From Hydrogenobacter hydrogenophilus (GTDB lineage: Bacteria; Aquificota; Aquificia; Aquificales; Aquificaceae): a stretch of 49,932 nucleotides of DNA. The DNA lies in the NCBI RefSeq assembly GCF_900215655.1, contig NZ_OBEN01000011.1, positions 1 through 49,932 on the forward strand, read 5' to 3'. Every line of letters begins with the position of its first letter. The stretch's first letter is position 1. Shown in pieces: positions 1 to 49,932 of the stretch. The notes under the pieces are model-generated. The model made no database searches. It saw only the letters and a program-made list of their open reading frames with translations, and was not told the DNA's origin. The translations under genes and the position numbers were made by a program.

Positions 1-97
1 TGGTGCTTTGGGGGATTTACTTATTTTTTGAGCTTTTGAGGGCTGTTTTTAGAAATCAAGTTTTGTCAATGCTCTGGGATTTTTCAAACAGCCTCAG
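1..97. repeat. Left arm of 97-bp terminal inverted repeat
   Basis: The first 97 bases are the exact reverse complement of 49836-49932. Identity stops at base 98. The arm ends one base before the lepA stop codon (99-101). Within it, an arm GAGGGCTGTTTTT and a partner AAACAGCCTC can pair, so a hairpin is possible. No convincing ORF is seen. It may be the edge of a multicopy element or intergenic repeat at which the assembly stopped; the body of the element is not in the window. Confidence 0.9.
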
Positions 98-98
98 A

Positions 99-1892
99 TC
101 ACTCTACCTTTAGCACCGTTAGAAAGGCTTCTTGGGGAAGTTCCACCTTTCCAAACTGCTTTAATCTCTTTTTCCCTTCCTTTTGCTTTTCTAAAAGCTT
201 TTTCTTCCTTGTGATGTCTCCACCGTAGCACTTTGCTGTGACATTTGCTCTCAATGGAGGTATTCTTTCTGAGGCTATGATCTTGTTGCCTATACCTGCT
301 TGAACTTTGACCTCAAAGAGTTGCCTTGGGATCACTTCCTTGAGTTTTTCTACCAACTGTCTTGCCCTTCTGTAAGCTTTATCTCTGTGAACTATGAAAG
401 AAAGCGCGTCTACGGGTTCATTGTTTATAAACACGTTTAGTTTTACAAGGTCTTCCTCTCTGAAGCCTAAAAACTCATAATCGTAAGATGCATAACCCTT
501 TGAAACACCCTTAATCTTATCGTGAAAGTCCATAATGACCTCACTAAGGGGCATTTCGTACTCAAGCATGACCGTGTTGGGATCAAGGTATACAAACTTC
601 TTTTGGATACCTCGCTTTTCCTGACACAGACTCATAATATTTCCCACATAGTCTTTAGGTGTGATTATAGTGATCAGCACAAAAGGCTCTTCTATGGCAT
701 CAATATAACCCCAATTCTCGGGAAGTTCCGAAGGATTCCTTATCTCCTTTATTTCTCCATTTTTTAGTCTTACCCTGTAGACCACGCTGGGTGCTGTGGT
801 GATGATACTAACTCCGTATTCCCTCTCTAATCTCTCTTGGACTATCTCCATGTGCAAAAGTCCCAAGAAGCCGACCCTAAAACCGAGCCCTAAGGCTGGT
901 GATGTTTCGGGTTCGTACTGAATGGCAGCATCGTTTATAGAGTACTTTTCAAGAGCATCTCTTAACTCTTCGTAAGTGTATCCCTCTGAAGGATATATAC
1001 CTGCATAAACCATGGGTTTAGCAGGTCTAAAGCCAGGCACTGGACTGCTTGCGGGATTTTTTGCGTCTGTTATGGTATCCCCTATCTTTATGTCTCTCAC
1101 ATCCTTTATGGATGCAGCTATGTATCCCACCTCACCTGCGCTGAGTTTCTCAAACTTGGTCATCTTGGGAGTTTGCGCTCCAACCTCTGTTACCTCAAAC
1201 TCCTTGCCTGTAGAGAAGAGTCTTATGCGCATACCGGGTTTTACCTCACCGTCAAAGACCCTCACAAAGGCTACCGCACCTCTATAAGGGTCATAGTAAG
1301 AGTCAAAGATAAGAGCCTTCAGAGGAGCTTGAGCATTTCCTTTTGGTGGTGGTATGCGCTTGACTATGGCTTCAAGCACTTGCTTTATGCCTATGCCTTC
1401 CTTTGCGGATATAAGAAGGACATCTTCTGAGGGAAGACCCAGTATGTCCTCTATCTGTTTTTTAACCCTTTCTGGGTCCGCAGAAGGCAGGTCAATCTTG
1501 TTTATTACTGGCAGGATCACCAAATCTTGTTCTACAGCCTTCCAAAAGTTAGCTACTGTTTGAGCCTCTATTCCTTGCGTTGCATCTACTAAGAGTATAG
1601 CCCCTTCACACGCAGCAAGAGCCCTTGAAACCTCATAAGAGAAATCCACGTGTCCCGGTGTGTCTATAAGGTGTAGAGTATAAGTATTTCCATCTTCTGC
1701 CCTGTAGAACATCTTAACCGCCTGAAGTTTAATGGTTATACCTCTTTCCCTTTCTATCTCTAAGGTGTCTAACATCTGATCTTTTAGCTCTCGCCTTGAG
1801 ACGCTCCCAGTGTATTCAAGAAGTCTGTCCGCAAGGGTAGATTTGCCATGATCTACATGCGCTATTATGGAGAAGTTTCTTATGAGCTCCAT
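99..1892 (-). CDS. lepA: Elongation factor 4 (LepA) GTPase
   Basis: This is a ribosome-associated translational GTPase that acts on stalled or mistranslocated ribosomes. At 597 aa it has the normal length for the family. It begins [19 protein letters not shown], with the P-loop at residues 11-19, switch II DTPGH at 77-81 and the specificity motif NKID at 131-134. The EF-G-like domains and the Lys-rich LepA C-terminal domain follow. The gene is monocistronic here, with the CRISPR region upstream. An AT-rich TTATAAATACT lies directly before the start codon and no Shine-Dalgarno (SD) sequence is seen, so the transcript may be almost leaderless. The stop codon lies one base from the terminal repeat. 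Confidence 0.98.
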
Positions 1893-2070
1893 AGTATTTA
1901 TAAATTTAAGAGCTTTTTCCGAAGTCTAAGTTCAGAAAAACAAGGCATAACCTTTCAAACAGAACTAAATTGCTCTGTTTTTTATTTACCCTGCAGGATC
2001 TAAAACCTCCTATCCATGAGGACTTGGAGAAAACCAAGTTTAAGAAGCTTTGTTAATGGATATTTTAGGA
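1893..2070. other. Intergenic gap between lepA and the CRISPR array
   Basis: This 178-bp AT-rich stretch carries no credible gene. It holds the presumed lepA promoter on the minus strand, a terminator-like hairpin at 1957-1987, and one copy of the 10-mer TTTCAAACAG (1953-1962) that also occurs in the terminal repeat and beside mutS. Confidence 0.7.
1957..1987 (+). terminator. Terminator-like hairpin left of the CRISPR array
   Basis: AAACAGA (1957-1963) and TCTGTTT (1974-1980) form a perfect 7-bp stem around a 10-nt loop, followed by a T-rich tract on the plus strand. The stem is AT-rich and there is no plus-strand gene just upstream. It could instead end transcription of the array coming from the right, although the T tract is poorer in that direction. 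Confidence 0.4.
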
Positions 2071-2654
2071 ATAACAATCCCACACAGTGGGCTTACAAAC
2101 TTAAGCCAAGTACTCAAGTCCAGTCTCAAGGACTACATGCTGTCTCAATCCCACACGGTGGGCTAAAAAACTCTTTGTCCAATGCACTGTTAGATACTCA
2201 TGTGCATTGTCGCAATCCCACACAGTGGGCTAAAAAACCTAAAGTGTATAAGATTGTGCATGAGGTTTTAGAAAGGTCGCAATCCCACACAGTGGGCTAA
2301 AAAACGAAACACTGATAATCTATGCGAGCAGAAGCGGAAGGTTATAGTCGCAATCCCACACAGTGGGCTAAAAAACGAGATGATAGTTGTATCTATGGCA
2401 TGCACTATCAAGATAGGAGAGAGGTCGCAATCCCACACAGTGGGCTAAAAAACTTGGCATTGTAAAAGGCTTTCCCTTCTCAGTTATAGGGTCGCAATCC
2501 CACACAGTGGGCTAAAAAACGTAGCCATGCTGAGGTATGTACATCCAGAAAACATTGGTCGCAATCCCACACAGTGGGCTAAAAAACATCAGTACCCACA
2601 ACTATTCTTTGATCTCAAGAAATAGTCGCAATCCCACACAGTGGGCTAAAAAAC
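2071..2654 (-). CRISPR. CRISPR array, nine 30-nt repeats and eight spacers, no cas genes nearby
   Basis: The plus-strand repeat reads GTCGCAATCCCACACAGTGG followed by GCTAAAAAAC. Repeats start at 2071, 2142, 2209, 2276, 2347, 2424, 2491, 2558 and 2625. Spacers are 41, 37, 37, 41, 47, 37, 37 and 37 nt. Repeats 3-9 are identical; repeat 2 has two changes and repeat 1 five. The repeat core CCCAC-N3-GTGGG is palindromic. Read on the minus strand the repeat starts GTTTTTTAGCCC and ends ATTGCGAC, resembling the 8-nt crRNA handle of type I-B/III systems, so transcription is inferred leftward with the leader on the right. Degenerate repeats at the left end agree with that. No cas gene lies in the window. 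Confidence 0.97.
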
Positions 2655-2686
2655 CCCAAATCCTTACATGCTTGATCTCATTCTCT

Positions 2687-2770
2687 CTCAAGCATTTCAC
2701 CAGAGGGCTACCCTCTTTAAATGAAGTTAATTTTCGGAAATTTTCAGTTCCCAAAAATGGGCTAAAAAAG
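2687..2770. repeat. Decayed CRISPR repeats right of the array
   Basis: 2741-2770 matches the CRISPR repeat at 20 of 30 positions without gaps, including an unbroken match over TGGGCTAAAAAA. Its palindrome has changed to CCCAAAAATGGG, which still pairs. A weaker relic lies around 2687-2716, where CAGAGGGCTA resembles the repeat core CAGTGGGCTA. This would be the leader side, where decay is unexpected. Older array remnants or a leader element that mimics the repeat are both possible. Confidence 0.6.
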
Positions 2771-3056
2771 TACAACTTATAAGTATTGGAACTCAATTAT
2801 CCCCAAAGTACCTCATCAAAACATCAAAATGCCAAAGTGTTTTGATGCACACATAAAAGCTATATAGCCCTCTTCTCCTACAAACACAAACCCTATTCAG
2901 TTGTCAAGATAACAAGGGTCAGTTTCCTGACCCTCAGTTCCAGCTTGGTAGATAATCTACCACACTTTACGAGAAAATGCAAGAGTATAAAGAAACTCTT
3001 TGTAGCAGGTCTTCATCGTAGGGAGATCTTTTGCTACTTTTCAAACAGCTTCACTA
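2771..3056. other. Hairpin-rich gap between CRISPR array and mutS; possible leader or structured RNA
   Basis: This gap has no gene but an unusual series of inverted repeats. CATCAAAACA (2814-2823) pairs with TGTTTTGATG (2838-2847). GGGTCAG (2916-2922) pairs with CTGACCC (2927-2933) across a TTTC loop. TGGTAGAT (2946-2953) pairs with ATCTACCA (2955-2962). AAGAGT (2981-2986) pairs with ACTCTT (2995-3000). GTAGCA (3002-3007) pairs with TGCTAC (3032-3037). It may be the CRISPR leader, the mutS 3' region, or a small structured RNA. I recognise no Rfam family in it. Confidence 0.45.
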
Positions 3057-5612
3057 CTATATGAGACTTTCCTTTAATGTCTTTACTCTTTCCTTGAGTT
3101 CGGAAAGTATCATAAGAGCTTGCAGAGGTGTGGTGTGTGCTATGTCAATACTTTCAATGTGTTGTAAGATTTCCTGCCACTTGTGTTCTTTTTCTATATG
3201 GACGCTCTGTATATAAACCTTCTCAAGAAAAGGAACTTGGTACTCTGAGAGTATCTCTTCTGCACGCCTTATGACCTTTTCGGGAAGTCCTGCCATTTTA
3301 GCTACTTCTATCCCAAAGCTTCCTTCTGCTTTTCCTCGCGTGAGTCTGTATAGGAAAAGGAGCTTATCTTGGTTTTTGGATATGGCCATGTGATAGTTTT
3401 TTATACAAGGGAAGCGCTCCTCAAGCTTGGTGATCTCCAAGTAGTGGGTGGCAATAAGAGTCCTTGCTTTTATGTTTTCTGCTATGTATTCTAAAATAGC
3501 CTTACTCAGGGCTATGCCGTCATAAGTGGAAGTCCCCCTTCCCACTTCGTCAAGAATTATTAGGCTTCTTTCGTCCGCAGAGTTAAGTATGCTTGCCACT
3601 TCCAGCATCTCATTCATAAAGGTGGATACCCCCAACGCTAACATGTCTCCAGAACCTATGCGTGCGTGCAAAGAAGAAACTGTACCTATGCGTGCATACT
3701 CACACGGTAAGAAAGAACCCATATGTGCCATTAGGGTCAGTACCGCCACCTGCCTTATATAACTGGACTTTCCCGCCATATTAGGACCTGTGATGACTAT
3801 GATGAGCTCATCTTCCGTTATGTGCGTATCGTTGGGAACATAATCCTTTACAAAGGCGCATATAAGTGGGTGTTTCCCTTCCTTTATCTCTATGACCTTT
3901 TCATCAGTAATTATGGGCTTTTTCCACCCCTGCTCAAGGGCTAAGTACGCCAAAGACTGAATGTAGTCTAAGTATCCTATCGCTTGGGCACTCTTTGCTA
4001 TGTTTTCTACCTTTGAGAGCACCCTTTCCTTTAACTCTAAGAATATCTCGTATTCAAGGTCCTTTATCCTTGTTTGAGCGGAAAGTATTTTTTCTTCCAT
4101 AAGGGAGAGCTCATCCGTGATGAATCTTTCAGAATTACTAAGAGTCTGTCTTCTTTTAAAATACTTAGGCACATGCTTGAGATTGGGTTTAGTGACTTCT
4201 ATGTAGAAGCCCATAACTCTGTTGTAGCCTATCTTTAGGCTCTGAATGTTGGTTTCTTTTCGCAGTTTCTCTTCGTATTCTTTCACAAGCTTTTCGGAAT
4301 TCCTCAGTATGTCCCTAAGATGATCAAGTTCTGGATGCACACCGTCCTTTATTAAACCACCCTCTTTTAGATGCAGTGGTGGATCATCTACAAGGGTAGT
4401 GTCTATGTCCAGTGCTATATCTCTGAGATCCTCCATATCTTGCAACTGCTCTTTTAGTACTTCAGAAGAGAAGCCTACATTCATGAGTTTTTCTCTAAGA
4501 TCAGCTAATAAGAAAAGGGCTTTTTTTAGAAGGACAAAATCTTTCGGTGTTGCAAGATTTCCGCTTATTTTAGATGTAAGTCTTTCCAAATCCGGCATGT
4601 CCTCTAAAATTTCCCTTATCTGCAAAAGCAGTTCCCTTCTATTTATTAACTCTTCGACCGCAGATTGCATCTTAAGGATCCTTTCTTTGCTTCTGAAAGG
4701 ATGCAGAATGTGAAACTTGAGCCTTCTTTTGCCCATTCCAGTGAGAGTTCTGTTTATGACGCTAAAGAGAGATATATCTTCGCGTCCTTCGTAACTCTCA
4801 AGAAGCTCAAGCCCACGCCTTGCCCTGTAGTCTATCCTAACATACCCTTCATCTGCATAAGGTCTTGGCTTTTTCACAAAGGGTGTAAAGCTCTTTTGAG
4901 TGTTTTTAAGGTAAAGGTAGGCACCTCCGCACGGGATTAGTTCTTCTTGGGATTCAAACCCCAAAGCCTTACTGTTGTATACGTTAAAATCCTTAAAGAG
5001 TACCCTAAGACCTTCCGTAAAGTAATCCTCGTCAAGCTCTGTCCTGTAAGCTTTTATAAGCTTCTCAAACTCAAAGTCTGTGCCCTTTTTGAGAAGAACT
5101 TCTTTTGGAGAAAACTTACACATAAATTCGTAGGCCTGCTCCTTTGAAAAAGCACCTGCAACAAACTCTCCCGTTGAAGGGTTAAGGTATGCGCAAAAGT
5201 ACTTTTTACCTTTGTTGTATACGCACACAAGCCCAGATAATTCCTTCTCAAAGTAAGTACCCGGTGTTATAACTCTGATGACATCCCTTTTGACTATACC
5301 CTTTGCCTGACTTGCATCTTCTAACTGCTCACATATGGCTACCTTGTAGCCTTTGGATACGAGTCTGTTTATGTATGTGGAAGAAGAATGGTATGGCACA
5401 CCGCACATGGGAATTCTTTCTCTTCCCTTACCGCTTGGTCTTGATGTAAGAACAAGGCCCAGTTCCTTAGAGCCTATGTGAGCATCTTCATAAAAAAGCT
5501 CGTAAAAATCCCCAAGGCGAAAAAGGAGAAGACAGTCTGGATAGAGTCTTTTAAAGTGGTGATACTGAGAGAGCATAGGCGTAAGGTCATCATCACTTGG
5601 CGTATTCCACAT
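3057..5612 (-). CDS. mutS: DNA mismatch repair protein MutS
   Basis: This is the mismatch-recognition ATPase that starts methyl-independent mismatch repair. At 851 aa it is a full-length MutS1. The mismatch-reading Phe-X-Glu is visible as F36-Y37-E38 in GDFYELF. The connector and lever domains follow. The C-terminal ABC ATPase has Walker [10 protein letters not shown] near residue 607 and Walker [17 protein letters not shown] near residue 685. The start overlaps the end of rny by 20 bp, so it is translated from the same minus-strand transcript. No mutL is in the window. Confidence 0.98.
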
Positions 5613-7293
5613 GTCTTGTCTCCCTTATAACCACTACCTTTATCTGTCCTGGGTACTCCATCTCTTCCTCTATCTTTCTTGCTATTTCTTTTGAAAGCAT
5701 GTAGGCTTCCTCATCGCTTATCTCTTCAGGATTTACTATGATCCTCACTTCTCTACCTGCCTGCACCGCATAGGCGTTGGCTACACCTTTGAAGGACTTT
5801 ACTATGCTTTCAAGCTTTTCAAGTCTTTTAAGATAGGTTTCCAAGCTTTCCCTTCTTGCACCAGGCCTTGCTGCTGATAGGGCATCTGCTGCGCAAACAA
5901 GAGCAACTTCTGGATATCTCACTGGCTCTTCGTTGTGATGAGCCCTTATGGCGTTTAGCACTGGGTCAGGTTCTCCGTACTTTTTGCAAAGCTCTATACC
6001 TATGTCTGTGTGAGATCCACCAAGCTCGTGGGATATGGACTTGCCTATGTCGTGTAAAAGTCCTGCCCTTCTTGCCATCTTGGCATCAAGCCCCAACTCC
6101 TCAGCCATAAGTCCTGCAAGGTATGCTACCTCTTTGGAGTGTAAAAGAACATTCTGAGAGTAGCTTGTCCTAAAGTACAGCTTTCCTATGTAGTAGTATA
6201 GACCGGGATTTATGTCGTAGAGTCCAAGCTCAACACAAGTTTCTTCTCCCATCTTTCTTATCTTATCATCCATCTCTTTCTTGACTTGATTTACTACCTC
6301 TTCTATACGCGCAGGGTGTATTCTTCCATCTTCTATGAGTATCTGCAAAGCTTCTTTGGCTATCTCTCTCCTTAGGGGATCAAAGGACGATATGGTTACT
6401 ACATCAGGTGTGTCATCTATTATAAGGTCCACACCTGTTAAAAGCTCAAAGGTTCTTATGTTTCTACCCTCCCTTCCTATGATCCTACCTTTAAACTCGT
6501 TGCTGGGAAGTTCTACTGTGGTTGTTGTGTAGTTTATGGCTATTTCTGGTGATAATCTCTGTATGGCTGTGGTTATGACTTTTTTGGCTTCAAACTCTGC
6601 TCTCTCTCTTGTTTCTTCCTCTATTCGTTTGAATATCTTTATAGCTTCTATCTTGGCTTCTTCTTCTGCTCTCTTGAGAATTTCCGCTCTTGCTTCCTCC
6701 ATACTCATGGATGCTATTCTCTGTAGCTCAAGCATTTCCTTCTGAATCAAAGACTCTATCTCTTTTTCTTTTTGGTAAATGCTGCTTAGTCTTTCTTCTG
6801 CCTCTTTTTGAAGTTTTTCAAGCTGTTTTTCTGCGTCTCTTATGTCCTTTTCTCTTCTGTATAGCTCTTCTTCTCTTCTTTCCAAAACCTCAAGACGCCT
6901 CTCAAGTTGGTGTTCCTTCTGCATAAGGCTTTGCTCTAATTTCTGGATCTGCGCCCTTTTTTCCCTGATCTCCTCTTCTACCTCCTTCCGTCTGTTTTCC
7001 AGTTCCTCTTTTATTTTTTCTGCTTCTCCTTTGGCTCTTGCAAGTATGCTCTGGGCTTCTTCTTTGGAGAGTCTTATGTATTTTTCTGCCTCTTCCTTAG
7101 CTATACTGAGAATTCTTTCCGCTTCTGCTTGAGCTCTTTGAACTATCTGCCTGGCTTCCATTTCCACTCTCTGTATATCTACCTGAGGCATCTCTTTTTG
7201 CTGGCTTTTTCCCAACAGTTTTGAAACCAAAAATCCTACCCCACCAGAGAGTAAAACCACTATAAATAAGACTAACAACACTTCAGCACTCAT
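5593..7293 (-). CDS. rny: Ribonuclease Y
   Basis: This is a membrane-anchored endoribonuclease that begins mRNA decay. At 566 aa it shows the standard order: an N-terminal transmembrane helix (about residues 3-25), a long Glu/Lys/Arg-rich coiled coil (about 35-205), a KH RNA-binding domain with [13 protein letters not shown], and an HD phosphohydrolase domain with LLHDIGK near residue 413. An AAAGGAGG ribosome site precedes the ATG. The gene overlaps the 5-FTHF cyclo-ligase gene upstream by 11 bp and mutS downstream by 20 bp, so the three form an operon. Confidence 0.98.
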
Positions 7294-7858
7294 ACCTTTT
7301 ACCTCCTTTTAAGATGTATGATTCGGTGACCAGCACATCTACAGGCTGGTCCCATTCGTCTGTAGGTATCTCTTGCACCACTTGAAAACTGTAAGCTACT
7401 CCAATCTTTACCCCCATTATCTTTTGAAGAAGTCTGTCGTAATAACCTCTGCCAAAGCCTATTCTGTATCCTCTTTCGTCAAAGACCACTCCGGGCACTA
7501 TGGCAAGCTCTACCTCATAAGGGGAAAACTCTTTTCCTCCCATTGGTTCTGGTATGCAAAAAGATCCGGGCTTTATCTGTTCTTGACTTGTAATGCTATA
7601 GAGTTTTAGCTCTTGTCCTTCCACCTTGGGAAGAAGAACTCGCTTTTTAAGAGAGAGAGACTCCCATATGAGAGAAGTGAGATCCGGCTCTTTCCTTATA
7701 GGGCAGTAAAGTAGGATATTTTTAGCTTCCTTGAACTCTTTGAGGCTTTTGAGCTTAGCCTTTATCTTTTCCGAGTATATACTTCTTTCTTCCTCGGTGA
7801 GGGTATCTCTTTTATTTAAAAATTCCTTTCTTAGCTCGCTCTTTTTTAGCAACTTCAT
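7283..7858 (-). CDS. 5-formyltetrahydrofolate cyclo-ligase
   Basis: The enzyme converts 5-formyl-THF to 5,10-methenyl-THF using ATP. It is 191 aa, typical for the family (YgfA/MTHFS/FAU1). Recognisable features are an N-terminal Lys/Arg-rich helix, the YCPIRKEPD segment, and the ATP-binding signature GFGRGYYDR at 134-142. A strong SD (AAAGGAGG) precedes the ATG. The 6S RNA candidate lies immediately upstream on the same strand, as in the ssrS-ygfA arrangement of gammaproteobacteria. The gene leads into rny and mutS. Confidence 0.95.
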   Translation of the reverse strand: MKLLKKSELRKEFLNKRDTLTEEERSIYSEKIKAKLKSLKEFKEAKNILLYCPIRKEPDLTSLIWESLSLKKRVLLPKVEGQELKLYSITSQEQIKPGSFCIPEPMGGKEFSPYEVELAIVPGVVFDERGYRIGFGRGYYDRLLQKIMGVKIGVAYSFQVVQEIPTDEWDQPVDVLVTESYILKGGKRYEC

Positions 7859-7894
7859 CTTCCGCCTCCTTTCTCAGGAGGGGAAGGCAAGAAA

Positions 7895-8048
7895 CCCACC
7901 CGTGTGGTGGCAGGAAGGCTCCGGTGGGCCCCAATCCCTATAGGTGGGTGCTCTCCCGGAACGCCCTTAGGACTGTTCCGGAGCCGAGCTCCCTACTGGC
8001 TCACCTTGTGGACCCCAAATTAAACCTCTCTACCACCAACAGGGCAGG
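7895..8048 (-). ncRNA. ssrS: 6S RNA (candidate)
   Basis: 6S RNA mimics an open promoter and sequesters housekeeping RNA polymerase. Read on the minus strand, CCTGCCC (8048-8042) pairs fully with GGGTGGG (7901-7895). Inside this, GGTGGTAGAGAGG pairs with CCTTCCTGCCACC with one mismatch. A large AT/G-rich bubble follows, then an apical rod in which CCGGAAC pairs with GTTCCGG. The result is a single unbranched rod with a central bubble, about 154 nt, close to the size I recall for the Aquifex aeolicus 6S RNA. It is GC-rich relative to its surroundings, starts 2-3 nt after the pheT stop, and precedes a YgfA homologue. Ends are approximate. Confidence 0.72.
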
Positions 8049-8050
8049 CT

Positions 8051-10366
8051 CTATCTAAGTTTCGCACCAAAACTTTCCTCAAGGGAGCTAACCAATGCTT
8101 TTACAGCACTGTTAGCCTCCTCATCGGACATGGTACCTTCAAAGCTTCTGAATATCAACCTAAAACTCACACTTTTCTTGCCTTCCCCAACATCTGAGCC
8201 TGTGTAAATACTAAAAACTTTCACTTCTTCCAACTTCTCTTTGAGCATGTCCTTCATATGGAATATTAATTTATCCACAGGGGTGTCTTTGTCTATAACC
8301 AGTGAAAGGTCCCTTATGACTGGTGGAAACTTGGAGAAAGGTTTGTATCTTTTTTTACTTTCCTTAATAAGTGCCATTTTTAGCTCTCCAACAAACACAT
8401 CGCCTTTTATACCAAGGATTTGAGTTATTCTGGGGTTTAGCTGTCCTAAAAAGCCGAATTTTTCACCCTTATGGAGAAGTTCCACCTGCAGTTTTGGATG
8501 TAAGAAGGAGTAAGAGGATAAGTTTGTTTCAAAACTAATGCCAAAAAGCCTACCCACATCAAGAAAGAGACTAAGAGCGTGATAGGGAGTGTAGTTTTCT
8601 TGTGGATAAAGCCTCTGAGTCCCTACAAGAAGAATGCCTAACCTATCTTCTTCTCTGTTAGAGAAATAAACTCTTCCTAACTCAAAAAGAGCCATATGGT
8701 AGTTATGCTGTCTTTGATTGTGCAAGCATGCCTTTATTAGAGAAGGTATAAGAGATGTTCTCATGTAGGCTTGGCTCTTTACGAGGGGATTGCTTATTTC
8801 TACACTGGGCTTTTCAATTCCCAAAAGCTCATACAAAGTTAAATCCTCAAAGGAGAAGGATATGACCTCAAAGAGTCCCCTGCTTTTGAGTAAGCACCTT
8901 ACCTTGTCAAAGCGCTCATCTTTCTCAAAGGGCACGGACGGAAGTTTCATAACTTGGGCATCTAAACTGTCGTATCCTTTTATCCTTAGAACTTCTTCTA
9001 TTATGTCTACATCTGTTTGTATGTCAAAGCTCCTGTGGGAAGGCACGTTAACTTCAATACCACATCTGAGAGGCTTGTTGGGAATGCACAGTCTGTTTAG
9101 TATGTCCGATACTTCCCTTCTGTCCATATGCTCACCAGCATACCTTCTGTACTTTTCTAAGCTCAAAAAGATGCTTTTGGGTTCGTAAGGTACAGGATAC
9201 ACATCTCTTAGGGCAACTAACTTGCCTCCTGCTATATCAAGGATAAGCTCTATGGCTTTATCCTGATACCTTTTTACACCCTCTATGTCTATGCTTCTTT
9301 CAAACCTGTAGGAGCTGTCTGTTTGAACGCTTAGTAATTTAGAAGACTTTCTTATCCTGTAAGGCTCAAAGTAAGCAGACTCTAAGAGGATTCTTTTGGT
9401 CTTACTGCTTACTGCGGTATTTTCAAGACCTATTACTCCCGCTATGGCTATAGCCTTCTCTTCATCCGCTATGACCAGGTTCTCCTCTGTGAGTTCCTTC
9501 TGAGTACCCATAAGTGTAAGTACCTTCTCACCCTGCCTTGCTTTCCTTACCCTTATACCGCCTTTTAGGGTATCTGCGTCAAAAGCGTGAAGAGGTTGTC
9601 CGTCGCGCAACATAATGTAGTTGGTTATATCCACTATGTTATTGATGGTTCTAAGACCGCATTGCCACAACCTTTTTCTTAACCAAAGAGGTGATGGTTT
9701 GACAGAAACACCTTCTATGAGAGCTCCTCTGTATCTTTTGCAGTCTGGGTCAAGTATCTGCACATCTATGTCTCCAAAGTCTTCAAAACTTACCGCCTTT
9801 TCCTCCTTTAGGTCTTTTCTAAATATGGCACACAGGTCTCTTGCCACCCCCCTTACACTAAGCATATCACCCCTGTTGGGAGTGATCTCTATCTCAAAGA
9901 CATATTCACCAAAGCCAAGAAGGTCATAAGCGGATGTGCCGGGCTTAAAATCTTCCTGCACCTTAAGCACACCATCTGAATGGGACTCAAGCCCAAGCTC
10001 CTGTGTAGAAAGTAGCATACCTTCGGAAACAACACCATCAAAATCCCTCTTGCTTACGCACATGTTTCCAACTTTTGCATTAGGAAGTGCCACAATAACA
10101 CCGTCTCCTGCTTTTACGCTTTTGTCTGCAGTGATCACCTTGGGATAGTAATGCCCACCTATGTCTATCTGGCAAACCACAAGGTTTTGTCTTGTTGGGT
10201 GTGGTCTTACATCAACTACTTTGCCAAAAACCACACCATCCATATCCACATGAAATTTATGTAGGCTTGTTTCCACACTTCTTAGAGTAAGCTCACGAGC
10301 TATGTCCTCTGGAGGAATGTCGCTTATGTCTATGAACTCAGAGAGCCAAGTGTAAGGGAATCTCAT
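8051..10366 (-). CDS. pheT: Phenylalanyl-tRNA synthetase beta subunit
   Basis: This subunit forms the alpha2-beta2 PheRS that charges tRNA-Phe. The protein is 771 aa from MRFPYTWLSEF. The reading frame is open 26 codons further upstream (to 10444), but that would overlap trpB, and the family begins at MRFPYTWLSE, so 10366 is chosen. Domain order is an EMAP/OB-fold tRNA-binding domain (about 40-150), B3/B4 with the editing site, B5, a catalytic-like core, and the C-terminal FDX-ACB domain. pheS is not adjacent. A TATAAT lies 6 nt upstream of the ATG, so the mRNA is probably leaderless. Confidence 0.96.
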   Translation of the reverse strand: MRFPYTWLSEFIDISDIPPEDIARELTLRSVETSLHKFHVDMDGVVFGKVVDVRPHPTRQNLVVCQIDIGGHYYPKVITADKSVKAGDGVIVALPNAKVGNMCVSKRDFDGVVSEGMLLSTQELGLESHSDGVLKVQEDFKPGTSAYDLLGFGEYVFEIEITPNRGDMLSVRGVARDLCAIFRKDLKEEKAVSFEDFGDIDVQILDPDCKRYRGALIEGVSVKPSPLWLRKRLWQCGLRTINNIVDITNYIMLRDGQPLHAFDADTLKGGIRVRKARQGEKVLTLMGTQKELTEENLVIADEEKAIAIAGVIGLENTAVSSKTKRILLESAYFEPYRIRKSSKLLSVQTDSSYRFERSIDIEGVKRYQDKAIELILDIAGGKLVALRDVYPVPYEPKSIFLSLEKYRRYAGEHMDRREVSDILNRLCIPNKPLRCGIEVNVPSHRSFDIQTDVDIIEEVLRIKGYDSLDAQVMKLPSVPFEKDERFDKVRCLLKSRGLFEVISFSFEDLTLYELLGIEKPSVEISNPLVKSQAYMRTSLIPSLIKACLHNQRQHNYHMALFELGRVYFSNREEDRLGILLVGTQRLYPQENYTPYHALSLFLDVGRLFGISFETNLSSYSFLHPKLQVELLHKGEKFGFLGQLNPRITQILGIKGDVFVGELKMALIKESKKRYKPFSKFPPVIRDLSLVIDKDTPVDKLIFHMKDMLKEKLEEVKVFSIYTGSDVGEGKKSVSFRLIFRSFEGTMSDEEANSAVKALVSSLEESFGAKLR

Positions 10367-10372
10367 ATAAAC

Positions 10373-10385
10373 ATTATAGTATAAT
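10373..10385. promoter_or_regulatory. Symmetrical divergent promoter core of pheT and trpB
   Basis: The sequence ATTATAGTATAAT is a perfect palindrome and puts a consensus TATAAT -10 box on each strand (10373-10378 minus, 10380-10385 plus). Exactly 6 nt separate each box from its start codon (10366 minus, 10392 plus), so transcription would start at or next to the ATG on both sides. No good -35 hexamer is seen at 16-18 nt on either side, and there is no SD for either gene. Confidence 0.7.
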
Positions 10386-10391
10386 GCTACT

Positions 10392-11579
10392 ATGCACGGA
10401 TACTTTGGAAAGTTTGGTGGTAGGTTCGTTCCAGAAACCCTCATGTACGCTCTTGAGGAGCTTGAAAGTCAATACGAAGAGATAAAGTCAGATAAGAGCT
10501 TTTGGGAAGAGCTAAACTATTACCTCAGGACTTACGCAGGCAGACCTACACCCTTATACTTTGCTAAAAACCTAACTGAATATGCAGGTGGCGCCAAGAT
10601 ATACATAAAGAGGGAGGACCTTTTGCACACGGGTGCTCACAAGATAAACAACACCTTAGGACAAGCTTTACTTACCAAAAGGATGGGCAAAAGGAGAGTG
10701 ATAGCGGAAACGGGAGCTGGTCAGCACGGTGTGGCTACCGCCACCGCCTGCGCTCTTTTGGGACTTGACTGCACCGTTTATATGGGAGAAGAGGATGCAA
10801 AGAGACAAGAACTCAATGTCTTTAGAATGAAGCTCTTGGGTGCAAAAGTTCAAGTGGTAAAAAGTGGAAGTAAAACCCTAAAAGATGCCATAAACGAAGC
10901 TCTAAGAGACTGGGTTTCCCATGTGGAGACTACACATTACATAATAGGTTCTGTAGTGGGACCTCATCCTTTTCCTACCATAGTGAGAGACTTTCAGAAA
11001 GTAATAGGTGAGGAGGCAAAAGAGCAAATACTTAAGGCAGAAGGTAGGCTACCTGATGTGGTGATTGCATGCGTAGGGGGAGGTTCAAACGCTATGGGGA
11101 TATTCTACCCTTTTGTTGAAGATACAGAAGTTAGATTAATAGGTGTGGAAGCTGGAGGATTGGGGCTGAGCAGTGGCAAACATGCTGCTTCAATAAATGG
11201 TGGAAGCGTAGGAGTTCTTCACGGTATGAAGTCTTACTTTCTGCAAGATGAAGAAGGACAGATCATGCCTACACATTCTGTATCTGCAGGTCTTGATTAT
11301 CCGGGTGTTGGTCCAGAACATGCCTACCTTTTTGAGACCAAAAGGGCTCAGTATGTGTATGCCACTGACGAAGAAGCCTTAGAAGGTTTTAAGCTCCTCT
11401 CCAAGCTTGAAGGTATAATACCTGCCTTAGAGCCTGCTCACGCAGTATTGAAAGCGGTTCAAGTTGCCAAAGAGTTAGGTAAAGACGGTATTGTGCTTTT
11501 GAACCTCTCAGGAAGAGGAGACAAAGATATGTATCATGTTATGAATTTGCTCAAAAGATCTCCAAGCGAAGAGGACTAA
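10392..11579 (+). CDS. trpB: Tryptophan synthase beta chain
   Basis: A PLP enzyme that condenses indole with serine to tryptophan. At 395 aa it is the standard TrpB1 length. It starts [17 protein letters not shown]. The PLP lysine is K84 in [13 protein letters not shown], the phosphate-binding glycine loop [10 protein letters not shown] lies near residue 230, and GRGDKD is near the C terminus. trpA is not adjacent; scattered trp genes are usual in Aquificota. The 3' end overlaps the convergent priA-like gene by 29 bp. Confidence 0.98.
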
Positions 11580-13566
11580 GGCTTCTAATCTTTTTTAGCA
11601 CCTCTCCCATGCGTGCGCTGTTCACCTTCAAAAGCGCATCTATTCCTCGTTTAGTCTTTCTGTATCTTCCTTTGACACCTAAACTTTCCAAAGACTTTCT
11701 TACATCTTTGGAAAAACTCGCCAAGATTATTTTTGAGAAAGGTGGCAAATTCTCTTCCTTTCTGCGTTCCCATTCCTTATCCAAGTAGTTTTCCCAATGG
11801 TTTCTTTTGATGTCCTCAAGTATGCTATGTTCAGCAAATAAAGTTTGTATCAAAAGCTTTTCTTTTGCCAAGGCTCTTGCCCTCCACACATACCTATAGA
11901 AGTTTTCTTCCGCATTGAAAAAGGGCACAGAAAGAAGGTTATCCGCACTTACTACCACCACAAGATGGTAAAAACCAGACAGAGTGGGATAAGTGCTAAA
12001 AGTAAAGTTTTCTCTAAGACCAAACAGGTTTTCCACCTCTTCCATCACTCTATCTATTCCAAAGCTTGAGCTTTCCACCACTCCACCACATTCGGGACAC
12101 ACCACCTCACTCTTAAAATTGCAGTTGGTACATACGAGTTGTTCATCATCTTTGTAAAGTGTCAAAAAGGTCTCACATACAGGACACATGCAAAGGCTCT
12201 GACATCTGGGACAGTAAGCGTAGCTGTATCCCTTTTTGTTAACTAAAAAAAGCACTTTCTTGTCAAGGAAATCCTCTAAGACCTTTAAAGTGTCCGCAGA
12301 GAATATCTCTTTTCCCTGTCTTTTTACCACCTGCACTTGTACATCTGATAAATACCGCTCCATCTGAATTCTTCCGGATTTTACCAGATGATAAGTCTGT
12401 ATATCCATAGCGGGCGTGCATATGACAAAGGATGCACCCAGATACCTTGACCTCATATAGAGTAAGTTCCTCACATCTATGCCAGCCTTAGGAAGCTTTG
12501 TGTTAGTATCATCAAAAAGCGCTACCACTTTTACATTTCTGATAGGTGCAAGAAGAGACAGAAAGCTTCCCAAAACTACCTTGCTTTCTTCTTGAGCCTT
12601 AAACCAGTTTCTTATGAGCCTGCTTGGTTTTTCTTTGGAAGATATAATCAGAAGGTCATCACCAAAGGCACTTTTGAGCTCCCTCTCAAGATAAAAAAGA
12701 GTGGACAGGTTAGTGCAAACCACAAGGGAAGAAAAGCCTCTTTGTAGAGCATCGCCTACCGCGCTTTTGAGACTCTCTATTAAAAACTCAAAGCTACCCA
12801 AGATCACCTCGTTATTCTCAAGCTTTTTAATGAGTGGTCCAAAGGTTTGGGTTTTATTTTCTATATCTTGAGCCTCAGCTGGTGCAAGAATGCCCTTTTT
12901 CAGAAGGTAAGAGATGTCCCTACTGCTAAAGCCCATGTCTTCCAGCTCTTCTATGGACACATAACCACGCTCCTTTACAAGGTTCAATATGGTGAGTTTT
13001 TCCTCTTTTCTCTTCAAGTTTTTGAGACTTTTATAAGCTTCCTCAAAAGGAACATGGAGCGTAAGGATGGAAGGTTCTTCTTCAAGCACATTCCATCTTT
13101 TTTCCACTTTTAGAAAGCCTTTGTCTATTAGAAACTCCACCAACCTCCAACCAAACTTATTCTTCAAGAGATCTTTTTTAACACCGCCCTTAGAGATAAC
13201 ATACCTGATTACCTTCATACTTACTTTGTCCAGCCCTACAGTAAAACTGCCTGCAGGCACCACATAATCTTCCTGTTTTTCCACAAAATGCTTAGGAAGT
13301 AAGCTAAAAAGCACATACCAAGGATTGATGCCGTAAATTAAAGAAACTTCCTTTAGCGTCTCTATGACATCAGAAAGTATGAGGGGTTTTTTATCTGGAA
13401 ATATGCACTCTAAAGACTGCTGAGCACTTTGGCTCAAACCAACCACTACCCCTGTGCGACCCAAAGAAGGTATCTTTACTCTGTAGCCTACGGGATCACC
13501 TTCGTAAGGAAAGTCCAGGGAGAGTATGAGAATCCTTCCGTTGCTCAGAGCAACCTTTAAATTCAT
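11551..13566 (-). CDS. priA: PriA-like primosomal protein with lost helicase motifs
   Basis: PriA reloads the replisome at stalled forks. This 671-aa protein has the family plan: an N-terminal 3'-DNA-binding domain, a winged-helix region, a helicase-fold core and, at about 448-494, a zinc module with CPRC, CPVC, CTNC and CPEC. The helicase motifs are gone. The position of the Walker A loop (GVTGSGKT in classical PriA) reads [12 protein letters not shown] near residue 250, and the DEEH box position reads FDDTN near 351. It is therefore expected to bind DNA and Zn but not hydrolyse ATP. Its start overlaps the queD stop as ATGA. Confidence 0.85.
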
Positions 13567-14057
13567 TCTGGCATGTATTCCGCCTTTGATGTTTTTGTCT
13601 CCCAGAGGACAACCTTAACAACCCTCACCTCTCCAAGCAGGCCTGCTTCTTGAAGTTTCTTTTTCAGAAAATCGTAAAAGTATTTGGCTAAAGCCTCCGC
13701 AGTGGGGCAAAAGTCTACGGGAAATATTTTTAAAGCGCCATACTTTTCCGCAACCTCTTTCAACTCTTGGTATATGGGATCATTTATATCTATGATAAAA
13801 CTGTGGTCTATGGTGTCTATAAGGTCCTTCAGTGCATTCTTCACATGGTAAAAATCCATCACCATATCTTGCTCGCTTAGGGTGTCTGAACCCAAAACTA
13901 CTTCAAGGGTATAGCTATGTCCGTGAAGGTTCACACATTTATTTTGTGGTACTCCTTCTTTTTGGGTAAACTGTGCACCCCTTCCGTAGGTGAGGTTTTG
14001 CTTCCAAACCCTGTGTCCTGCTTCAAAGTTAAAGACCTTAGTTATCTGCCACTTCAT
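13563..14057 (-). CDS. queD: 6-carboxy-tetrahydropterin synthase QueD / PTPS family
   Basis: The enzyme converts dihydroneopterin triphosphate to 6-carboxytetrahydropterin for queuosine or 7-deazaguanine synthesis. It is 164 aa. The zinc histidines are H15 (EAGHRV) and H45/H47 (NLHGHS). The catalytic cysteine is C41 (NKCVNLHGH) and the Asp-His pair D84-H85 lies in DTIDHSF. FCPTAEALAKYF and the late Glu in LWETKTSKAEY complete the family pattern. It sits between the tus-like genes and the priA-like gene on one minus-strand transcript, which could hint at a shared tRNA-modification theme. Confidence 0.93.
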   Translation of the reverse strand: MKWQITKVFNFEAGHRVWKQNLTYGRGAQFTQKEGVPQNKCVNLHGHSYTLEVVLGSDTLSEQDMVMDFYHVKNALKDLIDTIDHSFIIDINDPIYQELKEVAEKYGALKIFPVDFCPTAEALAKYFYDFLKKKLQEAGLLGEVRVVKVVLWETKTSKAEYMPE

Positions 14058-14058
14058 A

Positions 14059-14301
14059 TCACCACACCACTACCTTTTTTGCCTCTACTATAAGCTGAGC
14101 TATCTCTTCGTAGCTTTTGGCTATGCTTTCTGGAACTTTTATTCCCCTTGCCTGAGCGTCCTCCTTGCAGACAAACCACCCCTTTTTGGTAGGAATCCTC
14201 AGCACTCCGTCCTGTATAAGTATCACTATGTCCCTCTCTTCGTCAACAAGATCAGAGGAGAAGTCCCCCAGTTTTCTCACAAGCCACAGCGTGTTCACCA
14301 T
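14059..14301 (-). CDS. DsrH/TusB-like sulfur-relay protein
   Basis: 80 aa, the usual size of the TusB/DsrH subunit of a persulfide-transferring heterohexamer. It shows MVNTLWLVRK at the start and CKEDAQARGI near the middle; C45 is in the place of the conserved TusB/DsrH cysteine. It is last in the tusA-D-C-B-like run and overlaps the preceding gene by 7 bp. The partner could be tRNA 2-thiolation (MnmA) or sulfur-compound oxidation, both plausible in Hydrogenobacter. Confidence 0.85.
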   Translation of the reverse strand: MVNTLWLVRKLGDFSSDLVDEERDIVILIQDGVLRIPTKKGWFVCKEDAQARGIKVPESIAKSYEEIAQLIVEAKKVVVW

Positions 14302-14639
14302 ACGAAAACAGCCTCCGCGTCCTTTATAAGTTCCTTTATCTCCTCAGAGCTAATAAAGTTTACCTCCTTAACAAAGTCTGACTCTTTTAGTCCCCTCTCT
14401 TCTGCTGAAGTGTCCTCCACGAAGAGCTTTACATTAACATAGTCTATGTTTTCAAGTAGCTTTTCAAAGCCTTGTATTTCAAGCTTTTCTGGATGCCAGC
14501 GAGTCAAGGAGTAAACGCCATCCTTTATAAAGATAAAGTTAACCTCACTGTTTATACCTATAGCCAGACCTACTCGCAGAGCTTCGTGTGCTTTCCAAGA
14601 GAAGGGATCACCTTTTAGCAAAAAAACCACTTTTCTCAT
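14295..14639 (-). CDS. DsrF/TusC-like sulfur-relay protein
   Basis: 114 aa with the DsrE-fold N terminus (MRKVVFLLKGDPFSWKAHEALRV) and the ERGL signature seen in TusC/DsrF. The residues before that signature read VEDTSAEERGL and lack the cysteine found in many relatives, so this subunit is probably structural and not a persulfide carrier. It lies directly after the TusD-like gene, with 2 bases between. Confidence 0.82.
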   Translation of the reverse strand: MRKVVFLLKGDPFSWKAHEALRVGLAIGINSEVNFIFIKDGVYSLTRWHPEKLEIQGFEKLLENIDYVNVKLFVEDTSAEERGLKESDFVKEVNFISSEEIKELIKDAEAVFVW

Positions 14640-14641
14640 CT

Positions 14642-14944
14642 TCAGTTAAACACTATAACTTTATCATACTCGGGAAGCATTTTTGAAAGGTTGTATGTGG
14701 AACTGCTTTCAAAAAAATCCGCATGAGACGAGACACCCCTTTGATGTGCGGAGTGAGCGCAATAAAGAAGTCTCGCTCCCAAATCTTTTAAAATTTTACT
14801 TTCTGGTCTAATAAGGTAATACACACCGTTGCCAGAAAAGAACACCGCTACATCACCTCTTTTTGATAGAACTTTAACAAGGTTAATTAGCGTGCTAAAG
14901 TCCTTGGCAAAAGGATTGCTAGTCACCACAAAAAGAAACCTCAT
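14642..14944 (-). CDS. DsrE/TusD-like sulfurtransferase subunit
   Basis: 100 aa from MRFLFVVTSNPF. A start at 14971 is possible, but the ATG at 14944 overlaps the upstream tusA stop as ATGA and matches the family N terminus. C62 in LLYCAHSAHQRGV occupies the active cysteine position of TusD/DsrE, the residue that carries the persulfide. It would form a hexamer with the next two gene products. Confidence 0.87.
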   Translation of the reverse strand: MRFLFVVTSNPFAKDFSTLINLVKVLSKRGDVAVFFSGNGVYYLIRPESKILKDLGARLLYCAHSAHQRGVSSHADFFESSSTYNLSKMLPEYDKVIVFN

Positions 14945-15174
14945 CTTAACTTTCTCACTATTATCTCCCATTGCCCTTCTCCTATCTGATTAACCGCAAG
15001 CACCTCCTGACCCTCTTCTCTCATGCTCTTGGGGACATTTTCCGCTGAAGGCTCATAATCTACTATCACTCTCAGAATCTGTCCTACTTGCATCTGCTCG
15101 AGCACGAGCTTGCTTTTAACAAAGGTAAAAGGACAAACATCACCCCTTATGTCCAGTTCTTTATCATACTTCAT
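14941..15174 (-). CDS. TusA-family sulfurtransferase
   Basis: 77 aa from MKYDKELDIRGDVCP. A start at 15234 would run into the divergent gene at 15203, so 15174 is preferred. The active cysteine is C14 in GDVCPFTFVK. It is the CP-F-T variant and not the CPEP form of enterobacterial TusA. TusA proteins take sulfur from cysteine desulfurase or rhodanese and pass it to the DsrE/TusD cysteine, matching the three genes downstream. Confidence 0.9.
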   Translation of the reverse strand: MKYDKELDIRGDVCPFTFVKSKLVLEQMQVGQILRVIVDYEPSAENVPKSMREEGQEVLAVNQIGEGQWEIIVRKLR

Positions 15175-15177
15175 AAG

Positions 15178-15185
15178 ATTATAAT
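15178..15185. promoter_or_regulatory. Overlapping divergent -10 boxes, tusA-like gene and 65-aa gene
   Basis: ATTATAAT gives TATAAT on the plus strand (15180-15185) and on the minus strand (15183-15178) inside a 28-bp gap. The minus box is only 3 nt from the tusA-like ATG; an alternative TATATT (15188-15183) lies 8 nt away. The plus box is 17 nt from the ATG at 15203. Confidence 0.5.
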
Positions 15186-15202
15186 ATAACACGGGCGATC
15201 CC

Positions 15203-15400
15203 ATGAAAGACTCACGAATAATCAAGTACATCAAGTCCCTGATAAGAAATCACAAATACATGACAACGGAGGACATAATGCTTTTGTTAGAAAGATATTA
15301 CGGTCTTCCTATAAAGATACCCTCTGTTTATTACAAGTACAGGAAGGTCATAAAAGAGTGCAGAAAGGAAGTTTACAAAGAGCGGAGGAAGAAAAGATGA
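15203..15400 (+). CDS. Small basic hypothetical protein coupled to lpd
   Basis: I do not recognise this 65-aa protein. About 20 of 65 residues are Lys or Arg against about 7 acidic, it is Tyr-rich (RYYGLP, SVYYKYRK), and it ends in a very basic tail (ERRKKR). The central TTEDIMLLLERYYG could be a helix of a small DNA- or RNA-binding fold. The case for a real gene is that it fills the space between a divergent promoter and lpd, and its TGA stop overlaps the lpd start as ATGA. Confidence 0.65.
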   Translation: MKDSRIIKYIKSLIRNHKYMTTEDIMLLLERYYGLPIKIPSVYYKYRKVIKECRKEVYKERRKKR

Positions 15401-16800
15401 AGTTTGACCTTGTTATATTAGGAGCAGGTAGTGGTGGATACGAGGCAGCTCTTTATGCACACAGAAGGGGTATGAAGGTAGCTTTAGTGGAACTATCACC
15501 CCAAAGCGTGGGGGGGAACTGTCTCAATAAGGGTTGTATACCTTCCAAACACATGAGACACGGAGCTTATCTTTTGGAGAAGTTCCAAAAGATGCATGGC
15601 TATGGGATAGTTCCAGGAGGTTTTGAAATTGACATAAAAGGGCTCAAGAGTGGTAGGGAGGAGATCATAAGGAGCATAAGGGAAGGTTTCAAAAAGTTTG
15701 CACAGCAGGTGGGTATACCCATATTTTACGGTAGAGGCGTGCTCAAAGACAGAAGGACTGTTTATGTAGAGGGAGAGGATAAAAAGATAAATGCGGACTT
15801 TATTTTACTTGCAACGGGTTCTTCTACCACAAAGGTGGGACAGCTATCTCCTGATCACAGGCGCATATACGATACGGACCAAATATGGGACATAGAGGCA
15901 TTTCCCAAAAGACTACTCATTGTAGGGGGTGGAGCGGTTGGTGTTGAGTTTGCCTACATATTCAGGATGTACGGATCTCAGGTGATGCTTGTGGAGTTAA
16001 AAGATAGGCTTCTTCCATCAGATTACATACCCGAGGAGTCCTCAAGATACCTTGCAAGAAAGCTAAAGAAGTTAGGGGTAGATGTGAGGCTAAGGACATC
16101 TGTTGAGAATGTTCAAGAAAAAGATGGAGAGCTAAAGGTAATGCTCTCAGATGGCTCTCAGGTAGATGTAGACATAATTCTTTTGGGTGTAGGTAGAAAG
16201 CCCAACACGGAAGGCATAGGTCTTGAGGATGTAGGTGTTAAGAAGGATGATAGGGGATTTGTGCTGGTAAACGATTACTGTCAGACTTCTGTGGAAAACA
16301 TATACGCCTGTGGAGACATAACCTCTCCTCTTATGCTGGCTCACAAAGCCATGTACGAGGGTAGAGTTGCGGTAAGCCACATGCTTGGCGATAGGGACAT
16401 GAAGAGGAACGACCTTCTAATCCCTAAGATCATATACTCCGCTTACGAAGTTGCCTCTGTAGGGCTCACAGAAGATCAGGCGGAAGAAATGGGCTACTCT
16501 CCAAAAGTAGGAGTAGTTTCCTTTATTCCAAACCCTAAGGCTATGGACGATGGAGAAAATGAAGGATTTGTCAGGTTAGTGGTGGATGAAACTACGGGAG
16601 ATATACTGGGTTGTCATATAGTGGGACCCCATGCAGGAGAGCTTATACATCAAGTAGTCCATGTTATGAAAGCAGGACTAAAGATAGACTTTCTCTCTAA
16701 GAGCATATACTCTCACCCTTCATTGTCGGAAGCCATAGGGCAGTCCGCTATGGAGGTTTACTTTGGACCTATATCTTGGGTAAAAGGAGGGAAAACATGA
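15397..16800 (+). CDS. lpd: Dihydrolipoamide dehydrogenase
   Basis: A FAD flavoprotein that reoxidises protein-bound dihydrolipoamide with NAD. It is 467 aa from MKFDLVILGAGSGG; the frame is open 13 codons earlier, but 15397 fits the family and the ATGA overlap. The redox disulfide is C42/C47 in GGNCLNKGCIPSK. The NAD-binding loop is IVGGGAVGVEFA. The C-terminal catalytic pair is H440...E445 in SHPSLSE. No E2 or lipoate-protein gene is adjacent; in Aquificota it could serve glycine cleavage or a lipoate-binding sulfur-oxidation protein. Confidence 0.93.
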   Translation: MKFDLVILGAGSGGYEAALYAHRRGMKVALVELSPQSVGGNCLNKGCIPSKHMRHGAYLLEKFQKMHGYGIVPGGFEIDIKGLKSGREEIIRSIREGFKKFAQQVGIPIFYGRGVLKDRRTVYVEGEDKKINADFILLATGSSTTKVGQLSPDHRRIYDTDQIWDIEAFPKRLLIVGGGAVGVEFAYIFRMYGSQVMLVELKDRLLPSDYIPEESSRYLARKLKKLGVDVRLRTSVENVQEKDGELKVMLSDGSQVDVDIILLGVGRKPNTEGIGLEDVGVKKDDRGFVLVNDYCQTSVENIYACGDITSPLMLAHKAMYEGRVAVSHMLGDRDMKRNDLLIPKIIYSAYEVASVGLTEDQAEEMGYSPKVGVVSFIPNPKAMDDGENEGFVRLVVDETTGDILGCHIVGPHAGELIHQVVHVMKAGLKIDFLSKSIYSHPSLSEAIGQSAMEVYFGPISWVKGGKT

Positions 16801-18719
16801 GGAAGTTTCTTGTGCTTTTATTGTGCTTTTTTGCCTTTTCTTACAGTATGGATGTGAAGGTGCTTACAAAGGATGGAAAAGTAAAAGTAATAAACCTTTC
16901 TCACTCAGACCTCAAGAGCCTCCAAGAACAAAGAGATATCCTCTATGTAGAGCCACCCAAAAAGCTCAGATTTCTTGACGATGTTAGTAGTAATTCATCT
17001 TATGTAGTTTGGGGAAGCGGAAACCAATCCATAATGATAAGCTACAACAAGCCTTTCTTTGGTTACATATTTGGTGCAAGTCTAAGCGGGAACGGATGTA
17101 GTCAAGATGGGCTTTTCTTTCAGTGTGCATCTTCAACTACTTTAAATATTAGCTCTGTAGGTTCCTACAGGCTGATTTTGGTAGGTGAGGGTATAAATTC
17201 TGAGGACATAGTAGGAGGTGAGAGAAAGTACCTTCTGGGCACTAGGGCAAGCCTTAGCGGAAAAACGGGTAAGGGTGTTGTAATAGGTATAATAGACTCG
17301 GGCGTAAACTTCTGCCATCCTGCTTTTAGAAATCCTGACGGGACTACAAGAGTACTTTTTTACAGAGACTATACGGGTATAGAGCTAAACGCCTCGCAGA
17401 TAAACAGTATGATAAACAACGGTGTTTGCAATTACGATGATGAAGGGCACGGCACTGCGGTGGCTGGTGTGGCAGGTGGCTATTGGGCATCTACTAGATA
17501 CAACAGTCCAGCAAAGGATGCCAAGTTCATAATATACAAAACCAACCTGCTGGATACAGATGTGATGATGGGGCTTGATTACATAAAATCTAAGACACAA
17601 AGCCTTAACATGCCTGCGGTAGTCAACCTGTCCTTAGGAACGCATCTTGATCCCCACGACGGCACTGGACTTTTAGATAGGTACATAGACCAGGTTTCTG
17701 GACCTGGCTTTGTAGTAGTAGTTTCTGCCGGGAATGAGGGAAGCGACAGAATACACGCAAGAATTACTTCTTCAAGCGGTAATGTGGGCATAAGCGCATC
17801 AAGCGTGGATATAGAAGGATGGTACACAAGAGGTTCCTCTTACAGGGTTCAGGTTTGCGATCAGTCTGGCACAAGCTGTGTGAGCGCAGAGCCAGGTAAT
17901 ATCGCTAACGCACAGGTAGGTACTACTCTCTGCTTTGCTTACATTGATAACACAACTCTTTCCTCACCTCTTAACGGTGATGGCCAGCTTTACATTCAAG
18001 TGTCTTGCACAAACCCAACAAACCTTATTCTCAGGCTTACCAGGCTCAGCCCAAGCGGTATTATAGACATGTGGCTTGAAGGAGAAGGTAGATTTACCAA
18101 CGGTCAGGTAGATGACGGTTTTGGTGGCTTTTCTTATACTGTCTCCTCGCCAGGCACCTCAAAGAGTGCTATAACGGTGGGAGCCATAGGAGCCAACTAC
18201 ATAGGTTCATCTTACTTTGATAACTACGGCCGTATTGCTTTCTTCTCTTCAAGAGGACCAACAAGAGATAATAGGATAAAGCCAGATGTGGTTGCAGATG
18301 GATACTTTCAATGCACTGCAAACGCTAACTTTTCTAATACTTCAAACCCAAACCTTTGCGGATCAGTTGGTAGTGGATCTTACTATGTTGCTATGGCAGG
18401 CACATCTTTTTCTGCACCTGCGGTAGTATCTTTGATAGCCATGTACATGCAAGATCATCCTTCAGCAGACCCCATTGAGGTGAAAAATTGGCTTACAGGA
18501 AATGCCCTTTATGACACAGAAGGGACAGCTCCCAACATAGCTTACGGATACGGTAAGGCTGTGTGGAAGGAAACGCCATCAAGCACAGGCAGTTCAGGAG
18601 GCAGTAGTGGAGGTGGATGCTCTATGGTGAGCTCTGGTTCGCCTGTGAGCTTGTTCGCATGGCTTTTGATTCTTGTTGTTGCGCTACTCAGAAAGAGGTT
18701 TTTCATCTTTGTTTCATGA
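16797..18719 (+). CDS. Secreted subtilisin-like (S8) serine protease with C-terminal anchor
   Basis: 640 aa from MRKFLVLLL, chosen because its ATG overlaps the lpd stop (ATGA) and follows AAGGAGG. A signal peptide covers residues 1-17. The catalytic triad is D167 (GIIDSGVN), H218 (GHGTAVAG) and S537 (AGTSFSAPA); SAGNEGS holds the oxyanion-hole Asn. A roughly 120-residue beta-rich insertion separates H and S. The C terminus has a Gly/Ser linker GSSGGSSGGGCS, a hydrophobic helix (SLFAWLLILVVALL) and RKR, a tripartite tail like GlyGly/Synergist/MYXO-CTERM sorting signals. It is probably displayed on the cell surface. Confidence 0.92.
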   Translation: MRKFLVLLLCFFAFSYSMDVKVLTKDGKVKVINLSHSDLKSLQEQRDILYVEPPKKLRFLDDVSSNSSYVVWGSGNQSIMISYNKPFFGYIFGASLSGNGCSQDGLFFQCASSTTLNISSVGSYRLILVGEGINSEDIVGGERKYLLGTRASLSGKTGKGVVIGIIDSGVNFCHPAFRNPDGTTRVLFYRDYTGIELNASQINSMINNGVCNYDDEGHGTAVAGVAGGYWASTRYNSPAKDAKFIIYKTNLLDTDVMMGLDYIKSKTQSLNMPAVVNLSLGTHLDPHDGTGLLDRYIDQVSGPGFVVVVSAGNEGSDRIHARITSSSGNVGISASSVDIEGWYTRGSSYRVQVCDQSGTSCVSAEPGNIANAQVGTTLCFAYIDNTTLSSPLNGDGQLYIQVSCTNPTNLILRLTRLSPSGIIDMWLEGEGRFTNGQVDDGFGGFSYTVSSPGTSKSAITVGAIGANYIGSSYFDNYGRIAFFSSRGPTRDNRIKPDVVADGYFQCTANANFSNTSNPNLCGSVGSGSYYVAMAGTSFSAPAVVSLIAMYMQDHPSADPIEVKNWLTGNALYDTEGTAPNIAYGYGKAVWKETPSSTGSSGGSSGGGCSMVSSGSPVSLFAWLLILVVALLRKRFFIFVS

Positions 18720-18731
18720 AAGCGAGTGTAT

Positions 18732-18760
18732 TATAATATTACGAACACTTTAAAAGGAGG
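18732..18760 (+). promoter_or_regulatory. Promoter and ribosome site of cytochrome c-552
   Basis: TATAAT (18732-18737) lies within TATTATAATA and is bracketed by AGTGT and ACACT (an inverted repeat). AAAGGAGG (18753-18760) sits 6 nt before the ATG, one of the strongest SD sequences in the window. This fits an abundant electron carrier. No clear -35 is seen. Confidence 0.6.
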
Positions 18761-18766
18761 TGTAGT

Positions 18767-19063
18767 ATGAAGAAGCTTCTGCTGGTGGCAGTAGCAGGAC
18801 TTGTGGGTCTGTCTTTTGCTAACGAACAGCTTGCAAAGCAAAAGGGCTGTTTTGCATGCCACGACATCAAGGCTAAGAAGGTAGGACCCGCTTATGTAGA
18901 CGTAGCTAAGAAGTATGCAGGAAAGAAGGACGCTGTTGATTATCTTGCCAAAAAGATAAAACAGGGTGGTTCGGGTGTTTGGGGTTCTGTACCCATGCCT
19001 CCTCAGAATGTAACAGACGCAGAAGCCAAACAACTTGCTCAGTGGGTGCTTTCTGTAAAATGA
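18767..19063 (+). CDS. Cytochrome c-552 (class I monoheme cytochrome c)
   Basis: A periplasmic electron carrier between the bc1 complex and terminal oxidases or reductases. It is 98 aa with signal peptide 1-18; the mature protein starts NEQLAKQKG. Heme attachment is C28-F-A-C31-H32 and the axial Met is M77 in GSVPMPPQN. From memory of the H. thermophilus c-552 sequence, about 72 of 80 mature residues are identical, including [19 protein letters not shown]. It has its own promoter and SD and is followed by a strong hairpin. Confidence 0.96.
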
Positions 19064-19070
19064 TCTTTAT

Positions 19071-19087
19071 GGGGGCACTATGCCCCC
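19071..19087. terminator. Bidirectional hairpin after cytochrome c-552
   Basis: GGGGGCA (19071-19077) and TGCCCCC (19081-19087) form a perfect 7-bp stem with a CTA loop between convergent genes. There is no T tract of note on either side. The right arm also encodes the last codons of the minus-strand gene 19078-19419. Confidence 0.6.
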
Positions 19088-19419
19088 TCTATGGGATTAC
19101 ACCTGTTTATATTTCCAAAACACTTAGGACACAGGTCAAAGAAGACCAAAAGTCCCAAGCCTCCCAACATCATATTTATTTGTGTTATCACTAAGTTTTC
19201 TTGTCTTTCTGGTAGTATCTGGTACTTTTCCAAAAGAGCTCCACACATAGTTTTCCCTTCCTCATCTCCCAGTTTGTGAAACTGAAAGACCAGTCTGTTG
19301 GTTCTTCTGCACTTCATCCACTTGGGATTTAGGTCAAGGATCACAAAGTTGATCTGCACATTTTTATCTACAAGCTGTGCCTTCTGCAGGAGTTTTTCAA
19401 ACTTTTCCTTTTCCGTCAT
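19078..19419 (-). CDS. Hypothetical protein with Cys-rich C terminus
   Basis: I do not recognise this 113-aa protein. It starts at the ATG 19419; an in-frame TTG at 19428 is less likely. It has a charged helical N terminus ([15 protein letters not shown]), cysteines in WMKCRRT and KTMCGAL, a hydrophobic stretch ([13 protein letters not shown]) and a C-terminal CPKC followed by NINRC, which could bind a metal. It overlaps the end of glyQ by about 23 bp and is read from the same transcript. Its final codons lie in the c-552 hairpin. Confidence 0.75.
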
Positions 19420-20254
19420 ATATTTCAAGATAGAGTCTTGCTACCTCTCTGGCAAGGTTATTCATCCTCCTTATGTACCTTGCCCTTTCCTGAACGGAGA
19501 TGACTCCTCTGGCATCAAGTAGGTTAAAGGTATGGGAGCATTTCAGAAGATAATCATAAGCGGGAAGTACTAACTGTTCTGATAAAAGTCTCTTTACCTC
19601 ACTTTCGTAAATGTCGTAGAGTTTAAAAAGTACCTCAGGTTCTGACTTTTCAAAGTTATAAAGACTCCATTCGTACTCAGCTTTTTTAAATACATCACCA
19701 TAAGTGAGCCACTGGTTCCACTTTATTTCAAAAACACTTTCCACATCCTGCAGATACATAGCTATTCTTTCAAGTCCATAAGTGATCTCTACAGATATCT
19801 CCTCAAGGTCAAGCCCACCCGCCTGTTGAAAGTAAGTAAACTGGGTAATTTCCATACCATCAAGCCAGACCTCCCAACCAAGCCCCCAAGCTCCTAAGGT
19901 GGGAGACTCCCAGTCATCTTCTACAAATCGTATGTCGTGCTCTGATGGATCTATGCCCAAGGCTCTTAGACTCTCTAAGAATAATTCTTGTGGGTCCTCT
20001 GGGGAAGGTTTTAGGACGACCTGAAACTGAAAGTAGTGCTGAAGTCTGTTAGGATTCTCTCCATACCTGCCATCCTTTGGTCTCCTTGAGGGTTCTACAT
20101 AGGCAACATTCCACCTTCCGGGACCTAAAACCTTCAAAAAGGTAGCAGGGTTCATAGTCCCAGCACCCGTTTCTATATCGTAAGGTTGCCACACAGCGCA
20201 CCCCTTTTGAGCCCAAAACCTGTGAAGGTTCATAACTACGTCCTGAAAGTACAT
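19397..20254 (-). CDS. glyQ: Glycyl-tRNA synthetase alpha subunit
   Basis: The catalytic subunit of the bacterial alpha2-beta2 GlyRS. It is 285 aa, normal for GlyQ, beginning [19 protein letters not shown] with the class II signature segments [16 protein letters not shown] and [10 protein letters not shown]. glyS is not adjacent. A TATAAT lies 7 nt before the ATG and no SD is seen, so the mRNA may be leaderless. Confidence 0.97.
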
Positions 20255-20261
20255 AAGGGTT

Positions 20262-20267
20262 ATTATA
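20262..20267 (-). promoter_or_regulatory. -10 box of glyQ, leaderless type
   Basis: ATTATA on the plus strand is TATAAT on the minus strand, 7 nt upstream of the glyQ ATG (20254). This spacing puts the predicted transcription start at the start codon. Confidence 0.5.
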
Positions 20268-20350
20268 ACTTTAGTTCTTGGTATGATGTCTCCACTTATT
20301 ATAGGTTTTCATGAGGTCATCTCTGTTTGTTTCAAGTTTGAGAGAAAGGT

Positions 20351-20890
20351 TCAAGAATCTCTCTGAGAGCTTAAGGTTTTTATAAAAAGCTCGTGGCTGT
20401 TTAGTTTTACATAAACTACTTGCGGTATGCCTTGGAAGGAATCAATGAACTGTCCTTTGTCGTAAGCTTTTACATAAAAAGTATCGAACCTCCCAAGTTT
20501 TATAAGTTTGTCCTCTTCGTAAAACCTTATGTCTCCGTAAGGGTATGGAAACTCGTAGTAGTAGAGAGTTTTATCTTTGTATATGTAAGCGCACTTGACC
20601 ACTCCTTCGTAGTAGTCTCCCACAGAGGTAATCATAAACAGTTTGTCCTTTTCCATATAAAGGGTTTTTGCTGACAAAACCTTTCGTTGTATGTCCAGAA
20701 GCAGATTCGCTTCTTGCTTGAGTTTTTCACTATCTGCTAAAAGGTTTGTGGAGTTTGTCAAGAAAGAGTAAAAGCTGTAAGAGAGAACACCAAAAAGTAT
20801 GCCAACGAGCATGAGAACAATTAATACTTCCAAAAGGGTAAAGCCCTTTTTATCTTTTAGGAGTGTAGATGTAGATCTGCGCTTTTCCAT
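20351..20890 (-). CDS. Type II secretion pseudopilin, GspJ/GspH-like
   Basis: 179 aa with a prepilin signal: a basic leader, then [21 protein letters not shown], in which cleavage follows the Gly before Phe and the Glu at mature position 5 is present. The rest looks like a globular beta domain with DSFQGIPQVVYVKL near its end. Position after the GspG- and GspI-like genes and the length suggest GspJ. It overlaps the upstream gene by 41 bp, because no nearer start codon exists between that overlap and the signal. Confidence 0.82.
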   Translation of the reverse strand: MEKRRSTSTLLKDKKGFTLLEVLIVLMLVGILFGVLSYSFYSFLTNSTNLLADSEKLKQEANLLLDIQRKVLSAKTLYMEKDKLFMITSVGDYYEGVVKCAYIYKDKTLYYYEFPYPYGDIRFYEEDKLIKLGRFDTFYVKAYDKGQFIDSFQGIPQVVYVKLNSHELFIKTLSSQRDS

Positions 20891-21137
20891 AAGAGTATGT
20901 AGTCTCCTCTATTTGTGGATAATCTTTAAGAGGTTCTTTTTTGACTTCAAGGTTCTCTTTTTGATTAAGTATGAGCTTGTTGTTCAAAATGAGCATGTCT
21001 GTAAATAACAGCTGTGATTCGTAGTAGTTCTTCCTTGCGTTTGAAAGCAGGTCAAACAGAACACTGAAAAATACGCCTAAAAGTACTGTTGCAACGAGCA
21101 CTTCCAAAAGGGTAAAGCCTTTAGAGTTTCCACACAT
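20850..21137 (-). CDS. Type II secretion pseudopilin, GspI-like
   Basis: 95 aa with a short leader MCGNSKG and the prepilin helix [18 protein letters not shown] (Glu at mature position 5). A short soluble domain follows, as in minor pseudopilins of the GspI/GspV type. It overlaps gspG by 17 bp and the next pseudopilin by 41 bp. Minor pseudopilins form the tip of the secretion pseudopilus. Confidence 0.8.
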
Positions 21138-21522
21138 CTATGTCATCATCTGTACCATCTTTACCATCTGGACCCATAGATTTTAGCTCGTAGGGATGTC
21201 CTACACCTGGTGAGAGGTATATAAAGTCCCTGTCCCAGCCATCTTTGGGCACTTTATCCAAGTATTGCCTCCACCTTTGTGGTATGGGTGGTGTTGTAGG
21301 TTTTTCCACAAGAGCCTTTAGTCCTTGTTCAGTGGTTGGATAGAATCCGTTATCTATCTTGTACTGTTCAAGGGCATCTTTTATAGCCTTCATCTGGATC
21401 TTTGTAGTTTCTATCTTGGCTTCTTCTACTCTTCCTGTGATCCTCGGCACCACTATAGCAGCAAGCAAGCCAAGAATTACTATAACTACCAAAAGTTCTA
21501 TGAGTGTAAAACCCTTTCTCAT
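21121..21522 (-). CDS. gspG: Type II secretion major pseudopilin GspG
   Basis: 133 aa beginning [20 protein letters not shown], a prepilin signal with a very short leader. The soluble part matches the GspG family: [17 protein letters not shown], then [14 protein letters not shown], and a C-terminal calcium-loop-like [12 protein letters not shown]. It follows the TPR gene by 14 bp and precedes two minor pseudopilins, forming part of the type II secretion machinery with gspF at 37.7 kb. Confidence 0.95.
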
Positions 21523-21536
21523 AAAAAACTATTTTA

Positions 21537-22016
21537 TCAGTTGAGCATGGCAAGAATCTGGTGTTTTAATAGGTGTGCAGGTTTGTAATCTGGTGCAAGT
21601 CTTATAACATTTTCAAGCTCATCTAAGGCATCTTTAAACTTACCCATGGCAAGGTAAACACGTGCCAAGTTCATGTGGGGATAGTGTCTTGGTTCGTAAT
21701 TTCTTGCGGTTATGGCCCTTTTGAGCCAAGGGATAGCTTCTTCGTACCTGCCCAGCGCTATAAGATAAGACCCTATGTCGTTGTAAGGGTTTCCCAAGTC
21801 AGGGTCTAACTCTATGGCTTGTTTGCAAAGTTCTATAGCTTTTTCGTAATCCCCCAACATGCTGTAAGCCCATCCAAGGAAGGTATAAGCTATGGCAGTA
21901 GGATACATCTCTATGGACTGCTCGTATAACTCTATTGCTTTTTTGATATCCCCCATCATGTGATAAGCGTACGCTTTGTTAAAAAGTTCTTGCGCATCCT
22001 TCCTGAGGTCTTCCAT
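21537..22016 (-). CDS. Tetratricopeptide-repeat protein
   Basis: 159 aa made almost wholly of about four TPR units (AYHMMGDIKKAIELYEQSIE, AYSMLGDYEKAIELCKQAIE, YLIALGRYEEAIPWLKRAI, VYLAMGKFKDALDELENVI). No signal peptide is seen. It heads the gspG operon and may be an assembly or scaffold factor for the pseudopilus, but that rests on position only. It has a good promoter and an AGGAGGTGAG ribosome site. Confidence 0.9.
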   Translation of the reverse strand: MEDLRKDAQELFNKAYAYHMMGDIKKAIELYEQSIEMYPTAIAYTFLGWAYSMLGDYEKAIELCKQAIELDPDLGNPYNDIGSYLIALGRYEEAIPWLKRAITARNYEPRHYPHMNLARVYLAMGKFKDALDELENVIRLAPDYKPAHLLKHQILAMLN

Positions 22017-22038
22017 AGGAGCTCACCTCCTTCTACTT

Positions 22039-22066
22039 AATATAATCCTTTTAGAAATGTTGACAA
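22039..22066 (-). promoter_or_regulatory. Promoter of the TPR-gspG operon
   Basis: On the minus strand TTGTCA (22066-22061) is followed after 16 nt by TATATT (22044-22039), the best -35/-10 pair in the window. It is followed by AGGAGGTGAG before the TPR start codon. Confidence 0.7.
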
Positions 22067-22078
22067 TATATCACTAAA

Positions 22079-22870
22079 CTATTCCCACTCCCTATCTCTA
22101 TAAAAGTCCTCCATCTTCTTAGGAATAGATACTTGCAAGCCAAAGAGCATTTTCATCTGCAGTGCATTATAAACAGCCTGTCCTTTAGCGGTATTGTTAA
22201 AAAATACATAGGTAGGTTTGTCTCCCAACTTCTTTATCTTGCTTTTAATTTTTTTTAGCTCTTCAAGAGAATAAAGGTAGTCATAAGGTTTCAGCGGATC
22301 TCTTCCGTGAAGTCTTACATAATTTATATCACCTGCAGACACCCACGGTCCTACTAAAAACTTGCTGTCTTTTGGTGCGTCCGTATTAACAAGTGAAAAA
22401 CCCTGCTCCTCAAGAAAGCTATAAAAGTCTGCACTCCTAAAGCTTTTACTTCTTACTTCAATGACCTTCTGTACGCCTCTAAAATCTTTAGAGAGTTTTA
22501 TTAGATACTCTAAACTTTCTTCCCTTCGGTGAAAACTCTCGGGAAACTGGAAAAGTATGGCTATAAACCTGTCCTCTTCAAGCAATGGCTCTATACTGTA
22601 AAGGAACTTCTTAGCATCTTGGCTTGTGTAGTTTCTTGTATGGGTAAAGGTTCTGTGAGCTTTTACAGAAAACTTCAACTCTTTTGTCCTTAATATGAGG
22701 CTCTTTATGGTCCCTCTGCTGGGAAAAGAGTAAAAAGAGAAGTTTAGTTCTACTACATGAAAAAATTTAGAATAGTAGACTATAAACTCCTCTTTTTTCA
22801 AAGTAGGGGGATAAAACACCCCCCTCCACTCTTCGTAAGAAAAGCCACTACATCCCACATAAACCTTCAA
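22079..22870 (-). CDS. DUF72 (YecE-like) family protein
   Basis: 263 aa, standard for this TIM-barrel-like family of unsettled function. It shows [21 protein letters not shown] at the N terminus and central motifs [22 protein letters not shown] and [23 protein letters not shown] is typical near the C terminus. The start is a TTG whose last bases overlap the atpA stop (TTGA); no ATG fits the conserved N terminus. Confidence 0.92.
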
Positions 22871-24378
22871 GGTATGAACTTAGATTTGAAGTCTTTAAGA
22901 GCATTCTCTATCTTTCTTTTGAGGTCATCATCTAAAGCCTTTTTCTCCTTTATATCTTTGAGTACATCTGGCCTCTCTCTGTCCAAGTAGGCGTAAAGTT
23001 CTTTTTCAAACTTTCTCACGGCCTCAACGGGTATGTCATCAAGATATCCATTTGTGCCTGCATATATGGCTACTATCTGTTTCTCCACAGGTATCGGACT
23101 GTAGGGTTCCTGTTTGAGAAGTTCTACGAGCCTGAGTCCCCTGTTTATGGTTTGTTGGGTTGCTTTGTCAAGTTCAGAAGCGAACTGTACGAAAGCTTCT
23201 AACTCTCTGAACTGAGCAAGATCAAGCCTAAGAGTACCTGCTACTTGTTTCATAGCCTTTATCTGCGCTGCACCTCCTACACGAGAAACGGAAAGGCCTA
23301 CATTTATGGCAGGTCTCACACCCTTGTTAAAAAGGTCTGGCTCTAAGTATATCTGTCCATCCGTTATGGATATAACGTTGGTAGGAATGTATGCTGCCAC
23401 GTCTCCCGCTTTTGTCTCTATTATGGGAAGAGCAGTCAGTGAGCCTGCTCCAAGTTCGTCGTTTAGTTTAGCAGCGCGCTCCAAAAGCCTTGAGTGCAAA
23501 TAAAACACATCTCCAGGGTATGCCTCTCTTCCGGGGGGTCTTCTCATAAGAAGGGAAAGCTGTCTGTAAGCTTCTGCGTGTTTTGAGAGGTCATCGTATA
23601 TAACAAGGGCGTGTCTTCCTGTGTCTCTGAAGTACTCACCTATGGTACATCCTACAAAGGGGGCAAGATACTGCAAAGATGCTGGGTCTGTTGCAGAAGC
23701 TACCACCACGCATGTGTATTCCATAGCTCCATGCTTTTCAAGAAGTTCTATGATCCTTGCGGTAGTTGAACGCTTCTGTCCTACAGCTACATATATACAA
23801 TAAACATCCGTATCCTTTTGGTTAAGTATAGTATCTATACATACAGTGGTCTTTCCAGTTGACCTATCACCTATAATGAGCTCACGCTGTCCTCTTCCTA
23901 TGGGGATCATGGCGTCTATGGCTTTTATACCTGTTTGAAGGGGTTCGTGAACAGACTTTCTTTTGACTACACCGGGCGCTATCTTCTCAACTGGTGATCT
24001 ATATTCGTACTTTATGGGACCCTTTCCGTCAAGAGGGTTTCCAAGAGGGTCTATAACTCTGCCTATGAGTCCTTCACCTACAGGGGCATCAAGTATCCTT
24101 CCAGTCCTTTTTACTATAGAACCTTCTCTTATACCGCTTTCACTTCCAAGGATTATGATACCCACATTGTCCTCTTCTAAGTTAAAAGCAAGACCCATAA
24201 CTCCACTATCAAACTCTACAAGCTCGTTTGCCATCACATGATCAAGTCCGTAAGCTCTTGCAACACCATCACCCACATAGTAAACTACTCCTATCTCTTC
24301 CATCTTGGCGCTTGCTTCGAAACCTTTTATATGTTCTCTCAGAAGTTGCAAAGCCTCTTCGTAGGTAAGTGTTGCCAT
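22867..24378 (-). CDS. atpA: ATP synthase F1 subunit alpha
   Basis: The non-catalytic nucleotide-binding subunit of the F1 head, 503 aa. Walker A is GDRSTGKT at 170-177; [11 protein letters not shown] and the long conserved block ending [15 protein letters not shown] are clear. It stands alone with a DUF72 gene, without atpH, atpG or atpD, in line with the dispersed atp genes of Aquificota. An SD (AAGGAGG) precedes the ATG, and TATAAT on the minus strand lies at 24413-24408. Confidence 0.98.
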
Positions 24379-24407
24379 AATAAACCTCCTTGTATAACTT
24401 TATAAAA

Positions 24408-24413
24408 ATTATA
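24408..24413 (-). promoter_or_regulatory. -10 box of atpA, at the recN start
   Basis: TATAAT on the minus strand ends 2 bp before the divergent recN ATG (24416). A leader of roughly 25 nt with AAGGAGG leads to atpA. TATAAA/TATAAC sequences on the plus strand (24393-24406) could serve recN. Confidence 0.45.
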
Positions 24414-24415
24414 CC

Positions 24416-28590
<4,175 letters not shown>

Positions 28591-28592
28591 CA

Positions 28593-28787
28593 ATGAAAAA
28601 GGGTATTCATCCAGAGCTAAAACCCACAACTTTCGTGTGTGGATGTGGAAACACTTTCACTTTGCTTTCCACAAAGGGTGGTACTGTTTATCTTGAAACT
28701 TGCAACATGTGCCATCCTTTCTATACAGGTAAGCTTAGAATAAAACCTTATTATCTTGAGCTTACAGGAAGTGCAAAAGAGGAGTGA
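28593..28787 (+). CDS. rpmE: 50S ribosomal protein L31, zinc type
   Basis: 64 aa beginning [19 protein letters not shown]. Four cysteines (C16, C18, C37, C40) form the zinc site of the C+ form of L31. It lies 2 nt after alaS and overlaps prfA, so it is within the operon. Confidence 0.97.
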
Positions 28788-29860
28788 TGCTTCCTCCAGA
28801 GTTAGAAAAAAAGTTAGAAGCTTTAGAGAAGAAGTACGAAGAGATTCAAAATAAACTGACCTCTCAGGAAGTGCTTCAGGACAGAAGGGAGTTTGCAAAG
28901 CTCAGTAAAGAAATAAAGGACATAAGGGAAGTTGTAGAAACCTACAGGAAATACAAAAAGATACAGAAGGACCTGGAAGATGCTAAAGAACTTCTAAAAT
29001 CTGAGGAGTTTGAAAAACTGGCTAAGGAAGAGATAAAGAGGTTAGAAAAGGAGGCGGAGGAAACAGAAAGGCGTTTAAGAGTGCTTATGCTACCAAAGGA
29101 TGAAAGGGATGAAAAGAATGTGATCATAGAGATAAGGGCGGGAGTAGGTGGTGAAGAAGCTGCTCTTTTCGTAGCAGACTTACTTAACATGTACCAAAAG
29201 TATGCGGAAGAGAAGGGGTGGAAGTTCACCATACTTAGTGCCAACAGAACTGGGCTTGGCGGATACAAAGAAGTCATAGCGCTTGTAGAAGGGCAAGGAG
29301 CTTATTCAAGGCTCAAATACGAAAGCGGGGTACACAGAGTCCAAAGGATACCTCGTACCGAATCAGGAGGAAGAATACACACATCTACTGCAACTGTGGC
29401 AGTTCTTCCTGAGGTGGACGAAACGGAGCTTGAAATAAACCCACAGGACCTTAAGATAGAAACCTTTAGGGCAAGTGGTGCAGGAGGGCAGTATGTGAAC
29501 ACAACAGAGACCGCGGTCCGGGTAACTCACATACCTACAGGTATAACAGTTGTCTGCCAAGATGAGAGGTCCCAGTTTCAAAACAAGCAAAAAGCTCTAA
29601 AGATACTCTATGCAAGGCTCAAAGACTACTACGAAAGACAAAAGGAGGAAGAGATAGCCAAAGAAAGGAAAACACAGGTAGGTACAGGGGAAAGAAGTGA
29701 GAAAATAAGAACATACAACTTTCCACAGGGCAGGGTGACAGACCACAGGATAAATCTTACTCTTTACAAACTAAGCGATATACTTGAAGGAAAGCTTGAC
29801 GAAATAATAGAAGCTCTAATACAGCATGACATAGACGAAAAGCTCAAGGTTCAGGTGTAA
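28787..29860 (+). CDS. prfA: Peptide chain release factor 1
   Basis: RF1 ends translation at UAA and UAG. It is 357 aa from the ATG at 28787, which overlaps the rpmE stop as TGATG; a GTG one codon earlier is also possible. The tripeptide anticodon PxT is seen as PRT in [17 protein letters not shown], which assigns RF1 and not RF2. The peptidyl-hydrolysis motif is GAGGQYVN. An N-terminal Lys/Glu-rich coiled domain is present. Confidence 0.97.
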
Positions 29861-29863
29861 ACT

Positions 29864-31054
29864 ATGGACCTTCACACAGTTTTTCTTCATCTTGCGCTAA
29901 TTCTTTTTCTTGGTCGCATCGTGGGAGATACTTTTTCCAGACTTGGCATACCTTCAGTTATAGGCGAGATACTCGTAGGGATACTTTTAGGCAAAAGTGC
30001 GTTGGGTATCATAGAGCCTAACGAGATTATAAAACTTCTTGCAGAGATAGGCGTGATACTTTTGCTTTTTAATGTGGGTTTGGAAGCTGACTTACAGAGG
30101 CTAAAACAGGTAGGTATTTTTGCCTTTCTTGTTGCCTTTGTAGGAGCTTTTTTACCTATGGCTCTAGGAACCATCATCTCTTATTACTTTTTAAACCTTC
30201 CTCTACTGACCAGTCTTTTCATAGGGGGAACACTAACCGCAACCAGCATAGGTATAACCGTAAAAGTGCTTGAAGAACTTGGTAAGATGAAGGAACGGTT
30301 TGCTCAGATAGTGCTTGGTGCTGCGGTGCTTGATGATGTATTAGGTGTGGTTCTCCTTGCAGGACTTTACGAGTTCTCAAAAGGAGGTGTAGTAAAACTT
30401 GATGCTACAACCACACTGATGCTTTACATAACCACATTTTTTATACTTTCTCCCATACTTGCGCAAACATTGGCAAAGATTATACAGACTTTATCGGTGT
30501 TTCTTCGTACAGAAGACTTTATACCACCTGCAGTATTATCCCTTATCTTCCTCTTTGCCTTTTTGGCACATAAAGTAGGCTCTCCAGAGATACTGGGAGC
30601 TTTTACCGCAGGCCTTGCTCTCTCAAGAAGTTTCTCTTTACCTTTTGCTCTTCTTCCAAAAACTGATGAGAAATTGACTCACAAAATAGAGCAGACCATC
30701 ACACCCTTGGTGTGGATACTAACACCCATATTTTTCGTCTATGTGGGACTTGAGATGAACCTAAGAGTCATAAACCTTAGCTCTTATATGTTTTGGCTTA
30801 TGTCTTTCCTTATACTTATGGTAGCAGTTGCAGGTAAAGTCCTTAGTGGTTTTATAGTCAAGGGAAGTTTAAGGGAAAGGCTTCTTGTAGGATTTTCCAT
30901 GCTACCCAGAGGTGAGGTGGGTCTTATATTCGCAGAGCTTGGAAGGAAGTCTGGCGCTTTTGATCCACTTGTTTATGCCATGACAGTATTTGTGATAGGA
31001 ATAACCACCTTCCTTTCCCCTGTTGCCCTCAAGGTTTTACTGAGAATTTCTTAA
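29864..31054 (+). CDS. CPA2-family cation/proton antiporter
   Basis: 396 aa, an integral membrane protein with about 12 hydrophobic segments and no cytoplasmic RCK/TrkA domain, so nearer to NapA/GerN-like Na+/H+ antiporters than to full KefB. Typical features are GRIVGDTFSRLGIPSVIGEILVGILLG near the N terminus, the membrane-embedded acidic segment AAVLDDVLGVVLL, and MLPRGEVGLIFAELG near the C terminus. It follows prfA by 3 nt. Confidence 0.88.
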   Translation: MDLHTVFLHLALILFLGRIVGDTFSRLGIPSVIGEILVGILLGKSALGIIEPNEIIKLLAEIGVILLLFNVGLEADLQRLKQVGIFAFLVAFVGAFLPMALGTIISYYFLNLPLLTSLFIGGTLTATSIGITVKVLEELGKMKERFAQIVLGAAVLDDVLGVVLLAGLYEFSKGGVVKLDATTTLMLYITTFFILSPILAQTLAKIIQTLSVFLRTEDFIPPAVLSLIFLFAFLAHKVGSPEILGAFTAGLALSRSFSLPFALLPKTDEKLTHKIEQTITPLVWILTPIFFVYVGLEMNLRVINLSSYMFWLMSFLILMVAVAGKVLSGFIVKGSLRERLLVGFSMLPRGEVGLIFAELGRKSGAFDPLVYAMTVFVIGITTFLSPVALKVLLRIS

Positions 31055-31118
31055 ACCCATCTTCACAAAAGTTTTATATTTTATACTTTTATATTTCCGA
31101 AAAAGTGGAGGTTTCGTT

Positions 31119-32873
31119 ATGACAAGGAAAGGAGCGGACATAGTTATAGAAGTTCTGAAAGAGGAAGGTGTTGAGTACATATTTGGACACCCCGGTGGTG
31201 CCATAATGGAGGTCTACGATGCTCTCTACAGAGACGGAGGCATAAAGCACATACTTACAAGGCATGAACAGGGCGCAGGACACATGGCAGAAGGTTACGC
31301 AAAAGCTACAGGAAAAGTAGGTGTTGCCATGTCCACATCAGGTCCGGGTGCCACCAATTTGGTGACCGCAATAGCAGATGCTTATATGGACTCTGTTCCG
31401 GTGGTTTTTATCACAGGACAGGTGCCTACGCATCTTATAGGAAACGATGCCTTTCAGGAGGTGGATATAGTAGGTATCACAAGACCCATAACTAAGCATA
31501 ACTTTTTAGTAAAGAGGATAGAGGACCTTCCTTTGATACTGCGCCAAGCCTTTTACATAGCAAGGACAGGAAGACCAGGACCAGTGCTTGTAGATATACC
31601 CAAAGACATCACCCAAAAGCTCTCTGATGTAAAAATTCCCTCCTTAGATGAAGTAAAGAACTCTCTGCCAGGCTACAAACCCCACACAGAAGGTAATCCC
31701 CAACAGATAAAGAAAGCAGCAAAGCTCATCATGTCCGCAAAAAGACCCGTTCTCTATGTGGGAGGTGGTGCGGTTCATTCAGAGGCTCAAAAAGAACTTG
31801 TGGAGCTCGCAGAGCTTATGAAAATACCCGTTACTACCACCAACATGGGCAAGGGTGCTTTCCCAGAGCTACATCCTCTGGCACTTCACATGCTTGGTAT
31901 GCACGGCACATACTACGCTAACATGGCGGTTTATAACTGTGATCTTCTTATTGCGGTGGGTGCAAGGTTTGATGACAGAGTCACAGGAAAAATAGAGGAG
32001 TTTGCTCCTCAGGCGAGTATCATACACATAGACATAGACCCTGCATCCATATCCAAGAACATAGTGGTGGATGTTCCCATAGTAGGTGATGTGAAGGTAG
32101 TCCTCAGAAAGCTCATTGAAGAGATAAAAAAAGAAGGTGCCAAGATCCTATTCCCAGAAGAGAGACAAAAGTGGATAGAGCAGATAGAAAAGTGGAAAAA
32201 GCTACACCCCCTCACTTACAGAAACTCTGATAAAGTCATAAAACCCCAGTATGTTATTGAAGAAATATGGAAAGCTACCAAAGGAGATGCCATTATAGCC
32301 ACAGGCGTGGGACAGCATCAGATGTGGGCTGCCATGTTCTACAAGTATTCATTCCCAAGACAGTTTATAAACTCGGGTGGTTTGGGAACTATGGGTTTTG
32401 GTCTTCCTGCAGGTATAGGTGCTAAGATAGGAAGACCAGAAAAAGAGGTTTTTGTGATAGACGGTGATGGTTCTTTTATGATGACTATGCAGGAGCTCAT
32501 AACTGCGGTGCAGTACAAAGTGCCTGTAAAGATAGCTATAATAAATAACGGATACTTGGGGATGGTACGTCAGTGGCAGGAACTTTTTTACGAAAAGCGC
32601 TATTCAGAAGTAGACCTTAGCATACAACCTGATTTTGTAAAACTTGCAGAAGCATGCGGTGCGGTAGGCTTTAGGGCGGAAAAACCCAAGGAAGTGAGAG
32701 AGATAATTGAGGAAGCTATGAAGATCCAAGACAAACCTGTACTTCTTGACTTTCATGTAGACAGAGAAGAAAATGTCCTTCCTATGGTTCCGGCGGGCAA
32801 GTCTTACAGGGAGATGATCCTCGAAGATGGGAAGAAGAGCGTTGATGCAGACACCATGTACCTTGTAGGGTAA
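31119..32873 (+). CDS. ilvB: Acetolactate synthase large subunit
   Basis: ThDP enzyme for the first step of valine, leucine and isoleucine synthesis. 584 aa with the catalytic Glu in TRHEQGAGHMAEG, the FAD-like middle domain, and the ThDP-Mg motif GDGSFMMTMQEL. It has an SD-like GGAGG ahead of the ATG and an AT-rich upstream region (TATATTTTATACTTTTATATT) but no leader peptide, T-box or attenuator. ilvH follows after 13 nt. Confidence 0.97.
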   Translation: MTRKGADIVIEVLKEEGVEYIFGHPGGAIMEVYDALYRDGGIKHILTRHEQGAGHMAEGYAKATGKVGVAMSTSGPGATNLVTAIADAYMDSVPVVFITGQVPTHLIGNDAFQEVDIVGITRPITKHNFLVKRIEDLPLILRQAFYIARTGRPGPVLVDIPKDITQKLSDVKIPSLDEVKNSLPGYKPHTEGNPQQIKKAAKLIMSAKRPVLYVGGGAVHSEAQKELVELAELMKIPVTTTNMGKGAFPELHPLALHMLGMHGTYYANMAVYNCDLLIAVGARFDDRVTGKIEEFAPQASIIHIDIDPASISKNIVVDVPIVGDVKVVLRKLIEEIKKEGAKILFPEERQKWIEQIEKWKKLHPLTYRNSDKVIKPQYVIEEIWKATKGDAIIATGVGQHQMWAAMFYKYSFPRQFINSGGLGTMGFGLPAGIGAKIGRPEKEVFVIDGDGSFMMTMQELITAVQYKVPVKIAIINNGYLGMVRQWQELFYEKRYSEVDLSIQPDFVKLAEACGAVGFRAEKPKEVREIIEEAMKIQDKPVLLDFHVDREENVLPMVPAGKSYREMILEDGKKSVDADTMYLVG

Positions 32874-32886
32874 GGAGGTATCTGTA

Positions 32887-33462
32887 ATGAATGAACTAAA
32901 CTCAATTAAAGCTCCCACGCCTATGCTCAGAGAGACAAAAAAAGGTAGTGTTAGAAAACACATAATAACACTGCTTGTAAGAAATGAACTTGGTGTTTTG
33001 GCAAGGATAGCCACGCTTATAGCTGGCAAGGGTTATAACATAGAAGGTCTATCAGTTGGTGAGACGCACGAAAAAGGACTCTCCCGAATGACTATAGAGG
33101 TTATAGGAGACGATGTAGTAATAGATCAAGTAGTAAAACAACTTAGAAAGCTCATAGACACTATAAAGGTAAGGGATCTAACAGATACGCCTCATATAGA
33201 GAGAGAGCTTGCTCTTATCAAGATTCACACCTCCACACCCAGAGCCAGGGACGAGGTGCTTAGGATTACCGAGATATTCAGAGGTAGGATAGTGGATGTA
33301 TCCCAAAGCACCTATACTGTTGAAATAACAGGTACAGAAGACAAGATAAACGCCTTTTTGGAACTTGTAAAACCCTTTGGCATAATGGAAATGGCAAGAA
33401 CCGGTAAGGTAGCACTAAAGAGAGAGATGGCAAACACTGAGGAGGATGCATCATGGAAGTGA
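32887..33462 (+). CDS. ilvH: Acetolactate synthase small (regulatory) subunit
   Basis: 191 aa. The N-terminal ACT domain (about 25-100: HIITLLVRNELGVLARIATLIAGKGYNIEGLSVG) binds valine and the C-terminal domain activates the large subunit. It has an extra, poorly conserved 20-residue N terminus. It overlaps pepA by 10 bp. GGAGG lies upstream of the ATG. Confidence 0.96.
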   Translation: MNELNSIKAPTPMLRETKKGSVRKHIITLLVRNELGVLARIATLIAGKGYNIEGLSVGETHEKGLSRMTIEVIGDDVVIDQVVKQLRKLIDTIKVRDLTDTPHIERELALIKIHTSTPRARDEVLRITEIFRGRIVDVSQSTYTVEITGTEDKINAFLELVKPFGIMEMARTGKVALKREMANTEEDASWK

Positions 33463-34916
33463 TTTCTTACAGGGAACCTTACGAATCTATAAAAGACCTT
33501 CCTGTTGGGATCTTTGTTTTTGAAGAAGACTTTGGGCATCTTGAGTATGCGGGAGAGTTAGCAAAAGTTATAGAAAAAATCCTCTCGGTGGAGGACTTCA
33601 AGGGTAAGGAAGACACCATAGCTAAGGTGCCTGTGTTAGATGGAGATAAGGTAAGAACTTTCTATGTAGTAGGGCTGGGCAAAAAGGACAAGGTTAGCTT
33701 TGACGATTATAGAAGGGCATCTGCTATCTTTGTTAAGAGGCTCAGAAAGGACAAAGTTCCTACCGCACACCTTTACGCAGGGGAGAACTTGGATTACAAG
33801 AGAAGCAAAGCCATAACCGAAGGGCTCTTGCTGGGAAACTACAGCTTTGACAAATATAAAACCAGCAAAGAGAACTCTTTTCGTGTAGATAAAGTGATGC
33901 TCTACGGTGGAGATAAAGAAGGTATAAGGGTAGGTACTGTTTTTGCAGATGCGCAGACCTTTGCCAGAGACTTGGTAAACGAACCTGGAAATGTAATAAA
34001 TCCCATAACACTTGCAGAGATAGCACAAAAGCTCGCTCAGGATTACGGGCTTGAATGCAAAATTTACGATGAGAAGCAGATTCAAGAGATGGGTATGCAC
34101 GCTCTTTGGAGCGTAGGTAAGGGTTCTTCCACACCTCCAAGGTTCATACACCTAACATACAAACCTCAGGGAGAGCCAAAAGACAGAATAGCTCTTGTGG
34201 GTAAGGGGCTTACCTTTGACAGCGGTGGGCTCAACATAAAGACTGGCGATTACATGAGGACTATGAAGATGGATAAGTCTGGAGCTTGCGCTGTTTTGGG
34301 TATAATGAAGGCTCTTGCTCAGCTAAAGCCTCAAATAGAAGTGCACGGTATAATTGGTGCTGCGGAAAACATGCCAAGCGGTAGCGCATACAGACCCGAT
34401 GACATCATAAAAACTATGAGCGGAAAGACCATTGAGGTGGACAACACAGACGCAGAGGGAAGGATCACACTTGCAGATGCACTTCACTACGCTTCCAACC
34501 TTAAACCCTCTTACATCATAGACATGGCAACCCTTACAGGAGCTTGCATAGTAGCTTTGGGAGAGTACACTGCGGGGCTATTTACCAACGACGATGAGTT
34601 TGGAAACAAGCTTTTTGAAATATCTAAAGAGACGGGGGAGAGACTTTGGAAACTTCCCATGGATGACAAAAAGCTAAAAGAGAAGATAAAAAAGTCCGAT
34701 GCGGACATAGTAAATACAGGTGGTAGGTACGGAGGTGCTATAACCGCAGCCATGTTCCTTGAGGAGTTTGTGGGTGAAGGTATAAAGTGGATACACCTTG
34801 ATATAGCAGGTCCTGCATACCTTAAGGAAGAGTTTGGATACTACTCAAAAGGTGCTACCGGCTTTGGCGTCAGGACTTGTCTTGAATATATCCTGAGCTT
34901 AGATAAGGGGACGTAG
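33453..34916 (+). CDS. pepA: Leucyl aminopeptidase (M17)
   Basis: A bimetallic cytosolic aminopeptidase of 487 aa. The M17 signature NTDAEGR is intact (EVDNTDAEGRITLADAL), with metal ligands also in GLTFDSGGLNIK and KMDKSGA. The start lies inside the ilvH end in another frame. The last codons and the TAG stop lie inside the 5' end of the tRNA-Ala gene. Grouping with ilvBH suggests branched-chain amino acid economy, but that is only context. Confidence 0.95.
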   Translation: MEVISYREPYESIKDLPVGIFVFEEDFGHLEYAGELAKVIEKILSVEDFKGKEDTIAKVPVLDGDKVRTFYVVGLGKKDKVSFDDYRRASAIFVKRLRKDKVPTAHLYAGENLDYKRSKAITEGLLLGNYSFDKYKTSKENSFRVDKVMLYGGDKEGIRVGTVFADAQTFARDLVNEPGNVINPITLAEIAQKLAQDYGLECKIYDEKQIQEMGMHALWSVGKGSSTPPRFIHLTYKPQGEPKDRIALVGKGLTFDSGGLNIKTGDYMRTMKMDKSGACAVLGIMKALAQLKPQIEVHGIIGAAENMPSGSAYRPDDIIKTMSGKTIEVDNTDAEGRITLADALHYASNLKPSYIIDMATLTGACIVALGEYTAGLFTNDDEFGNKLFEISKETGERLWKLPMDDKKLKEKIKKSDADIVNTGGRYGGAITAAMFLEEFVGEGIKWIHLDIAGPAYLKEEFGYYSKGATGFGVRTCLEYILSLDKGT

Positions 34917-34978
34917 CTCAGCGGGAGAGCGCCTGCATCGCAAGCAGGAGGTCGGGGGTTCAAATCCCCTCGTCTCCA
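34907..34978 (+). tRNA. tRNA-Ala (anticodon CGC)
   Basis: A full cloverleaf. The acceptor GGGGACG pairs with CGTCTCC (one G-U). The D-arm region is TAGCTCAGCGGGAGAGC. The anticodon stem CCTGC/GCAGG encloses loop ATCGCAA, anticodon CGC (reads GCG). The T-arm is CGGGGGTTCAAATCCCC. CCA is not encoded. The pepA stop TAG is tRNA bases 8-10, and the nadC stop on the other strand lies in the T-arm. Confidence 0.97.
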
Positions 34979-35832
34979 CACCTTTCTATCTTCATGCTCA
35001 TATCAATCCATTTTGCAGAATGAGTTATAAAACCGCATGATATGTAATTGACTCCTTCTATTGCATACTCCTTTATGTTCTCGGGCGTTATGTTGCCAGA
35101 AACTTCCACTTTGACTTTACCCTTTACCAATTCCACTGCTCTTCTGACATCCTTTGGGCTAAAATTATCAAGCATAACCACATCTACCTCACAGCTCAGA
35201 GCTTCTGAGAGTTCTTCTAAACTCTCTACCTCCACCTCTACTCTATAGGCCGGTCCTACCATCTGCTTTACTCTTCTTACCGCCTCCCTTAAGCTACCTG
35301 CAACCTTTTTGTGGTTATCCTTTATTAAAACCATGTCATACAGTCCGAAGCGATGGTTTTTACCACCACCTACTTTTACCGCGTACTTTTCAAAGTACCT
35401 AAAACCGGGTGTAGTCTTCCTTGTATCCAAGAGCTCAATGTTTGTACCTTTAAGCTCTTTAACTATCTTATTGGTCAGTGTGGCTATCCCACTTAACCTC
35501 TGAAGTATGTTTAAAGCGGTTCTTTCCCCCTTCAACAGGACCTCTGCAGGACCTTCAAGGGTCATTAGAGTTTCTCCTTTTTGAAAGCTCTCTCCGTCAG
35601 TTTTTGCATAAATAACTTTAACATCTCCGAGAAGTTCAAAAACCCTTATAGCAAAAGGCATTCCAGCAAGCATACCCTCCTCTTTGGCTTTTATGGTACC
35701 TATAGCCTTTTCTCCTCTACACACACCCTCTGTAGTTATGTCACCTGTGGCTATGTCTTCCTTAAGAAAGTTTTTTAGCAGTTCTTCCGCAAAGTGTTCT
35801 GGCATGTACAACCCATGAAAATTATAGCTCAC
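34960..35832 (-). CDS. nadC: Nicotinate-nucleotide pyrophosphorylase (carboxylating)
   Basis: Quinolinate phosphoribosyltransferase of NAD synthesis. 290 aa from a GTG that overlaps the preceding stop as GTGA; an ATG 9 codons in (35805) is an alternative start. Family motifs are LKEDIATGDITTE, ERTALNILQRLSGIAT, DTRKTTPGFR, KVGGGKNHRFGLYDMVLIKDNH and the C-terminal EVSGNI. Its last six codons and stop lie inside the tRNA-Ala gene on the opposite strand. Confidence 0.95.
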   Translation of the reverse strand: MSYNFHGLYMPEHFAEELLKNFLKEDIATGDITTEGVCRGEKAIGTIKAKEEGMLAGMPFAIRVFELLGDVKVIYAKTDGESFQKGETLMTLEGPAEVLLKGERTALNILQRLSGIATLTNKIVKELKGTNIELLDTRKTTPGFRYFEKYAVKVGGGKNHRFGLYDMVLIKDNHKKVAGSLREAVRRVKQMVGPAYRVEVEVESLEELSEALSCEVDVVMLDNFSPKDVRRAVELVKGKVKVEVSGNITPENIKEYAIEGVNYISCGFITHSAKWIDMSMKIERCGDEGI

Positions 35833-36479
35833 ACAAACAGACTTATCACTAAAGAGGGAACCATGTTGAGCAGTTTAACCTTTTCCAAAAGTCCGAATAT
35901 CTTAGCAGATGTGAGTATTATAAGCCCACCTCCTATAAAGAGTGTGTTTGCCATAGAGCTTTGGGAAATAAAACCGCCCAAGTAAAAAGCAAGAAGGGTT
36001 AGCGTGCCCTGAAAGACTAAAACAAAAAGAGCTGAGAAAGCTACGCCCTTTCCCATAGAAGAAGCTAAGATGATAGAAGAAAAACCGTCCATAAAAGCCT
36101 TAGAGAGTAAAAGACTACTATCTGCTTTTGAGCCTTCTAAAATGCACCCTAAAAGTGTCATGGGTCCTACAGTGAAAAGCAAAGAAGCAGTTATGAAACC
36201 TTTCGTGGATTCACTACCTTTTAAAAGTCTATGAAGCCTCTCTTCTAACTTTATCCCATGTCCAAAGATGGAGCCCACCATCAGAAGAAAAAACACCTTC
36301 AGCGTTTCTGGTCTGTTTTCATAAAGGAGCTTTATTCCCAACATGAGAGTGAAAAGTCCTATGGCGTTCATAGTCCCTTCTTTAATACTGCAAGGAATAT
36401 AACGCTGTGCCTTAATACCCAAAAAAGATCCCACAACTATCAAGCTTGCGTTTACCAAAGTACCAAAGCCCGGAAACAT
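35829..36479 (-). CDS. DUF554 family membrane protein
   Basis: 216 aa with 6-7 hydrophobic segments. MFPGFGTLVNASLIVVGSFLG at the start and FMDGFSSIILASSMGKGVAFSALFVLVFQG in the middle are typical of DUF554 (YdfK-like). The function is unknown; a transport role has been suggested for the family but nothing here tests it. It overlaps nadC by 4 bp and lies 11 nt after the GT-like gene. Confidence 0.88.
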   Translation of the reverse strand: MFPGFGTLVNASLIVVGSFLGIKAQRYIPCSIKEGTMNAIGLFTLMLGIKLLYENRPETLKVFFLLMVGSIFGHGIKLEERLHRLLKGSESTKGFITASLLFTVGPMTLLGCILEGSKADSSLLLSKAFMDGFSSIILASSMGKGVAFSALFVLVFQGTLTLLAFYLGGFISQSSMANTLFIGGGLIILTSAKIFGLLEKVKLLNMVPSLVISLFV

Positions 36480-36490
36480 AAGTTTCGGTA

Positions 36491-37687
36491 TCAGGTGTTT
36501 TTACTTGCCTGATTGAGGATCTGCTCAAACACACCGAGCAAAAACTCACCCCTATCTTCAGGAGAGAACTTTTCCAAAACCTTATCCCGTAGAGACTGTC
36601 CTATAGAGAGTGCCTCATCTAAATGTTCAAGGTAGTAAAGGAGTTTTTCTTCTATGTCCGCTCTGTCAAGAGGCAGATACGTAATACACTCGCTCCCGGG
36701 TGTGAGAAAGCCAGGAAGGGTCATCCTATAATCTATAACTGGGGCACAACCCATAAAACCTACCTCAAGAGGAGTAAACCCTATGCCAGAAGGCATGTTA
36801 AAGGGAAAGCTGAGCACAGCCATGTAAGACCTGTCAAATACCTCAAGAAAGTCCTCATGAGAATCCGCATCTATAAGCTCGTGTCCTTCCATGAGCTCAC
36901 CTTGAAAATCACCAAGTATCTTCAGGTTTATACCCTCAAGAAAGCTCAGAATGTACCATCTTTTTCTAAAGGTAGCGTATATGGACACATCGTTTAGAAA
37001 GCGCAGGTACTCCTCTGGCTTTTCCCTCCTCCATTCATCTATCTGTTCTTGAAAACTCTGTTGAAACATGGAAAGTATATACTCAGAGGCAACAAAAACA
37101 GGCACTTCTGGATTTCTAAACATAAACTCGCCCACTTCAAAAAACAGAGGTACAGCGTATTGGGGAAGGGTATCTACAACTTGACGAGCGATTATCTGTG
37201 GGTCTACCACTGGACCAACAAAAACTGTTTGTATGTCCTTATCACCACTTGGATGCTTCATACTCTTTTGGTCCAAGAAGGGGGTTATGTAAAAGAGCCC
37301 TTTGTTTATACCAAGCAGTTTCAAGCTATCTGCGTATTTCAGATCACACACTACCGGAAGGAAGTTGTTTGCGTGTCTAATCTCAAGCAATATGGGAAAG
37401 TACAAAAGAGGGTCATCAGTAAAGATGCTTACATGCACAAACCCAAAAGCGTCACACATGGGTACCTTGTTCTGCTCCTGTTGTCCTACTATCATACCCG
37501 TTGAGTTTATATCCATAGAAAAGGTGGGGGAGAACTCAAGAATGTCGTTGATGGTCCTTTGTACATCTTCATGATCAAGTTCAAACTCCCTAACCTCTAC
37601 ACCTTTACTTCTAAAGTAATCAAGCAAAGAAAGTATGTGTCTGTTTACTCCCTTTTCGTTTCCCGTTTTCAAAAAGGCTAATTTCAT
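36491..37687 (-). CDS. Glycosyltransferase-like protein (CgeB/GT-B type)
   Basis: 398 aa. The N terminus (MKLAFLKTGNEKGVNRHILSLLDYFRSKGV) looks like a GT-B fold. The C-terminal part resembles CgeB-like glycosyltransferases: VSIYATFRKRWYILSFL, DRSYMAVLSFPFNMPSGIGFTPLEVGFMGCAPVIDYRMTLP with a late Glu for nucleotide-sugar binding, and a helical end. The acceptor is unknown. It could modify pili, flagellin or surface glycans, since it is divergent from gspF. Confidence 0.72.
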   Translation of the reverse strand: MKLAFLKTGNEKGVNRHILSLLDYFRSKGVEVREFELDHEDVQRTINDILEFSPTFSMDINSTGMIVGQQEQNKVPMCDAFGFVHVSIFTDDPLLYFPILLEIRHANNFLPVVCDLKYADSLKLLGINKGLFYITPFLDQKSMKHPSGDKDIQTVFVGPVVDPQIIARQVVDTLPQYAVPLFFEVGEFMFRNPEVPVFVASEYILSMFQQSFQEQIDEWRREKPEEYLRFLNDVSIYATFRKRWYILSFLEGINLKILGDFQGELMEGHELIDADSHEDFLEVFDRSYMAVLSFPFNMPSGIGFTPLEVGFMGCAPVIDYRMTLPGFLTPGSECITYLPLDRADIEEKLLYYLEHLDEALSIGQSLRDKVLEKFSPEDRGEFLLGVFEQILNQASKNT

Positions 37688-37696
37688 GGTTAAAAG

Positions 37697-37716
37697 ATTA
37701 TACTACAGTGTATAAT
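37697..37716. promoter_or_regulatory. Back-to-back -10 boxes, GT-like gene and gspF
   Basis: ATTATA (37697-37702, TATAAT on the minus strand) and TATAAT (37711-37716, plus) face away from each other with 8 bp between. They lie 9 nt and 11 nt from their start codons (37687 and 37728), predicting very short leaders. Confidence 0.55.
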
Positions 37717-37727
37717 ACTTTGGAAAG

Positions 37728-38894
37728 ATGATTTTTTCGTACAAAGGCCTTTACAAGGGAAGTCTTGTGGAAGGACTTCTCGAAGCGGAAAATAAAGCTT
37801 CCGCACTCTCTAAGCTCAAGGCTCAGGGTATAAAAGTCCTGAGCTTAAAAGAGGTAAGCTCAAAAGCTTCACGCATAGATACTAAGTTCTTAGAGAGGTT
37901 TACTTCAAACCTTTTTCAACTTTTAAAGTCTGGTCTTACGGTAGATAAAGCCATCTTATTTATAGCAGAGAGGGAGAAAAAGCACCATGAGAAGCTCCTG
38001 AAAGTTTACGAAGAGATAAGGTCTGGAAGTACTCTCAGTATGGCTCTTCGTCTTTCCAATCTGTTCCCAGACTTTTACGTGCAGATGATAAGATCTGCAG
38101 AAGAGAGCGGAAGCCTTGAAGAGACTTTGAGCCTGATCCTTGACTTTATAAAGGAGGAGAATGAACTAAAAAGTAGTATTCTTACCGCCATGATATACCC
38201 TTCCTTTGTTTTTGGTGTCTCTGTTTTTTCTCTGCTTGTAATATCTTCTTATGTGGTACCTAAGTTCAAGCTTGTATTTCAGAGTACGGACATAAAGCTT
38301 CCTTTGCTTACGAGGCTCATGTTCTCTCTAACCGATGCCATAAACTACATCATAATAGGTGCGCTCATCTCCCTTCTTATCTTGTTCGCATACTTAAGGT
38401 ACGCTATCAAGATAAGAAAACACAGGTTAAGGTTAGAAAGCATCCTTTACAAAATACCCTTTTTGGGAAAGCTCCTTTTAGACACGGAGATCATAAGAAC
38501 CTTTCAGACCCTTTACACTCTTGTTAAAGGTGGTGTAGCACTAAACCATGCTCTTGAACTCGCAACTGATGTGCCCACAACTCTCAGAATGAGAGATGCT
38601 ATCAAAGCTATACACAGCGACGTGGTAAAGGGAGCATCTCTTTCTAAAGCCATGAAGCTACGCTCGGTGTTTCCTGAGATGGTCATAGAGATAGTTTCAG
38701 TAGGAGAGCAAACGGGCGAGCTTACGGGTGCCTTTTACCAAATATACACCACTTACAACGAAGAGTTTAAAGCTTCGGTGAAAAGGTTCATAAGCTTGTT
38801 GGAACCTGCCATTATCCTCATAATGGGCTTGGTGGTAGGTCTGATAGTCTTTTCCATGATCCTCGCTGTCTTTAGTCTTTCGGAGGGACTCTGA
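37728..38894 (+). CDS. gspF: Type II secretion inner-membrane platform protein GspF
   Basis: 388 aa of the GspF/PilC family. Two repeated T2SF domains are visible, each ending in membrane helices (TAMIYPSFVFGVSVFSLLVISSYVVPKF and LLEPAIILIMGLVVGLIVFSMIL), plus a short N-terminal domain (MIFSYKGLYKGSLVEG). It could belong to type II secretion with the pseudopilins at 20.3-21.5 kb or to a type IV pilus. The next gene overlaps as TGATG. Confidence 0.93.
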   Translation: MIFSYKGLYKGSLVEGLLEAENKASALSKLKAQGIKVLSLKEVSSKASRIDTKFLERFTSNLFQLLKSGLTVDKAILFIAEREKKHHEKLLKVYEEIRSGSTLSMALRLSNLFPDFYVQMIRSAEESGSLEETLSLILDFIKEENELKSSILTAMIYPSFVFGVSVFSLLVISSYVVPKFKLVFQSTDIKLPLLTRLMFSLTDAINYIIIGALISLLILFAYLRYAIKIRKHRLRLESILYKIPFLGKLLLDTEIIRTFQTLYTLVKGGVALNHALELATDVPTTLRMRDAIKAIHSDVVKGASLSKAMKLRSVFPEMVIEIVSVGEQTGELTGAFYQIYTTYNEEFKASVKRFISLLEPAIILIMGLVVGLIVFSMILAVFSLSEGL

Positions 38895-39802
38895 TGGAAA
38901 TAAGGCCTTATAGAGAGGGCGACGAAGAAGGCATAAGGGAGCTTTTTCACAAAGTCTTTAATAAGGAAATGTCCCAAGAGCTCTGGCGTTGGAAGTACAA
39001 AGCACACGGACTTGGTACTATGGTCTTTGTAGCAGAAGACAAAGGTAAGATAATTGCCCACTATGGTGGTGTTCCAAGGAGATGCCTTTATTTTGGAAGA
39101 GAAGTTATATCTGCAGTCATCTCTGATAGCATGGTAGACCCAAGCTACAGAGGGTTCTTTAAAAAGGAGGGTGTCTTTGCCAAGTTGGTAAAAGAGTACA
39201 TTACGCATTACGCACCTTTAGAAGGCAAGCGCATTATACACTTTGGCTATGGCTTTCCCATGGAGAGAGCTCGGCTTTTGGCTTTAAGACTTGGCATCTA
39301 CGAAGATGTAGAACCTGTAAAGGAGCTTGTGGTAAAAGGTGGGAATAGAAAGTTTTACGAGAGGCTTGAGGAAGTAAAAGACATATCTCTTGCTAACTTT
39401 CTGTGGCACCAGATGAAAAACAGAGAGCTGATCATTAATTTTAGAGATGGGAAGACCTTAGAGTGGCGCCTTAGCATGCCAGATGCTCATTTTTCCCTTT
39501 TTATGTACGGCTCTCTATTTACACCAAAAGCTCTCCTCCTTTTAAGAAAAGATACTGACCCTCCAAGACTCTATGACTATGTGGGAAAACTAAAATATCT
39601 GAGCAGGGCTTTATCCTGTCTTGCCAAGCATACAGGACCCTTCAGTGTGAGGCTTCCCTCTTGGACAGCACCTTTGGTTAAAGGTTTGGATGTGGAAGAG
39701 ATCCCTTCAGAAACTTACCTTGTGGCTAACGCTCTTACAGGACCAAGGGCTTGGGAAGTCAGAGGTAAGTTTTTTTATATGCATGCTGATGAAGATACCT
39801 AA
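38894..39802 (+). CDS. GNAT-fold acetyltransferase-like protein
   Basis: 302 aa. The N-terminal ~150 residues match the GNAT fold (MEIRPYREGDEEGIRELFHKVF, then FVAEDKGKIIAHYGGVPRR, and SMVDPSYRGFFKKEGVFAKL for acetyl-CoA binding). The C-terminal half looks like a second, degenerate GNAT-like unit. The substrate is unknown. Translational coupling to gspF is by a TGATG overlap; whether it modifies a secretion component is speculation. Its stop overlaps the convergent dprA stop by 4 bp. Confidence 0.8.
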   Translation: MEIRPYREGDEEGIRELFHKVFNKEMSQELWRWKYKAHGLGTMVFVAEDKGKIIAHYGGVPRRCLYFGREVISAVISDSMVDPSYRGFFKKEGVFAKLVKEYITHYAPLEGKRIIHFGYGFPMERARLLALRLGIYEDVEPVKELVVKGGNRKFYERLEEVKDISLANFLWHQMKNRELIINFRDGKTLEWRLSMPDAHFSLFMYGSLFTPKALLLLRKDTDPPRLYDYVGKLKYLSRALSCLAKHTGPFSVRLPSWTAPLVKGLDVEEIPSETYLVANALTGPRAWEVRGKFFYMHADEDT

Positions 39803-40809
39803 GCCAGTCTGTAGTAAGCTCCCACCTTTACTACCTTACCGCTCAGCTCGTAGTCTGTGAGTATTCTGAGAAGCTCCTTAGCGGGAAGTCCAGAAATGTC
39901 TATTAGCTCGTCAAAGGTTTTGGGACTTGCAAGTAGCGTCAGAATTTCGTCGTTTCCTTTATGCACGTTACCCTTTGGTATGATCTCTTCAATGCTTCTG
40001 AAAAACTTTGCCTTCCCTTCGTTGATGAGCTTTGCGCATCCATCCCATCTGTCGCTTTTGCCTACACCAATATGAGCATAGACGGGCTTCTTTTGTTTGT
40101 AAGCATACTCTGCAGTTATAAGAGCTCCACTGTTTATTCCTGCCTCTACTATAAAAACCGCTTGAGACATACCGCTTATTATCCTGTTGCGCCTGGGAAA
40201 GGTATAATCGCTGGGAGGTTCTGCGGGTAAAAACTCGGAGATAATAGATGAACCTTTGGATAAAAGAAATTCAAGATATTTGGGCATGTTGAGAATACCA
40301 AAACCAAGCACACACACAGTGTATCCGCCAAACTCCTCCGCATACCTATGAGATAACAGGTCTATACCTTTTGCACCTCCTGAGACAACCCCAAAGGACA
40401 TACCAAGAAGCTGTTTTATCAAGTCCTTTGTAAAACTCACACTGTAATACTCAGGTTTACGCGTGCCTACTACCGCAACTAAGGGAAGCTCTTTTATCTG
40501 TCCCATGTAGAAGAGCACAGGCGGAGGGTCTTCTATACTTTTTAGAAGTTTTGGGTAGTCCTCGTCATCTAAGGTCAGGTACTTTATACCTTCTCTTTCC
40601 ACTTGTTTGAGAACTTCCTGAGGATCAAAGGACAGTTCTCTATTTTTTATCCTAAAGGCTTTTTCTTTGCCTACTACTTGCTCTAACTCTTTTTCATGAC
40701 TTTCAAGTATGAGCTTTGGGTCTTTGTAAAAAGTGTAGAGCTTTTTTATGCTTCTCTCTCCTAAACCCTTTATGGCTTTGAGAGTCAGCCAAAAGTAGAG
40801 CTTATCCAT
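39799..40809 (-). CDS. dprA: DNA processing protein DprA
   Basis: Loads RecA on incoming single-stranded DNA in natural transformation. 336 aa from MDKLYFWLTLKAIKG; the frame opens 12 codons earlier inside moaC, but this ATG fits the family. The Rossmann domain shows VAVVGTRKPEYYS, VSGGAKGIDLLSH and EFLPAEPPSDYTFPRRNRIISG. A C-terminal winged helix (DML1-like, ILTLLASPKTFDELIDISG) is present. Together with gspF and pseudopilins in the region it hints at competence, though no com gene is seen. Confidence 0.95.
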   Translation of the reverse strand: MDKLYFWLTLKAIKGLGERSIKKLYTFYKDPKLILESHEKELEQVVGKEKAFRIKNRELSFDPQEVLKQVEREGIKYLTLDDEDYPKLLKSIEDPPPVLFYMGQIKELPLVAVVGTRKPEYYSVSFTKDLIKQLLGMSFGVVSGGAKGIDLLSHRYAEEFGGYTVCVLGFGILNMPKYLEFLLSKGSSIISEFLPAEPPSDYTFPRRNRIISGMSQAVFIVEAGINSGALITAEYAYKQKKPVYAHIGVGKSDRWDGCAKLINEGKAKFFRSIEEIIPKGNVHKGNDEILTLLASPKTFDELIDISGLPAKELLRILTDYELSGKVVKVGAYYRLA

Positions 40810-41575
40810 CTGCCCATGTTCCAAGAAGTTGTGAAAAGTTCTCAAAGAAGGCTGATATGATGTGTTCAGAAGGTTCTATATGTATAACCACACGCCCCAA
40901 AGGATCTTTTCCAACGCGCACACCTTTTCTTAGATATGTGGGAAGTAAGCTAAACAATGTCTGGTTTACAACAATTTCAAGCCCATAAAACTCCTCAGCA
41001 ATGGGTATGTCCTGAGTAGATATGACCATATGGTATCCTTCAGCTTCTTGTGTAGATACTACCAACGGATTAAGCTTTTCAAGATAACCTGCGATAATAT
41101 TAAAAAGTTCTTCTTCTGCAAGGACAAGCACTCTTTTATCGCTTAAGTCTTTTGCCCAATGAGACTTGCCGCCCGTCTTTTCAATAAGCTTTATCTCCTC
41201 AATAACCATACTTGGGTCCATGCCTTTGCACATATCGTAGATGGTAAGCAAACATATGGCTACCGAAGTTAGAGCTTCCATCTCATAACCTGTCCTTTCT
41301 ATGCCTTTTACGTAAGAAAATGCTTCTATAGTATCTTCCTTAATGTTTATATCCACCTGGGCATGTTGAAAAGTTAGTGGGTGGCAGAAAGGCAAAAGCT
41401 CTGAGGTTCTTTTTACAGACATAATACCAGCAAGCTTGCTTGCCTCAAGGACATTTCCCTTGGGTATCTTTCCCTCCAGTATGGCTTTTACCGTTTGTGG
41501 GCTTAATCTTATCCTACCGTAAGCTTTTGCGGTTCTCAGAGTAGTTGGTTTTGAGCTTACATCTACAGTGCGCAT
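40802..41575 (-). CDS. moaC: Cyclic pyranopterin monophosphate synthase MoaC with extra C-terminal domain
   Basis: Residues 1 to about 150 are a complete MoaC for molybdenum-cofactor synthesis: MSVKRTSELLPFCHPLTF, GIERTGYEMEALTSVAICLLTIYDMCK and the catalytic KSHWA region. MoaC normally ends near 160 aa; this one is 257 aa. The extra ~105 residues (KRVLVLAEEELFNIIAGYLE to the end) do not look like MoaB/MogA, the known fusion partner, and I cannot name them. The gene follows thiD by 7 nt and overlaps dprA by 8 bp. Confidence 0.93.
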   Translation of the reverse strand: MRTVDVSSKPTTLRTAKAYGRIRLSPQTVKAILEGKIPKGNVLEASKLAGIMSVKRTSELLPFCHPLTFQHAQVDINIKEDTIEAFSYVKGIERTGYEMEALTSVAICLLTIYDMCKGMDPSMVIEEIKLIEKTGGKSHWAKDLSDKRVLVLAEEELFNIIAGYLEKLNPLVVSTQEAEGYHMVISTQDIPIAEEFYGLEIVVNQTLFSLLPTYLRKGVRVGKDPLGRVVIHIEPSEHIISAFFENFSQLLGTWADG

Positions 41576-41582
41576 GGGAAAA

Positions 41583-42368
41583 TTATAACATCCACATGTG
41601 GTTCAGGGGTCCATGCCCGTGTCCTATGTCAAGGCTTTTCTCTATGGCAGACTGAAGATAGTGTTTTGCCTTTCTGATGGCTTCAAGAGGTTCTTCTCCT
41701 TTTGCCAAAAAGGCTGTTATAGCGGAAGAAAAGGTGCATCCTGTACCGTGGGTGTTTTTTGTAAGCACATACTTACCTTCCAGATAGTGAAAGCTTTTTC
41801 CGTCATAAACCACATCTACCTTTTTATCGCCTTCCAGATGCCCACCCTTTACTACCACATAAGAAGGACCAAAGGAGTAGATGACTTTGCAAGCTTTTTC
41901 CATGTCCTCTAAGCCTTTTATCTCAAAACCGCACATCTCCTGAGCTTCTGGGATATTGGGTGTTGCGACAAGAGCAAGAGGTAAAAGTTCTTTAATGAGC
42001 GTTTCTTTTGCAGATGGTGCAAGCAGTGAGTCTCCTGACTTTGCCCTCATAACTGGGTCTACCACGAGATTTTCTATCCTGAAATCCTTTATTGCTTTTG
42101 AGACGGCCTTTATGATCTCTTCAGAAGAGAGCATTCCTGTTTTTGCAGCATCTACGCCTATATCTTCCACCACCACTTTTATCTGGTTGTATACTACATG
42201 CGCGGGGAGGTCATAAACACCAAACACTCCCACTGTGTTTTGGACAGTAATGGAGGTTATTGCAGTCATACCGTAAACGCCAAGAACGGTAAAAGTTTTG
42301 AGGTCCGCCTGAATGCCCGCACCGCCCCCGCTGTCAGACCCTGCAATGGTTAAAGCCTTTGGTATCAT
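41583..42368 (-). CDS. thiD: Hydroxymethylpyrimidine/phosphomethylpyrimidine kinase
   Basis: A ribokinase-fold kinase of thiamine synthesis, 261 aa. It shows ALTIAGSDSGGGAGIQADLKTF, DPVMRAKSGDSLL and the anion-hole/catalytic motif NTHGTGCTFSSA. The start overlaps the bamA stop as TGATG. No other thi gene is near and no TPP riboswitch is seen. Confidence 0.97.
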   Translation of the reverse strand: MIPKALTIAGSDSGGGAGIQADLKTFTVLGVYGMTAITSITVQNTVGVFGVYDLPAHVVYNQIKVVVEDIGVDAAKTGMLSSEEIIKAVSKAIKDFRIENLVVDPVMRAKSGDSLLAPSAKETLIKELLPLALVATPNIPEAQEMCGFEIKGLEDMEKACKVIYSFGPSYVVVKGGHLEGDKKVDVVYDGKSFHYLEGKYVLTKNTHGTGCTFSSAITAFLAKGEEPLEAIRKAKHYLQSAIEKSLDIGHGHGPLNHMWML

Positions 42369-44704
42369 CAGAAGAACACCCCAAGCACAAAGTGAAGTTT
42401 GCTTCTTGATGTATCGCCCGGTACCTTCTTGGTCTTGAAAGCCCAGTCAAGCTTTATGGGAGCAAAGGGAGTTATGAACCTTATGCCTACACCATAGCCA
42501 CCACGGAAGTTTTGAGGTTTAAAGTCCTTCCAGCTGTTAGCAGCCAAACCAGTATCATAAAATACAGCACCGTAAAGTATGTTCTTGTATATGGGATAGT
42601 TAAGTTCTGCGGACAGTATAAGCTCCCTATTTCCTCCTATAGGGTCGTTGGTGTTAGGGTCAAGAGGTCCAGCGTAGCCGTACTTGTAGCCCCTTATGGT
42701 AAAATCACCACCCACAAAGAACCTCTCATCAAGGGGAACAGTCTTTCCACCGTAAGGCTCTACCACACCCACCACACCTTTTAAAGATAATATAAGACCT
42801 GTATCAAAGATGTTATCCTTCATGAACATTTGATGAGACAGAACCACCTTGTTGAACTTTTCTGTACCTCCCAGAACGGGAACAGCAACAGAATAGTTAA
42901 GGTCCGTCAGAGCTCCCTTTGTTGGGAAAAGGTAGTTGTCCCTTGTGTCTCTGGTAATGCCCAAGATGAGTTTTCTTGACTGTCTTGTGCCTGCTTCCTG
43001 CTGGACTACAGGAGATGCATTAGGTGAAATGTTAGAGTACCTGACTTTTTGTAAGCTGAATCCACCGCTCACGCGCCAATATTCTGCAAGCTCACGAGAG
43101 AGTATAAGATCAATTCCCGTTCTGGATACTGTGTATGTAGTGTAGTCTATACGCCTATCGTATAAAGACCCGGTAAGATCCATGGGTCTATTGAGAAACC
43201 ACTTTTTAGTGTAAGATACCGAATTGTCCTTGTATCTGCTACCGTAGGATACAGATATACCCGCTATATCACCCGTGCCCAAAAAGTTGCCCTTTCTTAG
43301 AGACACAAAGCCTGCCACTTTTGTGACCTGATTGTACCCAAGACCCACAGAGAACTGCCCGGTAAACCTTTCCCTGACATTAACTTCAAAGTCCCACCTT
43401 TTGCCTTCAGAAGGTAAAGGCTGTATGGACACATCCTCGTAATATCCGAGGTTGAATATCCTAGTCCTTGAGCGTTCTATCTCTTTTTCGTCCGCAAGCT
43501 CACCTTCTTGTAATCTCATTTCCCTTCTTATCACATAGTCCCTTGTCTCATAGTTACCTCTTATTTGAATTCTATCCACATAAACGGGTTCTCCTTCGTT
43601 TATCTTTAGTACCACGTTCACTTTTTTGCCTTCACTGTCTACCTTTTCATCTTTGGAAACAGAAACATTGAGAAAACCTATAGAGGAGTATTGTTTTTTT
43701 ATATTCTCTATAAGATCATTAATGACCTGTTCTCTGTAATAACCACCCTTGTTTTTTTTCAAGATTTTTCCTACGAGCTCATTGTAAGAGAAAAGGGTAT
43801 TACCTTCTATTTTAAGTTCATCAAGCTTGTATCTTTTACCCTCATATATGTCTATTTCCACCGTGTATTTGCTGTCTTTTTTAGTAATGTTGTAAGATAT
43901 CTTCGCATCCAAAAAACCCTCAGACCTGTAAAAGTCCTCAAGTCTTCTAATATCATCCTTTAGGACTTCTTCACTAAAAGGTGGGTGTAGCCTAAAAGCC
44001 AAAAGGCTGGGAGGTTTTGTTTCCATTTGGTCCAACAACCTGCCAGACCTGAAAGTTTTATTTCCTTTGAATACTATTGAGGACACATACTCCGGAGAGC
44101 CTTCCACTATTTGATAAACCAGTTTAGAAGCCCCTTTCTTTGGAACCAGTTGGTAGGATACCACCACATTGGGATAACCCTCTTTGGCGTAAGCTTCTAT
44201 GATCTTTCTCTTTATGTACTCCATCTCCTCTCTGCTTAAAACCCTTCCAAGTTTTAGTCTCCTTTGGATCTCCACCTTTTCCTCTATGGCAGGAGATGAT
44301 GTGTAGCCTTTGGTGAGCTCCTCTATATCTATCTTGCCCACCTCCGTCTCTATGCCTATCTTTCTCTCCAGGTCCTCTGACTTTATCTTTCTGTTGCCCG
44401 TAAATTCTATCTTATAGATAATAGGAAGGTCTACCACATTATAGTAGAGTATAACTTTATCACCTTCTCTTTCTTCCCGCACCTCTATCTTATCAAAAAA
44501 TCCTGTTCTGTATAGTCTTCTTATGTCTTCTCTAACCAAGTCAGGTGTATAAGTGATACCCTCCCTTGCCTTTATTAGAGCTCTTATGACCTCATCAGGC
44601 ACATACTTAGCTCCGGATATTTCCACCCTCTGTATGACTTGACCAAAGGAAAAGCCTGCAAAAAGCAAGCTCATCAAAAATGCTTTTCTAAACAAGTAGG
44701 ACAT
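42368..44704 (-). CDS. bamA: Outer-membrane protein assembly factor BamA (Omp85)
   Basis: 778 aa with signal peptide (MSYLFRKAFLMSLLFAGFSFG), a periplasmic part of several POTRA domains (first: VIQRVEISGAKYVPDEVI), then a C-terminal 16-strand barrel with the conserved GGDFTIRGYKYG (variant of VRGY) and final FVLGVFF. It inserts beta-barrels into the outer membrane, so the host is a two-membrane cell. It overlaps purM by 17 bp. Confidence 0.97.
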   Translation of the reverse strand: MSYLFRKAFLMSLLFAGFSFGQVIQRVEISGAKYVPDEVIRALIKAREGITYTPDLVREDIRRLYRTGFFDKIEVREEREGDKVILYYNVVDLPIIYKIEFTGNRKIKSEDLERKIGIETEVGKIDIEELTKGYTSSPAIEEKVEIQRRLKLGRVLSREEMEYIKRKIIEAYAKEGYPNVVVSYQLVPKKGASKLVYQIVEGSPEYVSSIVFKGNKTFRSGRLLDQMETKPPSLLAFRLHPPFSEEVLKDDIRRLEDFYRSEGFLDAKISYNITKKDSKYTVEIDIYEGKRYKLDELKIEGNTLFSYNELVGKILKKNKGGYYREQVINDLIENIKKQYSSIGFLNVSVSKDEKVDSEGKKVNVVLKINEGEPVYVDRIQIRGNYETRDYVIRREMRLQEGELADEKEIERSRTRIFNLGYYEDVSIQPLPSEGKRWDFEVNVRERFTGQFSVGLGYNQVTKVAGFVSLRKGNFLGTGDIAGISVSYGSRYKDNSVSYTKKWFLNRPMDLTGSLYDRRIDYTTYTVSRTGIDLILSRELAEYWRVSGGFSLQKVRYSNISPNASPVVQQEAGTRQSRKLILGITRDTRDNYLFPTKGALTDLNYSVAVPVLGGTEKFNKVVLSHQMFMKDNIFDTGLILSLKGVVGVVEPYGGKTVPLDERFFVGGDFTIRGYKYGYAGPLDPNTNDPIGGNRELILSAELNYPIYKNILYGAVFYDTGLAANSWKDFKPQNFRGGYGVGIRFITPFAPIKLDWAFKTKKVPGDTSRSKLHFVLGVFF

Positions 44705-45686
44705 CTTTCTTGCCCTCCTCTATGTATCCACATACAAAAGCAGACTCAGCAAGCTCTTTTACTTTATGAACTTGCCCTTCTTCTACTACCAGCACAAAAC
44801 CAAGTCCCATATTAAAGGTCCTATACATCTCATCCTCTTCTATAGCTCCCAGCTCCCTTATCCAATCAAAAACGTAGTTTTTGGGTATGAGTTTCTTTTC
44901 CACCACCGCCCTTTTGCCTTCTGGCAGAATTCTTATCAAGTTGCCCTTTATACCGCCTCCCGTTATGTGCGCCATACCTTTGAGCTTGACCTTCCCTTTG
45001 AGCTTTTCAATCTCTTGTGCGTATATACGTGTAGGTTCAAGAAGTAATTCATAAACATATTTGCCATCTACTTTGTCTGTGTAGCTGACTCTTTTAAGTT
45101 CCAAGACCTTTCTTATGAGAGAGAAGCCATTGGAGTGAAAACCAGAAGATGCAAAACCCACTAAAACATCTCCTTCTTTTATATCCTCACCCGTTATAAG
45201 CTCATCTTTCTCACAAACTCCCAAGCAAAAACCTGCAAGGTCATAAACTCCATCAGGATAAAAGTCTGGCATTTCTGCGGTTTCACCACCTACCAAAGGC
45301 ACGTTTGCTATTTTGCAACCTTCAACTATACCGTCAATAACCTTCTTCAAAACATTGAGGTCTATCTTTCCAGTGGCTATGTAGTCCAGAAAGGCAATAG
45401 GCTTAGCACCCGATGTGATAACATCGTTCACATTCATGGCAACAAGGTCTATACCTATAGTGTGATGAATGCCTACTGCCTGTGCTATCTTTAACTTTGT
45501 CCCCACACCGTCTGTGGACATCATGATCACAGGCTCTTTGTATCCCCTTATTTCCAATCCACTTGCAAAACTTCCCCAAAGCAGAACACCCTTTGAAAGA
45601 TGCTTTACCTTCTGTTTTATGTAATCTACGAACTCCTCAGCCTTTTGAATATCTACACCAGCAGACTTGTAAGTAAGCTTATCCAT
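44688..45686 (-). CDS. purM: Phosphoribosylformylglycinamidine cyclo-ligase
   Basis: AIR synthetase of purine synthesis, 332 aa. Typical are YKSAGVDIQKAEEFVDYIK at the N terminus, MMSTDGVGTKLKIAQ, GGETAEMPDFYPDGVYDLAGF and HITGGGIKGNLIRILP. It overlaps thpR by 8 bp and bamA by 17 bp. Confidence 0.98.
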   Translation of the reverse strand: MDKLTYKSAGVDIQKAEEFVDYIKQKVKHLSKGVLLWGSFASGLEIRGYKEPVIMMSTDGVGTKLKIAQAVGIHHTIGIDLVAMNVNDVITSGAKPIAFLDYIATGKIDLNVLKKVIDGIVEGCKIANVPLVGGETAEMPDFYPDGVYDLAGFCLGVCEKDELITGEDIKEGDVLVGFASSGFHSNGFSLIRKVLELKRVSYTDKVDGKYVYELLLEPTRIYAQEIEKLKGKVKLKGMAHITGGGIKGNLIRILPEGKRAVVEKKLIPKNYVFDWIRELGAIEEDEMYRTFNMGLGFVLVVEEGQVHKVKELAESAFVCGYIEEGKKDVLLV

Positions 45687-46236
45687 GGAAGTAAAACTCC
45701 TCCAAAATGGTGTAAATGGGACCTATAGAACTCAGCGAGCTTTTAACCAAAGCTATGCGATCTACGACATCTTCTCCAAAGTTTGTGTTTTCGTAGTGTT
45801 TTAGAAGATCTCTGAGTTTCTTCCGATCAAACTCCTTTATCCTACATATGGTTACATGCGGATGGAAAGGTTTACCCTCCTCTCTTATACCTGACCTTCT
45901 GTTGGCTCTGATAACTTCCTTAGCAAGATCTCTCAGTTGATTACTACCTTCCGAGACGCCTATCCACAAAACCCTTGCTTTATCAATTGAAGGAAAAACT
46001 CCCAAAGACCTGTACTTTACCTGTATAGGTTTGTATCTGTTCGCTACAGTTTGTATGTTTTTTATAACATCCATCAGTTTTTCTTCCTCTATATCACCCA
46101 GAAACTGAAAGGTTATGTGAAGGTTCTGGGGTTCTACCCATTTGCCTTTTATAAAGCTCTCCGTTTGCTTTTCCAATTTTTCTATATGTTCATACAATTT
46201 CTTTGTAGTAAAAAAACCTACGAAAGCTCTGATCAT
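45679..46236 (-). CDS. thpR: RNA 2',3'-cyclic phosphodiesterase (ThpR/LigT)
   Basis: 185 aa of the 2H phosphoesterase family. The two catalytic HxT motifs are LHITFQFLG and HPHVTICRI. The family hydrolyses 2',3'-cyclic phosphates and ligates 2'-5' in vitro; the biological substrate is unclear. It heads the thpR-purM-bamA-thiD-moaC-dprA run. TATAAT on the minus strand (46251-46246), inside the 27-bp direct repeat, lies 9 nt from its ATG. Confidence 0.94.
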   Translation of the reverse strand: MIRAFVGFFTTKKLYEHIEKLEKQTESFIKGKWVEPQNLHITFQFLGDIEEEKLMDVIKNIQTVANRYKPIQVKYRSLGVFPSIDKARVLWIGVSEGSNQLRDLAKEVIRANRRSGIREEGKPFHPHVTICRIKEFDRKKLRDLLKHYENTNFGEDVVDRIALVKSSLSSIGPIYTILEEFYFHG

Positions 46237-46262
46237 TTAGAGAAGATTATAAACTAAGTTTT
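46236..46262 (+). repeat. Outer direct repeat A, left copy
   Basis: 27 bp starting TTTAGAGAAGATTATAAACT, exactly identical and in the same orientation as 46917-46943. It overlaps the thpR start and contains the thpR -10 box. With its partner it encloses a 654-bp island. Confidence 0.92.
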
Positions 46263-46294
46263 ACGTCCAGTAGAGAAATTAGTATTTAGTGTAA

Positions 46295-46321
46295 AGCTAT
46301 GTGCTTGATTTCTCACTCAGC
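46295..46321 (+). repeat. Inner direct repeat B, left copy
   Basis: 27 bp starting AGCTATGTGCTTGATTTCTC, 24 of 27 identical to 46886-46912 and in the same orientation. The order is A-B...B-A, so this is not a plain tandem duplication. Confidence 0.8.
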
Positions 46322-46396
46322 ATATGTGAATAGGTGGTCTTATATAAGCTTCATCATCAAGTGAAGCAAAGGCTATAAACAAACTCAAATTTTTAC

Positions 46397-46787
46397 CTAT
46401 TCCTTATCAGATACCTCTTGAGACCCTCCTGCACCATGTTCACACCCATGAAAAGCCGGATCCATAGTTCTAATAACATTATCTTCTACGCACTTAATAA
46501 TTACAAAATGAGAATCGTTACGATTTTTTGGTGATACTGTTTCTATAATAAACACTTCACTCCTATTATTACAAACCATTTTCTTGAATTCATTAATAGC
46601 TCTTGGACAAGCTCTTTTTTCCGCAAACCTCAATTTGGGGCAGTACTTTCTTATTATTATCCCACTTGACACTACCATCCTCGGTAAAGCAATCCCTACA
46701 TCTATTAACCTTACACACATCAACATTACAGCCTGCGTAGTTCATCAAAGAAACTAAAGAGGTAAGAGCGCAACCTAAGGCACACAC
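46397..46787 (-). pseudogene. Frameshifted C39-like cysteine peptidase relic
   Basis: Two frames join into one papain-fold-like product. The first (46787 down to about 46647) reads CALGCALTSLVSLMNYAG, with the catalytic Cys. The second (about 46648 to 46397) reads YCPKLRFAEKR through NDSHFVIIK (His) to IRTMDPAF (Asp), as in peptidase C39-like proteins. The frame changes at an A-rich AAGAAAG near 46647. Cysteines are unusually many (about 13 in 130). Only a GTG start is available, and a TAA lies in frame upstream, so the 5' end may also be lost. A sequencing error at the frameshift cannot be excluded. Confidence 0.6.
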
Positions 46788-46885
46788 CGTGCGTGAAGTA
46801 TAAGCATCTACATTTCCTCCCTCCGAAAGGTACTTAAGTTAAATGAGGCACTAAAATGCTTATAACTACAGAAATGTAAAGCTTC

Positions 46886-46912
46886 AGCTATGTACTTGAT
46901 TTCCCACTAAGC
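46886..46912 (+). repeat. Inner direct repeat B, right copy
   Basis: 27 bp starting AGCTATGTACTTGATTTCCC, matching 46295-46321 at 24 of 27 positions. It lies 4 bp before repeat A. Confidence 0.8.
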
Positions 46913-46916
46913 GTCT

Positions 46917-46943
46917 TTTAGAGAAGATTATAAACTAAGTTTT
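46917..46943 (+). repeat. Outer direct repeat A, right copy
   Basis: Exact copy of 46236-46262. It carries an orphan ATTATA (46927-46932) that in the left copy serves thpR, and abuts the proS promoter. Confidence 0.92.
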
Positions 46944-46945
46944 GG

Positions 46946-46951
46946 TATAAT
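46946..46951 (+). promoter_or_regulatory. -10 box of proS
   Basis: TATAAT lies 10 nt before the proS ATG, so the leader would be only a few bases. No SD is seen. Paired with the orphan ATTATA at 46927-46932 it looks like one half of a former divergent promoter. Confidence 0.55.
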
Positions 46952-46961
46952 AAAACTTTCC

Positions 46962-48671
46962 ATGCGATGGAGCCTTTACTTTTGGTACACTTCAAAAGAT
47001 GACCCTGCGGATGCAGAAGCACCTTCACACAAGTATTTACTCAAAGGTGGCTTTATAAAGCAGGTCGCTTCCGGCATTTACGCTCTTACGCCCCCCGGCT
47101 ATAGGGTGATAAGGAAGATAGAGAATATAGTAAGGAAAGAGATGGAAAGGAGCGGTGCACAGGAGGTTCTACTCACAGTTCTAAACCCTGCGGAGCTCTG
47201 GAAAGAGACAGGAAGGTGGGATCTTTACGGAAGAGAGCTTTTTACTCTAAAAGACAGGCACGGCAGAGAGTACTGCTTGGGACCCACCCACGAAGAGGAG
47301 ATAACGGACTTGGTCAGAAGTTTTGTGAATTCTTATAGACAACTACCTTTCATACTCTACCAGATACAGGTAAAGTTCAGGGACGAGAAAAGACCCCGTT
47401 TTGGCCTTATCCGTGGAAGAGAGTTCATCATGAAGGATGCTTACTCCTTTGATACAGATGAGTTTTCCGCGATGATGTCTTACGAGACCATGAGGTTTGC
47501 TTACGAGAGAATCTTTAAAAAGCTAAGGTTAAACACCCTGATGGTAGAGGCAAGCGTGGGAGCCATAGGGGGTATAAGCTCTCACGAATTTGTAATCCTC
47601 ACAGACTACGGAGAGGCAAAAGTAGCTTACTGCCCAAGTTGTGGCTACTCTGCTAACGCAGAGATAGTAAAACTCCCTCTTGGAAAACAACAGCAGGAAG
47701 AAGAAAAACCTTTAGAAAAGGTATATACACCCAACACAGAAACCATAGAAGAGCTCTCCCAGTTCTTAAAAGTGCCAAAAAGCAAAATACTCAAAGCGGT
47801 GCTCTACATGGTTGAGGATCAGCCCGTGATGGTTATGATAAGGGGAGACAGGGAAGTGGATGAGAACAAACTTGCGCAAGCTCTTGGCACAGAAAACTTC
47901 AGGCTCGCTACAGACGAAGAGGTCTACAGGCTTTTTGGAACACAGAAAGGCTTTATAGGTCCTTTTAATGTACCTACTAATGTGAAAGTCCTATGGGATA
48001 ACTCCACCTTTGGTATAAAAAACGCAGTGATTGCCTTTAACGAGCCAGATTACCACTATGTGAACGCTAACCCCGAAAGGGACTTTTCCTACGGTGATTT
48101 CCTTGACCTGGCACAAGTTATGGAGGGAGATCCATGCCCCAAGTGTGCATCTCCTCTAAAGGTGGGTAGAGGTTTAGAGTTGGGGCACATATTCTTACTT
48201 GGCACTCGCTATTCTGTACCCATGAAGGCATACTACAAGGATCAGCAAGGCGAAGACAAACCTATATTTATGGGATGCTACGGCATAGGTATATCACGGT
48301 GCATGTCCGCTATAGTGGAACAGTATCATGACCATCTTGGCATAAAATGGCCCACAATAGTTGCCCCCTTTGAGCTTGACATCATATGTCTAAACCCTTC
48401 TGATCAGGAACAAAAAGAGGTAGCAGAAAAACTCTACCTGATGGCTCAGGAAGTAGGCTTAGATGTCATATACGATGACAGAGAGGCAAGTGCAGGTTTT
48501 AAATTTGCAGATGCGGACCTGTGCGGATTCCCCTACAGACTTGTGGTGGGTAGAAAGGTTAAAGAAGGAAAGGTGGAACTCCAAAACAGACATACAGGTG
48601 AGAAAACTGACATAAATATACAAGATGCTATACAGGTAGTAAAGGAACTCATAGACAAGGACAAAGCGTAG
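46962..48671 (+). CDS. proS: Prolyl-tRNA synthetase (bacterial type)
   Basis: 569 aa. Class II catalytic motifs include SHKYLLKGGFIKQVASGIYALTPPGYRV, FRDEKRPRFGLIRGREFIMKDAYSF and GCYGIGISRCMSAIVEQ. The INS editing domain lies between (SQFLKVPKSKILKAVLYMV), which makes it the full bacterial form. The anticodon-binding domain is C-terminal. Confidence 0.98.
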   Translation: MRWSLYFWYTSKDDPADAEAPSHKYLLKGGFIKQVASGIYALTPPGYRVIRKIENIVRKEMERSGAQEVLLTVLNPAELWKETGRWDLYGRELFTLKDRHGREYCLGPTHEEEITDLVRSFVNSYRQLPFILYQIQVKFRDEKRPRFGLIRGREFIMKDAYSFDTDEFSAMMSYETMRFAYERIFKKLRLNTLMVEASVGAIGGISSHEFVILTDYGEAKVAYCPSCGYSANAEIVKLPLGKQQQEEEKPLEKVYTPNTETIEELSQFLKVPKSKILKAVLYMVEDQPVMVMIRGDREVDENKLAQALGTENFRLATDEEVYRLFGTQKGFIGPFNVPTNVKVLWDNSTFGIKNAVIAFNEPDYHYVNANPERDFSYGDFLDLAQVMEGDPCPKCASPLKVGRGLELGHIFLLGTRYSVPMKAYYKDQQGEDKPIFMGCYGIGISRCMSAIVEQYHDHLGIKWPTIVAPFELDIICLNPSDQEQKEVAEKLYLMAQEVGLDVIYDDREASAGFKFADADLCGFPYRLVVGRKVKEGKVELQNRHTGEKTDINIQDAIQVVKELIDKDKA

Positions 48672-48721
48672 GTATGATGGTGATCATTTACACACATTTT
48701 CCGTTGTTTAAAATTATAAGT

Positions 48722-49120
48722 ATGAATTCACTTACTAAAATAAACATACTGCTCAGTTTCTTTTATCTTCTCTTAGGAAGCTCACTGGGACTTATGCTGA
48801 GCACGGCGCGTACCAGAGAGCTTTTATATTCCCTTGGTGGGACTCCTTCCTTTGCTCACGCACACATTCAACTTGTAGGTTTTGTCGGTCAGATGATTAT
48901 AGGCGTTACTTATCACATAGTTCCTATGCTGAGCAGGGGAAAAATAAACAGCTTTAAAATAGGTTATATACACATCACTCTTCTGAATATAGGACTGTTG
49001 ACGCAGGTTTATGGATGGCTCACGGGTGATGGTCTCTTTGTGAGTCTTGGTTCTCTCCTGCTCTTCTTTTCCATATTAATGTACCTTTTTAACATACTCA
49101 AAAGCATGAATTGGGGGTGA
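48722..49120 (+). CDS. Four-helix membrane protein resembling heme-copper oxidase / NorB core
   Basis: 132 aa from MNSLTKINILLS; an upstream in-frame ATG at 48674 would add 16 residues. Four transmembrane segments are seen. Helix 2 (FAHAHIQLVGFVGQMIIGVTYHIVPML) closely recalls helices of cbb3 oxidase/NorB subunit I, with His in AHAHIQ and YHIVP that could bind heme. It is far too short to be a full oxidase. With the cupin and ScdA_N genes it suggests NO or redox sensing or defence. Confidence 0.75.
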   Translation: MNSLTKINILLSFFYLLLGSSLGLMLSTARTRELLYSLGGTPSFAHAHIQLVGFVGQMIIGVTYHIVPMLSRGKINSFKIGYIHITLLNIGLLTQVYGWLTGDGLFVSLGSLLLFFSILMYLFNILKSMNWG

Positions 49121-49123
49121 GCT

Positions 49124-49426
49124 ATGAAGAACAACCTTCTGAAGGTTCAACCAAACGGTTCAAGGCTTAGGCATGTTCTTGCGTACGATTCAAAGGAAGC
49201 AAGGGTAGTGGTTTTTTCTATGCCTTCCGGAAGTGAAGTTCCCCCTCACAACAGCCCTTCAAGGGTTTTGCTATACTGTGCAAAAGGTGAGGGAAAGTTT
49301 CTTAAAGGAAAAGATTGGATAGATGTGGAAGAAGGCGACCTTGTAGCATGCGAACCCTTAGAACCTCACGGTATGAAAGCCCAAAAGGATATGATCGTGA
49401 TAGCTATCATAGCACCCGCACCATGA
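49124..49426 (+). CDS. Small cupin-domain protein
   Basis: 100 aa single-domain cupin: MPSGSEVPPHNSPSRVLLYCAKGEGKFL (motif 1) and VEEGDLVACEPLEPHGMKA (motif 2). Candidate metal ligands are H42, the Glu/Cys region and H82. The ATG follows GGTGAG 3 nt after the membrane-protein stop. A decayed copy lies at 49679-49835. Confidence 0.88.
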   Translation: MKNNLLKVQPNGSRLRHVLAYDSKEARVVVFSMPSGSEVPPHNSPSRVLLYCAKGEGKFLKGKDWIDVEEGDLVACEPLEPHGMKAQKDMIVIAIIAPAP

Positions 49427-49441
49427 AAAGGAGGACATAGC

Positions 49442-49639
49442 ATGATAAACAAAAATATGACAGTTAACGAGCTTTTGAGAAATTACCCTTGCCTGCAAAC
49501 TCTTCTTGAAGAGTATCACATAGACTACTGTTGTGGAGGACACAGAACCCTTCAAGAAGTGGCGGAACAAGACTGCTTTGATCTTGAGCAGTTTTTAAAG
49601 GATGTAGAACAAAAGCTGAAAGAGGAAAACTGCACATAG
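49442..49639 (+). CDS. ScdA/RIC N-terminal (DUF542) domain protein
   Basis: 65 aa, the N-terminal ScdA_N domain alone: MTVNELLRNYPCLQTLLEEYHIDYCCGGHRTLQEV. In full-length RIC/YtfE/ScdA proteins this precedes a di-iron hemerythrin domain that repairs Fe-S clusters damaged by nitric oxide; that domain is absent here. The CCGG cysteines are intact. A strong SD (AAAGGAGG) precedes the ATG. Confidence 0.92.
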   Translation: MINKNMTVNELLRNYPCLQTLLEEYHIDYCCGGHRTLQEVAEQDCFDLEQFLKDVEQKLKEENCT

Positions 49640-49678
49640 CTTTTCAATTTCCTTTTCATGTAGAGTCTCTTAAAACCT

Positions 49679-49835
49679 CTTCTGGTATGTCAAAAAAGGA
49701 AAAGAGTGGATAAAGGTACAAGAAGGCGATCTTGTAGTTTGCGAACCATTAGAACCTCATGGGATGAAAGCTCAAAAGTATATGATAGTGGTAGCGATAA
49801 TTTTACTTAATTCTAATCAAAAAAGCTCCTTTTAA
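49679..49835 (+). pseudogene. Decayed C-terminal duplicate of the cupin gene
   Basis: From about 49696 the frame reads KGKEWIKVQEGDLVVCEP then LEPHGMKAQKYMIVVAII, nearly identical to the C-terminal 40 residues of the cupin at 49124. The N-terminal half is missing, a TAA stands upstream in the same frame, and the end diverges (LLNSNQKSSF). Its TAA stop ends exactly where the terminal repeat begins. Confidence 0.85.
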
Positions 49836-49932
49836 CTGAGGCTGTTTGAAAAATCCCAGAGCATTGACAAAACTTGATTTCTAAAAACAGCCCTCAAAAG
49901 CTCAAAAAATAAGTAAATCCCCCAAAGCACCA
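49836..49932. repeat. Right arm of 97-bp terminal inverted repeat
   Basis: Exact reverse complement of 1-97. It starts CTGAGGCTGTTTGAAAAATC directly after the stop codon of the decayed cupin copy. No protein-coding content is recognised. Confidence 0.9.

Follow-up and report, generated by a model that had tools for sequence, protein, structure and literature searches.

The window, by which we mean the whole 49,932-nt stretch of Hydrogenobacter hydrogenophilus DNA that was analysed, stops at the contig terminus (position 49932), and close to this end there are three consecutive plus-strand open reading frames: a 132-aa protein with four transmembrane helices (4TM), a 100-aa cupin and a 65-aa ScdA_N protein. 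The features of the locus are as follows.

48674 to 48687, no strand assigned: ATGAT-N4-ATCAT palindrome (context TATGATGGTGATCATTTA), predicted site of a Crp/Fnr-type activator
48709 to 48714, plus strand: putative -10-like box TAAAAT, read from the sequence
48722 to 49120, plus strand: 4TM gene, whose 132-aa four-helix membrane product corresponds to one arc of heme-copper oxidase subunit I
49124 to 49426, plus strand: cupin gene, 100 aa, homologue of Thermus NsrT
49442 to 49639, plus strand: ScdA_N (DUF542) gene, 65 aa, stand-alone domain with a CCGG dithiol, homologue of Thermus NsrS

This trio consists of real genes that form one unit, as the preliminary description had it. Pairwise comparison of four genomes gives pN/pS values of 0.19-0.39 for all three, and they are therefore genes under purifying selection and not chance ORFs; their families are COX1 (sub-threshold), Cupin_2 and ScdA_N. 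The good ribosome sites that had been claimed for all of them exist for the cupin gene (GGGGGTG, 49113-49119) and the ScdA_N gene (AAAAGGAGG, 49426-49434), but the site of the 4TM gene is poor. An alternative, earlier ATG of the 4TM gene at 48674 would give a protein of 148 aa; the homologues start at the position of 48722.

Downstream of the trio, at 49693-49820 (plus strand), a second cupin copy has decayed to a fragment; it is nearer to the lone cupin of genome G002 (see below) than to the intact one that starts at 49124. The last part of the window (49838-49932), read as its reverse complement, recurs at the start of contig C18 (L098, 1-95), which carries norC-norB of this genome; one and the same repeat (GAGGCTGTTT...AAACAGCCCTC) lies at the border of both contigs. 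A phage origin of the trio was rejected, since comparison with the PHROGs families gave nothing relevant.

The 4TM protein is one four-helix arc of the heme-copper oxidase subunit I. Its match to COX1 (PF00115, profile positions 312-397, E = 5.5e-7) scores 29.2 bits, below the curated cut-off of 34.8, and a profile of 32 of its homologues matches CcoN (E = 4e-12), less strongly the two remaining arcs of that chain, and also NorB. AlphaFold2 models the protein as four long helices and one short one (pLDDT 94.5), and in Foldseek every one of the top 38 PDB matches of this model is a heme-copper oxidase or an NO reductase, with query TM-scores of 0.83-0.85 for the best (and E-values that are weak owing to the short query). 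This bears out the initial view of a 132-aa protein like an isolated oxidase fragment. Residues H46 and H48, an HxH pair of the helix X type, align with CcoN H345 and H347, the ligands of heme b3 and heme b. H46, H48 and H65 are invariant in 32/32 homologues, so that the two His on which the preliminary description depended are indeed kept; for H65 this is partly built in, as the patterns of the genome scan described below contain HAH or YH, whereas for H46/H48 it is independent in most of the non-Thermus matches, which have HVH, HMH or another HxH that does not fit HAH and so were found via the YH pattern. The protein probably binds heme, and the positive charge of the loop that joins helices 2 and 3 points to an N-in topology with the HxH at the outer face.

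Since the heme ligand pair of CcoN and NorB is kept, the 4TM protein might be a minimal membrane heme protein that itself binds or reduces NO, a detoxifier like NnrS or NOR to which ScdA_N and the cupin supply electrons. Such a protein could fill the niche of NnrS, no above-cut-off member of which was found in the 20 carrier or related genomes tested, and tandem relatives exist that approach a whole oxidase: L052 (3-1250) encodes three tandem 4TM units with HxH kept in all three, and its model (pLDDT 68) matches the whole oxidase subunit I with a TM-score of 0.72, while L063 (7887-8756) has two such units. However, the single unit has no CuB/FeB ligand set, and the Aquificota carriers already possess a NOR, so that we regard this possibility as distinctly unlikely. 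The NnrS profile PF05940 has no match to the trio proteins at E values up to 1, and on this ground, together with the lack of above-cut-off NnrS in the 20 genomes, membership of NnrS was rejected; a full NOR was likewise rejected at the curated cut-offs.

The cupin is above the Cupin_2 (PF07883) cut-off, with 35.4 bits against 27.2, and its residues C52, E77, E80 and H82 are invariant in Aquificota and Thermus. It has no canonical 3-His/1-Glu metal site, with only H42 and H82 in Aquificota. A metal site is doubtful to judge from this sequence, because the His-x-His motif is absent and the first His (H42) is lost in Thermus. The ScdA_N protein is also a secure family member (PF04405, 46.4 bits against 32.5), and its C30 and C31 are invariant in seven sequences from two phyla. 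With only 65 aa and 37.6 bits against the TIGR03652 cut-off of 204.7 for full-length RIC, it was rejected as a full RIC. Thus, of the NorB, NnrS and RIC profile matches that had originally been suggested, the CcoN/NorB match of the 4TM profile and the ScdA_N domain were obtained, but NnrS gave nothing and RIC stayed below its cut-off.

Of the 121 Aquificota-type relatives, G000, G003, G004 and G009 have a short 4TM homologue with a strong match (E < 1e-49), each time in the identical order 4TM-cupin-ScdA_N. The genes that follow the trio differ; proS precedes it in G000 and G003, and another gene does so in G004 and G009. PF04405 is present in exactly 4/121 relatives, the same four genomes, and no full-length RIC domain was found in these Aquificota. 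In G002 only the cupin is left at the proS site, with an apparent remnant in its leader, the beginning of a lost 4TM gene. A Thermus-like norB is present in 4/4 trio genomes and a full NirS in 3/4. The norB of G003 is in two pieces on contigs C52 and C8 with overlapping query ranges, which is either a split gene or an assembly effect. In the Hydrogenobacter-type genomes the trio is away from the nir/nor genes, with norB and nirS elsewhere, none of the Aquificota trios has an adjacent nsrR, and most Aquificota having norB do not have the trio. Trio-less Aquificota include 14 genomes in which no more than 16 kb separate 12-helix relatives of the 4TM protein from nirS or a NOR homologue, and 14 in which a more distant cupin homologue is ~1.5 kb from a qNOR-size gene. 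At G065:C29:45773-46528, from a different family within the order, a Rrf2 regulator directly precedes a cupin homologue and a qNOR-size gene, an arrangement that resembles that of Thermus.

The Aquificota trios share a promoter site. In G000, G003, G004 and G009 the palindrome ATGATrGTrATCATTTA is 41-49 nt upstream of the 4TM start, and it also precedes the lone cupin of G002. Its centre is ~28-31 nt before the -10-like box across genomes, the distance expected of class II Crp/Fnr promoters; in the window TAAAAT starts 28.5 nt past the centre (class II spacing) and is ~7-8 nt before the 4TM ATG, and the other trio genomes have comparable boxes. The generic ATGAT-N4-ATCAT is frequent genome-wide (57/46 matches versus 24/17 for the reversed control), and therefore only the form ATGATnGTnATCATTTA was counted as evidence. 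The three exact sites of this form in G000 belong to the trio, to a DUF2249 fusion gene and, in reverse orientation, to an operon for a cytochrome c'-like protein (CMACH motif, sub-threshold Pfam match), MIP18, DUF2249/DUF1858 and a TM protein; in G009 a variant site precedes a hemerythrin gene. At L132 (5316-5989) and L135 (569-3316) the palindrome is upstream of an operon for a cytochrome c'-like protein, MIP18, DUF2249-DUF1858 and a 374-aa TM protein. A Crp-family gene is intact in G000, G002, G003 and G004 and broken in G001 (L154), the one member of the genus without trio and cupin; this tie between the Crp-family gene and the trio is suggestive only. NsrR was rejected as the regulator of the Aquificota trios, since the Rrf2 gene lies apart from the trio and the palindrome is not the NsrR motif published for Thermus.

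Outside the Aquificota, the nic cluster of Thermus thermophilus encodes NsrR, NsrS and NsrT, the latter being called the last protein of the cluster, with a weakly active nsrST promoter (PMC5748679). By tblastn, Thermus plasmids carry the order Rrf2-DUF542-cupin-hypothetical-YwiC, and in T. thermophilus JL-18 nsrR-DUF542-cupin-4TM-YwiC and norCBH are divergently oriented, nirS and nirJ lying farther on. The Thermus 4TM gene directly follows nsrT with a 4-bp overlap, and its product aligns with that of Hydrogenobacter. When GTDB genomes were scanned with no query other than the 4TM alignment, 34 loci were obtained, in Deinococcota, Gemmatimonadota, Deltaproteobacteria, Bacillota, Nitrospirota, Bacteroidetes and others. 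Of these loci 26 have an ScdA_N/DUF1858-type match, and in 26/26 the match is no more than 1 kb from the 4TM gene (the 1-kb zones are ~19% of the scanned bases, for a naive p of ~1e-19 that ignores relatedness); cupins are also found at L053, L056, L064, L072, L073, L079 and all Thermus loci. Gene order varies among phyla and the set stays. The co-occurrence elsewhere that the preliminary description called for is therefore seen in G003, G004, G009, Thermus and other phyla. That unrelated small genes stand side by side by chance, for which their small size and nothing else speaks, is already refuted by this stable synteny and 26/26 adjacency, as well as by the purifying selection, and has a negligible probability. 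The trio had been thought not to be a described system: two of its proteins are in fact named already, as NsrS and NsrT, in a paper (PMC5748679) that leaves out the 4TM gene. In the literature searched we found neither this partner or any other four-helix oxidase unit, nor the cross-phylum set, nor the tandem forms, all of which may be described elsewhere.

The neighbours differ between phyla. The Bacillota locus L050 reads nirJ-12TM-4TM-ScdA_N-DUF2249-norC-norB; in Gemmatimonadota, L079 reads NirK-FGE-SCO-ScdA_N-cupin-4TM and L082 has Rrf2-NirK-FGE upstream of 4TM, the NirK (copper nitrite reductase) being above the TIGR02376 cut-off. The deltaproteobacterial loci contain Nfu, ferredoxin, 4TM, DUF1858 and sometimes cupin and ScdA_N, with Mrp in several and oxidase genes in two; the company here is Fe-S assembly genes, not NO genes. 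Weak deltaproteobacterial 'ScdA_N' matches adjoining 4TM are in fact DUF1858 redox-disulfide domains; a true ScdA_N is close by at L054, L056, L057 and L058. Loci L009, L050 and L081, as well as the Aquificota 12-helix loci, contain ~420-aa oxidase-like proteins of 12 helices without a good Pfam match, which adjoin DUF2249 and Crp genes near nirS/NOR and are possibly analogues of NnrS.

Only 7/26 non-Aquificota carrier genomes, many of them MAGs of unknown completeness, have a NorB match, and a general redox role is possible because so many carriers are without a detectable NO reductase. The trio would then be a module for Fe-S/redox maintenance of the respiratory chain that is not NO-specific, a role in keeping with the company of Nfu, ferredoxin, Mrp and occasional oxidase genes in Deltaproteobacteria. 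The repeated linkage to nirS, norCB, NirK and Rrf2/NsrR-like regulators, and the NO-type gene set behind one promoter site, argue against this and leave it unlikely. For Thermus it has been proposed that NsrST resets the NsrR Fe-S cluster or serves NOR assembly (PMC5748679), and the adjoining norCBH and nsrR would suit a factor for maturation of NOR or heme-copper enzymes, or for sensor repair. Nevertheless, the Aquificota trios are far from norB with no NsrR beside them, and trio-type loci exist in genomes without a NorB match; we hold this explanation to be very unlikely. The NO-handling reading of the preliminary description is backed by the linkage to nirS/norCBH/nsrR in Thermus, NirK in Gemmatimonadota and norCB in Bacillota, and with this support from context the trio is very probably linked to NO or denitrification.

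Our preferred reading assigns the trio to denitrification and nitrosative stress, as an accessory cassette with an Fe-S repair mechanism like that of RIC, and we would give it a probability of about 0.52; the RIC-like repair role taken by itself falls somewhat short of an even chance, and an assembly of the three proteins is an even bet. Counting against the reading are the distance of the Hydrogenobacter-type trios from nir and nor, the low share of NorB matches in the other carriers, the absence of the trio from most Aquificota having norB, the doubtful metal site of the cupin and the weak activity of the Thermus nsrST promoter. The trio would correspond, in Aquificota, to Thermus nsrS-nsrT with a membrane protein as third partner, and would be turned on from the palindrome at 48674-48687 by a Crp/Fnr-type activator. 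In the membrane the 4TM protein, probably an oligomer that rebuilds an oxidase-like bundle, would bind heme b via H46/H48 near the periplasmic face, and either accept electrons from the quinol pool or capture NO. Within YtfE the ScdA_N dithiol feeds electrons to the di-iron site (PMC9052748), and because of this delivery to iron we suggest that the Cys-Cys pair of the trio ScdA_N may relay electrons on the cytoplasmic side, as the domain does inside RIC/YtfE. Their recipient would be a non-heme metal site of the cupin, in place of the RIC di-iron domain, and the net outcome of such a membrane-tethered split RIC would be that NO-damaged iron and Fe-S centres are repaired or protected.

The Thermus NsrRST system gains a conserved third gene in a set that spans several phyla, and the orphan ScdA_N domain gains a membrane partner that can be tested. 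Moreover, the single-arc protein and its tandem 2x/3x relatives make the origin of heme-copper oxidases by triplication of a four-helix unit directly testable. A bolder view, to which we give rather low odds, is that a free-standing third of subunit I becomes a heme protein by self-association, that the 2x/3x relatives are living intermediates of the origin of the superfamily by triplication, and that the unit, together with a split RIC, was enlisted in the defence against NO.

Compared with known systems, the trio is closest to Thermus nsrS-nsrT, with 37% identity for ScdA_N and 42-44% for the cupin, genes that are adjacent and co-oriented in both. However, the Thermus pair is next to nsrR and norCBH, whereas the Aquificota trio is flanked by proS and other genes; the order is ScdA_N-cupin-4TM in Thermus and 4TM-cupin-ScdA_N, with a different promoter site, in Aquificota. 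RIC (YtfE/ScdA/DnrN) has the ScdA_N domain with its vicinal Cys in common with the trio and is tied to the NO response, as the trio very probably is, but RIC continues into a C-terminal hemerythrin di-iron domain that the 65-aa protein does not have. With heme-copper oxidase and NO reductase subunit I (CcoN, NorB) the 4TM protein shares the fold of one arc and the HxH pair; subunit I has 12 helices and the CuB/FeB His residues, and the 4TM protein has four helices without these ligands. Finally, NnrS, a protein of 12 helices, is known from the literature as an NO-response membrane protein of heme-copper character, traits that the 4TM protein, which lacks a PF05940 match, would very probably share.
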